From a virus: a stretch of DNA of 55,042 bases. Where the stretch lies: the IMG/VR virus record IMGVR_UViG_3300017991_000133, positions 1-55,042 of that record. One strand, written 5' to 3'. The notes beneath the pieces are model-generated. The model had not been told where the DNA came from. It ran no database searches and saw nothing but the letters and a program-made list of their open reading frames with translations. Shown here one piece after another: positions 1-55,042 of the stretch (positions are counted from its first letter, which is position 1; each line of letters opens with the position of its first letter). The translations under genes were made by a program, and so were the position numbers.

Positions 1-21
1 CATCGGCTGTTTCCTTGTCAT

Positions 22-213
22 CTACCACCCCATAAATTCAGGGAGTGCCTTAAATTCTTCTTCCGTCATTTCCACTATTTCAATTATCATCTTGTCCCCG
101 ATGTCCATCTCTGATATGTAGGCATCCCAAATCTGTTCTTTGTCATAAACATCAACACACCAAGGCTCGTGTTCGTCAGGTCTGTATTTGATATATTTTT
201 TCTTTTCACTCAC
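22..213 (-). CDS. Small acidic protein of unknown function
   Basis: A 63-residue acidic protein; no family recognised. It opens with MSEKKKY and has an acidic C-terminal half. It is the last complete gene of the leftward AT-rich set at this end. Its stop codon overlaps a possible GTG start at 28 whose frame runs off the left edge and matches the frame of the partial gene at the right edge. It overlaps the next gene upstream by 8 bases, so the two are probably translated together. Confidence 0.6.
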   Translation of the reverse strand: MSEKKKYIKYRPDEHEPWCVDVYDKEQIWDAYISEMDIGDKMIIEIVEMTEEEFKALPEFMGW

Positions 214-415
214 CGGATGTCTCCTTCGACATTATTTCTTCTACTTTTATCCCCCATGCCCATGATATATTTTTGAACCATCTTTGTGCTTTTCGGAAAG
301 CCTCTAGTTTATCCAATATTAGTTTCGGCTCATGTTTGGTGCTCCACCCCCGAGCCGTATATGGATACCATTGTCCAGAATCAGATAAAACTGATATGAG
401 ATAACCCTTAATCAT
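206..415 (-). CDS. Small basic protein of unknown function
   Basis: A 69-residue protein rich in Trp, Tyr and Lys, with no recognised domain. It is part of a tandem run of small genes separated by the recurring GGAGGCAACCGATG start context. Its 3' end overlaps the next gene by 8 bases. The DNA is visibly more AT-rich than the core phage genes, suggesting a different origin for this end block. Confidence 0.6.
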   Translation of the reverse strand: MIKGYLISVLSDSGQWYPYTARGWSTKHEPKLILDKLEAFRKAQRWFKNISWAWGIKVEEIMSKETSGE

Positions 416-433
416 CGGTTGCCTCCTTTGGCT

Positions 434-697
434 CTACCTCTCCCTCCTCGCCCTCGGCCTCGATGCCCCCGTTAGCTTGGCTGCCAGTTCTGCATACTCG
501 TCAAGCAGTTTGCGTTGTTCCTCAATGATGTGCGTAAGTTTCGTCAGTAGATCACCATATCCCGTCGAATCGCTGTAATGGTTTTCCACAATCTCCCTGA
601 GCTGGGCATGGGCTTGCTTATTGCGATTCCGTGATGTTGTCCTAAACCTGTCATCCAAGGCAAACAACAACTCCTTTTCCGTCAATTTCTCACTCAT
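434..697 (-). CDS. MSEKL-type small helical protein
   Basis: An 87-residue, mostly helical and charged protein. It starts MSEKLTEKELLFALD and contains an AHAQLREIVE segment. The gene at 53835-54158 starts MSEKLGEKGLV and carries AHAQLKEIIE, so the two look like diverged paralogues on opposite window ends. A GGAGGCAACCGATG ribosome site supports the start. Function unknown. Confidence 0.6.
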   Translation of the reverse strand: MSEKLTEKELLFALDDRFRTTSRNRNKQAHAQLREIVENHYSDSTGYGDLLTKLTHIIEEQRKLLDEYAELAAKLTGASRPRARRER

Positions 698-715
698 CGG
701 TTGCCTCCTCTTTGT

Positions 716-910
716 TTACCTTCCCGCCAATTTTATGCATTCTTCCGTTAGTTTCTTTTGAAATTCTTTTACAGCATAAATATATTCAAAAATGGCAATC
801 CGTATCAGCGAATCCATCGTGTGAAAATAAGGATTGCCTTTCAAAAAGTTTTCCAATTCTGTTTTTTCAACATCGTGTAGTTTGAATTTGTACTCATGCT
901 TTCTTTCCAT
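716..910 (-). CDS. Small protein of unknown function
   Basis: A 64-residue protein, highly charged at the N-terminus (MERKHEYKFKLHDVEK) and then amphipathic. The DNA is AT-rich, like its left neighbours. It has an AGGTAAAAGGAGATGG-type ribosome site. The pattern recalls small RHH or antitoxin-like DNA-binding proteins, but I cannot confirm that. Confidence 0.55.
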   Translation of the reverse strand: MERKHEYKFKLHDVEKTELENFLKGNPYFHTMDSLIRIAIFEYIYAVKEFQKKLTEECIKLAGR

Positions 911-916
911 CTCCTT

Positions 917-1198
917 TTACCTCCCCGTTTCATCACTTGCCTCTTTCTGTTTATGGTAGCCAAGCACCAGCAGCGCGCGTTCTATTTCCTGGCCGTACTC
1001 GGCCAGGGTATCGAGTAGCTGTTTTAGGTCCTGGGCCTCGAGGCGCTCGATGCGCACGCGAATGCTGCGCTGGTCCTCCCTTATGCCCCATACCCAAAGC
1101 TCTTTTTCAAACAGCAGCCACTGGGTTGCCAGGCCCGCCGTAAAAGCGATGATTACAGCCACAACCAGTTGCCAGCGCTTGTATCTAATCGGCTTCAT
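917..1198 (-). CDS. Membrane-anchored coiled-coil protein
   Basis: A 93-residue protein. Residues about 9-29 (WQLVVAVIIAFTAGLATQWL) form one transmembrane segment behind a basic N-terminus. The rest is charged helix, probably coiled coil (RIERLEAQDLKQLLDTLAEY). This single-span layout resembles inner-membrane spanin or holin-accessory proteins, but it lies away from the lysis genes. It overlaps the upstream gene by 14 bases. Confidence 0.6.
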   Translation of the reverse strand: MKPIRYKRWQLVVAVIIAFTAGLATQWLLFEKELWVWGIREDQRSIRVRIERLEAQDLKQLLDTLAEYGQEIERALLVLGYHKQKEASDETGR

Positions 1199-1475
1199 CG
1201 GGCCTCTCCCCCATCGATCTGTCGATCTCGTTCCAGCTGTGGCAGCGCAGGGTCACCTCCACGTCGCCGGTGAAGAATATGTCGACTTCATCTCCGGTTT
1301 CCTCGATGATCGGCTCCAGGCGGAAGTCCATCGTAATCTGGCGCACGATGCAGCGGGCCAGCTGCGCGTGCAGCACCTCCCGCATCGTTGCCTCGGTCGG
1401 GTTCGTGATGGTCACCTGCCGGAGGATCCGGCGCTCGCCAATCTGAACGTGTTCCTTTTTGGTTATCTCTTCCAT
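1185..1475 (-). CDS. Hypothetical phage protein
   Basis: A 96-residue alpha/beta protein with no recognised domain. Its core reads as alternating strands (RRILRQVTITNPT; DEVDIFFTGDVEVTLRC). It overlaps the adjoining micropeptide by 13 bases upstream and the membrane coiled-coil gene downstream, typical of a tightly packed early operon. Confidence 0.6.
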   Translation of the reverse strand: MEEITKKEHVQIGERRILRQVTITNPTEATMREVLHAQLARCIVRQITMDFRLEPIIEETGDEVDIFFTGDVEVTLRCHSWNEIDRSMGERPDEAD

Positions 1476-1564
1476 GTCGTCTCTCCTTTCAGTTTTTGCC
1501 AGGCCACGGCTATAATGGCCGCTACGTAGACCGCGATCCCGGCTATTATCAGCAGCTTGGTCAT
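1463..1564 (-). CDS. Membrane micropeptide, 33 aa
   Basis: Starts MTKLLIIAGIAVYVAAIIAV. One hydrophobic span fills residues 4-22 and is followed by a short basic tail. The frame can be opened further upstream, but that extension is antisense-like junk. The ATG at 1564 overlaps the stop of the preceding micropeptide as ATGA and has a GGGAGG site 5 bases upstream, so this start is chosen. Function unknown; possibly a small membrane effector of early infection. Confidence 0.6.
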   Translation of the reverse strand: MTKLLIIAGIAVYVAAIIAVAWQKLKGETTWKR

Positions 1565-1692
1565 GGCAGCCCTCCCCGGTCGCGAAGGTCTTCGAGGAAT
1601 CGCCGCTCGCGCCTGTCCATGATCCATCCGGCCAGGACGAACGGCCATGTTAGCGCAAAAAACCACAGCAGCACCACAGCCATGAGCGCCAT
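1561..1692 (-). CDS. Membrane micropeptide, 43 aa
   Basis: A small open frame starting MALMAVVLLWFFALTWPFVL, with one long hydrophobic span followed by the charged tail DRRERRFLEDLRDRGGLP. An AAGGGAG site lies 8 bases before the ATG. Its TGA overlaps the ATG of the next micropeptide. Two back-to-back overlapping membrane peptides with good ribosome sites are unlikely to be chance. Confidence 0.65.
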   Translation of the reverse strand: MALMAVVLLWFFALTWPFVLAGWIMDRRERRFLEDLRDRGGLP

Positions 1693-1723
1693 GACCAGGG
1701 CTCCCTTTAGCTTGTCCCATATT

Positions 1724-2134
1724 CTATAAATCAAATCTCCTCCCCTTGGCCGGTATCCACGTGCCCAGCAGCACTCGTCCGGCCGGCACTAGGGCCTTTT
1801 GGAGCCCTGTTACTCTTATCAGTTGCCGGGCCTCCCAGTCTTGCGGGCCCTTGCGAACAAAGACAAACACCCGGTCCGCGTTCCAGTTCCAGGGCACGAG
1901 CTCCAGCGGCACGGCCTTGCGCTTCCAGCTGGCCTTGGGATCCGCCGTGGCCTGGATCCATAGCGTGATGGTTCGGGCCGGATGCTTTGCAATAATGTCT
2001 GCGCCGAACACGTCGCGTATCCGGGCCCAGCGGCCCCCTATGGGCAGGTTCGCTACACGCCAGCCGCGGTGCTGCAGCCACGCCGTCAGTTCGGCCTGGA
2101 AGTTAAGAGCCTTTTGTCGGTCCGCTTTGCCCAT
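1724..2134 (-). CDS. PD-(D/E)XK-type resolvase/nuclease
   Basis: A 136-residue protein starting MGKADRQKALNFQAEL. The segment RIRDVFGADIIAK...ITLWIQATAD followed by basic residues and a VPLELVPWNWNADRVFVFV strand matches the Holliday-junction-resolvase/VRR-like PD-(D/E)XK fold: Asp in DVFGADI, then Q-A-T in place of the usual E-x-K strand. Probable role is DNA branch cleavage or repair. I chose the ATG at 2134 (GGATGGAG site) over a TTG six codons earlier. It overlaps the upstream gene by 32 bases. Confidence 0.6.
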   Translation of the reverse strand: MGKADRQKALNFQAELTAWLQHRGWRVANLPIGGRWARIRDVFGADIIAKHPARTITLWIQATADPKASWKRKAVPLELVPWNWNADRVFVFVRKGPQDWEARQLIRVTGLQKALVPAGRVLLGTWIPAKGRRFDL

Positions 2135-2546
2135 CGTGCTCCATCCTGTCAAAGAGCTGCTGCTGGCGTCTCAGCTGGTCCTGAAGCTTCCCGGTTAGGC
2201 TCTGCAGCACATCGAGCGTGCCTTGGATCGATACCAGGGCCTCGTTTGTCCTGTGGGCAGCCTCTTTCGCATACACCATGACATCGGATATGTTCATGTT
2301 TTTGTCGAGGTCGAGGCTGAGGCGCCACCACTGGCCGGCGTTGTTCCGGCTCTCCACCATGCCGCGCCGGTTTAACTTGCGCAGCACGTAGGATGCCTGG
2401 GCCACCTCTGTGCGCTCGGCTCCCGCCCTGAGATGGATGTGAGCGTTTATCTCCTTTGTGCTCAGCCACCTGGGCTTGTTCCGTTCCAGGTACGCCAAGA
2501 CAAAACGCTCCGCGTTCTCCGTCTTTTCCTGTTTCCTTTTTGCCAT
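2103..2546 (-). CDS. Winged-helix protein with coiled-coil tail
   Basis: A 147-residue protein. Residues about 12-65 (RFVLAYLERNKPRWLSTKEI ... SYVLRKLNRRGMVESRN) read as a winged helix: helix, recognition helix and wing, as in small phage regulators and restriction-linked DNA-binding proteins. Residues about 85-147 form a long amphipathic helix. Probable role is DNA binding in early regulation or replication. An AGGAGGTGACGAATG site supports the start. Confidence 0.6.
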   Translation of the reverse strand: MAKRKQEKTENAERFVLAYLERNKPRWLSTKEINAHIHLRAGAERTEVAQASYVLRKLNRRGMVESRNNAGQWWRLSLDLDKNMNISDVMVYAKEAAHRTNEALVSIQGTLDVLQSLTGKLQDQLRRQQQLFDRMEHDGQSGPTKGS

Positions 2547-2559
2547 TCGTCACCTCCTG

Positions 2560-2979
2560 TTATGAGAATACTTTTTTCTTTCCGCCCGCCGCTTCCGGGC
2601 CCTTGCGCTGTTGGTCGATCCGGCGCAGCAGGCACTCGCACTTGCGTGCCACCTTGCGGCCGTCCTTTTCCTCGAGGATCCAGCCAGTATTGGAGCATTG
2701 GTCGCAGTAGCTGTCCATGTATTGCGGCCGGTCGCGGTCCATGGCCTCCCGGGCCAGGTGCGCCACCTCCGGCACCGTCGGCACCGAGCGCTGGTCAAAC
2801 AGGTCGCCGTCGCGTTTGTTCCGGATCGCCTGGTCGATGGCCTCCAGGATGTACTGGAGCGGTATGCTGGCCAGTTGGTTGAAATAGCTGTCCACAATGC
2901 CCGGCTCCGGCCTCCGTGTGAAGGCGTTTAGCATCTCGACCATCTTGCGCGCGAAGGTGTCCTTGTCCTCATGTTTCAT
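2560..2979 (-). CDS. Zinc-finger replication accessory protein (loader-like)
   Basis: A 139-residue protein starting MKHEDKDTFARKM. The C-terminal half carries CDQCSNTGW...KCEC, a four-cysteine cluster of the kind seen in phage helicase-loader/inhibitor and DnaC-like N-terminal domains. The preceding helices (VDSYFNQLASIPLQYILEAI) match the replication-loader 'variable subunit' pattern. The start has a GGAGGAAAAAATG site and overlaps the stop of the membrane micropeptide upstream. A role in loading the replicative helicase is inferred. Confidence 0.5.
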   Translation of the reverse strand: MKHEDKDTFARKMVEMLNAFTRRPEPGIVDSYFNQLASIPLQYILEAIDQAIRNKRDGDLFDQRSVPTVPEVAHLAREAMDRDRPQYMDSYCDQCSNTGWILEEKDGRKVARKCECLLRRIDQQRKGPEAAGGKKKVFS

Positions 2980-3107
2980 TTTTTCCTCCGCCTCCTGGGC
3001 TTGCGCATGGTGGAAAGGGCGGCGTAGGCGAGCAGTGCCAGCATGCCGCAGAGCCAAAGTGCGGTTGCTCCGGCGGCCAGGGCCATCATCTGCAGCACTA
3101 GGATCAT
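2976..3107 (-). CDS. Membrane micropeptide, 43 aa
   Basis: Reads MILVLQMMALAAGATALWLC and continues hydrophobic to residue 30, then ends in the very basic tail MRKPRRRRKK. Probably two short spans or one long one. GAGGAGCAAATG gives a good ribosome site, and its TGA overlaps the next ATG. Function unknown. Confidence 0.65.
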   Translation of the reverse strand: MILVLQMMALAAGATALWLCGMLALLAYAALSTMRKPRRRRKK

Positions 3108-3116
3108 TTGCTCCTC

Positions 3117-3281
3117 TTACCAGCCAAGGTTCCTGTCGTCTTCGAGCCCGCGCCTATCTTTCCACTTGGCGCATGGGTAGTCGTTCACCTTGCGGTGCTC
3201 CTCCCGCACTATGCACCAGATCAGGTCGCTGCTTTCGGCCTCCTCGGCAAACAGGCAGCGCCCGCATGTGTAGTTGCTCAT
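3117..3281 (-). CDS. Small Cys-rich protein, 54 aa
   Basis: Starts MSNYTCGRCLFAEEAESSDL and contains a CxxC pair near the N-terminus plus two later cysteines (WC, PCAKW), so it probably binds a metal. The ATG overlaps the stop of the radical-SAM gene (ATGA), and a GGAGGACAAATG site is present. A related cysteine pattern occurs in the 68-residue protein at 6791-6997. Confidence 0.6.
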   Translation of the reverse strand: MSNYTCGRCLFAEEAESSDLIWCIVREEHRKVNDYPCAKWKDRRGLEDDRNLGW

Positions 3282-3943
3282 TTGTCCTCCAGTCGTTCTA
3301 GGTTGCTTTTCGTCCGTATGCTTATGCCCTGCAGTCCCAGCGCGTCGGCCAGATCCTGCACCTTGCCCCAGCTGGGCTCCGGCAGGTTGTGGCCCTTGCT
3401 GTCGGCGCCGATGCTCACAAATTCCGGCCGGGCCAGTGCCACTAGCGCTTCCATAGGCTCTGGATCGAAGTCCATGACCGGCTCCACGCTCACCATCCTG
3501 CGGGCCGTCCGGCCCAGGAGCCTCAGGCTGGCAGCCCGGTCAAACACGCTGGCTCCCCCAGTGTAGTGGTTCGGGCGGTTCGTTTCGATGGTGGTCCCGA
3601 ATATTGTGGATGGCGGGAACTTGCCGTGAAACTCGAAGTAGCGCTTTGGGTTTTTCGATTGGAAGAGGTACGTGTTCTCCGGGTGGTCCGCGCATTTCTG
3701 CAGCACGGCTCTTATCCAGTCTGGATTGACGGATGCCGCGAACATGTCGGTCCCGCTGCCCACAAATATGGTGCGGTCCTGGCCAAGGTCTGTTGTGAGC
3801 TCTCGGCTCTTGAGCTCCAGGGCTTTGAGTGGGAAGCGCCGCATGTAGCAGTACATGCAGCCGTGGGGGCATCGGCCCTTTATCGGGTTCCAGGTGTGGC
3901 TCACCCAGGGGTACATGTTTCCCTTGCTTTCGCGTAGTGCCAT
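3278..3943 (-). CDS. DUF5131-family radical-SAM-like phage protein
   Basis: A 221-residue protein. Its N-terminal WNPIKGRCPHGCMYCYMRR carries the CxxxCxxC cluster expected for a [4Fe-4S]/SAM centre, and the overall form (VGSGTDMFAASV, YLFQSKNPKRY, VSVEPVMDFD) matches the phage Gp37/Gp68-like DUF5131 family. These are found in many phages and ICEs; the reaction is not settled. A second Met at residue 10 has a better ribosome site (AAGGGAAACATG) and may be the true start. It precedes the Cys-rich micropeptide with ATGA overlap. Confidence 0.85.
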   Translation of the reverse strand: MALRESKGNMYPWVSHTWNPIKGRCPHGCMYCYMRRFPLKALELKSRELTTDLGQDRTIFVGSGTDMFAASVNPDWIRAVLQKCADHPENTYLFQSKNPKRYFEFHGKFPPSTIFGTTIETNRPNHYTGGASVFDRAASLRLLGRTARRMVSVEPVMDFDPEPMEALVALARPEFVSIGADSKGHNLPEPSWGKVQDLADALGLQGISIRTKSNLERLEDK

Positions 3944-3946
3944 GGG

Positions 3947-4375
3947 TCAGTTGTAGTGGAGCGTTTCCGCGGTCACCGTAATCGTGTGGGTTCCTATTTG
4001 GGCCGGGTCGTCGGGGATCGTTATGTCTATCTGCAGGCCCCTGGGCGAATCCGGGCCCAGGGTTATGGTGTCGTCCCCCAGCGGGAACACATAGGTCCAG
4101 TCGGCCGGGACCTCGACCGAGATCTGGATCTCTCCTGCAAATTCGTTAACTGAGGTGACGGTCACGCCTAGCGGGACGGTTCTGCCAATGGGCGATTTCC
4201 AGCCCTCTGGATAATTGAGCGCGAGCTCGAAGTCCGGCTTGGCCAGCACGTCTATGGTGGCCGTGGCTGTCTTCGTTATGATCGGCGGCGTCTGCGTGAA
4301 AACGATGATGGCCGCCACCACCAGGGCCAGCACGATGAAGATTATGCCGGCAATCAAAAGGCTTTTGTCTTTCAT
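3947..4375 (-). CDS. Membrane-anchored beta-sandwich protein
   Basis: A 142-residue protein. Residues about 6-28 (LLIAGIIFIVLALVVAAIIV) form one transmembrane anchor. The rest is a beta-rich domain (TATATIDVLAKPDF ... GVTVTSVNEFAGEIQISVEV ... HTITVTAET) resembling bacterial Ig-like or NPCBM-associated NEW3 domains. It is probably displayed outside the membrane. This is unusual in an early region and could alter the surface of the infected cell. It overlaps the sigma-like gene by 4 bases. Confidence 0.6.
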   Translation of the reverse strand: MKDKSLLIAGIIFIVLALVVAAIIVFTQTPPIITKTATATIDVLAKPDFELALNYPEGWKSPIGRTVPLGVTVTSVNEFAGEIQISVEVPADWTYVFPLGDDTITLGPDSPRGLQIDITIPDDPAQIGTHTITVTAETLHYN

Positions 4376-4776
4376 TTTTTCCCTCCATTCTTTTTTTTAT
4401 CCACATGCCTGCGCAGCTCTTCCTGGCGGCTTGCCAGCAGGCTGCGGTAGGTTATGAGGTTTCGCTTTTTTGTGGGCGATATGTTTTTGTTTCCCTCTAG
4501 CAGAGTCTCTAGACGGTAGAGGGCGAGCTCCACGACCTTGCGCTCGCCCCGGTACTTTGTTCTGAGATGGTCGTACTCCCTGCGCTTGCATACGATGTAG
4601 AAGAGCGTGTCGAGCTCGGCGTCGTGCCTGAATATCTTTATGCCTCTCACGAATGATACCATAATTTCCTGGGCCAGGTCCTTTCGCCCGGGATCGTGCG
4701 GGCCCAGCAGCTTGGTGGCCCTGCCCAGGGCCTGGTTGTAATAGTGCTTTAGCACCATTCCCGAGGGTCGCTTCAT
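4372..4776 (-). CDS. Sigma-70 region-2-like protein
   Basis: A 134-residue protein. Residues about 33-78 (DLAQEIMVSFVRGIKIFRHD ... LFYIVCKRREYDHLRTKYRG) match region 2 of sigma-70/ECF factors: the 'DLxQE' core-binding helix and the 'YDHLR' -10-recognition helix. Region 4 is not clear; the tail is a basic helix (SRQEELRRHVDKKKNGGKK). It could be a minimal sigma factor, a core-RNA-polymerase-binding regulator or a decayed remnant. It overlaps both neighbours by 4 bases. Confidence 0.55.
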   Translation of the reverse strand: MKRPSGMVLKHYYNQALGRATKLLGPHDPGRKDLAQEIMVSFVRGIKIFRHDAELDTLFYIVCKRREYDHLRTKYRGERKVVELALYRLETLLEGNKNISPTKKRNLITYRSLLASRQEELRRHVDKKKNGGKK

Positions 4777-5129
4777 TGCTGAGCCTCTACCTCGTCAAGA
4801 TACTCGTCTATCCTTGCCATAAGCTTTTTCGCTTTTTTCTCGTCCTTTTTGTCCCAGCCTGCGAGCGGGCTCAGGTCGGCAGCGGTCCCCAGGATCCTGG
4901 TGAACACAACCATGCAGCCCAGCCTGACCGGGCCGGTTTTTTTATGAAACTTGTGCAGCGGGCAGCCCCGGCAGCCTCTGTCTGCATACTTTATGCAAAA
5001 TGGGCAAGCGGTGCTTGGCCATGAGTTGGGTGTCGGTTTGGGGTTGAACCGCCTGCGGATCCAGGACCAGTCCTCTGCGCTTATGCTTATGAGCTTGCCG
5101 TCGATGCGTGTTCTAATCCTTTTCGCCAT
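4773..5129 (-). CDS. Cys-rich small protein
   Basis: A 118-residue protein starting MAKRIRTRIDGKL. It has C-P-F-C near residue 42, C-R-G-C near 52, and one further Cys, so a zinc or Fe-S site is likely. The ATG at 5129 was chosen because the frame upstream is antisense to RNase HII and has no conserved look. Overlaps the RNase HII gene by 17 bases. Function unknown. Confidence 0.6.
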   Translation of the reverse strand: MAKRIRTRIDGKLISISAEDWSWIRRRFNPKPTPNSWPSTACPFCIKYADRGCRGCPLHKFHKKTGPVRLGCMVVFTRILGTAADLSPLAGWDKKDEKKAKKLMARIDEYLDEVEAQQ

Positions 5130-5745
5130 CTTTTTCTCCCATGATCCGCTCCCACCATGCCTGGCCGTAATTGACTCGGTGGTAGGGCGTGGGCCCGCGG
5201 AGGCGAAGCTGCTTGTACATAACGGGGTCAGGGCTGCCGTGGTTCGTCTCGAGATTGTATCCCGGGTAGAATGCCCCAAATCCTCCAAACAGAGCGTCCA
5301 CATAAATCTTAGCCACGATGCTCGCTGCGGCCACCTCGTAGATTCCCTTGTCGGCCTTTGTCTTGCAGGTCACAGGGATCCCGATCTTGCGGCGCATAAG
5401 ATTGAGAGCGGCCGCTGAGAAGTAGCCGTCAAGCAGAACGCTGGCCTTGTCTGTGCTTATTTGCATTGCGTAGAGCTTGTCGAGCAGCTGGCGCACGGCT
5501 GCTATCATGGCGTTGTTTCTGGCCAGGTGCACGCCTATATGGCTTATGTCCTGGACGGTTGCCAGGGTGACGGAGTAGATGTTGTGCTTTTGGAGCTCCG
5601 GCCAGACCTCGAGGCGCTGGGCTGGGCTCAGGAGCTTGCTGTCTCGCACGCCGGGCACTCTTTTGTTGGTGGGCGTTAACGCGCATACCACACAGTCGCC
5701 GGCAATGCTGGGGCTGAAGTTCACCTCATCGACTCCTATTATCAT
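5113..5745 (-). CDS. rnhB: Ribonuclease HII-like protein
   Basis: A 210-residue protein with the RNase HII order of motifs. It has MIIGVDEVNFSPSIAGDCVV (Asp-Glu of the DE active-site pair), VRDSKLLSPAQRL (DSK), LLDGYF (third acidic), EVAAASIVAKIYVDALF (AAASIxAK helix) and a late NHG. The family removes RNA from RNA:DNA hybrids, so it could process primers. The GRG after the first motif is replaced by NFS, which may alter junction recognition. The start overlaps the upstream basic protein as ATGA. Confidence 0.85.
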   Translation of the reverse strand: MIIGVDEVNFSPSIAGDCVVCALTPTNKRVPGVRDSKLLSPAQRLEVWPELQKHNIYSVTLATVQDISHIGVHLARNNAMIAAVRQLLDKLYAMQISTDKASVLLDGYFSAAALNLMRRKIGIPVTCKTKADKGIYEVAAASIVAKIYVDALFGGFGAFYPGYNLETNHGSPDPVMYKQLRLRGPTPYHRVNYGQAWWERIMGEKDGEKD

Positions 5746-5927
5746 CTGGCCGCCTCCTGTGTTATTTCGTAGAGGTGGCTGACCTCTCGCCGCCGTAAAA
5801 AGGGCCGCCGTCGCGTTTGCCGCGGAAATTCGCTTGGCGAGAGGTGTGCCGCGCGAATTTGCCTCGGCGTTCGTTTTTTTTCTGTGCGGTGTGGGTACCG
5901 CAGGGTTTTTAGATTTTTTTTCTTCAT
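5742..5927 (-). CDS. Very basic small protein, 61 aa
   Basis: Starts MKKKNLKTLRYPHRTEKKRT and is dense in Arg and Lys throughout, suggesting nucleic-acid binding. AAGGAGGAAAAATG sets the start at 5927, just inside the end of the replication gene. It overlaps RNase HII as ATGA, so it is probably co-translated with it. Confidence 0.5.
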   Translation of the reverse strand: MKKKNLKTLRYPHRTEKKRTPRQIRAAHLSPSEFPRQTRRRPFLRRREVSHLYEITQEAAR

Positions 5928-6694
5928 TTTTCCTCCTTGGGTTTTTTCACCCATGCCTCCAGGCTGGGTGGCAGCTTGTCGCTCCGCGGGTCGAATTTAT
6001 CCGTGCCTCCTGACTTCTGTTCCCTGGAAAGCCAGTTTCTGATGAAGGCTGCCCAGTTTTTTTTCTGGCCTTTTCCCGGCGCTCCTGTGCTCGTTGTCCA
6101 GTTGCGGATGCACCAGTCGGCCATGCGCAGGAGTTCGAGTTCGATATCGCATTTCGGGTATGCTTTTTTCCAAAGATTGAGGTCTTCGGTGGTGATGCCC
6201 CGCCAGAGACGCGCGCGCGCGTCAAACCTAAGTGCTACGCTATTGGTATCATCAATACAGTTCTTCTTCTTCTCTTTACTTTTAACTTTACATTTAAATT
6301 TAAGGCGGTTTAGGACCGGGGTACTGCTGGGGTGCCCCTGGTGTTCGGCTGGCGGGGGGCTGAATTTTGATGGCGCTTCGTCGCGGGTCCGTGGTTTGTT
6401 GAATGTGTGGAATGCCTTGTACTGGAGGACAGGCTGCTTGTGCTTTGGATCCTCGTAGAGCAGCACCAGGCCCGCGTTCGAAAGGTCCTCGAGGCTGTCG
6501 ATTATCTGGCCTGGCGACCAGGAGAGCAGCGGGCAGACGTCGAGCTTGATCTCTTTCGGGTCGGCCCAAAGCCGGCCCTGGACATCCAGGTGCGGCAGCA
6601 TGATGCAGTACAGGGTTCTGCTCCGCTCGAATCTCAGAGCGGCAAACTTTTCTGAGCGCGATATGCGCTTGTCTATTATTCTGCCTCTCGGCAT
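5924..6694 (-). CDS. Phage replication initiator / replisome organiser
   Basis: A 256-residue protein starting MPRGRIIDKRISRSEKFAAL. The N-terminus (RTLYCIMLPHLDVQGRLWAD ... IIDSLEDLSNAGLVLLYED) is the winged-helix domain of phage replisome organisers, with a basic low-complexity linker near residue 130. The C-terminus (WCIRNWTTSTGAPGKGQKKN WAAFIRNWL) is the DnaD/'replication protein O' helical module. It probably binds the origin and recruits the host helicase. GGAGGTGACATG supports this start over an earlier one. Confidence 0.75.
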   Translation of the reverse strand: MPRGRIIDKRISRSEKFAALRFERSRTLYCIMLPHLDVQGRLWADPKEIKLDVCPLLSWSPGQIIDSLEDLSNAGLVLLYEDPKHKQPVLQYKAFHTFNKPRTRDEAPSKFSPPPAEHQGHPSSTPVLNRLKFKCKVKSKEKKKNCIDDTNSVALRFDARARLWRGITTEDLNLWKKAYPKCDIELELLRMADWCIRNWTTSTGAPGKGQKKNWAAFIRNWLSREQKSGGTDKFDPRSDKLPPSLEAWVKKPKEEK

Positions 6695-6790
6695 GTCACC
6701 TCCTTTTGTCATGGGCGGCGCCGGCGGTCCATTGCGAGGTTGCGCTTTGGGAGGTTATCCAGGTTCGCACCGGCCGCCGCCCTTTTTTGT

Positions 6791-6997
6791 TCAATCGATG
6801 AATCCTATCGCGGCTTTTATCAGCGGAAGCTGCTTGTCAAGCACCCGGGCCATGTCGGAGAGATGTTTCGTTCCGGCTGCTATTGTCTGGATCGCACACT
6901 GGTCGGAGCGCCTGTCCCACCAGGCGCAGTCGCTTCGCTGGCAATATACCACGCCGCAAGTCCTCAGCGGGCATGATTTTTGGTCTTGGTCAATCAT
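6791..6997 (-). CDS. Small Cys-rich protein
   Basis: A 68-residue protein starting MIDQDQKSCPLRTCGVVYCQ. Five cysteines lie in the first 35 residues (CPLRTC, YCQRSDCAWW, QC), followed by an amphipathic helix. Likely a metal-binding protein of unknown role. It overlaps the Cas4-like gene by 8 bases, so it may be translated with it. Confidence 0.6.
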   Translation of the reverse strand: MIDQDQKSCPLRTCGVVYCQRSDCAWWDRRSDQCAIQTIAAGTKHLSDMARVLDKQLPLIKAAIGFID

Positions 6998-8024
6998 CCT
7001 CTGTGCCTCCTATGTAGTTTATGGTGGTGCTGCTGGCCTGGGTTTCCTTTTGGTACTTGCGCTGCATGAGCTGGCGCACGGCCGGTGGCAGCTGCAGGCT
7101 CTTTGTGGTCCATGTCCTTGTCGTTATCTCCACATCGTGGTGGATGGCGTTGGCACCGTAGAATCGCCCGGGCGCGTTTTTTGTGCCTATGAGCTTGCGT
7201 TCCAGGGCCCGGCTCTCATCCACGGCCTCCTGGAGGGCGAGGTAGCGCTGGATGTCCTTGTAGTCCTCAGCGGTTATCTCCTGGAGGTTCGATACGTACT
7301 GGAGCGGCTGGCAGATGTGCTCGAAGTCGCAGAGGCCGCAGACGTCGCTTTCGTATTCAATCCTTGGCGGCAGCGTGCCCGCGGCCACGTGCTCGTTCAC
7401 GGCGATGCAGGTTTGGATGTGCTGCTCGGCCATGTCGTAGTCCAGCATCATGGGCAGGATCCTGGGAAGCTTCCCGAAGCTGCCGAGGATAAGAAATCCG
7501 CCCTCGTGGCCCTCGAGGAGAAGGTAGAGGTTCAGCTGCCCGGGCTTGCGCCGGATCCAGTGCTTAGAGTGGTTCTTTATCGCGTCGATGTTGCGCGTCG
7601 AGTCCCAGTACCAGGGCATGACGCTCGTGATCTCCATGGGCCAGCGGCGCTTCTCCGCGCCCACAATGAAGCCGTCTATGCGGCCCCGCAGCTGATACTT
7701 GTCCCAGCTTGTGCTCAGCTGCTGCAGCTGCACTTTGTAGCCGCAGCGGCGAAGCTGTTCCTCGACCTCGTCCTCCATGGCGATGCCGGCGTCCAGGCGC
7801 GCCTGCACATGGACGTCCTTTTGTTTCCGCTCTCTCCAGTGAGTGCGCGCGTAGACTAGAAATCGCCGGCAGGGATGAGGCACCTCGCTTGCCCAGTTGG
7901 CGGCATCGTGCGGCTTAGGGCCTCCGGCCTTTTCCAACTTGCGCTGGAGGTTGGCCTCCATCCTGTTGCCTATGTCGAATGAAATCTCGCGCAGCTGCTG
8001 GAGTGTGAGCTCCTGCTTAGCCAT
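6990..8024 (-). CDS. Cas4/RecB-like Fe-S exonuclease
   Basis: A 344-residue PD-(D/E)XK protein. Motifs in order are PHPCRRFLVYART (first cluster Cys), GIAMEDEVEEQL (conserved Glu helix), GRIDGFIVG (catalytic Asp), MEITS (E-x-T in place of E-x-K), QLNLYLLLEG (Q-Y motif) and CGLCDFEHIC (three cluster Cys). This Cys-...-CxxCx5C order defines Cas4/AddB-type 5'-3' exonucleases with a [4Fe-4S] cluster. It probably acts in recombination-dependent replication. Confidence 0.8.
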   Translation of the reverse strand: MAKQELTLQQLREISFDIGNRMEANLQRKLEKAGGPKPHDAANWASEVPHPCRRFLVYARTHWRERKQKDVHVQARLDAGIAMEDEVEEQLRRCGYKVQLQQLSTSWDKYQLRGRIDGFIVGAEKRRWPMEITSVMPWYWDSTRNIDAIKNHSKHWIRRKPGQLNLYLLLEGHEGGFLILGSFGKLPRILPMMLDYDMAEQHIQTCIAVNEHVAAGTLPPRIEYESDVCGLCDFEHICQPLQYVSNLQEITAEDYKDIQRYLALQEAVDESRALERKLIGTKNAPGRFYGANAIHHDVEITTRTWTTKSLQLPPAVRQLMQRKYQKETQASSTTINYIGGTEDD

Positions 8025-8253
8025 CGGGACCTCCGTTTAACACGGCCCCGGCTATCGAGCTGTAGATGTCATCCCACAGCACGATATAGTACTCGCGGGC
8101 TTCATCGGGGCCTATCTCAAGGATGATTCCCTCGCCGTCGTAGCTTGCGTGGAGCGGCGTGTCAGCGTAGCTGCCGCTGCCCAGCGCCACGCGCAGACGC
8201 ATGCCTGTGGTCTTCCGGTAGGGGATCGTGATGGTTGTCTGCTTGCTGTCCAT
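8017..8253 (-). CDS. Hypothetical beta-rich protein
   Basis: A 78-residue protein starting MDSKQTTITIPYRKTTGM. Mostly beta strand by pattern. It overlaps the Cas4-like gene by 8 bases. I chose the second Met, because the longer form would run into the preceding micropeptide. No family recognised. Confidence 0.55.
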   Translation of the reverse strand: MDSKQTTITIPYRKTTGMRLRVALGSGSYADTPLHASYDGEGIILEIGPDEAREYYIVLWDDIYSSIAGAVLNGGPDG

Positions 8254-8261
8254 GCCGGGCC

Positions 8262-8375
8262 TCACCAGGTGAATGGGTTAAGCCAGACAAGCATCATGTA
8301 CATGTAGGCCGCCCAGCTAAGGCCTGCGGCTGCCCACAGAATAATGTCGGCAATGCTCGAGTTTTTCTCTTTCAT
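8262..8375 (-). CDS. Membrane micropeptide, 37 aa
   Basis: Starts MKEKNSSIADIILWAAAGLS and continues hydrophobic to its end (YMYMMLVWLNPFTW). GGAGGAAAAATG is a strong ribosome site. It overlaps the end of the superinfection-immunity gene by 4 bases (ATGA), so it could be a partner subunit of that membrane protein. Confidence 0.65.
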   Translation of the reverse strand: MKEKNSSIADIILWAAAGLSWAAYMYMMLVWLNPFTW

Positions 8376-8731
8376 TTTTCCTCCTTTTTTTTGTCTGCAG
8401 ATACGCTCCAGGCCAGGGCCGCTACCCAGCCCAGCAGAGTGAATCCCAGCAGCAGGTTAATAATGGCGATGGGTCCTGTTTGCCGGTGCTGCCGCTTGGC
8501 AGCGATGATGGTCGGCAGGAGGTAGAGCGCGATGGCCGCGATGGCCGCGCCCAGCAGTGCGAGAGCGCCCGCGGCGCTTGTGGCTGCGCTCGATATCCTG
8601 TCCTGCAGCGGCTCGTAGCCGGCATAGCCGGCGTTGCGGGAGTCCTGCCAGCCGATGTAGATGCAGAGGGCCACCAGGGCCGCTCCGACCAGGGCCCAAA
8701 TCAGCAGGGCTTTTTTCGTCTTTGCTTTCAT
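8372..8731 (-). CDS. Superinfection immunity protein (T4 Imm-like family)
   Basis: A 119-residue membrane protein starting MKAKTKKALLIWALVGAALV. Spans lie at about residues 8-27, 52-72 and 85-107. The last span, GPIAIINLLLGFTLLGWVAALAWS, matches the core 'NLLLGWTLIGWVxALxWA' of the superinfection-immunity family (phage T4 Imm), which blocks DNA entry of later phages. Start by GGGAGGAGCAATG. It sits between two small membrane genes with ATGA overlaps on both sides. Confidence 0.8.
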   Translation of the reverse strand: MKAKTKKALLIWALVGAALVALCIYIGWQDSRNAGYAGYEPLQDRISSAATSAAGALALLGAAIAAIALYLLPTIIAAKRQHRQTGPIAIINLLLGFTLLGWVAALAWSVSADKKKEEK

Positions 8732-8940
8732 TGCTCCTCCCTTTTCCTGGCCCGGCGCAGCTGCCATAAGGTGGCAAAGAACGCCGTGATTGACGCCAGC
8801 CATAGTGCCAGGGCGATGATTCTCAGCCATTCGGGCCCATCGAATTTTACCGCCCCTGCCAGCAGGGCGCATGTGGCCAGTGTCGCCATAACCAGGATGG
8901 TTGCCCGGTCGTGGAGGCGCTCAACTTTTTTGCTCCACAT
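8728..8940 (-). CDS. Two-span small membrane protein
   Basis: A 70-residue protein. Two hydrophobic spans (about 14-31 and 38-58) flank a short loop, with a basic C-terminus LRRARKREEQ. Directly upstream of, and overlapping, the Imm-like gene, so it probably works in the same membrane process. Function otherwise unknown. Confidence 0.6.
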   Translation of the reverse strand: MWSKKVERLHDRATILVMATLATCALLAGAVKFDGPEWLRIIALALWLASITAFFATLWQLRRARKREEQ

Positions 8941-8943
8941 GGG

Positions 8944-9957
8944 TCATTCCTTTTCGGGGTCTGTGGTCGCGGGATCTCCCTCGAAGAGCGGCTTTTCTGC
9001 TTTTGGCTTTGGCTTGCTGGCTTTGGGATCCGTCTCGTCTTCGGTGGCCTCTTCGACCGCCTGGGCTTCCTCGTCGGGCTCGGGCTCTATCGATTCGCGC
9101 ACCACCTCGGCCTTGATCTCTGTGGATCCCTGCTCCGCCTGGCGCATGACCTGCTCCATCTCTTCGCTTCCGTGCTCGTGGCGCCAGCCCCAAACGGTCA
9201 CGGTGGCGACGCCGTTGTTGTCCGGCTCTACGCGGCCCACAGCGATCCCGGGGTGTGTCTTCAGGATGTTCCTCTCCACGATGGTTTGGGCGATGCGGTC
9301 GCCGAATCGCTGACGCTGTGTGTGCTCCTCAAGGCATTCCTTAATGGCATCGTCGCGATAGTTGATCCAGAGCCCCAGCGGCGGCGCCGTGGGCAGGAAT
9401 ACCCACTTGCCATCCTCTTCCGGCTTGTCGTCCTTGGTACCTATGCGGGCGGCGTTTGGGTGCTTCAGCTGGCCTGTCTTTTCGGCCTTGCCCTTTTGCT
9501 TGTTGTACTTCCATTCTTCCCTGTTCATCTTGGATTGAATGCTCTGGATAAAGTAGGTGTAGACGTTGTAATAAATGGTTTTGTCGATGACCACCAGGTT
9601 GCCCGCCGGGCTGTAGCCTATGCCCATCTTGCGGACGTTGGCCGTGAGGACGGCTTTGGTGTCTGGATCCCGCTCGATCATGGGATTGGGGCAGTCGTGG
9701 CCGTCTACGCTGATTTTCTGCGGCGTAAAAAGCGATACGCTGGCCACCTTGTTGAGCTGTTTGTAGCCGTCGTAGGTGACCGCCCATTTCTGGCCCACCT
9801 TGTAGATGTGGTCCTTGCTTTCGTAGAGCTGCATCTCCGCCTTGACGGGCCTCATGATGGCTCCCTGCGGAGAGCGCTTCACGTAGACCGTGCCGAACTC
9901 GGCGCGCAGCGCCAGCTTGTCATCCGGCCGGTTATCCTGGGTTGCTTTGTTTGTCAT
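8944..9957 (-). CDS. Conserved-looking early protein, possibly recombination-linked
   Basis: A 337-residue protein. A mixed alpha/beta core spans about residues 1-235 (TANVRKMGIGYSPAGNLVVI, IYYNVYTYFIQSIQSKM). From about 250 to the end it is an acidic, proline-rich disordered tail (EPEPDEEAQAVEEATEDETD). I do not recognise the family. Its size, acidic tail and place in the same operon as a Cas4-like exonuclease fit a single-strand annealing or DNA-binding partner, but this rests on context only. Confidence 0.6.
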   Translation of the reverse strand: MTNKATQDNRPDDKLALRAEFGTVYVKRSPQGAIMRPVKAEMQLYESKDHIYKVGQKWAVTYDGYKQLNKVASVSLFTPQKISVDGHDCPNPMIERDPDTKAVLTANVRKMGIGYSPAGNLVVIDKTIYYNVYTYFIQSIQSKMNREEWKYNKQKGKAEKTGQLKHPNAARIGTKDDKPEEDGKWVFLPTAPPLGLWINYRDDAIKECLEEHTQRQRFGDRIAQTIVERNILKTHPGIAVGRVEPDNNGVATVTVWGWRHEHGSEEMEQVMRQAEQGSTEIKAEVVRESIEPEPDEEAQAVEEATEDETDPKASKPKPKAEKPLFEGDPATTDPEKE

Positions 9958-10010
9958 TCGTCCTCCTTGAGTTTTTTATTTTTGTGTGCTACCATCGCCT
10001 TAACTTTCCC

Positions 10011-10057
10011 CGGCCTGGCCGCCGAAAATCACCGGCAATTCCTCCTTAGCCAGGCCG
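10011..10057 (-). promoter_or_regulatory. Stem-loop in early-operon spacer
   Basis: CGGCCTGGC at 10011-10019 is the reverse complement of GCCAGGCCG at 10049-10057. On the minus strand it follows the stop of the 136-residue gene and is not followed by a U-run, so it is more likely an mRNA stability or regulatory hairpin than a terminator. A 13-codon frame (MVAHKNKKLKEDE) lies between it and the next gene and could be a leader peptide. Confidence 0.35.
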
Positions 10058-10059
10058 CT

Positions 10060-10470
10060 TTATTTTTTCAAATAATTCCATAGGTCGCTTACTTGCTTGC
10101 GGATGTCCTCGAGCGCATCCTTGGTTGCCCGGCCCTGCGCCTTGAGCTCTTCTCGTGATTCTTTGGGCGTGCCGCCGAGCTGGAACTGCTCTAGCAGCCA
10201 GCGCTCGTAGCCAAGCAAGCGCCGGTTCGCTGCGAGTGTTTCCTTGCGCAGCTTTTTCACTTCTTCCCGGAGCTCCGCCACCTCTACCACCACATCCTCG
10301 TGCTTGCGCTTTAGCAGCTTGTGCCACTGGCGCTGGTGATCGCTGTTGGGGCAGAAGTGCTGCCATTCCCGGTTCGTCCCAAACTCCCGCCGGCAGCTGG
10401 GCAGGCGGCAGGTCCGCCAGTACTTCCATCCGGCGCTTTTGTCAAAATGGCTTTTGTGTTTTTTAGCCAT
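10060..10470 (-). CDS. Zinc-finger coiled-coil protein
   Basis: A 136-residue protein. The N-terminal part (TCRLPSCRREFGTNREWQHF CPNSDHQRQWHK) has the C-x4-C...C...H spacing of a small zinc finger. Residues about 55-136 are heptad-rich (VAELREEVKKLRKETLAANR), so it probably forms a dimer. A DNA-binding structural role is inferred. It is second in the leftward operon after the HTH regulator. Confidence 0.6.
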   Translation of the reverse strand: MAKKHKSHFDKSAGWKYWRTCRLPSCRREFGTNREWQHFCPNSDHQRQWHKLLKRKHEDVVVEVAELREEVKKLRKETLAANRRLLGYERWLLEQFQLGGTPKESREELKAQGRATKDALEDIRKQVSDLWNYLKK

Positions 10471-10615
10471 TCTCAGGCCCTCTCGCGGCCGAGCTCTGTT
10501 TGTGTGCGTGAGTGCTAAAGGCTCCGTGTAAATGCATATACGGATTTTTTACGGTACTTTGGGGTTCGGTCGTAGATGGGTTTTTAGCCCAGGGCTCTGT
10601 GGTGCCCATTGGGCG

Positions 10616-10834
10616 CTATCCTTGCCGGGTCTGTTTCTGTGCTGCTGGGGCAGTCCCGGCATGGGCCTCGATGAAGATGCGGATGAGGCGCCTCATCGAT
10701 GGCAGCGGGGTGTGGCGCCCGGTGAACCAGCGATGCAGGGTCGTGTAGCTGATCTCGAGCTCCCGGCAGATAGCCTCGTTGCTTAGCTTTTCGCGCTCTT
10801 TGATCTCGCGCAATTTCTCTAGCTCGTATACCAT
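10616..10834 (-). CDS. Cro/CI-type HTH regulator
   Basis: A 72-residue protein. LSNEAICRELEISYTTLHRW forms a clear helix-turn-helix, with the recognition helix SYTTLHRWFTGR. Short, single-domain and promoter-proximal, like Cro. AGGAGGACAATATGG sets the start, only about 14 bases after the predicted transcript start. It probably binds the palindrome CGCCATGGCG inside its own promoter and the divergent rightward promoter. Confidence 0.75.
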   Translation of the reverse strand: MVYELEKLREIKEREKLSNEAICRELEISYTTLHRWFTGRHTPLPSMRRLIRIFIEAHAGTAPAAQKQTRQG

Positions 10835-10854
10835 ATTGTCCTCCTGTGCTTTAA

Positions 10855-10883
10855 ATAATATAGGTCGCCATGGCGCTTGTCAA
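10855..10883 (-). promoter_or_regulatory. Leftward early promoter
   Basis: On the minus strand TTGACA (10883-10878) and TATTAT (10860-10855) are separated by 17 bases, close to sigma-70 consensus. The palindrome CGCCATGGCG lies in the spacer, so binding there would block RNA polymerase. It drives the HTH gene. Confidence 0.75.
10866..10875. promoter_or_regulatory. Palindromic operator, left
   Basis: CGCCATGGCG, a perfect 10-bp palindrome between -35 and -10 of the leftward promoter. Nine of its ten bases recur at 11125-11133 in the divergent promoter. Likely target of the HTH protein encoded next to it. Confidence 0.6.
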
Positions 10884-11116
10884 GTGTTTTATAAAAGTTT
10901 TTGGACTCCAGGGCCTGGCGGGATCCTGGCGCCGGCGATTCCGGGTGCATTGCTGGCCGGTCGCGCCGGCCGCGGGTGGGTCCCGGGACGCTTCTTCCCT
11001 GGGGGGGCTCCTGGCCAAAAGAGGACCGGCCTTTTTGGAAAGATGGGAAAAAAGGCCAAAAGTGCCCAAATACTGTGCAAAATCCCAACTTTTTTTCAAG
11101 TTTTTTTGAAAAAGAC
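10884..11116. other. Non-coding control region between divergent promoters
   Basis: No convincing gene on either strand. It contains the GC-rich inverted repeat GGCCGGTCGCGCCGGCC around 10960 and an AT-rich tract next to the rightward promoter (runs of T and A flanking CAAG) that could serve as an UP element. A replication origin here is possible but unsupported. Confidence 0.4.
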
Positions 11117-11145
11117 TTGACATTCGCCATGGCAAACGCTATATT
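11117..11145 (+). promoter_or_regulatory. Rightward promoter of the ribozyme operon
   Basis: TTGACA (11117-11122), a 17-base spacer, then TATATT (11140-11145). The spacer contains CGCCATGGC. This is the only strong promoter found for the plus-strand operon; transcripts should start near 11152. Confidence 0.8.
11125..11133. promoter_or_regulatory. Palindromic operator, right
   Basis: CGCCATGGC between the -35 and -10 boxes, sharing nine bases with the left operator and placed at the same distance from its -35 box to within a base or two. It implies coordinated control of the two divergent promoters. Confidence 0.55.
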
Positions 11146-11149
11146 ATTA

Positions 11150-11410
11150 ATAGGATGAAAAAGAAAAAGGGCGACAGAGAGACGGTCAGCGGATGTCAAG
11201 GCCAGTTAGGTCAAGTCCTTTTCCTTGGCTCTTTGAAAAAAGAAAGCTGAATAGGCTGCCTGGGGTGACTGCCCCAGCGCTCCTCGGCCGGCGAACCGGG
11301 CGGTAGCTGACGCGAGTCAGCGAGAATCGGATGGCTGCCCGAGGGTGCCAGCGCTGCGGCGGGTGTTCCCGGGGGCTCGAAAAGCAGAATCAAAAACCTC
11401 CCTCCCAAAT
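11150..11410 (+). ncRNA. Long structured 5' leader of the ribozyme operon
   Basis: About 260 bases of leader with no credible gene. Hairpins visible by eye are CTGGGG-TGACTG-CCCCAG (11260-11277), CCGG-CGAA-CCGG near 11288 and GCTGAC-GCGA-GTCAGC (11306-11321). AGCGCT occurs before and after this block and could close a multibranch domain. It is separated from the first message by ribozyme 1, so it would be released as a discrete RNA. No riboswitch class is recognised. Confidence 0.5.
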
Positions 11411-11478
11411 TCGAAAGCGGGGAGGGCTTCTTCCCGCTCCCTCCGGTGCTAGCCGGCCGGGGGCTGAAGAGATAGGCT
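11411..11478 (+). ncRNA. Type-II hammerhead ribozyme 1 (leader)
   Basis: GAAA 11413-11416. Stem III GCGGGGAG/CTTCCCGC 11417-11437. UC 11438-11439 with predicted cleavage after 11439. Stem I CCTCCGG/CCGGGGG (one GU) 11440-11463. CUGAAGA 11464-11470. Stem II is only two pairs (GA with TC). Loop AGCC (11451-11454) can pair with GGCT (11475-11478). The 15.2-16.2 pair is G-C here and C-G in ribozymes 2-6. It would free the first coding message from the leader. Confidence 0.75.
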
Positions 11479-11501
11479 TAATTTTTTTTGGGAGGTTTTC
11501 T

Positions 11502-11744
11502 GTGAAATACACAATCGAAAAACTGGAGCTTGTGGATCCCGAGCGGAACCACTGCAAATTTTACGAGCTCGAGTATGACGCGTTCGATAAGAGCGCTGTC
11601 GTGGTCACCCGCCGCTGGGGCCGCATCGGCACCACCGGCCAGGTCCGAAAGGATACGTTCCCTACCAGCGTCGAGGGCTATGCCTTCTTCAACGAAATCC
11701 TTTACTCGAAGCTGCGCAAGGGCTACCGCACGGTAGATTGCTGA
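11502..11744 (+). CDS. Stand-alone WGR-domain protein
   Basis: An 80-residue protein starting with GTG (reads VKYTIEKLELVDPERNHCKF). TRRWGRIGTTGQVRKDTF followed by A-F-F-N-E-I-L-Y-S-K-L-R-K-GY is the whole WGR domain, named for its Trp-Gly-Arg. WGR domains bind nucleic acids, as in PARPs and MolR-type proteins. TGGGAGGTTTTCTGTG sets the start. It is the first gene of the ribozyme operon, between ribozymes 1 and 2. A DNA- or RNA-binding role is likely; the target is unknown. Confidence 0.85.
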   Translation: MKYTIEKLELVDPERNHCKFYELEYDAFDKSAVVVTRRWGRIGTTGQVRKDTFPTSVEGYAFFNEILYSKLRKGYRTVDC

Positions 11745-11746
11745 AC

Positions 11747-11845
11747 GCCGAAACCGGGGCATCAGGGCCCGGGCATGTGGGCTTTGTCTGCATGCCGGTC
11801 CTCCCGGTCCCTCGGGTTGACATCCCGGGGCTGACGAGGCTGTCA
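11747..11845 (+). ncRNA. Type-II hammerhead ribozyme 2
   Basis: Stem II GCC 11747-11749 with GGC 11838-11840. GAAA 11750-11753. Stem III is closed by CCGGG/CCCGG and carries an extra internal hairpin (GGCATG/CATGCC). UC 11808-11809, cleavage after 11809. Stem I CCTCGGG/CCCGGGG. CUGACGA 11831-11837. Loop TGACA (11818-11822) pairs with TGTCA (11841-11845). The preceding stop ends 2 bases upstream. Longest stem III of the set. Confidence 0.85.
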
Positions 11846-11871
11846 GATTAAATCTTTTGGGAGGTTTTCAA

Positions 11872-12162
11872 ATGTCTAAACTTTCATCTTATGCAATGGG
11901 CGGCGGCCGCAAGGCTAAGCCGGTTACGGATCCGTCCAAGTTCTCGCGTCATTTCAATCTGGACGATGTCGAGGGCATCATCGGGTTGATGGATGCCAAC
12001 GTTCTGGTGGCTGCGGCTGCCGGTCAGATCGACCTCAACGAGGTCGCTTCCTGGGAGTTGGCCAATCGCGGGATGAACCGCATGGGCGAATGGGTAGGCT
12101 TCGACGAGGCCAAGAGGCGCCATGAGGCGCGCGCCGTCACGCACGGCTGGCCTAAGAGGTAG
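11872..12162 (+). CDS. Unknown ribozyme-operon protein, 96 aa
   Basis: Starts MSKLSSYAMGGGRKAKPVTD after TGGGAGGTTTTCAAATG. Helical, with an alanine-rich middle (DANVLVAAAAGQIDLNEVAS) and a basic C-terminus. No family recognised. Its TAG overlaps the first base of ribozyme 3 stem II. Probably a small early protein of host takeover. Confidence 0.7.
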   Translation: MSKLSSYAMGGGRKAKPVTDPSKFSRHFNLDDVEGIIGLMDANVLVAAAAGQIDLNEVASWELANRGMNRMGEWVGFDEAKRRHEARAVTHGWPKR

Positions 12163-12230
12163 CCGAAACGGAGGGCTCCCCGATCCTCCGTCCCTCCGGG
12201 GTGACTTCCCGGAGGCTGATGAGGCAAGTC
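12162..12230 (+). ncRNA. Type-II hammerhead ribozyme 3
   Basis: Stem II GCC 12162-12164/GGC 12223-12225. GAAA 12165-12168. Stem III CGGAGG/CCTCCG 12169-12190. GUC ending 12192 (cleavage site). Stem I CCTCCGGG/CCCGGAGG 12193-12215, perfect 8 bp. CUGAUGA 12216-12222. Loop GACTT (12203-12207) pairs with AAGTC (12226-12230). All canonical core bases are present; the best single example in the array. Confidence 0.92.
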
Positions 12231-12253
12231 GAAAAATTTTGGGAGGTTCAAAA

Positions 12254-12571
12254 ATGTTTGAGAAAGACTGTGATTATGAGGTCATGAAAGACGGCGCCAG
12301 CCTGGTCGCTTCGGTGGCCATGGGATCCGGCATCGGCACTTCCTGGAGGCAGAAATCCTTTAAGCTTCCTAAGGGCGCGCTTATCCACTACGAGGGCCGC
12401 GGGAAGGCCATTTTTTCCGGCAGTGTCGAGATGGAATTCTTTTCCATCGTGACCTCGGGATTTGGCGCAGACGCCGGTTCGGACATGAGCGGAGTTGTTT
12501 ACTTCAAAGGCTATTTCGAGCCTAATTCCTGGGGCTGCGTGCCTGCTGGGTATCTCCGCAAGGTCGACTAA
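12254..12571 (+). CDS. Unknown ribozyme-operon protein, 105 aa
   Basis: Starts MFEKDCDYEVMKDGASLVAS after TTTGGGAGGTTCAAAAATG. Beta-rich pattern (ALIHYEGRGKAIFSGSVEME). No family recognised. It is flanked on both sides by ribozymes and its TAA overlaps stem II of ribozyme 4 by one base. Confidence 0.7.
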   Translation: MFEKDCDYEVMKDGASLVASVAMGSGIGTSWRQKSFKLPKGALIHYEGRGKAIFSGSVEMEFFSIVTSGFGADAGSDMSGVVYFKGYFEPNSWGCVPAGYLRKVD

Positions 12572-12635
12572 TCGAAACGGGGGCTTGGGGCCCTCGTCGC
12601 CGGGAGGTGACCGTCCCGGCCTGAAGAGATAGGTC
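12571..12635 (+). ncRNA. Type-II hammerhead ribozyme 4
   Basis: Stem II ATC 12571-12573/GAT 12628-12630, a covariation from GCC/GGC. GAAA 12574-12577. Stem III CGGGGGC/GCCCTCG. GUC ending 12598. Stem I GCCGGGA/TCCCGGC 12599-12620, perfect 7 bp. CUGAAGA 12621-12627. Loop GACC (12609-12612) pairs with GGTC (12632-12635). Confidence 0.9.
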
Positions 12636-12661
12636 GAAATTAATTTGGGAGGTTTTCTAAA

Positions 12662-13057
12662 ATGGCTAAGAAAAAAGAACAGTGGGCAATCGATTATGAG
12701 GTCCGGGTCGCGGCCATCCGGCGGGCGATTAATGTGGACGGCCACAAGTTCTATCTTGACACCTATTTGGGCCGCAAGCTGGTCCTGGCCATTGACGCGG
12801 ATGGCAGCACTGCTGTTTCCGGCCTTGGCACCTGGAGCCAGCACTCCTGGGCGATCTGCTCCACTCAGGTTTATCCCTGGGCAGAGGAGATTGGGATCCC
12901 TCAGGACAAGCACTTCAAGTTCGAAGTGTTCTCAACTCACCGCAGCGAGCAGGCCGCCGAGAAGCGGGCGCTCATGGAGCTCGATGTCAAGTCTTTTGTC
13001 GATTACCGGATCGTCAACCAGCCCAATGGGCTTTCTGTCCTATGGGTTGCTAGATGA
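12662..13057 (+). CDS. Unknown ribozyme-operon protein, 131 aa
   Basis: Starts MAKKKEQWAIDYEVRVAAIR after TTTGGGAGGTTTTCTAAAATG. The alpha/beta pattern with KFYLDTYLGRKLVLAIDADG suggests a small globular domain. No family recognised. The stop lies 2 bases before ribozyme 5. Confidence 0.7.
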   Translation: MAKKKEQWAIDYEVRVAAIRRAINVDGHKFYLDTYLGRKLVLAIDADGSTAVSGLGTWSQHSWAICSTQVYPWAEEIGIPQDKHFKFEVFSTHRSEQAAEKRALMELDVKSFVDYRIVNQPNGLSVLWVAR

Positions 13058-13059
13058 CA

Positions 13060-13123
13060 GCCGAAACGGGGCGCCGCCCCGTCCTCCCGGGAGTGACCGT
13101 CCGGGAGCTGAAGAGGCAGGTCA
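13060..13123 (+). ncRNA. Type-II hammerhead ribozyme 5
   Basis: Stem II GCC 13060-13062/GGC 13115-13117. GAAA 13063-13066. Stem III CGGGGC/GCCCCG with a 3-base loop. GUC ending 13083. Stem I CTCCCGG/CCGGGAG 13084-13107, perfect 7 bp. CUGAAGA 13108-13114. Loop TGACC (13094-13098) pairs with GGTCA (13119-13123). Confidence 0.9.
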
Positions 13124-13149
13124 AATTATTTTCTTTGGGAGGTGTTTTT

Positions 13150-13410
13150 ATGAGTAAGGAAAAACTCGTTTCTATTCCAGCCGGGTTTAAGTGCCCGGCC
13201 GTTGCTAACTTGCCGGCGGATCCGGCGCTCGAGAGTATGGAGTGCTCGGTGTTCGGTCAGACAAACTGGTTCTGCCCCTACGCTGCTTTTCCGTGCTTAG
13301 AGGAGCGCCGGCTGAGCGCTGACTGTCCGTATGCTCCTGCTGAAATCTGGCGCCACTTCCGGAATTTCCGCGAGCGCGTAGAGCTCGAGGCGCTGGAGGG
13401 AAAGGGATGA
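13150..13410 (+). CDS. Cys-containing ribozyme-operon protein, 86 aa
   Basis: Starts MSKEKLVSIPAGFKCPAVAN. Cysteines at about 15, 32, 41, 48 and 58 (KCP, ECS, FCPY, PCLEE, DCPYAP) could bind zinc or Fe-S. The frame opens earlier, but GGGAGGTGTTTTTATG sets this ATG. Overlaps the next gene by 4 bases, and no ribozyme separates them. Confidence 0.7.
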   Translation: MSKEKLVSIPAGFKCPAVANLPADPALESMECSVFGQTNWFCPYAAFPCLEERRLSADCPYAPAEIWRHFRNFRERVELEALEGKG

Positions 13411-13631
13411 CAAAAATCAAGGAATATTTAAACACTCCTGTTTTTGTTTTTCTCTATGAAGATGCTATTCCGGAGGTCATTCTCTGGATGGTGTTTTACA
13501 ATGGCATCGTCGATGCCGTGGAGCTGCTGGCGGCATGGCTCGGGGATGCGTCCGAGACTTATCTTCGCGGCTTAACGGTTACCGTCGTCGACGCCGATGA
13601 GCTGCCGGGCGATCCCTTTGAGTGGATGTGA
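13407..13631 (+). CDS. Unknown ribozyme-operon protein, 74 aa
   Basis: Starts MTKIKEYLNTPVFVFLYEDA. Acidic, with hydrophobic stretches too short for a sure membrane span. Translationally coupled to the gene before it (ATGA). Its TGA overlaps ribozyme 6 stem II by one base. Confidence 0.65.
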   Translation: MTKIKEYLNTPVFVFLYEDAIPEVILWMVFYNGIVDAVELLAAWLGDASETYLRGLTVTVVDADELPGDPFEWM

Positions 13632-13695
13632 TCGAAACGGGCCCTTGCGGGCTCGTCGCTCCGGGTTGATCACCGGGGCCTGATGAGATTGATCA
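13631..13695 (+). ncRNA. Type-II hammerhead ribozyme 6
   Basis: Stem II ATC 13631-13633/GAT 13687-13689. GAAA 13634-13637. Stem III CGGGCCC/GGGCTCG. GUC ending 13657. Stem I GCTCCGG/CCGGGGC 13658-13679. CUGAUGA 13680-13686. Loop TGATCA (13667-13672) pairs with TGATCA (13690-13695), the longest pseudoknot at 6 bp. Confidence 0.9.
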
Positions 13696-13718
13696 AATTT
13701 TTTATGGGAGGTATCGTT

Positions 13719-13955
13719 ATGGACCGTTTAAGTGGACAGAAAAATTTCCACTACGGGCTGGACTTCGTACTCAGTCACCGCGCCGAAGATGTGGCAGAGG
13801 CCATCGATATGCTGGCCAGCCGCAATCGCTTTGAGAAGGTCAAGCGGGTCGTTATTCGGCCTGAGGAGAAGCCCGCTCTGCGACGGCAGCTCGAGGAGCG
13901 CATGAAGGTGCGCCGCCGCAAGGCTGAGCGCCGCCGCGGGGAGTACCGGAAATGA
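13719..13955 (+). CDS. Basic ribozyme-operon protein, 78 aa
   Basis: Starts MDRLSGQKNFHYGLDFVLSH and ends in a strongly basic helix (MKVRRRKAERRRGEYRK), suggesting RNA or DNA binding. ATGGGAGGTATCGTTATG sets the start. Overlaps the next gene by 4 bases. Confidence 0.65.
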   Translation: MDRLSGQKNFHYGLDFVLSHRAEDVAEAIDMLASRNRFEKVKRVVIRPEEKPALRRQLEERMKVRRRKAERRRGEYRK

Positions 13956-14182
13956 CCTTACAGGCACTTTTGGTAATAGGGCTGCTGCTCTGGTGCTTTG
14001 CGCTGACCGTGCTGCTTATGCGCGAGATGCGCCGCTGCGACCGGATGCGGCACAAGCTGCTTGAGATCCTCCGCGAAATGACGGCGGATTCTCACCAGCA
14101 GGATCTGTTCCCCCAGGCTTATCGTGATGCGGTTTCGCATTACTCTCTGGCCATAGAAGGAGTTGTCAATGAAAGTGATTAG
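13952..14182 (+). CDS. Single-span membrane protein, 76 aa
   Basis: Residues about 3-23 (LQALLVIGLLLWCFALTVLL) form a transmembrane span followed by a basic stretch and a cytoplasmic helical tail. The only clear membrane protein of the operon. Overlaps both neighbours, so it is translated in a coupled trio with no ribozyme between. Confidence 0.65.
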   Translation: MTLQALLVIGLLLWCFALTVLLMREMRRCDRMRHKLLEILREMTADSHQQDLFPQAYRDAVSHYSLAIEGVVNESD

Positions 14183-14405
14183 CGAGATTAAGCTGCCAGG
14201 TGATATCGAGGTCAAAAAGGTTCCGTCCGACCAGATCCGCGTAGAGATCACCATGGAGTGCACGGACATCTATTTCCGCGAGCTGGATGCATCGATCCAG
14301 GAGGCGGTGGGAAGGTCGTTCCAGGAGCTGCTGCAGAGCGCTGTTATGCGACAGGTGGAAAAGGTAGAGGAGAATTACCTGGAGCGGATTCGGGCGAAAT
14401 CTTAG
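14169..14405 (+). CDS. Unknown ribozyme-operon protein, 78 aa
   Basis: Starts MKVISEIKLPGDIEVKKVPS with AAGGAGTTGTCAATG. Two strands then a long helix (QEAVGRSFQELLQSAVMRQV). No family recognised. Starts inside the end of the membrane gene. Its TAG overlaps stem II of ribozyme 7. Confidence 0.65.
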   Translation: MKVISEIKLPGDIEVKKVPSDQIRVEITMECTDIYFRELDASIQEAVGRSFQELLQSAVMRQVEKVEENYLERIRAKS

Positions 14406-14506
14406 CCGAATCGGGACCATTCCCCGGAGGTCCCGATGGTGCGGCGATGGCTGACCGCGCCCTGATGATCGCGAGAGCGAGTGCGCCGAGAGGTGCACGG
14501 CAGGCC
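14405..14506 (+). ncRNA. Divergent type-II hammerhead 7 with inserted hairpins
   Basis: Stem III CGGGACC/GGTCCCG, stem I GGTGCGG/CCGCGCC (14438-14461) and CUGAUGA (14462-14468) are intact. GAAA is GAAT, and the paired U at 16.1 is A: the A15.1-U16.1 pair is swapped to U-A and the cleavage base is U14437. Two extra hairpins (TCGC/GCGA 14469-14480, GTGC/GCAC 14481-14498) lie before the stem II strand GGC (14499-14501). Loop GGCT pairs with GGCC (14503-14506, one GU). Slow or inactive, or a regulated variant. Confidence 0.6.
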
Positions 14507-14529
14507 AAAATTCAACGGGAGGTATCGTT

Positions 14530-14859
14530 ATGAAAATTTATTTCGGTGTTGGCTCGGGTCCCGGCCCGAGGCTGATCGAGGTCCTGGGAAGCCGGGACGG
14601 TGCGGGCAGAGAGGCTCGGCCCTATCCGCTGCGCCATTTCGTCCGGCACAGTCCGGATGGCTTTCAGTGGGGATATGCAGGGAGCGGGCCCGCGGATGCG
14701 GCGCGCTGTATTTTGATCGATTGCGTAGGAGTCGATCTGGCGGATCGTTTTTACCAGCGATTCAAGCAGGACTTCATCGCTCCTGCCGGCGACCGGCTGT
14801 ATATCACGGAGGCGGAGATCCGCGAATGGCTGGAGGATCAGGCTGGGTACTATGGATAA
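14530..14859 (+). CDS. DUF6166-like phage protein
   Basis: A 109-residue protein starting MKIYFGVGSGPGPRLIEVLG. The segment PYPLRHFVRHSPDGFQWGYA followed by GSGPADAARCIL and a terminal REWLEDQ helix matches the DUF6166 family of small phage and plasmid proteins. Function unknown. ACGGGAGGTATCGTTATG sets the start. Overlaps the last gene by 8 bases. Confidence 0.7.
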   Translation: MKIYFGVGSGPGPRLIEVLGSRDGAGREARPYPLRHFVRHSPDGFQWGYAGSGPADAARCILIDCVGVDLADRFYQRFKQDFIAPAGDRLYITEAEIREWLEDQAGYYG

Positions 14860-15103
14860 GTTCGAGTCGCAGGAGGTCGGGTTTCAGCTTGCTGCGGAGG
14901 CCGGCGTTCCGGTCCGCGGCATCGTCGATGGTGTAAGGTACATTTTCTTTCCTTCTGGCCATCGCAAGGAGGTCAGAGCAGGAGGCATGAAACGCTCGCC
15001 CACGGCGCCGCTCGATGCGGATACGAAAGTCGTGAGGTGCCCGGCGTGTCGCTTCACAGTATTCCGGGATGGCTGCTGCAGCTACTGTGGAGAGAAATTT
15101 TAG
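14852..15103 (+). CDS. Zinc-ribbon protein, 83 aa
   Basis: The C-terminus VVRCPACRFTVFRDGCCSYC has CPAC and CSYC pairs spaced as in a zinc ribbon. Residues 1-45 are unassigned. Last gene of the operon, ending just before the terminator. Confidence 0.65.
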   Translation: MDKFESQEVGFQLAAEAGVPVRGIVDGVRYIFFPSGHRKEVRAGGMKRSPTAPLDADTKVVRCPACRFTVFRDGCCSYCGEKF

Positions 15104-15119
15104 CCTCCCAAATCTTTTA

Positions 15120-15156
15120 GGCCCAGGGGCCGGTTGGTTCCTGGGCCTTTTTTTTT
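15120..15156 (+). terminator. Rho-independent terminator of the ribozyme operon
   Basis: GGCCCAGG (15120-15127), a 12-base loop and CCTGGGCC (15140-15147), followed by nine T residues. A textbook intrinsic terminator for rightward transcription. The rest of 15157-15364 holds no gene I can support; a weak AACGC/GCGTTTTT hairpin near 15310 could end the leftward late transcript. Confidence 0.9.
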
Positions 15157-15364
15157 GGCCAAAAATATCGGCGCACAGGCGGCTTCTGGTCGCCTCGTTT
15201 CGTAAAAAGCCGTATTTCAGGATGAAAGCGCAGGATAAATAGTGCAAAAAGCCCTAATATTGCACAAGCTATTGAAATTGTGCTGTTTAGGCCGGAATAA
15301 AAACGCTCTGAGAGGCGCTACGGCGGGCGTTCTCTTGTCGATGCTTATATCCGGTCGCTCAAAA

Positions 15365-16672
15365 TTAGGGCAGGTAGTCGTCCCAGCCGGAAGCCGCTGC
15401 CCGGAACCAGGGATCGGCGTTTTCCATCAGGGTCCGGTAGGTCCAATCGGTCGATGCAAACTGGCCCTCCCAGCCTGAGGCCGTGTGCTTAAAATGAGGC
15501 CGCAGGTTGAACTCCACATCATAGCCGGCGGCCAGAACCTCCCGCGTCATGGCTCGTGTGGCAGCCGGCGTGTCGGTCGGTGTGCAGCCATCCTGGCTCA
15601 GCACATACCTCACGTCGGGCTTTCCTACCGTGGCCACTCGGCGCAGCGCCGTGGGTCCGTCGCAGCAGTTGTGTATGCTCATCTGGCAGACCTGCTCCAG
15701 GCGCTTCGTTTTTAGCCAGGATTCGTCCAGGCCGTTTATGCTGCTCTGCACGGAAAATTTCGGCCAGTGCGCCCAGCCCTCCGGCCGGTATGGCTGCAGG
15801 GCGTTCCACAGCAGCTGGTGCCAGCCTTGCGCGGCCCGCACCTCGTTGCCGAACTCGATCTTCACAAACGGCCAGTGCTTGGCTGCCAGGCAAAACAGCC
15901 GGTTGTAGTAGGCCATAAGATATTCGCCGGTCTTCACCCACGTGGGCTTGTCCTGGTGCTGGTCCTCGTAGTGGTGGTACATGGCGCCCCACTGGCTGCT
16001 GCCGGCCGCCGTGCCATTGCAGTTGTTGTCGCCGTTCCACCAGCTCCATTTCCAGTAGCCGGGCGGGTTGGGCTTTATGCTGCAGTGGTCGTTAGCGCTT
16101 ATCACGGCCGTCAGGTGCCGCTCGCGCATCATGGCCAGGCGCCTGTCGACCAGGGCCCAGTAGTCCTCGTTGTACTCGTCCAGGTCGTAGTCATCGGCGG
16201 CATAGTCCGGTCCCATTCGCCTGTAGGGCTGCAGGAGCCATGGCCAAGTGTGCGGCTCCCAGCCGCCCCATGCCATGCCGCGGATCTGGTTGCCGGCGCG
16301 CAGGCTGCAGAACCAATTAAGAAACGCCCCAAACTCCTCGTCGGTGGTCACGTGGTTTATGTACATGGGCGGGATCAGGCAGGTGCACACGCCCACGTGC
16401 GCGTCGTTTATTTTTAGCTTCGGGTAGCTGAGCTCCAGCGGGAGCTTCACCACCGGCTTGGGCACGTATAGGTCAATGACGCGGTCCACGGCCAGCTTTG
16501 TGTCGCGGCATGCCTCGTTATAAAACTGCACGGCGCCCCGCAGCCGGTGGGTCGCCTGGTCGTCCTCTATGATGGCAAGCGCATTGTCACGGGCGTTGCG
16601 CACACCGGCCGCCCCTTCGTTCACCCGCTGCTTTACCAGGTTAAGGCTTGCTATTATTTCCTCGTTGCTCAT
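15365..16672 (-). CDS. Glycoside-hydrolase-like tail fibre
   Basis: A 435-residue protein starting MSNEEIIASLNLVKQRVNEG. The first ~70 residues are a helical fibre-type stalk. The rest reads as a (beta/alpha)8 clan-A-type hydrolase: LTAVISANDHCS strands and KIEFGNEVRAAQGWH, with the Asn-Glu acid/base pair. A second catalytic Glu is not certain. Last gene of the late operon, behind a C1q-like fibre, so it probably degrades or binds host surface glycan. Start by GGAGCGATGACATG. Confidence 0.65.
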   Translation of the reverse strand: MSNEEIIASLNLVKQRVNEGAAGVRNARDNALAIIEDDQATHRLRGAVQFYNEACRDTKLAVDRVIDLYVPKPVVKLPLELSYPKLKINDAHVGVCTCLIPPMYINHVTTDEEFGAFLNWFCSLRAGNQIRGMAWGGWEPHTWPWLLQPYRRMGPDYAADDYDLDEYNEDYWALVDRRLAMMRERHLTAVISANDHCSIKPNPPGYWKWSWWNGDNNCNGTAAGSSQWGAMYHHYEDQHQDKPTWVKTGEYLMAYYNRLFCLAAKHWPFVKIEFGNEVRAAQGWHQLLWNALQPYRPEGWAHWPKFSVQSSINGLDESWLKTKRLEQVCQMSIHNCCDGPTALRRVATVGKPDVRYVLSQDGCTPTDTPAATRAMTREVLAAGYDVEFNLRPHFKHTASGWEGQFASTDWTYRTLMENADPWFRAAASGWDDYLP

Positions 16673-16685
16673 GTCATCGCTCCTG

Positions 16686-17420
16686 TTAAATGGATTGCAG
16701 ATGTGCACCGAAATAGGTGTTTTGTGCACCGTTGTCTATGTCTATGTTGCCGCCGGTATCCTGGTATGCCTGCATGATGTAAGACCATCCAGCCTGGGCG
16801 TAGACGACCTTGGATATCCCTGCGGTCAGGCGTGAGGTGCTTGCGCTTTGTCGCTGGTCGCGAGCCACCACGACGGCGTTTACCAAGAGGTCGCAGTAGT
16901 GGAGTGAGCTGTCGACGGAGCCTTTGTATAAAATGTTGCCAAAAATATGCCAAAATCCGCTCACCGGAAATGTGAACGTATAGGTGCCGGTGTTGTAATT
17001 TCCTCCTGAGTCGAATTCTTCTGTATCGCATTGAACCGTGGTCAGAGTGGCTGTGTTTATCGTTTGCTCGTTGTTAGCGTATGCGAGAAAACGGCTGTTT
17101 GTCCTTATGTGATTGTCGCCCAGCTCTACGCTGGCAAACTCCGGCTCCACGTCGCAGCTCATGCGGGCCTGCAGCACCTCGTCCCATGCAGGTGTGCCGC
17201 TGGGCTGGCATGCGCCGCTTACCGGTCCGCCCGCGCCCAGCTTATGGTAGAGCTTGTCATCGTCGGCATCGCTGGCGACCATGCCAGGCTGTGCATCGGT
17301 CAGCGCGCTCTGCGGATCGCTTTGCCGCCAATTGTTTTTCATGTGATTTACCAGCGTATCGCAGAAGCCTTCAAAGCCCTCGTAGTCGGCGCCGTTTAGC
17401 AATTCATTTCGTGTGCTCAT
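16686..17420 (-). CDS. C1q/TNF-like fibre protein
   Basis: A 244-residue protein. The N-terminal ~100 residues match tail-fibre linker sequence. From about 125, TYTFTFPVSGFWHIFGNILY, then YCDLLVNAVVVARDQ and IDIDNGAQNTYFGAHL, reproduce the strand order of a C1q-like jelly-roll trimer, common as receptor-binding heads of phage fibres. It sits between the large tail protein and the hydrolase-like fibre. Confidence 0.7.
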   Translation of the reverse strand: MSTRNELLNGADYEGFEGFCDTLVNHMKNNWRQSDPQSALTDAQPGMVASDADDDKLYHKLGAGGPVSGACQPSGTPAWDEVLQARMSCDVEPEFASVELGDNHIRTNSRFLAYANNEQTINTATLTTVQCDTEEFDSGGNYNTGTYTFTFPVSGFWHIFGNILYKGSVDSSLHYCDLLVNAVVVARDQRQSASTSRLTAGISKVVYAQAGWSYIMQAYQDTGGNIDIDNGAQNTYFGAHLQSI

Positions 17421-17436
17421 TGTTGTTTTCCTCCAG

Positions 17437-20175
17437 TTATTCGCATGGGCATATCACCTTAAGCGGGCTACCGCCCGGCAGGCTGTCGTCATCGCAGCTG
17501 CCAATATAGCCAAAAAAGCGCATGTACTGTGTCGCGTCCTCCCAGCTGTTGGCAATTTCGCTGCAGCGCCCGATGATAAAACACTGCGATACGAGCCATT
17601 CCAGGTCCTCTGCCTCCACGGCTATTTTTTGGTTCATCCAGTCGTAGGTGAGCGCCGTGACGTAATAATAATGCCCGGCGTTCCCCTCGCCTGTGGGGCT
17701 TATGTCGTATGGATCCTGGAGCTTAAAGTTATCAAAAATATCGATGTCCTCGATCATCTCCATGGGCAGCGTGAATGCCACCTTGCGGTGGCCGTAGGCC
17801 CGGCGCCGGAGATCCTCGGCGATACGCTGGATCGCAAAGTCCGAGCTGTTGATCCAGGGGTATTCCCATGCCTCCTCGTTGCGGTCCTCGTAGTCCTCAA
17901 CGGCGTCTTCTCGCTGCTTTTCTTCAGCTCCCAGCCACAGGCTTGCGGCCGGCTGGTAGTCCCATTTGGCTTTGACAAAGTTGATGGCTTCCGGAAGGTC
18001 ATAGGTTCTATCGGGCGCCTCCATCGTGTGCACCTGGGCCCATATGGTGAAGTCCGTTTCGTAGTTGGTGAGGTCTTTGCGGCCTGACGTAAAACGACCA
18101 TATCGGTCAGGCCAGATTTTGATTCCGGCGCTGAAAAGAAGCTCCTGGAGCGAGGAGTCGGCCTCCTTGAGTTCTGTTCCGGCCCAGCGGCCGATCTCGC
18201 CGCACCCTTGGTCGTCAAATAGGTCGGCCACCTCGTCGAAGCTGGCCAGGTTGATAAAGGCCAGCGGCACCTGGCAGATAAAAACCAAGAAAAACAGCAG
18301 CACGTATGCCGGGTTTTGGACATAGCCGTTGGCGCTGTTCCATAGCCCAAACCGGTATCCGGTGCAGTTGAAGGTAATCTTTTTATCTCCCTGGTCCGCG
18401 TTGAAATCGATATAGGTGCGGCCGTAAGCGTCGTATGATATGGTATAGTCGTTTCCTGCCCCCTCTGTCTGCAGGGATCCGGCGCTCCAGACCTGAGTTA
18501 TGCCAACTGGGCCTCCTGCAGCCGCATATTTAAACGCCGATGTGTCTACGCAGTGCGCCTCGATGGCTCCCGGGTTGCTTCCTGTCGTATGGGAGTGCAG
18601 GCCCAGCAGCTCGGGGTACCCCATGCCCAGCGCATTCTCATGGGCATCGGGCCATTCGCTCTCCGTGATAGTGTAGCGCGGCAGCACTTTGCGGAGGTGT
18701 TTGCGGCTTATGTCTTTAAGCAGGGCGCGGTATACTGGGCCCTGGAGGCTGTTGTCATCGACGATGCCGTAGAAGACGGCATGCTCCCAGTGCGCAGGCT
18801 CGCTGGCCCAGGCATGGGCAATCTCCACCACCTGATTTTTGCAGTATCCGGTGGCCAGCAGTTTCTGGAATTCCATGTCATGGCTGGCCAGGTCCACGGT
18901 CACGTCGCTTATGTTGTACATTCCGGTCATCTCGTCGATGCTGCGTTTCAGGGTGCTTACATTCAGTAGGCGTCCGTGCCAGAAGGTGTCCGGGGCTTTT
19001 GTGTCGATTGGTGCGATGTATTTGTCGACTGCCAGGCCGCCTATGATCCATCGCCACTTAAATTTTAGAATCGGCGGCCGCGGCGGATCCACGTAGTCGC
19101 CCACAAAGAAATCGAGGCGAGTGCTGGGCGTCGCGTGCCCGTCGTCGGCAGCGATCCAGTCGCCAGCGTATGCCTCGACGTTGCCAATCGCGCCTGCCAC
19201 TCCCACACCGTTTTTTCGCAGCCGTATGTGATAGGTGCCTGCTGGCATGGCCGGCATGTCCTCTATGACGATGCGCGTATCGCTGACCACGGTGAAGTCG
19301 CCGGCCGCGCCGTTTAGTGTATATGTGCCCTGGCCCTGCTGGCCTATAAAGTCGATGAAGTCTACTAGGCTGTTCCAGTTGTTTCCGGCCAGGTTGCCGC
19401 TGTAGCGGTCGCTGCTGTTGAGCTCCGCGTCGTCCTGGTCAAAGGCAAGACCGTGCAGCACTAGGCGCACGCCCCCAGCCACTGGCATGTGCATGCGGTT
19501 TAAGCTGTTGACTACCGGGTTCAGGTAGTTCACCTTGAAAGCGGATGGTTGGAAGTACGCATTACAGCTGTCTCCTGGGTTGACAAATGGCGTGCCCACT
19601 CCCACATAGTTGGCCATGCGGATGAAGACGCCGAGGGAGAAAAACTCGTCCTGTTCGTTGTTTGAACGGTGTGCGCCGTCATAGCTGGCGCACCAGGCCA
19701 TGTCGCTTATAGGCATGTCGGTGCCTATGGTAATGCCGTAGTTGTCGTAGCGGTTATGGCTGTTAGGGGGGTAACTCGTCCAGGCGTTCGCGCCGTCGTA
19801 GTGCTTCCCGGTTACCGTGTTCTTGTCCCACACGGTAGGCAGGGCTGGGTCATCCAGCTGGTATATCATGAGGGTAAAGCCAGTGGCGCCCACGTCGTTG
19901 TTGTCCATGTAGGCCGTGAATTGCAAGGCGTAATCGACAACCTCGTCCATGCCGGCCGTAAGCTCAAAGTCCGCTGCCTCGCAGCGCAGCACGCCGTACC
20001 ATTGGTGGTACATGGGCCCCGCTGTGGTGGCTGCGCCGAGGAAGGCGATATCGCCACCGGCATAGGCCAGGTGATCATTCGTGTACTCGCCTATAGCGTC
20101 ACAGCTGTTGTCGGCGCAGCTGCAGAGAATGCTGCGTGCCACCATGTTCGTTGCCCAAAGCCGCCAGGGTAACAT
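17437..20175 (-). CDS. Large tail tip / baseplate protein
   Basis: A 912-residue structural protein. Cys-rich N-terminus (CSCADNSCDAIG). An IPT/Ig-like module lies at about 225-340 (GGVRLVLHGLAFDQDD; AGTYHIRLRKNGVGVAG). A middle region resembles tail-hub swivel sequences (FYGIVDD, DISRKHLRKVLP). The late region (LFSAGIKIWPDRYGRFTSGR; VEAEDLEWLVSQCF) resembles hub C-terminal strands. Placed after the Dit-like gene, it probably forms the tail tip that carries the fibres. Confidence 0.65.
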   Translation of the reverse strand: MLPWRLWATNMVARSILCSCADNSCDAIGEYTNDHLAYAGGDIAFLGAATTAGPMYHQWYGVLRCEAADFELTAGMDEVVDYALQFTAYMDNNDVGATGFTLMIYQLDDPALPTVWDKNTVTGKHYDGANAWTSYPPNSHNRYDNYGITIGTDMPISDMAWCASYDGAHRSNNEQDEFFSLGVFIRMANYVGVGTPFVNPGDSCNAYFQPSAFKVNYLNPVVNSLNRMHMPVAGGVRLVLHGLAFDQDDAELNSSDRYSGNLAGNNWNSLVDFIDFIGQQGQGTYTLNGAAGDFTVVSDTRIVIEDMPAMPAGTYHIRLRKNGVGVAGAIGNVEAYAGDWIAADDGHATPSTRLDFFVGDYVDPPRPPILKFKWRWIIGGLAVDKYIAPIDTKAPDTFWHGRLLNVSTLKRSIDEMTGMYNISDVTVDLASHDMEFQKLLATGYCKNQVVEIAHAWASEPAHWEHAVFYGIVDDNSLQGPVYRALLKDISRKHLRKVLPRYTITESEWPDAHENALGMGYPELLGLHSHTTGSNPGAIEAHCVDTSAFKYAAAGGPVGITQVWSAGSLQTEGAGNDYTISYDAYGRTYIDFNADQGDKKITFNCTGYRFGLWNSANGYVQNPAYVLLFFLVFICQVPLAFINLASFDEVADLFDDQGCGEIGRWAGTELKEADSSLQELLFSAGIKIWPDRYGRFTSGRKDLTNYETDFTIWAQVHTMEAPDRTYDLPEAINFVKAKWDYQPAASLWLGAEEKQREDAVEDYEDRNEEAWEYPWINSSDFAIQRIAEDLRRRAYGHRKVAFTLPMEMIEDIDIFDNFKLQDPYDISPTGEGNAGHYYYVTALTYDWMNQKIAVEAEDLEWLVSQCFIIGRCSEIANSWEDATQYMRFFGYIGSCDDDSLPGGSPLKVICPCE

Positions 20176-20176
20176 G

Positions 20177-21100
20177 TCAGGCCACCTTCATCATAATCGT
20201 GGGCAGGTTCGTGTTATTTACCATGGCCCCGCCTCCAGGGCATGGGTCTGGCATGGCGCCGTATGCTTGTGAAATTTTCCAATAAAGATCGGGGGACGTT
20301 ACAAAATTACCATCATCATATCCCAAAATCCCATACCATCCTTGTGGATCTTGGCTGTTGTAGTCGATGGCGCGCACGATTATGTCGGCGTCGCCGTCTG
20401 TTAAAATGGCCAGCCAGTACAGCCCCGGGCCTATCGTCTCGGTTATGGCCTGGGTCTTATGGCCGGCAGCCGTGCCGTCAAGTGCCGCGCTGCCTACCAC
20501 CAGGTTGTCGGGATATACATCGCCGTCGTCATCGTATATGCCCAGGCGGATGACGCCGTTCGTTCTGCCTGTGGTCACGTAGCAGCTTATCTGGTCGAAG
20601 GACTGCGACACGGGCACCACAAACGGCATGGCGTATATGTAGTCGCGGTTCACGGGCTGTGTGGTTGTTGAGTAGTACTCCCAGGAGGTGTAGCTGCGTC
20701 CGCTGCGCCGGTGCGCCATGCAGTTCTCCGCCCCACCGCCTGCGCCTCCGGCCTGCGCTTCCCAGGCGCTGGCGCCAGCGTCCCAGGTCAGCACGTCGCC
20801 GTCGTTTGGGGCCGCCGCGTCCACATCGCCAAGGTCATCCAAGTCTATCTCGGACGGGTCCACGTCCAGGTCTATCTCGCCGTTTACTGCATCCAGCGCC
20901 ACCGTGATGAGTGCGCTTGCCGCCACCAGGCTCCGGAAGCGCAGATCTACGCCCACCTTACTATCGTATGGGCCCACACCCGCGCCGCGGTTGCTTCCGG
21001 TATTGGCTTCGCCGCCGCCCCCGCCTCCGGCTAGTTGGTTCTGCAGCACGCGGATCTTGTGGTAGATGTCTCTTAATTGAGCCTGTACGCTTAGTGCCAT
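20177..21100 (-). CDS. Tail fibre-like protein with DLGDVD motif
   Basis: A 307-residue protein. A short N-terminal helix and a poly-Gly run (LAGGGGGGEAN) lead to IDLDDLGDVDAAAPNDGDVL, the 'DLxDVxxxxPxxGxVLxW' repeat typical of fibres. The C-terminal beta domain (GVIRLGIYDDDGDVYPDNLV) looks like a carbohydrate-binding jelly roll. It is separated by only 4 bases from the distal-tail gene. Confidence 0.65.
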   Translation of the reverse strand: MALSVQAQLRDIYHKIRVLQNQLAGGGGGGEANTGSNRGAGVGPYDSKVGVDLRFRSLVAASALITVALDAVNGEIDLDVDPSEIDLDDLGDVDAAAPNDGDVLTWDAGASAWEAQAGGAGGGAENCMAHRRSGRSYTSWEYYSTTTQPVNRDYIYAMPFVVPVSQSFDQISCYVTTGRTNGVIRLGIYDDDGDVYPDNLVVGSAALDGTAAGHKTQAITETIGPGLYWLAILTDGDADIIVRAIDYNSQDPQGWYGILGYDDGNFVTSPDLYWKISQAYGAMPDPCPGGGAMVNNTNLPTIMMKVA

Positions 21101-21104
21101 TGTT

Positions 21105-21962
21105 CTATCCTAAAAGTGTAATTCCGCAGGTCAGGGTGCGGAGCTCTATGGTCCACTCGTAGTCCTCGCACAGGATGCCTTTGGTCAGCTGCTGGCCAAA
21201 GCCCTCTGTGTTTCTCATGTGAACGTAGTAGGCGAATTTGAAGTGATCGTCGGGGATGAAAACAAACTTTCCTCCGGCTTGTTTCACTGCGCTTAAAAAC
21301 AGCCGCAGCTCGTCCACCTGTGCTGGGTCGTTTTGGCTGCGGATCTTGATGCTGAAGTGCTCGGCCTCGCTGTAGTAATTGCTCCAGATTTGGCCGTAAT
21401 AGGTGTCTGCGGTGCCCTCGTAGAATACGGGGCCATCGGCCCTCCCTGGTTCAAGGCGTGCATGGCTGAATGTGTGGGAGGTGCCAAGGAAAAGCTCTCC
21501 TACCTCGATATACCCGTCGGGGTTTGCTGCGTCAATAAATTCCCACATCCAAAACTGGTGAGCGCCCCAGTTGAATCGCTGGTACAGGTTATCAAAGTCC
21601 GGCACCATGCGCGGCAGCAGGCTCATCTCGTGAGCCGGCGTGTCCCAGTCGCAGGCGCCGCTTTGGCCGGGGCAGGCATCGTCGCATGCCTTCATGTCCA
21701 GCAGGTCCCCGCTCTGCAGCATGGAGAAATTTGTGCAAAACATGGCGCAGAGGTTCGGCGATTTGGCCTCATTGAGGTCTACGCAGATCCACTCGGGGAT
21801 CGCCCCGCTTGTGGTCCCTACGCCGTCAAATCGGAAGGGAAAGCTGGGGCGGACGTTGTAGAGATTTTCGAGCACGTAGAGGTCGGCCTCGCTGCTGCTG
21901 TAGAGCGAGGTGTCGCTGCCAATGAAGTTATCTATCGCATATCGAAGTTTTCCTATGGCCAT
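21105..21962 (-). CDS. Distal tail-like protein
   Basis: A 285-residue beta-rich protein immediately downstream of the tape measure gene, the normal place of the distal tail protein that joins the tube to the tip. It has C-terminal strands ending YEWTIELRTLTCGITLLG and a Cys cluster CDDACPGQSGACDWD. No close family recognised; assigned mainly by position and strand pattern. Confidence 0.55.
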   Translation of the reverse strand: MAIGKLRYAIDNFIGSDTSLYSSSEADLYVLENLYNVRPSFPFRFDGVGTTSGAIPEWICVDLNEAKSPNLCAMFCTNFSMLQSGDLLDMKACDDACPGQSGACDWDTPAHEMSLLPRMVPDFDNLYQRFNWGAHQFWMWEFIDAANPDGYIEVGELFLGTSHTFSHARLEPGRADGPVFYEGTADTYYGQIWSNYYSEAEHFSIKIRSQNDPAQVDELRLFLSAVKQAGGKFVFIPDDHFKFAYYVHMRNTEGFGQQLTKGILCEDYEWTIELRTLTCGITLLG

Positions 21963-21963
21963 G

Positions 21964-24609
21964 TTATGTCTCCAAAAGGATCCGCTTCAGCCGGTCTTTG
22001 AAGCGGCCGTCGTTCTCCAGTGCCGCCAGCATCTCCGGCACCATGCGCTGTCGCGCGTAATCGCGGTCGGTTATCATGAGGCCCTGCATCTTCACCGTCT
22101 GTTCGTTTTGAATGTTGACCTGCTGCTGCCTCATCTGCTGAGCCATGATGTTTTTAAGGGCATCGCTGCGGGCAATGATCTCGGGGTTTCTTCTGGATCC
22201 GTGCGCCATGACAAGCTGCGTGCGATCGATGACGGCTCCGTTGGCTGCGCTGGTTACGTTTTTTATGGCTTTGACCAGCGCTTCGCTTGCCTCCGCTGTG
22301 CGCTTGGCATAGCTCTTGACGTTGTCGAGGCGTTTGTTCACGGCGTCGAATTTCCTGGGGATAATGCCGTGGAGGCCCTCGATCATCTGGTCGTATTTTG
22401 CCAGGAACCAGTTGAATTGATTGTCGCGGAAGTCGGTTCTCAGTGTGGCCAGAATGTTATTCGTATTCTGGACCAGGTCCTTTATGTGGTTTTTTGTGGC
22501 CTTGCCCATACCGCCGGCCAGGCCGCCTATGAGTCCGCCGATGGCGCCGCCCAGGATTCCCCCTGGGCTCAGGCCGCCGGCTAACTTTCCAATGCCTCCA
22601 ATGAGATCCTTGACCTTGCCGCCGACTCCTCCGAAAAGGCTGCCGAGGCCCTTGGCGGCGTTTCCAATTCCTGAGGTCAGGCCGCCTGCCACGTCCTTGA
22701 TTCCTCCCAGCGCTTTGGCTACAAATCCCAATGTCCATTTGCTGATCAGTTGGGATACGAGGGTAAAGAATTGGTTTTTAATCCCTCCCCAAATACTACC
22801 TGCCACGTCTTTAAAACTGCGAGCGCCCATGAGCATATCTTTGAGCCCGAGGGTCCATTCGTCTTTTATGTACTGGCTTGTCTCGCCGAAAACGGTTGCA
22901 GTCTCCTCGGCTGCAGGCTTCACGGCTTTGGGGAATTCAGCGGCTTTGCTTGTCATTTCCGTAAAAACGAGATCAAATTCGCGGCCGGCCGCCGGAATGG
23001 TGTCCACCACCGTCTCGGTAAGGCTGGCGATCTCTTCGCTTGTCGTCTCGACGGCTGTTCTGTAGTCCTCGAGAGAAAGCTTGCCGTCTTTGTATGCCTG
23101 CTCCAGCTGCCGGAGGTAGCCCTCAAGCTCGTCTACGCGGTCCTGCTTTTGTTGGAGCGTTTTGATTCCGAGTTCCGAAAGATAGTCGGTCCAGTCCTTT
23201 TGCTTTTCTTTGGCTGACTCGATCTGCGGAATGAGATTGTTCTGCAGGGCCGCGGAGAAGTCGTCTGTGGCGGATGTCTGTGCTTCGACCGTCTCTTTCT
23301 GTTTTTCGCATACCTTCGTGTAGGCATCCTGAAGCTCTTTTCCCTCTTTGCCGCGCTTTATGGCCATGGCCAGCGCTGCGGCGTTGCCGTGATAGGCGTC
23401 TCGCAGCTTGAGGAATTGCCGCTCACTCAGCCCGGCTGCATCGGTTGCTTCTTTGATCTTGCGGAAAAGCTTTCCTTCCTGATCCAGGCTCCGCTGGGCG
23501 GATTTGTTTGCTTCATCCCGGGCCTTTTTTACCTTCATGTAGCCCAGGGCCAGGGCCCCGAGGGCTGCGGTCAGAAGGGTGACTGGTCCCAGGGCTGCAA
23601 GAGATGCACCTTTCAGCACGCCCATGAGGGCGCTGACGCCCTGGATCGCTTTTCCTGCTGCAGAAAAGCCCGATACGAGCTTGGGCAGCGCGATGACCAG
23701 CGGGCCCAGGGCCAGCATGACGCTGCCTACGATGGCTGCAATTTTTACCAGCCGCTGTGTGAGCTCGGGGTGAGCGTCGGTCCATTCCTTGACCTTTTGG
23801 ACCACCTTGGTAATTCCGTTCACGATCTTGGTTGCTATGGGCAGCAGCTGCTGTCCGAGCGTCGTGGCCACGTCCTGGAGGCGGGCCTTTAGAAGTCGTT
23901 GCTGATTGGCAAAGCTGTCGGAGGTGCGGGCGTAGTCGCCTATGGCGTTTTTGCTCTGATCCATGGCGATCTGCAGCGTAGCTTCGGCCGCCGCCTGCTT
24001 GTAGGCCAGGCCGGTCAGGTTGTCTTTGCCCTCTGCTAGCAGCCGCTCTTTAACCATCTCCTCGGTTATAACAATGCCCAGGCTCTTGATGCTTTCGCGT
24101 TCGCCCAGCATGGCATTGGTCAGGGCTTCGCTGGCGCCCTTGGCTCCACCGCTGTAGTTTGTAAATGAGGCAAGATCGACGGCAAGCTGCTGGGTTTTTT
24201 CGCTGAGGTCCAGTGCTATCCCGGGCATGACGCCTAAGCCGGTCAGCAGGTCGCCTGTGGCTCCCAGCATATCGCGGGCTGCCGTTGAGCTTACGCCGTA
24301 GCTCTCGGCAAGGTTATCGGCTGCCGTTTCTGCCTGCTCGCTTACGTCCTGAAACACGGTGCCAAACTTGGCGTATGTTTCCTCGGCGTCGCTGGCGGCT
24401 TTGATGGTGGATCCCAGCGCCCCCACGATGACGCCGCCGGTTATCGTCATGGCGGCTCCCAGGGCCTGAAAGCGCTTTGTTGTTCTTTCGCTGAATTGCT
24501 TGAGCGAGCGCTCGTCCTCTTTCACTTTCTGGACGGACTGGGCCCACTTCGTGCGGTCAAGCACCATCTTGCCGACTACGCTGCCGGCGAGAAATGCTCC
24601 GCCTATCAT
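21964..24609 (-). CDS. Tape measure protein
   Basis: An 881-residue protein that sets tail length. The N-terminal TMP core domain (TYAKFGTVFQDVSEQAETAA; LAESYGVSSTAARDMLGATG) is classic. Then come hydrophobic segments (about 285-355), coiled coils and a Gly/Ala-rich amphipathic region (about 620-720) of membrane-inserting type. GGGAGGATGACATG sets the start. It follows the frameshifted chaperone, as in other siphophages. Confidence 0.9.
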   Translation of the reverse strand: MIGGAFLAGSVVGKMVLDRTKWAQSVQKVKEDERSLKQFSERTTKRFQALGAAMTITGGVIVGALGSTIKAASDAEETYAKFGTVFQDVSEQAETAADNLAESYGVSSTAARDMLGATGDLLTGLGVMPGIALDLSEKTQQLAVDLASFTNYSGGAKGASEALTNAMLGERESIKSLGIVITEEMVKERLLAEGKDNLTGLAYKQAAAEATLQIAMDQSKNAIGDYARTSDSFANQQRLLKARLQDVATTLGQQLLPIATKIVNGITKVVQKVKEWTDAHPELTQRLVKIAAIVGSVMLALGPLVIALPKLVSGFSAAGKAIQGVSALMGVLKGASLAALGPVTLLTAALGALALGYMKVKKARDEANKSAQRSLDQEGKLFRKIKEATDAAGLSERQFLKLRDAYHGNAAALAMAIKRGKEGKELQDAYTKVCEKQKETVEAQTSATDDFSAALQNNLIPQIESAKEKQKDWTDYLSELGIKTLQQKQDRVDELEGYLRQLEQAYKDGKLSLEDYRTAVETTSEEIASLTETVVDTIPAAGREFDLVFTEMTSKAAEFPKAVKPAAEETATVFGETSQYIKDEWTLGLKDMLMGARSFKDVAGSIWGGIKNQFFTLVSQLISKWTLGFVAKALGGIKDVAGGLTSGIGNAAKGLGSLFGGVGGKVKDLIGGIGKLAGGLSPGGILGGAIGGLIGGLAGGMGKATKNHIKDLVQNTNNILATLRTDFRDNQFNWFLAKYDQMIEGLHGIIPRKFDAVNKRLDNVKSYAKRTAEASEALVKAIKNVTSAANGAVIDRTQLVMAHGSRRNPEIIARSDALKNIMAQQMRQQQVNIQNEQTVKMQGLMITDRDYARQRMVPEMLAALENDGRFKDRLKRILLET

Positions 24610-24610
24610 G

Positions 24611-25152
24611 TCATCCTCCCTGTTCCAGGTTCATTAGCTGCCACTTGAAACGCGTGATCTCGTCGCTGTATGCGGTGCCATCGCTCATGGCCACTCGCAC
24701 GGCATAGACCAGGTCGGCGCGTCGCTCTATGGCGCGCTTTGCTGCCTCTCTGTACCAGAACTCCTCCTCTCTGAAATCCATGCGGGCCAGCTCGGCTCGC
24801 GTGAACTGGCCTGGAAACTCTGCTGCTATGAAAGCTAGTTTTTGTCGCCAGGCCCTGTCGCTTTTTTTCCCGGGGTATCGGCCAGCTCCGGGTTGAAAAC
24901 CTGCTCGGTTATGTTCGTCAGAAGCCGGTCCACTACGCGAATGTCCAGCCGATCCAGCTCTTTATGCTTGCCAAAAATGACCTCGAGCTGCTTATAGGCA
25001 GCTTCGCTATCGCCCTTGGCGGCGTCTCGGGCCAGCTGCTCGATCTTTTTGATCGCTTCCCGGTCCAAAATGTTAGCGGTGTAGGTCTTGCCGTTGATCT
25101 TGGCGGTTATGGGCTTGTGTATCGGTTTTTTTTCGTCGTATTCGAAGCCCAT
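24611..25152 (-). CDS. Tail assembly chaperone, -1 frameshift fusion (GT-type)
   Basis: Translation of the 105-residue chaperone should slip by -1 at GGGAAAAAAAG (24871-24861). It then continues with SDRAWRQKLAFIAAEFPGQF...MDFREEEFWYREA to a stop at 24611, giving about 180 residues. The extension has no start codon of its own before a Met inside it, and its WRQKLAFIAAEFPGQF sequence is typical of GT-type second products. These fusions recruit tail tube and tape measure during assembly. Confidence 0.85.
24835..25152 (-). CDS. Tail assembly chaperone (G-type)
   Basis: A 105-residue protein between the tail tube protein and tape measure, the fixed place of the chaperone. Basic N-terminus (MGFEYDEKKPIHKPITAKIN) with helices of the RVVDRLLTNITEQVFNPEL type. 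It ends shortly after the slippery run, so most ribosomes make this short form. Confidence 0.8.
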   Translation of the reverse strand: MGFEYDEKKPIHKPITAKINGKTYTANILDREAIKKIEQLARDAAKGDSEAAYKQLEVIFGKHKELDRLDIRVVDRLLTNITEQVFNPELADTPGKKATGPGDKN

Positions 25153-25156
25153 GGGC

Positions 25157-25678
25157 CTATACTCCGTACTGGTACAGTTTGCCTTTGTAGCCGCTGTCCT
25201 GGTTCACGAAAACTTTGAAAACGACCATGTGCACTCGCTGGCCCTCGCGGTCAAAGCCCAGCTCGAACGTTCTGTAGGGGAAGCACTTGTAGAGCAGGAT
25301 CCAGGTGCAGGTGTCCGCGTCGGGCTCGTTGTCGCAGAGGGGCTTCAGCACGACCTGCTTGGCGTTCTCGTACATTGCGCAGCCGGCCTTCGCCTTGAAT
25401 ATGGCTGTGCACGGGCCTGCGCCGCTTTCGACTCCCTCGAGAAGATCGATAAGCTGCTGCAGAGCGCTGCGCGCCATGGGCACCTGGAGCTCTACCACGG
25501 TGCCGGTGAAGACGGCGTCGACGGGTGTCTCACCCCAGCCTTCCTCTTGAACGTCGCTAACGCTGTCGGTCGTTGTCAGTGATACGGTGCCGAGGACGGG
25601 GTTCAAGATCAGCGGTGTTCCGCCGTAGTCCCACACTACCTGTACGGGCCCTTTGTCCCCAAATGGTAACTTAGGCAT
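25157..25678 (-). CDS. Major tail tube protein
   Basis: A 173-residue, mostly beta protein. Its position just before the frameshifted chaperone and its form (LILNPVLGTVSLTTTDSVSD; VDAVFTGTVVELQVPMARSA) match siphophage tube subunits. Four or more cysteines (GPCTA, AGCAM, PLCDN, DTCTW, YKCFP) are unusual for this fold and may cross-link. Confidence 0.75.
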   Translation of the reverse strand: MPKLPFGDKGPVQVVWDYGGTPLILNPVLGTVSLTTTDSVSDVQEEGWGETPVDAVFTGTVVELQVPMARSALQQLIDLLEGVESGAGPCTAIFKAKAGCAMYENAKQVVLKPLCDNEPDADTCTWILLYKCFPYRTFELGFDREGQRVHMVVFKVFVNQDSGYKGKLYQYGV

Positions 25679-25698
25679 GTCTGCCTCCTTTCATAAAG

Positions 25699-26142
25699 TT
25701 AAGGAGCGTTTGCTATGCTCCATATATAGTTTGTGGAGAACTCCACGAAGCCGCGGTCGGCCGGCATGGCAATAGGCGCTGGTGAGCCCTGCGCATTGAT
25801 CACCATGCAGTCCTGTTCTGGAGATCCAAACATAGCCGGCAGGGTCCAGCCCGCCGTTCCGTGTAGCGCCTCGTATAGGCACCAGGCGTCCTCCAGCGCA
25901 GTGTGATAGTCCTCCGCTCTGTTCCAAATCTGAATGGCCTTTTCCTCCCAGTCCGGCAGGTCGGGCACCACGCCGCCCGGCGTGCGCTCCATGACCACCA
26001 CACAGCGGGCCGGTACGTCCGTGTTGTCGGGCCGCTTGTCCGGGAGGTGGCCTATAAAAAGATTGCGGCCAATCACCCATCCGCAGCCGCTTTGGTAGCT
26101 CAAAAACTTGGCCACCGCGTATATCCTGGCATAGTTTGTCAT
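25699..26142 (-). CDS. Tail terminator-like protein
   Basis: A 147-residue protein between the gp10-like protein and the tail tube. N-terminal helix, then CVVVMERTPGGVVPDLPDWE, then a helix with AEDYHTALEDAWCLYEALHG: the strand-helix order of small tail terminator/minor capsid proteins. It caps the growing tube at the head-proximal end. Confidence 0.65.
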   Translation of the reverse strand: MTNYARIYAVAKFLSYQSGCGWVIGRNLFIGHLPDKRPDNTDVPARCVVVMERTPGGVVPDLPDWEEKAIQIWNRAEDYHTALEDAWCLYEALHGTAGWTLPAMFGSPEQDCMVINAQGSPAPIAMPADRGFVEFSTNYIWSIANAP

Positions 26143-26546
26143 TTCATGCTCCCCACGGCCTCGTCTACGTGTTCCGCCACCAGCTTCAGGTACTCGTCGG
26201 CAAACCGCTCCAGCTTGGCCTCAAGGTACTTGGGCCCGCTGCCCGGCAGCGTCCAGTGCCATGTCTCGAGGCCCTCGTGAAGGTAGGTGGCATATATGAT
26301 GTTGAAGCCGACGAAGAAAAAGATCTCGTTCTTTTTTATGACTGGCTCAAGGATCCGCTGGCTTTTCCACAGCTCGCCCCACAGGTGCGGAGCCCTGGGC
26401 TCCACCTCGATGGCGTCGGCGATCACCCGGGGGCCGACCTTTTTGAAAAGGGCCTCGGCCGTTATCTCGGGGTGCTTCTTTACGTACTTCTCAAAGCCCT
26501 CCATGAATTCTCCGGTGTCCAGGTAGAGGCCGGTTTGTACAGCCAT
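26139..26546 (-). CDS. HK97 gp10-like tail completion protein
   Basis: A 135-residue protein. The pattern of N-terminal helices, APHLWGELWKSQRILEPVI and NIIYATYLHEGLETWHWT fits the HK97 gp10 family ('...YAxxxHEG...'). Overlaps the next gene by 4 bases. It probably acts in joining tail to head. Confidence 0.7.
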   Translation of the reverse strand: MAVQTGLYLDTGEFMEGFEKYVKKHPEITAEALFKKVGPRVIADAIEVEPRAPHLWGELWKSQRILEPVIKKNEIFFFVGFNIIYATYLHEGLETWHWTLPGSGPKYLEAKLERFADEYLKLVAEHVDEAVGSMK

Positions 26547-26851
26547 CAGTTGACGTAGACCTCCTTGTGGTGGAGTGCGGTGCTGTCCTGGGGCTCCAGG
26601 ACCTTTATGATTTTGTATTCGCGGCCGCTGTACCGCAGGTAAAAGTGCGTCTGTATGTTTGCGGTTGGGAGGAAAAACACCTTGGCCAGGCTTATGATCT
26701 CTTCACCCTTGTCGTCCAGAACGCGCCGGAGGCCGAACATCCAGCGGCACTTAAGCCCGGGCCATACCGTCTCGCCGGTTATGCGGCCGTACTGGTCCAG
26801 GTTTTTGCGCACCGCGTCGCAGGTGTTTATCAGCAGGCTGTTATAGCTCAT
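26546..26851 (-). CDS. Head closure / stopper protein
   Basis: A 101-residue beta-barrel-type protein. The order (AKVFFLPTANIQTHFYLRYS, GREYKIIKVLEPQD) matches SPP1 gp16-like head closure proteins. It sits next to the gp10-like gene but is separated from the connector at 32923 by the glycan block. Confidence 0.65.
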   Translation of the reverse strand: MSYNSLLINTCDAVRKNLDQYGRITGETVWPGLKCRWMFGLRRVLDDKGEEIISLAKVFFLPTANIQTHFYLRYSGREYKIIKVLEPQDSTALHHKEVYVN

Positions 26852-27767
26852 CTAAATGCTCCTTCAGCTCGACGACACGGTTATCGACGCTGTGGTTGGC
26901 GCGCACGAAGGCGGTCGCCTGCTGGCGTATGTGCTCGAAGAGTTCGGGTTCTGTGCAGCACTTTTTTACTTGTGCCAGCGCGTTTTTGGCGCTTATGGGC
27001 ACGTAGTGCTCTCCTGCCCGCAGTCCTGCCTGCAGCGCGTCCCGAGTCCTTTCTGCCAGCATGAGCGTGCCGGCTGCTGGGATCTCGAAGTACTTGGCCA
27101 GGCCGTAGCGATATATGCTTGCGGTGGCGATGCTGCAGCGGTATCGGTTAAGGAGCTTGGCATAGACTTCGTTTACTGCCGGGGCGATCTCGTAGTGCGC
27201 CATGGGGTCCCGGCGTTCCCATCGCGGATGCAGGAGGCGGTCTATGAACCGCTCCTTTTGGTGCGGCAGCTGCCGGAGAATGTCAGCGCGGATGGGGTAT
27301 AGAGTCTTGTTTGTGTGGCCCGTAAAAAGGGCCCTTTCCAGCGGGTTTTTTCGGATCGGTAGGCTCGTGTATCTGGCGTCCGGGGCAAAGTAGAGCGGAA
27401 AGAAGTGCCAGCGTCGGTTGAACTGCGGGAAGTTCTGGCGCATGTACTCGCCGTATGTGCAGAGCGCGAGGTCGGCTCGATCGAAGACCGGGCCCAGGAT
27501 GGCGGCCGTGAAGTTGTGGGGGCCTGTCAGCAGATACGCGACCTTAATCCCCTTGGCCAGCATAGTCGATTGCCTCAGCGTATTTCTGCCATGGGCCCCG
27601 GCGTAGATCAGCACGAGGTCTGCCCTGCTGGCCTGCGCCGGAAGATGGTTGGCGTAGAGGATCTCGAAGCCCAGGAGCTTTTCGAGGTGTAAGAAAAATT
27701 GGAGTACCCGGTCGCTCAGGGTGGCGTTGTCGCGGAATATTTTTGGCACCACGGCTATGCGCTTCAT
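26841..27767 (-). CDS. CgeB-like glycosyltransferase
   Basis: A 308-residue protein starting MKRIAVVPKIFRDNATLSDR. The C-terminal YFEIPAAGTLMLAERTRDAL ... LFEHIRQQATAFVRANHS matches the second Rossmann half of GT-B enzymes of the CgeB/GT4 type (Glu-rich donor site 'EIPAxGT'). It would move a sugar from a nucleotide-sugar. End of the inserted glycan block; overlaps the head closure gene by 11 bases. Confidence 0.8.
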   Translation of the reverse strand: MKRIAVVPKIFRDNATLSDRVLQFFLHLEKLLGFEILYANHLPAQASRADLVLIYAGAHGRNTLRQSTMLAKGIKVAYLLTGPHNFTAAILGPVFDRADLALCTYGEYMRQNFPQFNRRWHFFPLYFAPDARYTSLPIRKNPLERALFTGHTNKTLYPIRADILRQLPHQKERFIDRLLHPRWERRDPMAHYEIAPAVNEVYAKLLNRYRCSIATASIYRYGLAKYFEIPAAGTLMLAERTRDALQAGLRAGEHYVPISAKNALAQVKKCCTEPELFEHIRQQATAFVRANHSVDNRVVELKEHLDEL

Positions 27768-28282
27768 CGTGTGTGCCTCCAAGCCACCAGGTTGCTGCCC
27801 TTGACATCGATCTTGCCCAGCGTGCTGGTCTTATAACCAAGGTCCTGGAGCATGTCCGGGTATATGGCGCACAGGTGCCGCTCGTATGGGTTGCCGTCTA
27901 CTGCGTCCTGGTCGTAACGGCCCCACGGGCTGGCCAGCACCACCACGTGGAGTGCCAGCTCTTCGAGTGCTGCCAGCGTCGGCGCCAGATCTTGTGCGTG
28001 TATGTGCTCCGGTCCGTGCCACCACATCACCACATCGTGCGGGCCCAGGTTTAGGCGGGCTGTGCTGCGCACGTCGCCACACATGACGCGATTCACGCCG
28101 GCGACGTGTTTGGCCACATATACGGCGTTGCGGTGCCATGCCTCCAGAACGGTGATGGTGTAGCCGCGGTTGGTAAATAACGGCAGCATGTGCTGGCGTC
28201 TTTGGCTGGCGCCCACGTATAGCAGCGTGTGGTAGCGCAGCACGTCGGGCACGGCCTTTAGCAGTTGCTGCTGTCGTGTCAT
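27764..28282 (-). CDS. Class I SAM methyltransferase-like
   Basis: A 172-residue protein starting MTRQQQLLKAVPDVLRYHTL. LLYVGASQRRQHMLPLF is motif I (VGAS), ITVLEAWHRNAVY is motif II with the acidic Glu, and GPHDVVMWWHGPEHI is motif IV. Related enzymes act within O-antigen loci. It may methylate the glycan or its precursor. Overlaps the sulfotransferase gene as ATGA. Confidence 0.65.
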   Translation of the reverse strand: MTRQQQLLKAVPDVLRYHTLLYVGASQRRQHMLPLFTNRGYTITVLEAWHRNAVYVAKHVAGVNRVMCGDVRSTARLNLGPHDVVMWWHGPEHIHAQDLAPTLAALEELALHVVVLASPWGRYDQDAVDGNPYERHLCAIYPDMLQDLGYKTSTLGKIDVKGSNLVAWRHTR

Positions 28283-28929
28283 GCCGGATCCTCCGCTCGA
28301 TGGTGCCACAGCCGTGATTCGATAAACTCGCGCAGCGGGCCCGGGTCGTCGGGCATGCGCAGGTCTAGAAAGTCCACCACCTCCCCGAGGGCTGTCGTCC
28401 AGTCGTTGAAATAATCGCTGTATATCGTCACGCACCAGCGTTGGCCCTGGATGTTTCTCATCATCTCGCGCATGTATGTGAAGCAGAGCTCGCGGCTGCG
28501 GTCCTCTTCAAAGCCGTTACGGGCCTTGAGGCTTGCGGCCACCTCGTCGAATCGCCGGTTGACAACCACCACGCGCAGGCTCTGGCCCTCGTGGGCAATG
28601 GCCCGGGCCCAAAGGTGCAGGGTAAGGCAGGCCCGCGGATCCTTCCAGCCCACGGGCTTGTTTGTCGGCCACGAGGCGACAAAGCGCAGCATCTCTCCCC
28701 ATATGCGCTCTGTTATGCGCACCTCTTTGGGCGGGGTGTGCCAGCTGCCGCCGTTTATGGCCAGCAGCGCGTCGTTTATGCGCACAAAGGTCCGGTCCTC
28801 GTAGTGGCCTTTTGGGTTATCGACCAGGCCGCTTATGAGGTTTGAGCCCAGGTGCAGGCCGCAGCGCTGCAGCAGCCCGGTCACCATGCTGGTGCCGCTG
28901 CGGTGCATGCCTGTGATGATGGCCTTCAT
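28279..28929 (-). CDS. Sulfotransferase family protein
   Basis: A 216-residue protein. The N-terminus AIITGMHRSGTSMVTGLLQR is the 5'-phosphosulfate loop for PAPS, and VGWKDPRACLTLHLW gives the 3'-phosphate-binding Lys-Asp-Pro-Arg. The size is full length for bacterial members. It probably adds sulfate to a sugar built by the neighbouring glycosyltransferases. Confidence 0.85.
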   Translation of the reverse strand: MKAIITGMHRSGTSMVTGLLQRCGLHLGSNLISGLVDNPKGHYEDRTFVRINDALLAINGGSWHTPPKEVRITERIWGEMLRFVASWPTNKPVGWKDPRACLTLHLWARAIAHEGQSLRVVVVNRRFDEVAASLKARNGFEEDRSRELCFTYMREMMRNIQGQRWCVTIYSDYFNDWTTALGEVVDFLDLRMPDDPGPLREFIESRLWHHRAEDPA

Positions 28930-29342
28930 TTAGGCTTCTCCAGGTGAAATGCCACGAGCTGCTTGTCTGGCGGCCGGCTGAACACGGGCTTTTCCTCTAT
29001 GATGGTGTAGCCCTTTCTGAGTGCGGTCGAGAGCTCCTTGGCGGCAAAGTAGAAAAGGCCCTTGGCGCGCTCATAGTCCCGGCCCTGCCGGGTCCATACG
29101 GCGCCTACCACGTGGCCTCCTGGGCGGAGTACGCGGCTCACTTCGCTTAGGCCCTGGCTCAGGCTCTTTGTCGTGCAGAGGTAGGGGCCCAGCAGGATCG
29201 TGTAGGCGTAGCCGTCCTCGTATGGCAGCTTGGCGGCGTCATGGTCCGCGTATTTGCCCCTCAGGTCCAGCTTGCGCTGGCCTCTTTTGCTGGCCGCTTT
29301 TTCCATCGGCTCGAGCTTCGTTTTTAAAATGTTTTTTCCCAT
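28926..29342 (-). CDS. Truncated SAM methyltransferase-like protein
   Basis: A 138-residue protein holding motifs IV-VI of a type-11 methyltransferase (DAAKLPYEDGYAYTILLGPY; LSEVSRVLRPGGHVVGAVW). It lacks the usual 40-residue motif I (GxGxG) region, leaving only LDLRGKYADHD near the N-terminus. Either SAM binding is lost and it acts as a partner, or the fold is minimal. Overlaps the sulfotransferase. Confidence 0.6.
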   Translation of the reverse strand: MGKNILKTKLEPMEKAASKRGQRKLDLRGKYADHDAAKLPYEDGYAYTILLGPYLCTTKSLSQGLSEVSRVLRPGGHVVGAVWTRQGRDYERAKGLFYFAAKELSTALRKGYTIIEEKPVFSRPPDKQLVAFHLEKPK

Positions 29343-29343
29343 C

Positions 29344-30159
29344 TTATCCTCCGATGCAGTTTTCGATCCACTCCCACACGCGCTGCGGGGTGCAGCTGCG
29401 CTGGAAGAGGTGCTTGGCCGAGGCGCCGATCCTCCTGCAGGCGGGTCGATGCTCGCGGCACCACTCTATTTTGTCCACAAGATCGCTATAGTCGTCGGCG
29501 CATGCCACGTAGTGCTCCCCGGGCGCTGGTGAAGTGCGCCATGGCAGCGTGATGTCCAGCTTCGGGCTTATGGTGCATGCCCCCAGGGCCCAGTACTGCA
29601 GCTGCCCTCGGTCGAGGATGTCGTTGCGGGCACCGGGCACGCATACTGCCACGAGGCATTGCTCGACCTTGCGCCAGAATGTCAGCCTATCTGTGATGCT
29701 GGTATCGAGGCTGTGCTTGTATCGCTTGCGCAGCAGTGTCTGGACGGCTGTTCTTCTTATCTTTGCTGCAGCTCCAGGTTTTTGGTTGTTCAGGACCGTG
29801 TCACCTGTGGCGCGGTAGTGCAGGTTGCTGGCCAGGTGCCAGTACTGGCGCCAGTCGTAGAAGCTTATGGGCGTCAGCGGATATGTTTTTGGCTGGGATC
29901 CGTGTTTTTTCTCGCTGTAGTGATAGCGGAAGCAGGCGCTGAATTGGTCCAGGTCGGCGGCCGTTTGATGATGGTCGCCAAAGTCTATGAGGATCCTCGC
30001 GTCATCGGCCCTCATCTCGAATCCCCGGTTCTGCCTTGGCATCGGGACGTAGTTGATTCGCACTCCGACGGCCACAGCCAGGCGCGAGAGAAATCTGTAG
30101 TGCGTCTCGTAATAACGCTGGCCGTCGGGGCGTGGAAAGTCGATGTCACGCAAGTGCAT
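29344..30159 (-). CDS. GT90/CAP10-like glycosyltransferase
   Basis: A 271-residue protein. The late segment (CVPGARNDILDRGQLQYWAL followed by GACTISPKLDITLPW and HYVACADDYSDLVDKIEWCR) matches the donor half of CAP10/GT-B-type transferases, which transfer xylose or glucose in other systems. The acceptor is unknown. Overlaps the GT2 gene by 14 bases. Confidence 0.65.
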   Translation of the reverse strand: MHLRDIDFPRPDGQRYYETHYRFLSRLAVAVGVRINYVPMPRQNRGFEMRADDARILIDFGDHHQTAADLDQFSACFRYHYSEKKHGSQPKTYPLTPISFYDWRQYWHLASNLHYRATGDTVLNNQKPGAAAKIRRTAVQTLLRKRYKHSLDTSITDRLTFWRKVEQCLVAVCVPGARNDILDRGQLQYWALGACTISPKLDITLPWRTSPAPGEHYVACADDYSDLVDKIEWCREHRPACRRIGASAKHLFQRSCTPQRVWEWIENCIGG

Positions 30160-30817
30160 TTTGCCCTCTCTTGCTTAGGAGGCGAAAGCTTTTTCCCCAC
30201 AGCAGGCCCTCTGCTACTCGCATGCGCTGGTATCCGAGGTCCCGCTGCTCCACCGGCTTGGCGGTCCTGTAGGTGTTGTCTTTGGGGCGGTAGTGAGTCA
30301 CCCTCGCCTCATCGCACATGAAAAGGCGACCGATACTCCGGGTGAACCGCCCCAGTTCTGCGTCGCTGCAATAGTGGATGTAATCCGGGCAAAATACGGC
30401 CCGCTGGGGAAAGCGCTCTATGAATGCCCTTCCCAGTAGACCGAATGCCGTGCTGCAGCCACGCACGTCCTGGTTGATCGGGACGAGTCCATCGCCTTTA
30501 GGCGTCTTTCGTTTGAGGCGCTGGACGGCGTGCTCTATGCAGCGGGGCTCGAAGACCAGGTCGTCGCTTGCGTAGAGAACGGCGCCGTCGTCTATGCTTG
30601 CCAGGGCCCGGTTCATTGAGCGGATCCAGTCCTGCCTCTTTTCGTTCCACATGACGGTATCGGCCGGCATGCGCCTTGCGGCCTTGAGAAGATCGGGATT
30701 GCCGTCGACGATGATCACGATGGTGAGGTCCTTGTAGCTGCTTGCGCGGATTGATTTAATGGTCCTCGAGAGCAGCTTCTGCCGGTCGAGCGTCGGGATG
30801 ACTACGCTAACGTGCAT
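30146..30817 (-). CDS. GT2-family glycosyltransferase
   Basis: A 223-residue GT-A protein. HVSVVIPTLDRQKLLSRTIK is the opening strand, IVIIVDGNPD binds the nucleotide, and GAVLYASDDLVFEPRC holds the D-x-D metal site (SDD). The 'IxxxNxD' late motif is replaced by DAELGRFTRSIG. Part of the glycan block. Confidence 0.85.
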   Translation of the reverse strand: MHVSVVIPTLDRQKLLSRTIKSIRASSYKDLTIVIIVDGNPDLLKAARRMPADTVMWNEKRQDWIRSMNRALASIDDGAVLYASDDLVFEPRCIEHAVQRLKRKTPKGDGLVPINQDVRGCSTAFGLLGRAFIERFPQRAVFCPDYIHYCSDAELGRFTRSIGRLFMCDEARVTHYRPKDNTYRTAKPVEQRDLGYQRMRVAEGLLWGKSFRLLSKRGQNALA

Positions 30818-31688
30818 TGGCGGCTCCTTCGTATGCCTTTATGTATTTGGGTAGGTGCTCGATGGGGTGCCAGTGCTGTAGGGCCCAAAGCCGGGCGCGC
30901 TCCTGGTGGTCGCGCAGCGTGCGGGGGCTGTCGATGAGCCAGAGAAGCTTCTCGTGCAAGTTGGTAAGGCTCGCGTGGATCCAGGGGACTTTCAGGCTGC
31001 GGTTCAGGACAGCGCATCCCAGGCATGCTCCCTCGAGGCTGGTGCGGTGCCAGTTTCCGGTGACCACATCGTCTATGAGAATGTGGGCTCTAGCCTTCAT
31101 GGCCAGGTTTTCCTGGTAGGGCTGGCCTTCGATCCACATGATCTCGATGTCTCGTTCGGTTGCAATCCGGTTTAGCACAGCCTTGACGGCGTGGTAGCCC
31201 TTGCTGTCCGGCCGGCCCACAGGGGACCGGTTCGTTGGGGCAAAGGCTATCGTGATCTTCTGGCCGCGGCGCTGCGGGCGCAGCTCGTCGGGGTCTATGA
31301 TGTTCGGCAGCCCGGGCAGCTTGTATTCCTTGATCTGGAGCGGCTGGGCAATGGTGTAGCAGACGTCGGCCCATGCCATGAGCTCGCGCCAGTTGCCCAG
31401 GCGGGGCAGGCTGTGAAACTGGGCGACCACGGGCTGGGATCGCCGGAGGCCCCTCAGCGTGCGCGTCAGGTAGTTATGGACGTGCCAGACCTCAGCGCCC
31501 CTGAGCGCTGCCGTCGCGTCGCCGTTGCTCGAGCTTAGCAGCAGGTGGTGTGGAAACACGCGGCCGTCGGCGTATTTCACAAAGTCGTTTATGAGCGAGA
31601 CCTCGAGAGCGGTGTACTTGCGCAGCGCCTTGTACAGCTCCCATGGTGCCCCGGCTAGCGGGGTCCTTGCATAGATGGCCACCTTCAT
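30807..31688 (-). CDS. GT4-like glycosyltransferase
   Basis: A 293-residue protein starting MKVAIYARTPLAGAPWELYK. The GT-B form has IAFAPTNRSPVGRPDSKGYH and ILIDDVVTGNWHRTSLEGAC ('SLEGxxxG' donor-binding helix). Overlaps the GT2 gene by 11 bases. Confidence 0.75.
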   Translation of the reverse strand: MKVAIYARTPLAGAPWELYKALRKYTALEVSLINDFVKYADGRVFPHHLLLSSSNGDATAALRGAEVWHVHNYLTRTLRGLRRSQPVVAQFHSLPRLGNWRELMAWADVCYTIAQPLQIKEYKLPGLPNIIDPDELRPQRRGQKITIAFAPTNRSPVGRPDSKGYHAVKAVLNRIATERDIEIMWIEGQPYQENLAMKARAHILIDDVVTGNWHRTSLEGACLGCAVLNRSLKVPWIHASLTNLHEKLLWLIDSPRTLRDHQERARLWALQHWHPIEHLPKYIKAYEGAANAR

Positions 31689-31689
31689 G

Positions 31690-31848
31690 TTATGCTCCAC
31701 TTCCTGCAGGCCGTGACGCCTTAAAGGTCTCGAGACGTCGAGCGTGGCTTAGCGGATGGTAGCCATGTAACTGGCCGCGGCCGGTGGTGGCTGCAAAAGG
31801 CACAACGGTCCGTGTAACAGCGGGCGCTGCTCCTGCAGGGATTTTCAT
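31690..31848 (-). CDS. Small protein, 52 aa, of unknown function
   Basis: Starts MKIPAGAAPAVTRTVVPFAA. Its ATG overlaps the stop of the cupin gene as ATGA and its stop falls 2 bases from the next start, filling an otherwise empty gap exactly. Basic with no recognised family. The fit argues for a real gene, but the ribosome site is weak. Confidence 0.45.
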   Translation of the reverse strand: MKIPAGAAPAVTRTVVPFAATTGRGQLHGYHPLSHARRLETFKASRPAGSGA

Positions 31849-32207
31849 TCTCTCAGCCCCCCCTCACTCGTGCGCTCGATGTCCTCGGGGTCTATAAGGA
31901 TCTGGTAAATCTCGTAGCAGCGCGTGTCCTCCAGCGCTTCGAATTGATGCCACAGCTGCGGGCCCACGGTGGTGATTTGGCCTGGCATCAGCACGGTGCT
32001 GTCCAGCAGCCTTACGCCCTCGTCGTCCCATACGCGCACAAGTAGCTTGCCGCTTATCACGTGGAATAGGTTTGTCTTGCCTTTGGGATGGCGGTGCTTG
32101 CTGCAGTAGCCGCCGGCCTTTATATCGAGGTAGTGCGCCTCGACATTTACTGTCTGAAAAACGCACATGGTGCGGCCCCAGGCTTTGTCCTTGACGGCGC
32201 CGATCAA
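31845..32207 (-). CDS. Cupin-fold sugar enzyme-like protein
   Basis: A 120-residue protein. HRHPKGKTNLFHVISGKLLV and LMPGQITTVGPQLWHQF are the two cupin motifs with metal-binding His residues. Similar small cupins occur in sugar-nucleotide operons as isomerases, or as mannose-phosphate-isomerase-like domains. The TTG at 32207 overlaps the upstream stop and follows AGAGGT, so I prefer it to a GTG 12 codons earlier. Confidence 0.7.
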   Translation of the reverse strand: MIGAVKDKAWGRTMCVFQTVNVEAHYLDIKAGGYCSKHRHPKGKTNLFHVISGKLLVRVWDDEGVRLLDSTVLMPGQITTVGPQLWHQFEALEDTRCYEIYQILIDPEDIERTSEGGLRE

Positions 32208-32926
32208 TGCAGCACCTCTTCCGGGCGTTGTTTCGGAAAGCACTGCAGTGCGCTCTCAGGGTTTAGGTTAATGACGCGGCTTTTGGTATGGCTTATGCGC
32301 ATGGCTGCCCGGTTGAAGTAGGCTATAAAGTCCTTGACTGTTTTGAACTTTTGCGGCATGGGGTGCCCGCTATGCCAGTGGGTGCGGCCGAATTTATGGT
32401 CGTGGTTGCAGTCGAAGCCCAGGAGGTACACCGGGTCAGCACCCAGGCATACGGCCAGGTTAAGCGCCGCGTAGCCGCTATTGTTTCCGTGCCCTATGCC
32501 ATCCTCGAGGCTGGTGCCAAAGTTGCGCAGGCCCTGATTGTAGTTGCCCTTCACCTTGACTATGAAAAATTCCGGTGGCAGGCTCAGCCGGTATGTGGCC
32601 AGCCATACCTTGTAGGCGGTGCTGCGATTGAACTTTTCGCGTGCACCAGCACCATCGGCGCGCTTGTCGTACATTCCCTTGACCAGCCAATTCAGGAAGC
32701 GGGTATCCATGCTGAATATGATTGTGGGATCGAGGCGCTCGAATGCGCGGTTTATGCCTATGGTCCTTTTCCCTCGCAGCAGGCTCCAATCAAAATTTTG
32801 GAGGCTGGGGCCGCCGCCTATGATAAAGCACGGCTTGCCGCGCCAGGCTCCGTCGGGAAGCACCTCATGCAGCTGCCGGTTCGTGTATTGCCGCGAGGCG
32901 TATAGCATGTTTCGTGTCGTTCTCAT
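32204..32926 (-). CDS. DUF115/Maf-like glycan transferase
   Basis: A 240-residue protein. GKPCFIIGGGPSLQNFDWSL with TIGINRAFERLDPTIIFSMD and PVYLLGFDCNHDH is the DUF115 (Maf, MptE-like) pattern: a GGGPSL nucleotide-binding turn and a 'D' strand. Maf proteins add nonulosonic acids to flagellin. In a phage it may act on virion protein or a surface glycan. First gene of the glycan block, overlapping the connector gene. Confidence 0.8.
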   Translation of the reverse strand: MRTTRNMLYASRQYTNRQLHEVLPDGAWRGKPCFIIGGGPSLQNFDWSLLRGKRTIGINRAFERLDPTIIFSMDTRFLNWLVKGMYDKRADGAGAREKFNRSTAYKVWLATYRLSLPPEFFIVKVKGNYNQGLRNFGTSLEDGIGHGNNSGYAALNLAVCLGADPVYLLGFDCNHDHKFGRTHWHSGHPMPQKFKTVKDFIAYFNRAAMRISHTKSRVINLNPESALQCFPKQRPEEVLH

Positions 32927-33570
32927 GGCGCCATGATGATGGGTTTTTTCTGTCTTCGGTATTGCCGCCAGACCGCGTCAACTTTGTCGACTCCGGTGAA
33001 GACGGCGTCCTTCCAGTCCGCCCCAAAGCCCTTGGTGTAGCTGTAGTCGCCGATCTTTTCGCTCTTCAGGCCGCCGGCGCCGCCCTTAGCGTAGGTGCCG
33101 TCGTTTATGGCGTCAACGAGCCATATGAGCGATTGCTTTATCGGCTGCGGGGCGGGCTCTCCGTAGGTGCCCACGAAGCGGCAGTTGTTGAAGCCCCGGG
33201 GGAATATTCCCTCGAGGACCTTTTCGCTTCCCTTGAAGGCGGCCACCAGGATGCTGGCGCCGCTCTGGAATGCGCCGCTGCCGCAGAGGTCCAGATACAC
33301 GGAGTTTTCGTCGAAGGCGTACCAGCTTTCGTCGAGCTCGATAGCGCAGATGTAGACGTGGTCCACAGTGATGATGTCGGCGTAGAGCGGGAGTGTGATC
33401 CGGTTCTTGTCGTTGCCGTTGATCTCGATGTCAAACGGCGCGACGTAAAAGGGCCGCCCCAGGGCCTTCTCCATCAGCTCCTCGGCGAATTTTATGGCGT
33501 CGGCCTTGCAGTCGGCGTCACATCCGCTGGGCCAGCTTTCTATGTCGTCAGGATCGATGTATGTGCCCAT
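32923..33570 (-). CDS. Head-tail connector (adaptor) protein
   Basis: A 215-residue protein. The N-terminus (DAIKFAEELMEKALGRPFYV) is the helical start of gp6/gp15-like adaptor proteins, followed by strands (NRITLPLYADIITVDHVYIC) and a late helical part. It binds under the portal. Preceded by a terminator-like hairpin at 33587-33638. Confidence 0.7.
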   Translation of the reverse strand: MGTYIDPDDIESWPSGCDADCKADAIKFAEELMEKALGRPFYVAPFDIEINGNDKNRITLPLYADIITVDHVYICAIELDESWYAFDENSVYLDLCGSGAFQSGASILVAAFKGSEKVLEGIFPRGFNNCRFVGTYGEPAPQPIKQSLIWLVDAINDGTYAKGGAGGLKSEKIGDYSYTKGFGADWKDAVFTGVDKVDAVWRQYRRQKKPIIMAP

Positions 33571-33586
33571 GGTGTTCTCCCCTGGG

Positions 33587-33638
33587 AAAAGAGCGAGGGG
33601 CCATTGCTAGCGCAGAGCCGCCGTGGCGGCCCCTCGCT
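33587..33638 (-). terminator. Attenuator-like hairpin within the head operon
   Basis: On the minus strand AGCGAGGGGCC (33638-33628) pairs with GGCCCCTCGCT (33602-33592), 11 bp perfect, followed by CTTTTCCC. The T-run is short, so it likely gives partial termination and lowers expression of connector and glycan genes relative to capsid genes. Confidence 0.55.
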
Positions 33639-33663
33639 TTTCGGTTGGCGTTCGTGAATGCTG

Positions 33664-34425
33664 CTACGCGATGACTCGTTTTTGCACCACATAAATGTAG
33701 TCGACGTCGATGCAGTGTGCGTCAGCCTCTGCGTTCCGGATCCCGAAGCCCACGTTGAGCTCCTCGTCCTGTGGGATGTTAGTGGTCATGCTGCCGGTTG
33801 CGATGCAGTAGCCGCCTTCCTGGGCGTCGGTGAAAACGAACCAGCGCACGGTTCCTGCGCCGTCCCAGTGGAAGCCTACGCGGTACCAGGTGTTGTCAGC
33901 CATGCTGGCGCAAAACACGTCGGTCAGGGCGCCGTCGTAGCAGGCGAAATGGATGTCATCGCCGCCCATGTCAACGTCGCTCCAGAATACCACGTAGTCT
34001 GTTGGCTGGCCCCAAAAAGAATCTCCGACTATGAGCCCAAACCACCAATCGGCGGCATCGGGATCGTCCACTCTGACGCGGGCCTCCGCGTAGAGCGGGT
34101 AGCAGTCTACCAGCTGCCAGCACTCGCATCCGTACACCAGCTCGTCGGAGTCGTTGTCGGCTCCGGCGTTGCACACTTGCAGCACGCCGTTGACCTCATC
34201 GATGCAGGCTTCGGTTGCGCTGCCGCTGCCCTCCTCGGTTGTGGTGATGGTCCAGCAGTCTGAGTCGAAGCAGCAGAAGTCCATCTCCAGGCGGTGGGCG
34301 AATGGTATCGTGTAGTTCTTGAACCAGCCCCACTTATCGTGGTTGATGTGCCAGTTCAAAAACTCGATGTCGCGGATGAAAAGCTCGGGGCTGTGGTCGT
34401 CTACGTATGCGTGTGGGAATTCCAT
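33664..34425 (-). CDS. Cys-rich head decoration-like protein
   Basis: A 253-residue beta-rich protein with about 12 cysteines (FCCFDSDCW, YGCECWQLVDC and others). WWFGLIVGDSFWGQPTDYVV and WYRVGFHWDGAGTVRWFVFT are laminin-G/concanavalin-like strands. Placed right after the capsid and SAP-like genes, it is probably displayed on the head surface, held by disulfides. Confidence 0.6.
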   Translation of the reverse strand: MEFPHAYVDDHSPELFIRDIEFLNWHINHDKWGWFKNYTIPFAHRLEMDFCCFDSDCWTITTTEEGSGSATEACIDEVNGVLQVCNAGADNDSDELVYGCECWQLVDCYPLYAEARVRVDDPDAADWWFGLIVGDSFWGQPTDYVVFWSDVDMGGDDIHFACYDGALTDVFCASMADNTWYRVGFHWDGAGTVRWFVFTDAQEGGYCIATGSMTTNIPQDEELNVGFGIRNAEADAHCIDVDYIYVVQKRVIA

Positions 34426-34718
34426 TATGTCTCCTCCAGTTTTTGAATTAGGTCGGCCTTCTTCATGAAAAAGCCGCCTTTGATTCCCACCTGCGCGGCA
34501 ATACTGCGCAGCTCCTGCACGCTGTACTTGGTGTAGTCGATGCGCGGTTCCTCCAGGCTGCCCTCCACGACAGTGACCTGGACCAGAGGGAAGGCGTCCA
34601 GTTCCTTGGCCGCCCTCCGGTCCGGGATGTCTATGGGCACGTTATACGGGAGGAAAAAATTGCCAATGCAGGTTGGAAAACCTCGCGACCTTCCGTAATT
34701 GGTTGCCTTAGCTAGCAT
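34425..34718 (-). CDS. SAP/HeH-domain protein next to capsid
   Basis: A 97-residue protein. The C-terminus YTKYSVQELRSIAAQVGIKG followed by KKADLIQKLEE is a SAP-like helix-extended-helix motif that binds DNA; many tailed phages have one beside the major capsid protein. The N-terminal half is a beta domain. Overlaps the decoration gene by one base. Confidence 0.7.
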   Translation of the reverse strand: MLAKATNYGRSRGFPTCIGNFFLPYNVPIDIPDRRAAKELDAFPLVQVTVVEGSLEEPRIDYTKYSVQELRSIAAQVGIKGGFFMKKADLIQKLEET

Positions 34719-34719
34719 C

Positions 34720-35862
34720 TCAGCACTCGTGCTCCAGGCAGCGGATGAAGACGATGGCGTCCACGTTCTCGACGTTGTAGGCCACGCGAATGCTGTAGAA
34801 AAAGTAGGTGGCCCGGTCGGGCGGGTAGCGCCAGGGCTCGATCCGGATGTCTCGCTGGATGCCGATGATCAGGTTGTTCTTTGGGGTGAGCAGCACGTCG
34901 GTGTACTCGCCGCCGCCGATGAGGCCGTAGGTGCCGTCGGCGTCCTGGCCCAGGTTGGTGGGCATGAGCGGAACGTCAATGATGGGCACCTTGCCGTATG
35001 CGGGCGGCACCTTGCCGGTGAAGATGGCATCGCCCAGGGCCGTGGCCCTTGCGCTCAGCGCTCCCAGGTAGTCCTGCGTCACGAGATCGCTGTTGAGAAA
35101 AACCATGTTGGCCAGGCCGTTCTGTGCTTTGTACTTGGCCGGCATGTTTTTCAGCGCCTTGTGATACTTAAACTCCCAGTTATAGGGCGCGTTGGGATCC
35201 TGTTCGGCGATCATTCCGGGCAGATTGAAGTGCGCATCGGGCGAGTCCTTGCCGCTGGGACAGCTGTCGCCGCTCTGGCACACGCATGCCTCTTTGATGT
35301 GCGCGCTCCCTGTGACGTTGTTGTAGTACGTCTGCCCGGCTGCGCTGTGGTTGATGATGTAGCGCCAGCCGTCGAGCTCTCCGCGGGCATCGTCGGCGCA
35401 GAAGCCGTTGAGGCCGGCCGTGTCGGCCATGTAGCCAATTTCTTCAAGCTCGTTGGAAATCCTTTTCGAGACCATGGACATGAGCTTGTTTTTGAAGCTC
35501 GCTTCGCTCTCGATGTGCTTCAGGTCCTCGATATCCTTGTCAAAGATGGGGAAGGCGCCCAGCAGCTCCACGGTCTGCAGCCGAATGCGGTTATGGGCCC
35601 ACTGCTTTTTGTACTTCGACTCGTTGAATTGGTTGGCAGGCACCAGGAAACGCCCTTCTCCAAAACCGAGGCCGCGGATCTCTTCCTGCGGCCGGTCCAT
35701 GTTGATCTTCCGGGCGTAGTTCTTCATGACGCTCTCGTCCCACATGTACTCGATGAACTGGTCGGCCTCCTTGGCCTGCAGCTGTATCTCGGGCATGGAG
35801 ATGAGATTGTATGTCTTCTTGATGCCAAACCTGCGCTCCAGTAGTTCTTTGCTTCCTAGCAT
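34720..35862 (-). CDS. Major capsid protein (HK97 fold)
   Basis: A 380-residue protein following the scaffold and protease genes. The N-arm helix (RRFGIKKTYNLISMPEIQLQ) and E-loop-like and P-domain sequence (YMADTAGLNGFCADDARGEL; LIGGGEYTDVLLTPKNNLII) fit HK97 capsid subunits. It has a Cys-rich insertion (ACVCQSGDSCPSG) and ends in CLEHEC, suggesting disulfide links. Start overlaps the scaffold stop by one base. Confidence 0.85.
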   Translation of the reverse strand: MLGSKELLERRFGIKKTYNLISMPEIQLQAKEADQFIEYMWDESVMKNYARKINMDRPQEEIRGLGFGEGRFLVPANQFNESKYKKQWAHNRIRLQTVELLGAFPIFDKDIEDLKHIESEASFKNKLMSMVSKRISNELEEIGYMADTAGLNGFCADDARGELDGWRYIINHSAAGQTYYNNVTGSAHIKEACVCQSGDSCPSGKDSPDAHFNLPGMIAEQDPNAPYNWEFKYHKALKNMPAKYKAQNGLANMVFLNSDLVTQDYLGALSARATALGDAIFTGKVPPAYGKVPIIDVPLMPTNLGQDADGTYGLIGGGEYTDVLLTPKNNLIIGIQRDIRIEPWRYPPDRATYFFYSIRVAYNVENVDAIVFIRCLEHEC

Positions 35863-36707
35863 CAGTTGTCCCTCCCTTCTGTTCCAAAGTCGAGCGACGG
35901 CCAGAGGTCCAGCACGCCGGCGTCGGCATACTTCCTCTTGTCCTCAAGCGACATGGCTGCCAGCTCCTCTTTGGTGAATTTGGTCTTGAGCTTTTTGACC
36001 TTTTCCTTTTCCTTTTCCTCGTCTGGATCCTCGGGATCGTCATCCAGCTGCTTGCTGATTGGCTCGCCCTTGGCCAGCTTCTTGATCAGGTCGCCCTGCT
36101 TTTTGACCTCACCCAGCAGGTCGGTTATAACCTTGTCCTTTTCCTGTTGCTTCTTCAGCTCTTCGGCTTCCTCGATGCGTTGCAGCTTCTCCAGCTTGGC
36201 CACGATGTGATCCGGCAGGTTGCCGGTGTCCACATCGCCGACCGCCTTTTTGACCTTTTCCTCGGCGGTGCCGACGAGATTGTTGATGATCTCGGCAATC
36301 TTTTTCAGCTGCTCGATGGTCGCTTTACTCAGCCGCGCTCCAGCCTTCTCGACGTCTGTCAGGTCTTCCAGGATGTCCACCTCTTCGGCTTTTTTCGCGG
36401 GGTATCCGTAGCTGGCGTACTTGGAGAGCGTCTTGATCGCGTTCAGCACGTCGCTGGGCATGTCGTCCTTGTACTTGTTCAGCATGTTAAGGGCCGAGCT
36501 GATGGCCTTGGCGGCCTTATCGCTCAGGTCCTTTGCCTTCTGGAGTTCGTCCTCTGATAGCTCTGTGTCTTCGCCAAGGAAGTCTTTGAGAATTTCAATC
36601 AGGTCCATTAGTGACCTCCTCTTTTTGATGAAAAATTTTTTGCGGACTGCGCCTGCGTCTACCAGGCTGATTTCGTCCACGTCAATGTCCTTCAGTTTTC
36701 GGGCCAT
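35862..36707 (-). CDS. Scaffold with XkdF C-terminal segment
   Basis: A 281-residue protein. The first 30 residues (LKDIDVDEISLVDAGAVRKK) are the sequence that normally ends an XkdF-type prohead protease ('...EISLVDxPAN...F'). The rest is long, highly charged helix of scaffold type (DLSDKAAKAISSALNMLNKY ... DPDEEKEKEKVKKLKTKFTK). It probably guides capsid assembly and is removed by the protease. GAGGAGGGCTGCAATG sets the start. Confidence 0.7.
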   Translation of the reverse strand: MARKLKDIDVDEISLVDAGAVRKKFFIKKRRSLMDLIEILKDFLGEDTELSEDELQKAKDLSDKAAKAISSALNMLNKYKDDMPSDVLNAIKTLSKYASYGYPAKKAEEVDILEDLTDVEKAGARLSKATIEQLKKIAEIINNLVGTAEEKVKKAVGDVDTGNLPDHIVAKLEKLQRIEEAEELKKQQEKDKVITDLLGEVKKQGDLIKKLAKGEPISKQLDDDPEDPDEEKEKEKVKKLKTKFTKEELAAMSLEDKRKYADAGVLDLWPSLDFGTEGRDN

Positions 36708-36894
36708 TGCAGCCCTCCTCTCAACTGAAATTCACAAAGCGTGTTTTGGATCCCCCCTGTATCGGCTGGGTCGGGCATCCTTAACTCGCAAGCATCTGCG
36801 AGCCTCAGACGCCAGGCGTCGGCATGACCGGGCGGCCATCCGACCGCTGCCTCCGAGCTTGCAAATCTTAGCGCGACTTGCTCTTACGATTTAT
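36708..36894 (-). other. Non-coding leader upstream of the scaffold/capsid genes
   Basis: About 190 bases with no credible gene between the promoter at 36895 and the scaffold start. Hairpins visible are CTCGCA/TGCGAG and GACGCC/GGCGTC. It is the 5' leader of the capsid message and may stabilise it. Confidence 0.45.
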
Positions 36895-36924
36895 TCTATA
36901 ACTCCGCGTTATACTCGTTGTCAA
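36895..36924 (-). promoter_or_regulatory. Late promoter for scaffold and capsid
   Basis: On the minus strand TTGACA (36924-36919), then TTATAG or TATAGA (17- or 18-base spacer). It overlaps the last codons of the radical-SAM gene, so capsid genes get extra transcription. It lacks the CGCCATGGC operator and so would escape the Cro-like regulator. Confidence 0.6.
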
Positions 36925-37723
36925 GTGTTTTTTTCATGTATCGCTTTGCCAGCGCCGGCCGGGCCCATGTCCGCTGCAGCTTTTTCCACTCCCGGCGTGG
37001 CTCCGGGGTCGAGCCGTCGCGGTCGCGGTATAACATCGCAAATGGGTTGGCGCCCATGTTGAAGACCTCCTGGAGACGGCCCAGGGCCTTGTCCGGCGTG
37101 TCGTTGTTAAAGCCCATGAGGACAAAGCAGCTGATCTTGTCCCGACTGAAGTGCTTTCGCAGCTTCTCAAGTGCTATCTTGACCTGCGGCAGCCGGCTTT
37201 CATCGTCGTATGCCGTGAACAGTCGCTTTAGGCGTATGCCTCTAAGCCGGTCCACGACCTTGTCTGTGATCCGTCCGGCTTCCAGGCCGCCGCTGAATTT
37301 TATCGCATGCTGGCTCTGCAGCATTGCGAATACCAGGTCAAGGTGTCGCTCGGAGCAGGCCAGGACGTTGTTGTCTATTATGTTGTTTCCCTCCTGGATG
37401 GGCAGCTCTCTCAGCGGCTTCCTTATGAAGCACCATGGGCAGCGGTTCGGGCAGCCGCGGGATGTCACGGTTACTCCGGGCCGGACGTACATGCCTGGCG
37501 TGAATTCCTCGCCCTCGCCGTCGATGGCTACGCCGCCAAGCTTCACTGGTGCTACGCGCTCCCATTGCCTTGCGAGCCATTTGGCTCGATCGAGGTCCCA
37601 GGTGAACGTGACCGATATGTGGATACTTTGGTACTTTGGTACAAATAGACCAGGCGGCCCGGTGTAGGCGTGCTCGTCGGCCGGCGTCATGGAGGTGCGT
37701 GTCGGGAATACTCGTGCTATCAT
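36896..37723 (-). CDS. Radical SAM protein
   Basis: A 275-residue protein. VTVTSRGCPNRCPWCFIRKP has the CxxxCxxC cluster for the [4Fe-4S]/SAM centre, followed by a TIM-barrel-type repeat with SGGLEAGRITDKVVDRLRGI. Some radical SAM proteins modify proteins or RNA; the substrate here is unknown. It sits between the protease-bearing fusion and the scaffold, an odd place that suggests later insertion. Confidence 0.8.
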   Translation of the reverse strand: MIARVFPTRTSMTPADEHAYTGPPGLFVPKYQSIHISVTFTWDLDRAKWLARQWERVAPVKLGGVAIDGEGEEFTPGMYVRPGVTVTSRGCPNRCPWCFIRKPLRELPIQEGNNIIDNNVLACSERHLDLVFAMLQSQHAIKFSGGLEAGRITDKVVDRLRGIRLKRLFTAYDDESRLPQVKIALEKLRKHFSRDKISCFVLMGFNNDTPDKALGRLQEVFNMGANPFAMLYRDRDGSTPEPRREWKKLQRTWARPALAKRYMKKTLDNEYNAEL

Positions 37724-37732
37724 GGCAGCTCC

Positions 37733-40700
37733 TTATCCGCTGCTGGCAGTGCCGCCCATGCTGAAGGCTGTTATGTGGCCTTCTTGAATGAGGTTCCATA
37801 CGCCGGGCTCTGTGATCTTTAGCATCAGCCACCAGGAGCCCTTTTTTACGGTCTGGCCGCCCCGGGTTATGTCGTGTTCCGGCTGGAAGCACTCAAGGAT
37901 CGGAAAGGTGTAGCTCTTGCCCCGGTGCTGGACCTTGATCCGCTGGCTGTCCTTGGCGTACTTCTCCATGAAGCGGTACATGGCATCCTGGATGTCCTGG
38001 GCCGAGGTGTAGTCGCCCTGGGTGTCCACCACGTCTGGCTCGTAGACCACTCCGCCCACGATCTGCTTCGTCTTCAGCTGCTTGAGGATCCGGAATTCCA
38101 GGTTCAGGGCTTTCGCGACAGGCTCCTCTATGGCCACTGTGCGCAGAACGCGGCCGCCTTGGGCCTTGATGTCGGCCATTCCTTTCATGCTGTGCTCGGC
38201 GCAGACGGGCACGTATGCTCGGCCGTCGGCCCATATGTGACTCTTCACGGCCGGCTTGTCGCAGTACTTGCACTTGTGCGACTTTGTGGCCGCCTCTTTC
38301 GTGACCGCCTGGTGGTCGCTGTCCTTTAGCCTGCTCATCATCCAGACTCTTTCGCCCTCCCCTGTGGGCACGTAGCTGAATAAATAGTTGCCGTCGAGGA
38401 TCCGGCCGCCGGTGAAGCGGATCTTTTTGGCGTGCTCGTCGGCCTTGTATATCTCCCAGTCAAACGAGTCCAGGTTGACGAGCGCGGCGTATTTGTGGGC
38501 GGAGGCTCCAACGGTGCCAGGCTCGAAGATCTCGATTTTTTGCTTGCCGGCGGTCATCCAGCTCAGCGGCCCTCGCACAATGTTCTGCTGGCGCTCCCCT
38601 TTATGGCTGACCTTCCATGAGAAGCGCAGCTTCGCGTTCTCCGTATCGAGCTTATCGAGCTTGCTAAGCCCGGTGAGATTGCCCACCAGGATCTCGCCGC
38701 CCTCCCAGTAGTCCTTGCCTGCAGGCCGCAGGCGAATGTCGCAGTGTACTCCCTTTTCTCCAAGAACGTCCTTTAGGGCGCGCTCGAGCTTGGCTGGCGT
38801 AAAACGGGCCACTAGGATCCGGCTTTGGGCCTCTTTCAGAGCTTTTGTCTGGTCCTCCTCGATGCCCATGATGTGAGCCTGTAGCACGCCGGTGCCCTTT
38901 GTCCCGGGCTCAAAGTCGATGTTTCCCTCGGCCCCTGTGGTGCCCTCGTCCTTGGCCACCTGGCCCACTCCGGGTCTGTCAGCGCGTCGCATCGTGCCTC
39001 CGCATTTGGGGCACTTGAGCTCTACGCAGTGCTCGGTGGTCGTCAGCCGGTGGCCGCAATCGATGCACTCGCAATCGTAGCGGGTCTTGTCGATGGTGAC
39101 GTCGCGGATGGTGTTTTTTATGCCCGGCGGGGGATCGTAGCCCACGGGGGGCTCGAATTCCTCTATCACGTCGAGCTCGTAGGCGGCCTTAAAGCCGTCC
39201 CGGCCGGTGTAGCGCAGCTGCACAACTCCCAGGATGTGCTTGTTCTCGACCAGGTAGATTCGCTTGCCCACATAGCCGCTGCTCAGCTTCTGGCCAAGCA
39301 GCAGGGTGCCGCTCTTCATGGCTTCCGCTCCCTGGGGCTTCTGGACGTAGATGCCCCGCAGTGTTTTTGCCTTTGTCACCTGAAGAACGTTTGCCCGGCG
39401 GGCCACGTCGGCTGCCTGGGCGGCGGTATAGGGCTCCTTGCGCCCGCTGTCTTTGTCAATCACTCGCGGGCCCAGCCAGACAAGCTTGCCATCCTGCGGG
39501 ATGAGCTCCTCAATTCCAACGGTCAGGATGTCACCGATGTCAGCTTTTATCTCTGTGGTGTAGGTCTTCCCCAGGACCACCAGCTTTTTGCTGTCCACGT
39601 CCGTCGTGTTCGCATAGTCGCTATCTGCCTTTAGCACTCCGCAGCTGTATACGTAGCGGCCGCCCTTGGCCGTGTGGCGATCCAGAACCTGGGCCTTTAT
39701 CTCGGCCTCCACCTTAAGCTTTGCCCATCCGGGCTCGCTGCCGTCGAGACTCCAGGTGCTCTTTACGTCCTTTATGACCACTCCCTCGCTCTGCGGGAGC
39801 CTGGCGAATTCTTTAAATCTGTCCTCGAGCTCCTCGAGGCTTTTGATCTGGACAGATCTCGTCATGTCGAAGTGTGGGCTGGCTTTCAGGTGCTCGCCGT
39901 AGAATTCCTCCAGCGCCTTTCGCCTTTCTGAGAATGGCTGGTCGTGGAGATCTTTGTCCCTGTAGGGCATGTCGAAGACGGTGGCCACGATGCGGTCCTT
40001 TTCGCCAAGCTGCGGCTTCGCGGCCATGAGCGTCATGAGCTCAATGCGGGGCAGCGGCTTGCCGTCCCTCTCTATGCCTACGCTCGAGTCCAGGATAAAG
40101 GCGCCGGGGATTCTGGCCAGCTCCTGGGTCAGCGTCGGGTATTTCGCGGCGTGATTCTCGCGGTTCTCGCTCATGATCTTTACGGTGTCGCCCTGCTTGG
40201 CCAGCACCATGCGGAATCCGTTAAGCTTCGGCTCTGCTACCAGGGTGCGATCCTTGGCCCAGGAGGCGATCTCTTTGACGCTGTATGCCTCGGTCAGCCC
40301 CGCCATGGTCGGCTTGGGCGGGTCGTAGCGGCCGAATGGCGTGAGCTCCCTGGCCTTGGCCACAGCCTTTTTGTCCCAGCGCACCAGGGCGGCGTTCGAG
40401 CGCTTGATCTCGTGGATGGCGTAGCGGGAGTCGTCAGCCAGGCGCTCCTGCAGGGCGGCTGCCGTCTTGAATTCATGGGCGTGTGTGGGGTCGTATCGTT
40501 TGCCCAGCGGCACGAGCGCCACAATGCGCTCGGCTGCCACACGCTCCGCCTCCCTCAGGAGGTGCTCTGTGTTCTTTACATGCTCCAGGCTGTGAACCAT
40601 GACGACGTTGTCCCAGCTGTTGGAGTCGTAGGGCAGCGGATCCTCTTCAAGGTCGACGTCCACGACGTCCAGGCCCCGCTTGCGGCAGTAGCGCAGCGCG

Positions 40701-41452
40701 GTCCGGTCGTTGTCGATGCCGGCCACCTTGCGGCCGCTTTGCTCCAGGAGCTTCAGGAGACGGCCGGTGCCGCAGCCTAGATCCAGAACGCTGCCATCGG
40801 CCAGGTTGCTGACCACATTCCAGTTGTCCTCAAGCAGCTGCATGTCCCAGCTGTCCAGCCCCTCGTAGTATTCGGGCGGCTTTGATGCGGCCTTGCCCCA
40901 TGAGCGCTTCTCCTCCACCGGCACCCGCTCCATTTTATGCTTGCCGCGCAGCACGAGGTCAAACATGGGCACGAATGTGCTGTGGGGGCCCCGGGGGGCG
41001 TAGACGAAGTGCGCCTCTTTTCCTGTGCGCATCTTGACGGTCCGGCCCACCTTGAGCTCCACTCCCTGATCGCGGTTATCCGCGCTGTCGCGTATGACGA
41101 TGTCGACGTCCTCGGCGCCTGCCGGATCCTTGACGAAGCTGCCGGCTATGCTCATGTAGTCCGGCACGATGACCAGGTCCCCCAGGTCGCGCACGTCTAT
41201 GCCGAACATGGCCTTGCGGAAGACGGCCCGGTCGATGGCCTTGTCGTTGTAGCGCAGGCCCCGCTCTTTCATCTCGCTTACAAGCAGCTGGTAGTTATCC
41301 AGCAGCTCCGAGCGCTCGAGCTTGCCGATGCGGATGCACCGGCTGTTATAGAAATGGCGCTCGTATAGGTTTATGGCCCTGAGCCTCAGCACGTAGAGCT
41401 CGTTGTCATCTACGCTCTTTAGAGTCTCTGCCTTGATGTCCTCGATTTTCAT
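37733..41452 (-). CDS. Giant NTase-methyltransferase-ligase-XkdF protease fusion
   Basis: A 1239-residue protein starting MKIEDIKAETLKSVDDNELY. About 95-170: polymerase-beta-type nucleotidyltransferase (GSF, DVDIVI, FDLVL). 221-320: SAM methyltransferase (LDLGCGTG). 400-670: ATP-dependent DNA ligase (EPKLNGFR with lysine K409; EGVVIK; AKLK). 794-817: zinc ribbon. About 850-1045: LigD-3'-phosphoesterase-like. 1061-1084: CxxC...C pair. 1125-1239: XkdF serine protease (QHRGK, SMGG). Ligase motif I has Asn in place of the usual Asp. It may be cut by its own protease into repair enzymes carried in the head. Confidence 0.75.
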   Translation of the reverse strand: MKIEDIKAETLKSVDDNELYVLRLRAINLYERHFYNSRCIRIGKLERSELLDNYQLLVSEMKERGLRYNDKAIDRAVFRKAMFGIDVRDLGDLVIVPDYMSIAGSFVKDPAGAEDVDIVIRDSADNRDQGVELKVGRTVKMRTGKEAHFVYAPRGPHSTFVPMFDLVLRGKHKMERVPVEEKRSWGKAASKPPEYYEGLDSWDMQLLEDNWNVVSNLADGSVLDLGCGTGRLLKLLEQSGRKVAGIDNDRTALRYCRKRGLDVVDVDLEEDPLPYDSNSWDNVVMVHSLEHVKNTEHLLREAERVAAERIVALVPLGKRYDPTHAHEFKTAAALQERLADDSRYAIHEIKRSNAALVRWDKKAVAKARELTPFGRYDPPKPTMAGLTEAYSVKEIASWAKDRTLVAEPKLNGFRMVLAKQGDTVKIMSENRENHAAKYPTLTQELARIPGAFILDSSVGIERDGKPLPRIELMTLMAAKPQLGEKDRIVATVFDMPYRDKDLHDQPFSERRKALEEFYGEHLKASPHFDMTRSVQIKSLEELEDRFKEFARLPQSEGVVIKDVKSTWSLDGSEPGWAKLKVEAEIKAQVLDRHTAKGGRYVYSCGVLKADSDYANTTDVDSKKLVVLGKTYTTEIKADIGDILTVGIEELIPQDGKLVWLGPRVIDKDSGRKEPYTAAQAADVARRANVLQVTKAKTLRGIYVQKPQGAEAMKSGTLLLGQKLSSGYVGKRIYLVENKHILGVVQLRYTGRDGFKAAYELDVIEEFEPPVGYDPPPGIKNTIRDVTIDKTRYDCECIDCGHRLTTTEHCVELKCPKCGGTMRRADRPGVGQVAKDEGTTGAEGNIDFEPGTKGTGVLQAHIMGIEEDQTKALKEAQSRILVARFTPAKLERALKDVLGEKGVHCDIRLRPAGKDYWEGGEILVGNLTGLSKLDKLDTENAKLRFSWKVSHKGERQQNIVRGPLSWMTAGKQKIEIFEPGTVGASAHKYAALVNLDSFDWEIYKADEHAKKIRFTGGRILDGNYLFSYVPTGEGERVWMMSRLKDSDHQAVTKEAATKSHKCKYCDKPAVKSHIWADGRAYVPVCAEHSMKGMADIKAQGGRVLRTVAIEEPVAKALNLEFRILKQLKTKQIVGGVVYEPDVVDTQGDYTSAQDIQDAMYRFMEKYAKDSQRIKVQHRGKSYTFPILECFQPEHDITRGGQTVKKGSWWLMLKITEPGVWNLIQEGHITAFSMGGTASSG

Positions 41453-41612
41453 TCTTCCCTCCTGCAGCCTTTTCGTATGGCAGCCTGCGGCCGCACCCGC
41501 TTCGCGGGCACTTGGCCATGGTCCGGTAGCCCTTGCGGCGGATTGCACAGCAGGCCGTGACCACGATCATCTTGCCTCCGCATCCTGGGCACCTATTTGT
41601 CGCTATCCTCAT
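41406..41612 (-). CDS. Small zinc-ribbon protein, 68 aa
   Basis: Starts MRIATNRCPGCGGKMIVVTA with CPGC, a CC pair and a late CPRSGC, like Ogr/Com-type zinc fingers that activate or regulate phage late genes. The ATG overlaps the stop of the preceding gene. The tail (KNENRGHQGRDSKERR) overlaps the start of the giant fusion by 47 bases. Confidence 0.6.
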   Translation of the reverse strand: MRIATNRCPGCGGKMIVVTACCAIRRKGYRTMAKCPRSGCGRRLPYEKAAGGKNENRGHQGRDSKERR

Positions 41613-41967
41613 GGGCGTCTTCGCTGGTGGGTGGCCTTCCGGATCCCTGGTCCACCGGGCTCGGGTTGAAGCGGGCCCGCAAGTACGCGGCCAGCGCCTC
41701 GAATGTCTCTGGCTCCATCTGGTTGGCTCCCGGCACAAGGTGTTGGGCCGCCTCTTTGTTCTCGAAGATCAGTGTGGTGCCGCCCAGCTGCGCCAGCATG
41801 ATGTGGCCGCTGTCCACCTTGGCATGCGTAATCTTGGCCAGGTCGATGAGCCAGCCCTGCAGCTCGATGAAGTCGCACTGCAGCGTCACGTGCTTTAGTA
41901 GCGGTGTGGTCGGATGTGCCTTCAGCCAGCGTACAAATGCCTCGGTCGCTTTTTTTTCCGGCTCCAT
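41593..41967 (-). CDS. Hypothetical head-region protein
   Basis: A 124-residue protein. Strands and helices alternate (LLKHVTLQCDFIELQGWLID; GHIMLAQLGGTTLIFENKEA) and an acidic disordered end follows. No family recognised. It lies between the gp7-like head gene and the giant fusion. Confidence 0.6.
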   Translation of the reverse strand: MEPEKKATEAFVRWLKAHPTTPLLKHVTLQCDFIELQGWLIDLAKITHAKVDSGHIMLAQLGGTTLIFENKEAAQHLVPGANQMEPETFEALAAYLRARFNPSPVDQGSGRPPTSEDAHEDSDK

Positions 41968-41977
41968 GTGATCCTCC

Positions 41978-42145
41978 TCAGTGCAGCCGCGGCGGCCATG
42001 GATCGTCCCCGGCTTGTCCCTTCTTCAGTCTGCGACCGTCGAATGCTATGCTTCCGTCCGGGTTTCGGAGTATAGTGCCCAACAGCTCGTCTGTGCTGCG
42101 GCGAGCTGCCTCTTCATCGATGTTTTTTCTTTGCTTTTTGACCAT
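41978..42145 (-). CDS. Small protein, 55 aa
   Basis: Starts MVKKQRKNIDEEAARRSTDE. Charged, with a repeated-looking FDGRRLKKG turn. It fills the gap between two head genes. GGGAGACTAACATG is a moderate ribosome site. Similar short head-associated peptides occur in many phages, but I cannot name it. Confidence 0.55.
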   Translation of the reverse strand: MVKKQRKNIDEEAARRSTDELLGTILRNPDGSIAFDGRRLKKGQAGDDPWPPRLH

Positions 42146-42146
42146 G

Positions 42147-43685
42147 TTAGTCTCCCGTTGGTTCCAGGGTCACTTCGATATGATCCCCGACTTTTTTTTT
42201 GCCTGTAATTTTAAATTTCTGGCTGCTTGATATACCGACCTCTTCTTCTTCCCAATAGTTGCTAAAGTGTTTGAGCGTTGTGGAGTTTTTCACTCCCTTT
42301 GTTTTGAATATTATGCCTTTAGTCCCGCCATCGTATCGGTCGGCTATGCGGGCGCTGGTGGTCCAGTGGGTTGTCACATCGAACTGGATGGTGCTGCCTA
42401 TTTTAGTCTTTTCGATCGCCTCTGCAAATTTAAGCGCTTCGGTGTGTAGCGATCTGAATCCTCGCATGATCTCTGTCTCTGCTGGAAATGATGGCGCGAT
42501 TTCGATGTATTGGTCTAGCAGCCTTGCCTGTTTTAATGCCTTTTTGTAATTAATTAATGACGTGAATTTGTCTTTTTCGCCCAGCTGGGCCCACCGGAGC
42601 TGTGCGGCTCCTCCTCCGAGGAAGTTTCTGATGGCGTCCTCTCGTAATATGTCAAGATCTTCTGCGCTTATGGGAATTCCGGCAGCCGCATAATCGGCCT
42701 TTATCATGTCGTATAGCTCCCGCTCGTTTTTGCTCCCGAGCATGTGTTCTCTTTCAATGCGCGGCTCCTCTTTCGGCTCGCTGGCGGCTACCCAGGTGCA
42801 CTCGCAGTGCGGGTGCGCCGGTTGCATACCGTGTGCTTGGCTTATCGGGTAGACTTTGCCGTTGCGGGCTCTGCAGATCGGGCATGCCTCCGGGTCGGCG
42901 ATCCATTTCACGTGGGTTATTCCCATGCCCTCGTATGCCTGGAGCGTGCCCTCGCTTTGGGCGAAGCTGCTCTCGGTCCGGGCTATCATGCGCGTGCGGT
43001 AGCGATGCAGCTTGTTGGCATAGCGCTGGGCCTTTTTGGCGGCGTCCTCGTAGGGCACTCCCTTGTCCAGCTGCTTCGTGAGGAAGCGCCCGACGGCCGT
43101 TGCATGGCGGGGCAGCAGCCCTACCACCGGCCTCAGGTTCTGTGCTACCTTTTGGGCGGTCATGCCGTAGCGCACCATCTCGGCTATGTATTGCTTGATG
43201 GCGTCCTTGGTGCCCCGGGTCACCGAGGTCACCAGGTCGGCCGTGTGCTTGTCCGTGTACTCGATGGCCCTATCGCCGGCAGGATCTGCCTGCTTGCGCA
43301 TAAGGTTTTCCGTGGCCGCTCCGATGCTGTAGGCCAGGGCTCGAAGGAACGGGCCGTGCATCGCCTCGAGGCCGATCTTTTCGAGCTCTTTCCAGTCGGC
43401 GATCTTGTTTGCGCCGCTTGCCGGGGTGCGGGCCCTGGCCGCCTTGGCAGCCCCCCTCTCCAGGGGCTTTGTGATCTTTTTGAACCATTCGTTGACGGCA
43501 GGTTCGAGGATCTCGCGCTGCATGTAATCTGCCCGCCGGCGTGCTGAGAGGTAGTTCTGGTGGTCTGTCCTGCGGCTGGCTTTGTGGATAATGAGAAGCG
43601 CCGGCAGCTCCCTGGCAAGCTGGTCCGCGATGCGCTCGTAGAGTTCATCTACCAGGGGCTTTAACTGCTGCCGGACCGTGCTCAT
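42147..43685 (-). CDS. Head morphogenesis protein (SPP1 gp7-like) with ADP-ribosyltransferase tail
   Basis: A 512-residue protein. Residues about 1-320 are the gp7/Mu-F-type minor head protein: helical N-terminus, then RMIARTESSFAQSEGTLQAY, DPEACPICRARNGKVYPIS and HPHCECTW (zinc-type motif). Residues about 350-512 form a mono-ADP-ribosyltransferase: catalytic Arg at R408 (MRGF), a TTS stretch at 442-444 and the ExE pair in EEEEVGIS (E480/E482). The DNA for this tail is more AT-rich. A head-carried toxin-like enzyme, as in T4 Alt. Confidence 0.8.
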   Translation of the reverse strand: MSTVRQQLKPLVDELYERIADQLARELPALLIIHKASRRTDHQNYLSARRRADYMQREILEPAVNEWFKKITKPLERGAAKAARARTPASGANKIADWKELEKIGLEAMHGPFLRALAYSIGAATENLMRKQADPAGDRAIEYTDKHTADLVTSVTRGTKDAIKQYIAEMVRYGMTAQKVAQNLRPVVGLLPRHATAVGRFLTKQLDKGVPYEDAAKKAQRYANKLHRYRTRMIARTESSFAQSEGTLQAYEGMGITHVKWIADPEACPICRARNGKVYPISQAHGMQPAHPHCECTWVAASEPKEEPRIEREHMLGSKNERELYDMIKADYAAAGIPISAEDLDILREDAIRNFLGGGAAQLRWAQLGEKDKFTSLINYKKALKQARLLDQYIEIAPSFPAETEIMRGFRSLHTEALKFAEAIEKTKIGSTIQFDVTTHWTTSARIADRYDGGTKGIIFKTKGVKNSTTLKHFSNYWEEEEVGISSSQKFKITGKKKVGDHIEVTLEPTGD

Positions 43686-43689
43686 TGGC

Positions 43690-44025
43690 TCAGTTGCCTT
43701 TGCCTCCGGGCCCTTTCGGTCTGACGCCGCTGAATTGAGCGGGCGTTATGCGCCCCAGTCCCTTGGCGGCGGCCGCCTCGCGCTGGCGCTGCATGTCTTC
43801 GTTTCGGGCCTTCATCTGCTCCCACTCCTCGACCGTGATCTCTTTCATGTAGGTTATGTCCAGGTCGCTTCGTGGAAAAAGGATCTGCTTTTTTCCGTCG
43901 GGATCGCTCATCACCAGAATCGGGCCCAGGCGCTCGTTGTCCAGGCGTGCTATGGTTTCCTTGTTCAGCTCGCCGCCCAGCACCAGGCTGATGGCGGGCT
44001 CCTTGAAATAAACGAGTATCGGCAT
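43690..44025 (-). CDS. Hypothetical head-region protein
   Basis: A 111-residue protein starting MPILVYFKEPAISLVLGGEL. N-terminal strands, a middle helix (EEWEQMKARNEDMQRQREAA) and a Gly-rich end. ATG 44025 follows AGGAGGACTAACG. It overlaps no neighbour. No family recognised. Confidence 0.55.
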   Translation of the reverse strand: MPILVYFKEPAISLVLGGELNKETIARLDNERLGPILVMSDPDGKKQILFPRSDLDITYMKEITVEEWEQMKARNEDMQRQREAAAAKGLGRITPAQFSGVRPKGPGGKGN

Positions 44026-44027
44026 CG

Positions 44028-44750
44028 TTAGTCCTCCTGTTTTTGTGTGTACCAAAATTTGGTTATATCGTAAGGCGCCAGCAGGTCGCGCAGGCGCTCG
44101 TTGTGTGGCCGGTAGTGCAGCCGAAGCCAGCTTAGCACGGCCTTGGGCATGCGGGGCGTGCCGTACTTTTGCTTGCGGTGTTTTAGCGGGTCGTAAAAAG
44201 CGGCCCTCAGGCTGACCAACGGCTTCTCTGGCCCTCCATTTTCCAGGGCTATATGGCGTGCGTAGGCCAAAGGTTGCGCAAAGAACAGCTCGCTGGGGTA
44301 TACGATGAGGCGCTCCCTGGGTACGTGCTCCAGCCAGCGCTTGAGGTGCTCTGCATAGTGCCCCGCTGTGACTGCCGGGTGGCGGCTGCTGATCAGCGCC
44401 TCCGGGTCGCGGCCAAACTTGTCCTGGTGCAGCCAGTAGTGGCTCACGGCCCTGGCCACGGGCTCGCGCAGGAGACAGTAGAACCTGGCGTTAGGCAGAG
44501 TGGCCGCTGCCCTGGCCGGCACGTTCTTCCGGAAGAGATAGGCCGGTGTCGCCTCGAATATCTTGGCTCCCTGGGGCGCTGCTGCAAAGCGGTCGGCGTA
44601 CCAGGCGATGCCCCTGCTCCAATGGCGGTCGAAGAAGTGCACCTCTTTTTTTGGCCAGGTGTGGAATTCTGGTATCTGGCGCAGGATTGCCCACAGGCTG
44701 CTTGTGCCTGCACGCGGTGCGCCTATTATGACAAAGTCCGGCAGCCTCAT
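44028..44750 (-). CDS. Sulfotransferase (heparan-sulfate-type)
   Basis: A 240-residue protein. FVIIGAPRAGTSSLWAILRQ is the PAPS 5'-loop, with EVHFFDRHWSRGIAWYADRF, EATPAYLF and LLREPVARAVSHYWLH (3'-phosphate site Arg and Ser) in the order of sulfotransferase_1 and heparan-sulfate sulfotransferases. It is the second such gene in this window and sits apart from the glycan block, among packaging genes. Confidence 0.85.
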   Translation of the reverse strand: MRLPDFVIIGAPRAGTSSLWAILRQIPEFHTWPKKEVHFFDRHWSRGIAWYADRFAAAPQGAKIFEATPAYLFRKNVPARAAATLPNARFYCLLREPVARAVSHYWLHQDKFGRDPEALISSRHPAVTAGHYAEHLKRWLEHVPRERLIVYPSELFFAQPLAYARHIALENGGPEKPLVSLRAAFYDPLKHRKQKYGTPRMPKAVLSWLRLHYRPHNERLRDLLAPYDITKFWYTQKQED

Positions 44751-44989
44751 AGTCGGCCCTCTCCGAATATCGTTCGCTTGGCGTGCAGCTGGAAGGCTGG
44801 ATGGTTATCAGGCTTGGGGCGGATAAGTAGCCATGCCTTGCCGTGGATCAGGGCCGAGAGGCGCTCCCTCCAGCTCATGGCCCAGCATGTCGCTGTCATG
44901 CTGGCTGTTGCATATACGCGGAGCCTATCCTGGCCAGGGCCAGGCGATTTCAGGATCCTGTTAGCCTGTGGGAATGGTACGGGTTTCAT
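44747..44989 (-). CDS. Small phage protein, 80 aa
   Basis: Starts MKPVPFPQANRILKSPGPGQ. The form 'KPVPFPQANRIL...PGQDxLxVY...TACWxMSWRERLSALIxG KAWLL' resembles small proteins common beside portal genes in phages of GC-rich hosts. Role unknown. Overlaps the Cys-rich gene by 29 bases and the sulfotransferase by 4. Confidence 0.6.
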   Translation of the reverse strand: MKPVPFPQANRILKSPGPGQDRLRVYATASMTATCWAMSWRERLSALIHGKAWLLIRPKPDNHPAFQLHAKRTIFGEGRL

Positions 44990-45176
44990 CGTCGTCCTCC
45001 TCGCAGAAGCCCTCGGCGGCCGCCCGCTCTGCGGCCCATATCACTCCATGGCGGAAACAGGTCAGGCAGATGTCCTGGTCTATGATCGGCCACAGGTATG
45101 GCGTGTCCTCGTAGCTCTTTCCACACAGGCGGCAGGTCCGCTTGTCCGGCTTCTTACCTATGCCTAAAAACTTCAT
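44961..45176 (-). CDS. Zinc-finger-like small protein, 71 aa
   Basis: Starts MKFLGIGKKPDKRTCRLCGK. CRLC and a later CLTC pair (DQDICLTCFRHG) form a likely four-cysteine zinc site. The acidic C-terminus overlaps the next gene. Start overlaps the winged-helix gene as ATGA. Confidence 0.6.
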   Translation of the reverse strand: MKFLGIGKKPDKRTCRLCGKSYEDTPYLWPIIDQDICLTCFRHGVIWAAERAAAEGFCEEDDDETRTIPTG

Positions 45177-45478
45177 GATTGCTCGCTCCTCCGCAGCCGG
45201 TATCGTTGGGCAGGCCGCAGCTTGCCGGCCGGCTGCCGGTCTGGCACCTGCAGCTCGTTGGCGGCCGCCACCTGGGGCATGCGCACCAGGCCCCACATGT
45301 AGATGTAGCTGCCGGCGTCGGTGCGCATAAGCCGCTTTTCGACCACGCCCATGTGCTCCAGCTTGCGCAGCTCGGTGCGGCTCAGGACGAATCCGGTCAG
45401 GATCCTTTTGTGCTGGGCGAACACGGCGGCTGCCCGCGCCAACAGAGCTTCCTCGTCGCGTCGTTTAATCCTTGCCAT
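45173..45478 (-). CDS. Winged-helix-like protein, 101 aa
   Basis: Basic N-terminus MARIKRRDEEALLARAAAVF, then ILTGFVLSRTELRKLEHMGV followed by VEKRLMRTDAGSYIYMWGLV, the helix-turn-helix and wing pattern of small winged-helix regulators. Lies directly downstream of portal. A role in late gene control is possible but unproven. Confidence 0.55.
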   Translation of the reverse strand: MARIKRRDEEALLARAAAVFAQHKRILTGFVLSRTELRKLEHMGVVEKRLMRTDAGSYIYMWGLVRMPQVAAANELQVPDRQPAGKLRPAQRYRLRRSEQS

Positions 45479-45487
45479 GGTTGCTCC

Positions 45488-46951
45488 TCATCCCTTGTTT
45501 TTATTGGCCGCCTCGACCATTTCCGTGATCTTGCGCTCGATGTCTTCGTCATCCATCTTGGGCACCCGAAATCCGGCCTCTTCCACCGGGGCAAAGCGGC
45601 TGTTTATGAAGTACTCGTCGGCGTGCTCCATGTCCTTGGTATCCAGGCCGAGCTGCTGGGCGATCCATCCCGGGGTTATCGCGCCCATGCCGAAGAGTCG
45701 CTCCCATCGCTGGACCAGGGCTGCCCAGTCCCGGGTGTCGATCTTGTTGAACTGGAAGCGGTAGGCTTCGGCCTCGAGGCCCTGCCACATGATCTTTGTC
45801 GTGATGGTCCTGGACATCTCGGCCTGCAGGGGCTCTACGATGCCCTGGACGTAGATCTTGTCGGCCGTCGCGGCCGTGCTCCCGCCCAGGCTCCCCACCT
45901 CGGCTATCCCTATGCGGTATGGCGGCATTTTATAGGCGCTGAGGATCTCGTCCCGGAGGCTTTTGTGGTAGATCTGGAAGTGGCCCTCTTTCACGTCCAC
46001 GGTCAGCGGCTCCCAGGTCACCTTTGCTCCGGGTGCCACTTCCATGACCACCGTCTTGTGGGCGTTGTCTGAGCCCTTGATCTCGTTGTCTATAAAGTCG
46101 CTTACGAGCTTGGCGCTGCCCTCTTCCCATTCTCCCTCGAGCAGCACAAAGGCTGCGGGGATCCCATAGTTCTCGAAAAAGGCCAGGTTGAAGTTGCGTA
46201 CACCGATGAGCCCGAATACGCTGCCCACGGCCGGCAGTACGTTTGGTCGGCCGTAGAAGGTGTTCAGGGCGTAGTAATCGCCCTGGAAGATCATCTCGTT
46301 GGCCTTATACTTGCCCCGGCTGCTTTTGTAGTCCTCCCCGGTGTTCTCGTTGACGTCGGTCTGGCTGCCAAAGCGCTTGAACCAGCGCTTGCGGCTGTCG
46401 CGGACTTGGCAGTACTTCTCGCGGCTGCGGTGCACCCGGACCGTTTGTGCGGGAGCGTGAAATATGCCGTTGATCTTGCCGTCGGGGCCGCGGCTTATCT
46501 CCATGGCCCACCAGCCCACGGTGCCCCGGTCGATGATGCACTTTTTGACCACGTCCTGCAGCGTCTCATCCCTGTTGTTGGGATCGTTGAACAGGTCCTC
46601 CGTCTCTTTTTTCTGGTCATCGTTTTCTTTGTCCTCTTCCACCGGCACCAGGGACCAGCCGCCGGCCACGTCAGTCGCGATCTGGCGCACGCAGGCGTCG
46701 AAGAAGGTGCAGTTGTCCTGTAGCCAGAGCAGGTTGTTTACGTTGAAGGGCACCGGCACCAGGCCGTGCTCCCTCATCCAGGCGGCGTCGTCTTCTGGCA
46801 GCTGCCTGCTCTCTATGACGTTCTCTTTATGCTGCTTCAGGATGCTGAACGGGTAGAGCCCGCGGTCTGTCGCAATGTAGCGGTGGACCTTGCTCAGGCG
46901 CTTTGTGCTGCTGCCGCTACGGGATGTGGACTTTGCTCTTTTTTTTGCCAT
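45488..46951 (-). CDS. Portal protein
   Basis: A 487-residue protein starting MAKKRAKSTSRSGSSTKRLS. It lies next to the large terminase and carries portal hallmarks: FDACVRQIATDVAGGWSLVP, long helical stem (VAPGAKVTWEPLTVD, EILSAYKMPPYRIGIA) and LTTKIM-like crown helices. It forms the dodecameric DNA channel. AGGAGGAAAAACCCCATG fixes the start; the reading frame opens 15 codons further upstream. Confidence 0.85.
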   Translation of the reverse strand: MAKKRAKSTSRSGSSTKRLSKVHRYIATDRGLYPFSILKQHKENVIESRQLPEDDAAWMREHGLVPVPFNVNNLLWLQDNCTFFDACVRQIATDVAGGWSLVPVEEDKENDDQKKETEDLFNDPNNRDETLQDVVKKCIIDRGTVGWWAMEISRGPDGKINGIFHAPAQTVRVHRSREKYCQVRDSRKRWFKRFGSQTDVNENTGEDYKSSRGKYKANEMIFQGDYYALNTFYGRPNVLPAVGSVFGLIGVRNFNLAFFENYGIPAAFVLLEGEWEEGSAKLVSDFIDNEIKGSDNAHKTVVMEVAPGAKVTWEPLTVDVKEGHFQIYHKSLRDEILSAYKMPPYRIGIAEVGSLGGSTAATADKIYVQGIVEPLQAEMSRTITTKIMWQGLEAEAYRFQFNKIDTRDWAALVQRWERLFGMGAITPGWIAQQLGLDTKDMEHADEYFINSRFAPVEEAGFRVPKMDDEDIERKITEMVEAANKNKG

Positions 46952-48332
46952 GGGGTTTTTCCTCCTCTTTTGGCTTTTCTTTCTGCGATGTGGCAATGCT
47001 CACCCGGGCCTTTTGGGCAGTGCGCACAGCGCTGCGCACCGATAGCGGCTGGGCCGCTTCCTTCATGGTGCGCTTTATCTGCTCTTCAACCTCGTCCTCG
47101 TCCTTGGCCTGGAAGGCCGCGAAGTGCCGCGGTATGTTCGCTATGTGCACGCGGCTGCTGCGGATCCGCTCGCCGTCAAAGTGCCAGACCAGCTGGGCAA
47201 GGGCGTCCATGCAGTGATCATCGGATTTTGCCGGCTTGCCTGTCTTTTCGTCGATGTGGTAGATGTCGACCTCGTCCAGCGTGTTCGGGCAGCTGCGGGA
47301 GATCACGAGTCGCCCTGTCTTGATCCTGGCGTTGACGGCTGCAATGGTTAGCATCTTGGACGTCTCGCCGCTCTTTATGTCTACGTCGTAGGTGCCGCGC
47401 AGCTCCTCAATTTCGCGCCGGCCCTCCGGGTCCCCCAGGTAGGGTATGTCTCGCATCGTTTCCGATATGTCCTTGAGGTGGGTCCGGGAGGCGTAGTACT
47501 CTTCGTACACGTAGAGAATGTCTTCGCGGGGATCCAGCGCGCCCTTGAGGTTGACGTGCGGGTTGACGTAGCCGAAGTCGGTGCCGCCCTTGCGGGGCCA
47601 TTCCTTGGGTATGTCGAACGGGTCGCAGATGTTTTCCTCGTCAAAATCGCCGTAGACCAGCCCCTGGAGCTTGCGGAACTGGCCCTCGTAGCGCATGCTG
47701 AAGAGGTCGGCGGTCAGCTCGTTTGCGGCCCGCTCCCACTCGCTCTTCGGGTAGAGCGGGTTGTCGATGCTGCTGAAGGTGATCACGTCATAGTCGGCGT
47801 TGCCCCGGCGCCAGAGCTGGTAGAAATTTTTGTAGAGCCAGTTCATGCCGTAGGGTGTGGTCGTCAGCAGGGCGCGGCCGCGCTTCAGGCCCAGGCGTGC
47901 TTGGATCGCTACCCAGGCCATGTACTTCATCTGGCCGGCCTCATCGAGCCAGGCCGATTTATACTGTCCGCCCTCGAGGCTTTCCGGGCGGTCGGCGGTG
48001 CCCAGCCACACGTGGCCCCCCTGGGGCAGGTCGTAGAGGCCCTTCGAGACGCGCAGCTCCCCCTGGAGGTGCGTGCCGCGGAACGTCTCCACGAGCGCCG
48101 GCAGCGTTGCCCTGGTCAGCAGCTTGTAGGTCGGCGCCACCACGATGTACTCCTCCTGCGGATCCTCGGCAATCTCGCAGCTCAGCCAGACGGGCCCGAA
48201 GAAGGTCTTGCCTCCGCCGGTCCCCCCGATCAGCCCCACGTAGCGCTTTTCACTCAGAAGCGCTCTTTCCTGGTGCTGGTAGAGCTCGACTTGCTTTGTC
48301 TCCGGCTGTGATTTTTCTCGTTGCGTTTCCAT
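46917..48332 (-). CDS. Terminase large subunit
   Basis: A 471-residue protein. N-terminal ATPase: Walker A GLIGGTGGGKTFF, YKSAWLDEAGQ (Walker B region), TTTPYGMNWLY (motif III). C-terminal nuclease: TDFGYVNPHVN with catalytic Asp and DDHCMDALAQLVWHF. It packages DNA and cuts it at the head. Its 3' end overlaps the portal gene by 35 bases. Confidence 0.95.
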   Translation of the reverse strand: METQREKSQPETKQVELYQHQERALLSEKRYVGLIGGTGGGKTFFGPVWLSCEIAEDPQEEYIVVAPTYKLLTRATLPALVETFRGTHLQGELRVSKGLYDLPQGGHVWLGTADRPESLEGGQYKSAWLDEAGQMKYMAWVAIQARLGLKRGRALLTTTPYGMNWLYKNFYQLWRRGNADYDVITFSSIDNPLYPKSEWERAANELTADLFSMRYEGQFRKLQGLVYGDFDEENICDPFDIPKEWPRKGGTDFGYVNPHVNLKGALDPREDILYVYEEYYASRTHLKDISETMRDIPYLGDPEGRREIEELRGTYDVDIKSGETSKMLTIAAVNARIKTGRLVISRSCPNTLDEVDIYHIDEKTGKPAKSDDHCMDALAQLVWHFDGERIRSSRVHIANIPRHFAAFQAKDEDEVEEQIKRTMKEAAQPLSVRSAVRTAQKARVSIATSQKEKPKEEEKPHGKKKSKVHIP

Positions 48333-48771
48333 TGCTCAGTATAATCTCCAGTGGCAGCTTCGTGCCAGGCGGTATCTCCAGGTGCTTGCGGTCCCGCCAT
48401 ATGTCCGGCCGCCGGTTCAGCAGCCAGAAGATGCAGGCTGCCGTGTCCGGGGGCGTGAATTTTTTCACCCGCCTTATGCTCTTTACCCGGTTGGATGGCC
48501 TGTCGGATTCGGCCTCGGGCTCCAGCTCAACGTGCACCTCTTCGTACTCGTATCCCAGGGCCCGCTTCAGGAGCGCGTTCTCGACCTCGAAGTCCACCGG
48601 GGCCTTTCCTTTTTTTATGGCGTCAGCAAAATCGGGGAACTGCTTCTGGTATTTGTAGTAGGTGTCCTTGGATATGCCCAGCTTGCGGGCAATGTCCTCA
48701 TCGCGGAGTCCCTGGCGGGCGAGGTCCTCTGCTATCTTGGGGAAGTCCTCTGTGTACTTGAGCTTTGCCAC
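48250..48771 (-). CDS. Terminase small subunit
   Basis: A 173-residue protein. GLRDEDIARKLGISKDTYYK followed by YQKQFPDFADAIKKGK is the phage-type helix-turn-helix that binds the packaging site. C-terminal part links to the large subunit. Overlaps the large terminase by 83 bases, unusually long. Confidence 0.85.
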   Translation of the reverse strand: MAKLKYTEDFPKIAEDLARQGLRDEDIARKLGISKDTYYKYQKQFPDFADAIKKGKAPVDFEVENALLKRALGYEYEEVHVELEPEAESDRPSNRVKSIRRVKKFTPPDTAACIFWLLNRRPDIWRDRKHLEIPPGTKLPLEIILSNGNATRKITAGDKASRALPAPGKSASE

Positions 48772-48774
48772 GGG

Positions 48775-49740
48775 TTATTTCATGTATCCTTGCCTGGGGC
48801 GTATGCGGGTGTAGTCGAAGAGCCAGGGGTTGTGCTCAGCCAGGCTCTCTAGTCCCCCGAGCTGTTTTATGGCCTCGAGGGCCTTGTCTATGTGGACGTC
48901 GTATTTCAGGGCGAGGATGACGGCGCCGGCTTGCCACTCGACCATGAATCTGTGCCATGCTTCTGGCCATGTGGAGCGGAGGATGCGGTATCCGGAGTTT
49001 GTGTACTGGCTGCCGCCTCCGCAGAAGACGCAGCCCACGGTGATGGCGCCGCGGCTACGGGCCGGGTGCTCCTCGAGGGCGTTGCGCTGGATGTAGCGCG
49101 CTATGTCGGGGTCGGTCCATCCGGTGAGCGGATTAGCGATCCACATGCGGTCCCTTTGCTGGTAGAAAAGGGCTCCGTCCTTAAGGTCCCGGAGGCCACG
49201 GAGCGAGTCGTCAGCTAGGCCGCGCTGTCCTGTAAGCTGCACGGTGCAGCCGAGGTTGCGGGTGAGCCGGCGGGCCGGGTCGATCTTCATGGTCCGGCAG
49301 CATTCGGAGACGTTTAGGGCGAAGCCGCGGTCGGGGTGGGCCTGCATCCAGCGGCGGGCGGCCATCTTCCCCAGCATGGGCCAGCCCTTGCGCTGCCATT
49401 GCTCCTTGGGCGTAATGCGGGCCCGGGCAGTACGGAGCTCTAGGCCGTAGCGCTCTGCGGTCTGCTCCACAAAGAGCCGGCTTTCCGGGTACTCCATTTG
49501 GGTGTCTACCCACAAGAGCGTCGGGCGGATGCCGGCCTTGGCGGCAAGATCAAGCAGGACCAGGCTGTCGGATCCTCCGGAGAATGCCAGGCATATGGAG
49601 TCGCCGTGCTCGCTGCGCACGCGATCCAGCATGGTCGTTGCGGTGTGGATGGTGCCGGTGCTTTCAGGCTGCTGCGCCGTTTTTTTTGCTGGGATCGCGT
49701 ATTCGCGTTCCTCGAGGATCCGCTCCGCGAGGCTTGTCAC
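48775..49740 (-). CDS. PAPS-reductase/DndC-family protein
   Basis: A 321-residue protein. ICLAFSGGSDSLVLLDLAAK is the ATP-pyrophosphatase loop (SGGxDS), followed by LLWVDTQMEYPE and a Cys pair (CCRTMKID) with CVFCGGG. Relatives either reduce PAPS or act in sulfur modification of DNA (DndC). The neighbour is a ParB-methyltransferase protein. The substrate is unclear, and partners of a full dnd system are not seen. Confidence 0.75.
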   Translation of the reverse strand: MTSLAERILEEREYAIPAKKTAQQPESTGTIHTATTMLDRVRSEHGDSICLAFSGGSDSLVLLDLAAKAGIRPTLLWVDTQMEYPESRLFVEQTAERYGLELRTARARITPKEQWQRKGWPMLGKMAARRWMQAHPDRGFALNVSECCRTMKIDPARRLTRNLGCTVQLTGQRGLADDSLRGLRDLKDGALFYQQRDRMWIANPLTGWTDPDIARYIQRNALEEHPARSRGAITVGCVFCGGGSQYTNSGYRILRSTWPEAWHRFMVEWQAGAVILALKYDVHIDKALEAIKQLGGLESLAEHNPWLFDYTRIRPRQGYMK

Positions 49741-51032
49741 TCGGCTGCCTCCTGGGCCTCGAGGTCCACCTTTTCACAGGTAGCCCGGATCTCTTTTTCC
49801 GAAGGGCCGCCCTGGGCCTCATACCGGCGGATCACCACGTCCACATACACGGGGTCAAGCTCTATGAGCCGGGCCTTTCGGCCCTCGCGGTCCGCTGCTA
49901 TGAGGGTGGAGCCGCTGCCTGCAAACGGGTCGAGCACGATGTGCCCGGCCTTGCTGGAGTTGCGGAGGGCGCGCTGGATAATGCCCAGCGGCTTTTGGTT
50001 CGGATGAAGCATTGACTGAGTTCCGCGGCGCGCCATCTCCCATACATCGGCCTCGTATCTATGGTCAAGAAAGTAGTGGCGGCCGGCATTCCAACCATAG
50101 AGTATAGGCTGCCCTTTTTTGGCGCGGTTTTTTCCGTTAATTATCAGCTCATGCTTGTGCCGATAGTCGCCCCAGCCCCTGGAGGTGTTGTTTTTTACCC
50201 AAACGATGGCAGTCGAGAACACCATGCCGGCCGCGCGGATGGCGTAGGAGAACACGGGGTAGCTCGGGTAACCGCTGCAGATATAGAAAACGCCGCCGCG
50301 CTTCAGGTTTTCCTTTATACGCGTGCAGAATACCACTGAAAATTCGACAAATTGCTCCTCAGTCATGTTGTCTCCGAGAATCGGGCCAAACTTGGTCCCC
50401 TGGTAGTTTATGTTGTATGGCGGGTCCGTAAAAACGATATCCGCGCGCTCATCGCCCATGAGGGCGGCGTAGCTGGCCGGGTTCGTGGCATCGGCACAGA
50501 GGAGTTTATGCGGTCCAAGAGCATAGAGGTCGCCCATCTGGGAGATCGGTTCGGCCTCAGCCTCTGGCGCCTGATCCTCTTCGCCGGCGTCTATCTTTGG
50601 GCCGAATTGATGGAGCAATTCGTCCACAGATAGAGTTCTTCCAAGATCGAACCGGTATAGAGCTGGGTCGATTTTGTCTTTGGAATCGTATACCATCTCT
50701 GCCAGGGCCTGATCGTCATACTCGCCTGCGCGGTCGTTGTCCGAGAGGTTGTACTCGAGCTTCTCTGCCTCGCTTTTCGGATGCACGATGCTGATGTCGA
50801 CCTCGTCAAAGCCCAGCTCCCTCAGGGCCTCGAGGCGCATGTTTCCTCCCAGCGCTACGTAGTGCCGGTTGTCCTTGTAGCAGACCAGCGGCTTGTAGAC
50901 GCCGAGGTGTGTGATCTGCTTTTTCAGGCGCTCGAAGTCCTTGATTTTGATGTTCCTGGGGTTTTTATCCCAGGGCTTGACGGCCGATAAGGGAACCGTT
51001 TTCATCTCGAGTGGTCCGGTTTTTTTCGCCAT
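49737..51032 (-). CDS. ParB-like / DNA methyltransferase fusion
   Basis: A 431-residue protein. About 1-110: ParB-like nuclease domain (NPRNIKIKDFERLKKQIT; VALGGNMRLEALRELGF). About 195-400: N4/N6-adenine or cytosine methyltransferase with FTDPPYNINY (DPPY) and DPFAGSGST (SAM). The DPPY motif precedes the SAM motif, the beta arrangement. It modifies phage DNA, probably to evade host restriction. Confidence 0.9.
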   Translation of the reverse strand: MAKKTGPLEMKTVPLSAVKPWDKNPRNIKIKDFERLKKQITHLGVYKPLVCYKDNRHYVALGGNMRLEALRELGFDEVDISIVHPKSEAEKLEYNLSDNDRAGEYDDQALAEMVYDSKDKIDPALYRFDLGRTLSVDELLHQFGPKIDAGEEDQAPEAEAEPISQMGDLYALGPHKLLCADATNPASYAALMGDERADIVFTDPPYNINYQGTKFGPILGDNMTEEQFVEFSVVFCTRIKENLKRGGVFYICSGYPSYPVFSYAIRAAGMVFSTAIVWVKNNTSRGWGDYRHKHELIINGKNRAKKGQPILYGWNAGRHYFLDHRYEADVWEMARRGTQSMLHPNQKPLGIIQRALRNSSKAGHIVLDPFAGSGSTLIAADREGRKARLIELDPVYVDVVIRRYEAQGGPSEKEIRATCEKVDLEAQEAAE

Positions 51033-51035
51033 GGC

Positions 51036-51404
51036 TTATCCTTTGTCAGCCTTTTTTTTTAGGCCGTTTATAATGAGATCCCGGTTGGCCTTAATGTCCT
51101 GATCAAAGCGCGCCGTCGTCTCGCAGCAGTGCTGCTGGACCGCCTCCATTTGGGTTTTTGTGACGGCTACGTTTTTATCGACCTTGACCAGGCAGCGCTT
51201 CACGTCGCTCAGCCTCATGCTGATACCGCGCACAGCCTCGGCCCGCGCCATGGTCTTTAGCTGCTGCTTTATCTCCTGCAGGTCCTCTGCCCGGACCTCT
51301 TCTCTTTCCTTGTGCTTGCGGCTGCGCAGCCACGCCACCACGATGGCGGTTATGTTGGTTGCGGCCAGCCCTATGAGTCCTCCGGTCACGACTGGTTCTG
51401 CCAT
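51036..51404 (-). CDS. Membrane-anchored coiled-coil lysis-region protein
   Basis: A 122-residue protein starting MAEPVVTGGLIGLAATNITA. One N-terminal span (about 8-27), then charged coiled coil to the end (EDLQEIKQQLKTMARAEAVR). The layout matches inner-membrane spanins. The ATG overlaps the stop of the lipoprotein gene (TGATG). Confidence 0.6.
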   Translation of the reverse strand: MAEPVVTGGLIGLAATNITAIVVAWLRSRKHKEREEVRAEDLQEIKQQLKTMARAEAVRGISMRLSDVKRCLVKVDKNVAVTKTQMEAVQQHCCETTARFDQDIKANRDLIINGLKKKADKG

Positions 51405-51709
51405 CAGCGGATCTCCTCGAGCTGGGCGCGCAGGATCTTGATCTCCTGGCGCAGCTGCAGGTTTTTGGCCAGGGCTGCAGCGAATTTGTAGACCAGGCCC
51501 TCGGTCACGATGAGGTAGCTGGCATTGGGGTTCTCTTCGGGCTGCCACGTGATCTGGCCCCGATCGATCTTGCCAACGACTCGCTCGCCGCCCAGCGGAA
51601 CGAGCTGGACCTCAGTCCTCGTACAGGTCAAGCAGCTTAGAGAGAATAGCGTTAATAGCATCCAGGTCGCCGTCCTCCAGCGCCTGGAGGAGTGCCTGTT
51701 TGTCTTCAT
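51404..51709 (-). CDS. Small lipoprotein, spanin-like
   Basis: A 101-residue protein starting MKTNRHSSRRWRTATWMLLT with a basic n-region, hydrophobic core TWMLLTLFSLSC and a lipobox-like CLTC, followed by a beta start and a helical tail (RQEIKILRAQLEEIR). AGGAGGAATGGAATG sets the start, which lies inside the end of the 70-residue gene. Candidate outer-membrane spanin partner, implying a Gram-negative host if right. Confidence 0.5.
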   Translation of the reverse strand: MKTNRHSSRRWRTATWMLLTLFSLSCLTCTRTEVQLVPLGGERVVGKIDRGQITWQPEENPNASYLIVTEGLVYKFAAALAKNLQLRQEIKILRAQLEEIR

Positions 51710-51824
51710 TCCATTCCTCCTGGATCTCGGTGAGTTGTTTTTTTAGCTTGGTAAGCTCGCTGGGCTTCAGCAGCGGTAGCAGCTGCAGAATCAGCTTCAG
51801 CACCAGGCTTAGCTCTTCGGCCAT
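51612..51824 (-). CDS. Small amphipathic protein, 70 aa
   Basis: MAEELSLVLKLILQLLPLLK is a strongly amphipathic leucine-rich helix, followed by an acidic helix (DLDAINAILSKLLDLYED). It follows the endolysin gene closely. Could be a pinholin-like or chaperone peptide; unproven. It overlaps the lipoprotein start by about 100 bases. Confidence 0.5.
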   Translation of the reverse strand: MAEELSLVLKLILQLLPLLKPSELTKLKKQLTEIQEEWNEDKQALLQALEDGDLDAINAILSKLLDLYED

Positions 51825-51842
51825 GTCGGTCCTCCCGGTGGA

Positions 51843-52277
51843 TCATGCCGGCGCCTCGGCAAACGGATCCACGATTTTGTAGTCGGTTCCCCTGTACGAG
51901 ACGGGGCGCATCTTGACGAACGCGTCGTGCTTGATCGCGTCGGCTACGGTGAGGGTGGTGCTGCCTCCGCCGCTGGCGCCTATGGTGTGATGCTCGTCAA
52001 CGGCCATCTCCACATGCCTGGCCCTGCCGTCCCTCATCCAGAATACCAGACAACCCGGGCCGAGCGTCTCTGTCTTCTGGTGCTTGTATCGCAGGTAGAG
52101 ACCGTGGGCAGTGTCATCGAATGTATGGGCCAGAAGGCCTACGGCTTTCAGCACCTCGATGACCAGGCCGCTGCAGTCGAAGCCGCTCGGGTCGTTTCCC
52201 CCCCAAAGATAAAAAGTGCCGATCCACAGCGAGAGATACCACACCGCTCGTTCGCGTAGTGTGTTGCTGTTCGGCAC
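51843..52277 (-). CDS. NlpC/P60 endolysin
   Basis: A 144-residue protein. YLWGGNDPSGFDCSGLVIEV has the catalytic Cys (the second in D-C-S-G), and RHVEMAVDEHHTIGASGGG gives the His site. This cuts peptide links in cell wall. No signal sequence, so it needs a holin. First gene behind the promoter at 52300. Confidence 0.9.
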   Translation of the reverse strand: MPNSNTLRERAVWYLSLWIGTFYLWGGNDPSGFDCSGLVIEVLKAVGLLAHTFDDTAHGLYLRYKHQKTETLGPGCLVFWMRDGRARHVEMAVDEHHTIGASGGGSTTLTVADAIKHDAFVKMRPVSYRGTDYKIVDPFAEAPA

Positions 52278-52299
52278 CGGCGCCAGCTCCTGTGCCTAC

Positions 52300-52328
52300 T
52301 TTTAACGCATGGCTATACTTGTTGTCAA
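52300..52328 (-). promoter_or_regulatory. Promoter for endolysin and packaging genes
   Basis: On the minus strand TTGACA (52328-52323), a 17-base spacer and TTAAAA. The spacer has GCCATGCG, close to the CGCCATGGCG operator, and the -10 box is poor. It may be a weak promoter awaiting activation. Confidence 0.45.
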
Positions 52329-52359
52329 GAGAATTTATCGCGGGTCGGTGGGAGCGGAG

Positions 52360-52397
52360 AAAAAAAAGTCCCCGCGGGGGGCGAGCCCGCGGGGGCT
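52360..52397 (-). terminator. Rho-independent terminator
   Basis: On the minus strand AGCCCCCGCGGG pairs with CCCGCGGGGACT (one mismatch) with a 7-base loop, followed by eight T residues. It ends transcripts from the holin-like region, just before the promoter at 52328. Confidence 0.85.
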
Positions 52398-52440
52398 GGA
52401 AGAAGTTGCTCAGTTAGTTTCTATCTTCATCCCGAAAACG

Positions 52441-52668
52441 TCATGGCTCCTTTTGGTTTTCGCCGTTCACCTCCTGGGACAGCGCGATGGCGTTCCGCAG
52501 GCCGGCGGTGTCTTCGCCGTCGATACGCAGCACTTCGCGCTCTATTTTGGCGCGCACGTCGGACGGCACGCGCCTTTTGAATCCGTTCAGATAGAGCCAG
52601 AGCCAGGCCGGCTCCAGGCCGTTGGCCCGGGCAGCCTCGGCTATGAGCTCAAGCGGGATGTGCGCCAT
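52441..52668 (-). CDS. Hypothetical protein, 75 aa
   Basis: Starts MAHIPLELIAEAARANGLEP. Helical, ending acidic. Next to the holin-like gene, just ahead of the terminator. No family recognised. Confidence 0.55.
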   Translation of the reverse strand: MAHIPLELIAEAARANGLEPAWLWLYLNGFKRRVPSDVRAKIEREVLRIDGEDTAGLRNAIALSQEVNGENQKEP

Positions 52669-52669
52669 T

Positions 52670-53065
52670 CTACTTGTGCTTCTGCACGAGCTCCTTTAGC
52701 GCTTTCCACCTTCCGTTACACAGGCCCCAGGCCCATAGGCCGTAGAGTATAAACCGGCCGGTGGTCATCATGGCGGCCTGCGTCAGCACGAAGTACGTCA
52801 CGCCGGCTGATATCAGCCCGGTCAGCGCGTACATGATGGCGTGCCTTGCCAGCGGGGTCCAGTCGTCCCAGTCTTTGAAGATCTTCTTGATCCCATTCTT
52901 GATCAGCTGGACGATGCCCAGCAGCCCTATCCCGAATACGGTTTGGATGGCTGCTACCAGGCCCTCGTCGAGCTCAAAGGGGAAGTCCCCGGTGTCCTGG
53001 CCGGCTAGCGCCGCCAGCGGCAGCACCAGCAGAGCCAGCACAGCGATTGTCGCAACTCGTCTCAT
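52670..53065 (-). CDS. Holin-like membrane protein with signal peptide
   Basis: A 131-residue protein starting MRRVATIAVLALLVLPLAAL, a signal peptide ending near AALAG. Two or three further spans follow (about 34-55, 72-92, 96-115). Small multi-span proteins in this place act as holins. AAGGAGGCAACCGAAATG sets the start; the frame can be opened upstream but not convincingly. Confidence 0.6.
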   Translation of the reverse strand: MRRVATIAVLALLVLPLAALAGQDTGDFPFELDEGLVAAIQTVFGIGLLGIVQLIKNGIKKIFKDWDDWTPLARHAIMYALTGLISAGVTYFVLTQAAMMTTGRFILYGLWAWGLCNGRWKALKELVQKHK

Positions 53066-53090
53066 TTCGGTTGCCTCCTTTGTTTTGAAT

Positions 53091-53753
53091 TTATCTCCGC
53101 GTGACCACGGTGGTTTCCATCCACACGCGCACGCCGGGAATGCTTGTCTCTTCGCCCAGGGCTCGGACAACCTTGCCGATTTTTACAGTGTCGGGCATCA
53201 GGTATTCCCTGGGCAGCTTGGTGGCATCAACGATCTCCCACTTCGGCTTTTTAACCGTGTGGGTGTGGGCCAGCTTTGTTTTCTCTGGCACCTCGATGTC
53301 GGGCGCCTGTTCCTCGATGCTCGTTATGAGCTCATCGGCCTTGGCGTTGTCTCCGGCTTCCTCGGCCTCGAGCGCCTCTGCAAGCTTGGCCTCTTCTGCT
53401 TCGGCTTGGGCGGCGAGCTGGCGCTTGCGTTCCTCTTCGGCCTTGCGGCGCTCCGCTTCCTTGGCCTCCAGGTAGGCGCCCACCACGCTTTTCACCATGC
53501 GCTCGGCCTGCTGGAGCGGATCCAGGTGCCTTTTTTTCTGAGCCAGCGCCTCTTTCCATGCGGCGTGGTTGCGCTTGATGATCGGATCGAAGGTGTCGTT
53601 GACCTCGGCGGTCAGGCCCTTGATGGCGCCCAGCACCTCGTCTGCAGCCCTTAGGTCTTCGTCGGTCTTGACTGAGATCTCGGCTGCCCGGTCCGGCGCT
53701 TTGAATACACGGGCCAGGCGCTTCGATGCTTCTGTCGTCAGGTTAATTGTCAT
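53091..53753 (-). CDS. Coiled-coil protein, DUF1351-like end
   Basis: A 220-residue protein. Helical N-terminus, a long charged coiled coil (EAKEAERRKAEEERKRQLAA, Ala/Glu-rich) and a C-terminal part (PKWEIVDATKLPREYLMPDT then GVRVWMETTVV) like DUF1351-type recombination-associated phage proteins. The role is uncertain. AGGAGGAAGACATG sets the start. Confidence 0.5.
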   Translation of the reverse strand: MTINLTTEASKRLARVFKAPDRAAEISVKTDEDLRAADEVLGAIKGLTAEVNDTFDPIIKRNHAAWKEALAQKKRHLDPLQQAERMVKSVVGAYLEAKEAERRKAEEERKRQLAAQAEAEEAKLAEALEAEEAGDNAKADELITSIEEQAPDIEVPEKTKLAHTHTVKKPKWEIVDATKLPREYLMPDTVKIGKVVRALGEETSIPGVRVWMETTVVTRR

Positions 53754-53838
53754 GTCTTCCTCCTTTGTTTTTTTCGGCCCTGCGCCCTGTCATGTCCTTT
53801 ATGGTCGCAGTGGCCGTGTCTGTTTTTATGCCTATCAT
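53743..53838 (-). CDS. Possible micropeptide, 31 aa
   Basis: Starts MIGIKTDTATATIKDMTGRR. Its ATG overlaps the stop of the previous gene (ATGA) and it overlaps the coiled-coil gene start. No clear ribosome site other than GGGGTGAT. Weakly supported. Confidence 0.3.
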   Translation of the reverse strand: MIGIKTDTATATIKDMTGRRAEKNKGGRHDN

Positions 53839-54158
53839 TCGACTATCACCCCAATTTCTTCGAGCATCTTCCTGAGAAACGTATGCGGTGGGGTGAGGTA
53901 ACCATACCCTGTTTCTTGCCCAAACCCCTCCACCCACTTGGCGATAAACTCAGGACTCACCCGTACCCTCTGCCTCTCCTGTATCATCTCGTAAATCTGC
54001 TCACCCGACTTGTACCACCACTCGATTATCTCTTTGAGCTGGGCATGGGCTTGAATAGCCAAATCCTGAGCTTCGTCATCGGCAGCATTTGGGATATATC
54101 TATCAAAGACTTTTTTCAATATGTGTACCAACCCCTTTTCCCCTAGCTTCTCACTCAT
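53835..54158 (-). CDS. MSEKL-type small helical protein, second copy
   Basis: A 107-residue protein starting MSEKLGEKGLVHILKKVFDR. The middle contains QDLAIQAHAQLKEIIEWWYK, related to AHAQLREIVE of the gene at 434-697. It differs in length and in its C-terminus. AGGAGGCAAGCGATG sets the start. AT-rich DNA. Function unknown. Confidence 0.6.
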   Translation of the reverse strand: MSEKLGEKGLVHILKKVFDRYIPNAADDEAQDLAIQAHAQLKEIIEWWYKSGEQIYEMIQERQRVRVSPEFIAKWVEGFGQETGYGYLTPPHTFLRKMLEEIGVIVE

Positions 54159-54336
54159 CGCTTGCCTCCTTTTCTCCATAATATGAAAAAGCTATCCCCA
54201 ATTCTCCCTCTACTCTGTGTCCATATTTTTTTGCATGAATTTTCGCAATCGCTTGTGCGTTTTTATAGCTGTATGTTTCCCAGCCACAGTCTATACATCG
54301 GACATGTCCATGAATAACACCATATTTATATTTCAT
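54151..54336 (-). CDS. Zinc-finger-like protein, 61 aa
   Basis: MKYKYGVIHGHVRCIDCGWE has CIDC, with two His residues (KIHAKKYGH) about 22 residues later, a C2H2-like arrangement. Overlaps both neighbours. AT-rich block at the right end. Confidence 0.55.
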   Translation of the reverse strand: MKYKYGVIHGHVRCIDCGWETYSYKNAQAIAKIHAKKYGHRVEGELGIAFSYYGEKEASDE

Positions 54337-54542
54337 CCCTCCTCCTCTTCCTCTATACGCCCCGATTCTACGGGGGTACAGGGTCTATACTTTGGACAAA
54401 CATCACGCAGATACCTTGATATGCAATGACTCCCCTCCAAAATACAATGCAAATCTTTCTCATGGATACAGCAATCAGATACTTTACTCATGATCTCCTT
54501 GCTGAGCCTGATTACCTCAGGTGTGATGTCACTTTGTTTCAT
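54333..54542 (-). CDS. Cys-rich protein, 69 aa
   Basis: MKQSDITPEVIRLSKEIMSK then six cysteines in 30 residues (DCC, HC, HC, VCPKYRPC). Acidic run EEEEEG at the end. Probably metal-binding. Overlaps the next gene by 14 bases. Confidence 0.55.
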   Translation of the reverse strand: MKQSDITPEVIRLSKEIMSKVSDCCIHEKDLHCILEGSHCISRYLRDVCPKYRPCTPVESGRIEEEEEG

Positions 54543-54729
54543 CGGTTACCTCCTCAGTAGAATTGGGGGCAATCATGGATAGATGGGTATCCACAGCCAT
54601 CGTCCCATCCCGACTCATATCATGCGACAACGGGAAATAACGCCCGTCTTTCTGTCTATTGTGCTGAAACAGTGACAGCATCCAGACCGTCAGTCGTTTA
54701 CCACTCATGCCCCCGTTGGTTGACTTCAT
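54529..54729 (-). CDS. Hypothetical protein, 66 aa
   Basis: Starts MKSTNGGMSGKRLTVWMLSL, or at the Met of MSGKRL. Basic N-terminus, no recognised domain. Part of the AT-rich right-end run; the first Met seven codons earlier lacks a ribosome site. Confidence 0.45.
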   Translation of the reverse strand: MKSTNGGMSGKRLTVWMLSLFQHNRQKDGRYFPLSHDMSRDGTMAVDTHLSMIAPNSTEEVTDETK

Positions 54730-54765
54730 CCAATTACCCAAAATAACCACTTATAAATAACTGTC

Positions 54766-54855
54766 TTATTCCCTTTGAGTGTTAATCTTTTGGGAATTAA
54801 ATAGTAAATACCATTGAGAGTGATAATATTTTGCTTTGTGTATTTTTATACTCAT
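54766..54855 (-). CDS. Possible micropeptide, 29 aa
   Basis: Starts MSIKIHKAKYYHSQWYLLFN. Its ATG overlaps the stop of the partial gene (ATGA), with GGAGGTGGTGAAGAA before it. Basic and aromatic. AT-rich. Supported mainly by its overlap. Confidence 0.4.
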   Translation of the reverse strand: MSIKIHKAKYYHSQWYLLFNSQKINTQRE

Positions 54856-55042
54856 TTCTTCACCACCTCCAAAAGTGCGGAGAGTAGGGCTTCGTGGGGG
54901 CTTGATTTCGAAACGTGCATCTTAGTGGTAGCTGTACCCTTATAAATTCCAACCTCATACCACAAAAGCATGTCCCTCATTAATATCTGCTCGTCTAACT
55001 CTCTCAACTTCTCCAAACAATCCGAGATGGAGGGAATGGGGA
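54852..55042 (-). CDS. Partial gene running off the right edge
   Basis: The C-terminal 63 codons read PIPSISDCLEKLRELDEQIL and continue to VVKK before TGA at 54852. No start is inside the window. If the window ends are joined, the frame continues without a stop into bases 1-28 of the left end and meets a GTG at 28, giving a protein beginning VVDDKETADVPIPSIS. That supports a circular molecule. Function unknown; helical. Confidence 0.55.
   Translation of the reverse strand, partial: PIPSISDCLEKLRELDEQILMRDMLLWYEVGIYKGTATTKMHVSKSSPHEALLSALLEVVKK

Follow-up and report, generated by a model that had tools for sequence, protein, structure and literature searches.

A tailed-phage operon with type II hammerhead ribozymes in its leader and in each non-overlapping gap

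The window analyzed here, a viral DNA stretch of 55,042 nucleotides, contains terminase, portal, and head genes, which mark its source, an uncultured phage, as tailed. Within it, RNA motifs reminiscent of self-cleaving ribozymes stand between the genes of one cluster, which raises the question of whether the transcript of this cluster divides itself into separate messages. The cluster spans 4 kb and comprises 11 genes (Table 1); since a sigma70-like promoter and an intrinsic terminator lie at its limits, it is bounded as one transcription unit, and no strong terminator-like sites were found within its gaps. A divergent helix-turn-helix gene is a candidate regulator of the operon, and a divergent promoter-like site at positions 10883-10855 has a CGCCATGGC(G) palindrome in common with the operon promoter. 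Comparison of the operon DNA with phage records revealed no similarity. A suhB/mmgR hit from Rfam, covering 15077-15163, scores 28.2 bits against a cut-off of 41 and was taken to reflect only the terminator together with the anti-Shine-Dalgarno stretch.

Table 1. Features of the operon and its surroundings, in positions of the window; E values of ribozyme sites are contig-wide.
Feature	Position	Strand	Basis and remarks
Helix-turn-helix (Cro/C1-like) small gene	10616-10834	-	Pfam HTH_31, E 1.2e-6; divergent from operon
Operon promoter, sigma70-like	11117-11145	+	TTGACA-17-TATATT; 11/12 consensus bases, match to consensus only
Leader anti-Shine-Dalgarno AAAACCTCCCTCCCAAA	11393-11409	+	Inverted repeats with operon RBSs
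S1 (leader)	11409-11481	+	RF02276 30.0 bits, E 9.6e-6; predicted cut after 11439; pseudoknot AGCC/GGCU
Gene 1, 80 aa, WGR domain	11502-11744	+	Pfam WGR, E 4.3e-17
S2	11746-11848	+	RF02276 31.0 bits, E 5.4e-6; predicted cut after 11809; pseudoknot UUGACA/UGUCAG; long stem III
Gene 2, 96 aa, unknown function	11872-12162	+	phrog_22970, E 5.6e-10
S3	12161-12234	+	RF02276 42.0 bits; predicted cut after 12192; pseudoknot UGACUU/AAGUCG
Gene 3, 105 aa	12254-12571	+	ORF with TTTTGGGAGG RBS; no family matched
S4	12570-12638	+	RF02276 44.9 bits; predicted cut after 12598; pseudoknot UGACC/GGUCG
Gene 4, 131 aa	12662-13057	+	ORF with TTTGGGAGG RBS
S5	13059-13125	+	RF02276 48.5 bits; predicted cut after 13083; pseudoknot UGACC/GGUCA
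Gene 5, 86 aa, Cys-rich	13150-13410	+	Homologues in sister phage L162, tblastn E 2.1e-12
Gene 6, 74 aa	13407-13631	+	ORF; overlaps gene 5 (ATGA)
S6	13630-13697	+	RF02276 45.6 bits; predicted cut after 13657; 7-bp pseudoknot UUGAUCA/UGAUCAA
Genes 7, 8, 9, overlapping	13719-13955, 13952-14182, 14169-14405	+	ORFs; no known family matched
S7, divergent hammerhead relative	14404-14502 (model match 14404-14481)	+	RF02276 26.9 bits, E 6.2e-5
Gene 10, DUF6166	14530-14859	+	Pfam DUF6166, E 2.3e-21
Gene 11	14852-15103	+	Overlaps gene 10
Trailer anti-Shine-Dalgarno CCTCCCAAA	15104-15112	+	Immediately 3' of last stop codon
Intrinsic terminator of operon	15119-15148	+	13-pair stem, then T8

A covariance-model search of both strands of the contig with Rfam RF02276 (Hammerhead_II) returned seven matches, all on the plus strand. 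Four of these (S3, S4, S5, and S6) exceed the gathering score of 37 bits, while S1, S2, and S7 remain below it, owing to a short stem II in S1 and a long stem III in S2. With a strict descriptor (GAAA, NUH, CUGANGA, at least 4 bp in stems I and III, at least 2 bp in stem II), S1 to S6 were recovered on the plus strand and nothing on the minus strand of the contig; 100 Markov-1 resamplings contained no match. The catalytic core, consisting of GAAA, UH at the cut, and CUGANGA, is identical in S1 to S6, whereas the stems differ. Stem II reads GCC/GGC in three sites and ATC/GAT in two, and has only 2 bp in S1. Pairing was assessed by an arm-swap permutation test, in which pairing with the own arm was scored against 720 permuted pairings; the observed score was reached by 1/720 permutations for stem III, 2/720 for stem I, and 36/720 for stem II. 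For a pseudoknot of 4-7 bp per site between loop I and the 3' tail it was reached by 2/720, a count that includes a tie of S4 and S5. Stems I and III are retained at all sites in the minimum free energy (MFE) folds. Thus, S1 to S6 have the type II architecture, with stems I and III loop-closed and stem II open, agree with RF02276 in core, stems, and tail, and keep their pairing through sequence change. Their assignment as type II hammerhead ribozymes is well supported by sequence, pairing, and predicted fold.

The seventh match departs from the family in its core (GAAU, A16.1 through a 15.1-16.1 flip, and U17) and carries an insertion of about 30 nt with two hairpins at stem II, between CUGAUGA and GGC, before GGCAGGCC. 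The fold has a z score of -3.6, and in it each of the two insert hairpins is closed by GCC/GGC; a cut would fall after 14437. As judged from its sequence, which has neither the canonical core nor an uninterrupted stem II, S7 is probably an impaired, not fully active hammerhead. Consequently, the seven type II hammerheads proposed in an earlier sequence-only reading, though all matched by RF02276, become six canonical sites and one divergent one. The open 3-bp stem II of that reading holds for the GCC/GGC and ATC/GAT sites, but not for S1 or for S7 with its insertion. Its view of the motifs as real RNA folds is borne out by the permutations, the co-varying pseudoknot, and the MFE folds, the Rfam search which it had suggested gave model matches at all seven sites, and its six cut positions coincide with the present ones to the base.

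By hand-curated genes, a site is present in the leader and in 6/6 non-overlapping gaps, while the overlapping gene pairs, including genes 5/6 and 7-9, have none (0/4); both had been claimed before and stand (7/7 for leader and gaps). At S3, the stop codon of gene 2 extends into stem II. Since a type II hammerhead stands in the leader and in each real gap, self-cleavage probably divides the long transcript into separate messages, a likely outcome on the sequence evidence. Among the matches listed, 57/77 viral type II hammerheads begin no more than 10 nt from a stop codon, versus 3.6% of random positions, a proximity that is largely due to the compactness of the gaps (P 0.0016 in a uniform-placement test, with a total gap of 476 nt versus 658 expected). 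The order stop codon, ribozyme, spacer, Shine-Dalgarno (SD) sequence is a layout rule common to many viral contigs.

Further type II arrays, with 4-9 copies, are found in unrelated viral contigs among the matches listed. By automatic gene calls, the gaps filled in comparable viral arrays among these matches amount to 4/4, 2/2, 2/2, 4/9, 4/6, and 3/5. Dulem virus 39, an annotated phage, has three type II sites. In L162, the closest sister phage whose operon is related, there is only one site, which has a CUGACAA core and lies inside a possible 67-aa ORF, so the punctuation is not conserved in this phage lineage. Homology of genes 7, 8, and 9 to L162 is plausible by eye, but the comparison is weak and unconfirmed. 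A site occurs in 1/40 terminase-related contigs, most of which are fragments. No hammerhead was found in nine DUF6166 relatives, either at the loci (descriptor) or across the whole records (RF02276), for which reason a link of the hammerheads to a gene family was dropped; a protein scan of viral contigs yielded no relatives of gene 1 or gene 5. In cellular genomes, the loose pattern was seen in at least 119 stretches, one of them passing the structure filter among the matches listed.

Systematic punctuation of an operon by hammerheads had been thought undescribed, which does not hold: hammerheads in clusters that flank prophage genes were reported by Perreault et al. 2011, who demonstrated cleavage and proposed mRNA processing, in which long phage transcripts would be cut into single-gene mRNAs (PMC3088659). 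An example is the triple hammerhead array flanking ardA in Agrobacterium tumefaciens (PMC3088659). The present sites resemble those arrays in being type II, in having a loop I-3' tail pseudoknot, and in flanking genes or short blocks of a phage. Unlike the examples in the text of that paper, which have fewer sites, seven occur here in about 3 kb, in the leader and each non-overlapping gap (PMC3088659); the operon is an unusually complete case of the known phage ribozyme clusters. The biological role of bacterial and phage hammerheads has been called an open question (PMC6155905). Theta ribozymes of gut phages are likewise phage-encoded self-cleaving RNAs acting as processing signals, but they have an HDV-like fold, adjoin tRNAs, and are proposed to process the 3' ends of tRNAs instead of dividing mRNAs (PMC10879173).

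Ribozyme punctuation combined with end protection and insulation of one operon transcript is, with considerable confidence, regarded as the best explanation. From the single promoter, one operon RNA would be made, and each intercistronic region, on emerging from the polymerase, would fold into a type II hammerhead. The loop I-tail pseudoknot would lock the fold, and cutting would occur after NUC. The products would be a leader fragment and some six to seven messages, each with one gene or a translationally coupled block, of 370, 383, 406, 485, 574, and 780 plus 719 nt, the last two remaining joined as 1499 nt if S7 is dead. The upstream piece would end just past the stop codon in the stem III hairpin with a 2',3'-cyclic phosphate; the downstream piece would begin with a 5'-OH and the stem I hairpin, after which come an A/U-rich spacer and a strong SD. 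Since the type II fold closes stems I and III, both new ends would bear a hairpin, and the cuts may therefore provide punctuation, end protection, and insulation, with independent translation and decay of each gene block. Cutting in the cell, stabilization, and a benefit to the phage would be expected on this basis. In related type II ribozymes, the pseudoknot matters for fast cleavage, as found by mutation, and similar arrays cleave in vitro, and one in E. coli (PMC3088659). The sTRSV-derived hammerhead insulator RiboJ, which is also cut upstream of the RBS, so that the mRNA keeps a hairpin at its 5' end and a standard 5' UTR, raises mRNA about 2-fold, tentatively via the terminal hairpin; it differs in being synthetic, of another hammerhead architecture, and sited after a promoter rather than between genes (PMC6206723). 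The impaired look of S7, the 2-bp stem II of S1, the lone site of L162, and the explanation of the stop-codon proximity largely by compact gaps speak against punctuation.

According to a rival reading, the ribozymes would serve a regulatory circuit and not plain punctuation. The leader anti-SD would hold gene 1 off by pairing its SD across S1 until the cut unlinks them, and the similar RBSs that precede genes 2-5, 7, and 10 may be bound in trans by the freed leader piece and the trailer RNA; taken jointly, this is considered unlikely. On the plus strand of the 55 kb, CCTCCCAAA has two copies, one per operon UTR (leader and 15104), an arrangement seen in 0/400 Markov-3 resamplings. Before the cut, GGGAGGUUUU pairs with AAAACCUCCC in the leader's MFE fold; after it, the SD of gene 1 is mostly free. 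Mean duplex energies with ribozyme-linked versus other RBSs are -16.1 and -11.3 kcal/mol for the leader, and -17.8 and -11.2 kcal/mol for the trailer. However, the reading was made post hoc, SD pairing is expected of any CCTCC-like stretch, and many unrelated windows score alike. Moreover, the leader fragment could remain bound after cleavage, and L162 has, by reading, no obvious leader anti-SD. The leader is overall not unusually structured (z -1.1). The complete ribozyme-gated translation circuit, in which the leader would mask the first RBS until S1 is cut and both anti-SD RNAs would tune near-identical post-ribozyme RBSs, is judged slightly less likely still. Phage hammerhead clusters have been described since 2011; the predicted anti-SD masking of gene 1 is the newest part here.

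Formation of circular or spliced RNAs, the pieces between successive cuts being rejoined either by the ribozymes acting in reverse or by a ligase of the RtcB type, is very improbable. The ends with 5'-OH and cyclic phosphate do suit RtcB, and Dulem virus 39 has an annotated rtcB gene in addition to its three sites. Yet, RtcB (PF01139) is absent from the window, from 47/47 viral contigs, nearly all with type II sites, and from 48/48 comparison contigs, and the co-occurrence suggested by that phage was rejected on these counts; a host ligase would still be a possible source of joining activity. Circular or spliced products were sought by Perreault et al., and none were found (PMC3088659). Least credible is that the hairpins are mere terminators or passive 3'-end stabilizers with chance or decayed cores, since, despite GC-rich hairpins with T-rich stretches some distance 3' and the core features lost in S7, the core is identical in six sites with differing stems, the pseudoknot co-varies, and the operon gaps hold no strong terminator-like site.

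Summarizing, the punctuated operon, with its promoter, its terminator, and a ribozyme per real gap, offers a clean test bed, with predictions at single-base precision for all fragments, ends, and controls. If the translation circuit were true, self-cleavage would both divide the operon and license its translation. As suggested by the layout rule of the viral contigs, type II hammerheads may have been selected for leaving closed hairpins on both cut ends.

The window spans an entire viral contig of 55,042 bases. The operon, on its plus strand, comprises 11 genes, encoding a WGR domain protein, a DUF6166 protein, and otherwise proteins of unknown family, and is bounded by a promoter and a strong terminator. 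Terminase, portal, head-morphogenesis, and methyltransferase genes are found on the minus strand of the window, as is a 1271-amino acid ORF in which a methyltransferase domain, an ATP-dependent DNA ligase domain, and an XkdF-like prohead protease are oddly fused. The operon promoter is divergent from that of an HTH gene, and the spacers of both contain the palindrome CGCCATGGC, which is likely to be their common operator.

Searching both strands with the Rfam type II hammerhead model RF02276 yielded four matches above the gathering score and seven at a contig-wide E ≤ 6.2e-5, all on the plus strand and within the operon. An independent descriptor found six sites on the plus strand of the window and none on the minus strand, and matched none of 100 Markov-1 resamplings; the cuts derived from it agree with the six predicted by the sequence-only reading. 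Stems I and III were recovered at all sites in single-sequence folds. When arms were permuted among the sites, 1 of 720 permutations was as good as the own pairing for stem III, 2 of 720 for stem I, and 36 of 720 for stem II. For the loop I-tail pseudoknot, the tertiary contact described for type II hammerheads (PMC3088659), it was 2 of 720, one being the swap of two near-identical loops. The pairing is site-specific and lost upon swapping of arms, which bears out the claim of real folds.

The sequence-only reading had counted seven type II hammerheads; six are supported by the descriptor, while the seventh, S7 (position 14404; 26.9 bits to RF02276), is a divergent relative. Stems I and III and the CUGAUGA segment are kept, and a UGGCU/GGCCA pseudoknot could form, but its core has U17 as well as U15.1-A16.1 in place of A-U, and two inserted hairpins separate CUGAUGA from the GGC that pairs with GCC. 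S7 is probably slow or dead. Small changes at this junction recur, since some sites of the array in phage G045 have one extra U there (CUGAUGAU).

As had been proposed, a ribozyme is present in the leader and at every non-overlapping junction, while none lies within the overlapping blocks 5/6, 7/8/9, and 10/11. Each ribozyme between genes has its GAA core 2-5 nt past the stop codon of the preceding gene. An A/U-rich stretch and then GGGAGG follow every ribozyme; genes inside the blocks have different ribosome-binding sites (RBSs). Because RBS type tracks ribozyme presence, ribozyme, spacer, and Shine-Dalgarno sequence (SD) behave as one cassette. Directly upstream of ribozyme 1 the leader contains AAAACCTCCCTCCCAAA, of which the 9-mer CCTCCCAAA recurs directly downstream of the final stop codon; the plus strand of the window has no further copy. 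Before cleavage, the leader is predicted to fold with the first SD paired to this anti-SD sequence and ribozyme 1 in the enclosed loop; in the predicted fold after cleavage the SD is largely unpaired. None of 400 Markov-3 resamplings had the motif in both UTRs. Since the arrangement was noticed post hoc, and other segments of the contig also pair with operon RBSs, it is proposed tentatively.

Features of the operon, the contig, and related phages
Feature	Position	Strand	Remark
HTH-gene promoter	10855-10883	-	divergent
Operon promoter TTGACA-17-TATATT	11117-11145	+	consensus match
Leader anti-SD	11393-11409	+	complementary to RBS common to ribozyme-linked genes
Trailer anti-SD	15104-15112	+	complementary to RBS common to ribozyme-linked genes
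Strong terminator	15119-15148	+	downstream limit of operon
1271-aa ORF	37733-41548	-	fusion
Possible 67-aa ORF, sister phage	L162:5223-5426		contains hammerhead-like element
CUGGGYAY motif, G045 (L163)	6305-6326 and 14162-14183	-	where hammerheads sit
Three hammerheads, Dulem virus 39 (L299)	PP511791.1 49653-51926		unannotated, type II

The sister phage L162 (terminase identity 63%) has one RF02276 match, with the core CUGACAA, adjoining a homologue of operon gene 5, so that the array would be recent or labile in this lineage. Its hammerhead-like element lies within a possible 67-amino acid ORF overlapping both neighbours by ATGA, and is perhaps a dead ribozyme turned coding sequence. Among the matches listed, further arrays, with 4-9 sites each, turn up in viral contigs of unrelated phages and occupy many or all non-overlapping gaps, as judged from genes called by a simple ORF/SD method. 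Three sites lie beside an HTH gene in Dulem virus 39, an annotated phage whose genes also include an integrase and an annotated rtcB; RtcB was looked for and not found in other hammerhead-carrying contigs. A stop codon lies within 10 nt of 57 of the 77 strict viral sites among the matches listed, versus 3.6% of random positions; the bias is modest when compared with sites placed uniformly in the space available to them (P 0.0016). Of 119 pattern matches in cellular genome contigs, only 1 survived this strict filter, which supports both the filter's specificity and phage enrichment.

Another conserved RNA motif, NNN-CUGGGYAY-N'N'N'-UAAACUGCCY, is found between genes in G045 and many viral contigs (L300-L378), in at least 120 viral stretches. 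It occupies the same kind of position as the hammerheads, about 8-15 nt past stops, often 20-40 nt ahead of starts and sometimes directly ahead of tRNAs. Its 3-bp stem covaries freely (GTC/GAC, GAC/GTC, GTG/CAC, CAC/GTG, GAG/CTC, and others; 87-91% paired, n=116 instances), and GGGYA and UGCCY can form an H-type pseudoknot. No family of Rfam 15 matched; the motif, which merits separate study, may represent a phage RNA element that is as yet unclassified.

The sequence-only reading took such a system to be undescribed. Clustered phage hammerheads and a proposed role in mRNA processing were, however, already published in 2011, together with cleavage in vitro for three arrays and in E. coli for one (PMC3088659); a review from 2017 again links them to phages and small ORFs and regards their role as an open question (PMC6155905). 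The operon is a new, unusually complete example of such a cluster. For the stop-codon register, the anti-SD arrangement, and the argument from two hairpins, no description was found in the literature searched, which covered few subscription journals. By its architecture, type II would be the sole hammerhead layout in which each product carries a closed hairpin where it was cut, the upstream one ending in stem III and the downstream one starting with stem I. Such hairpins would be expected to hinder 3' exonucleases as well as decay that depends on the 5' end; for the 5' side, RiboJ data point the same way (PMC6206723). Cutting close behind the stop codon would leave the upstream ORF whole, and it may await ribosome release, as stem II and GAAA would be covered by a ribosome that is terminating. 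The operon RNA would most likely be divided post-transcriptionally into separately ended messages.
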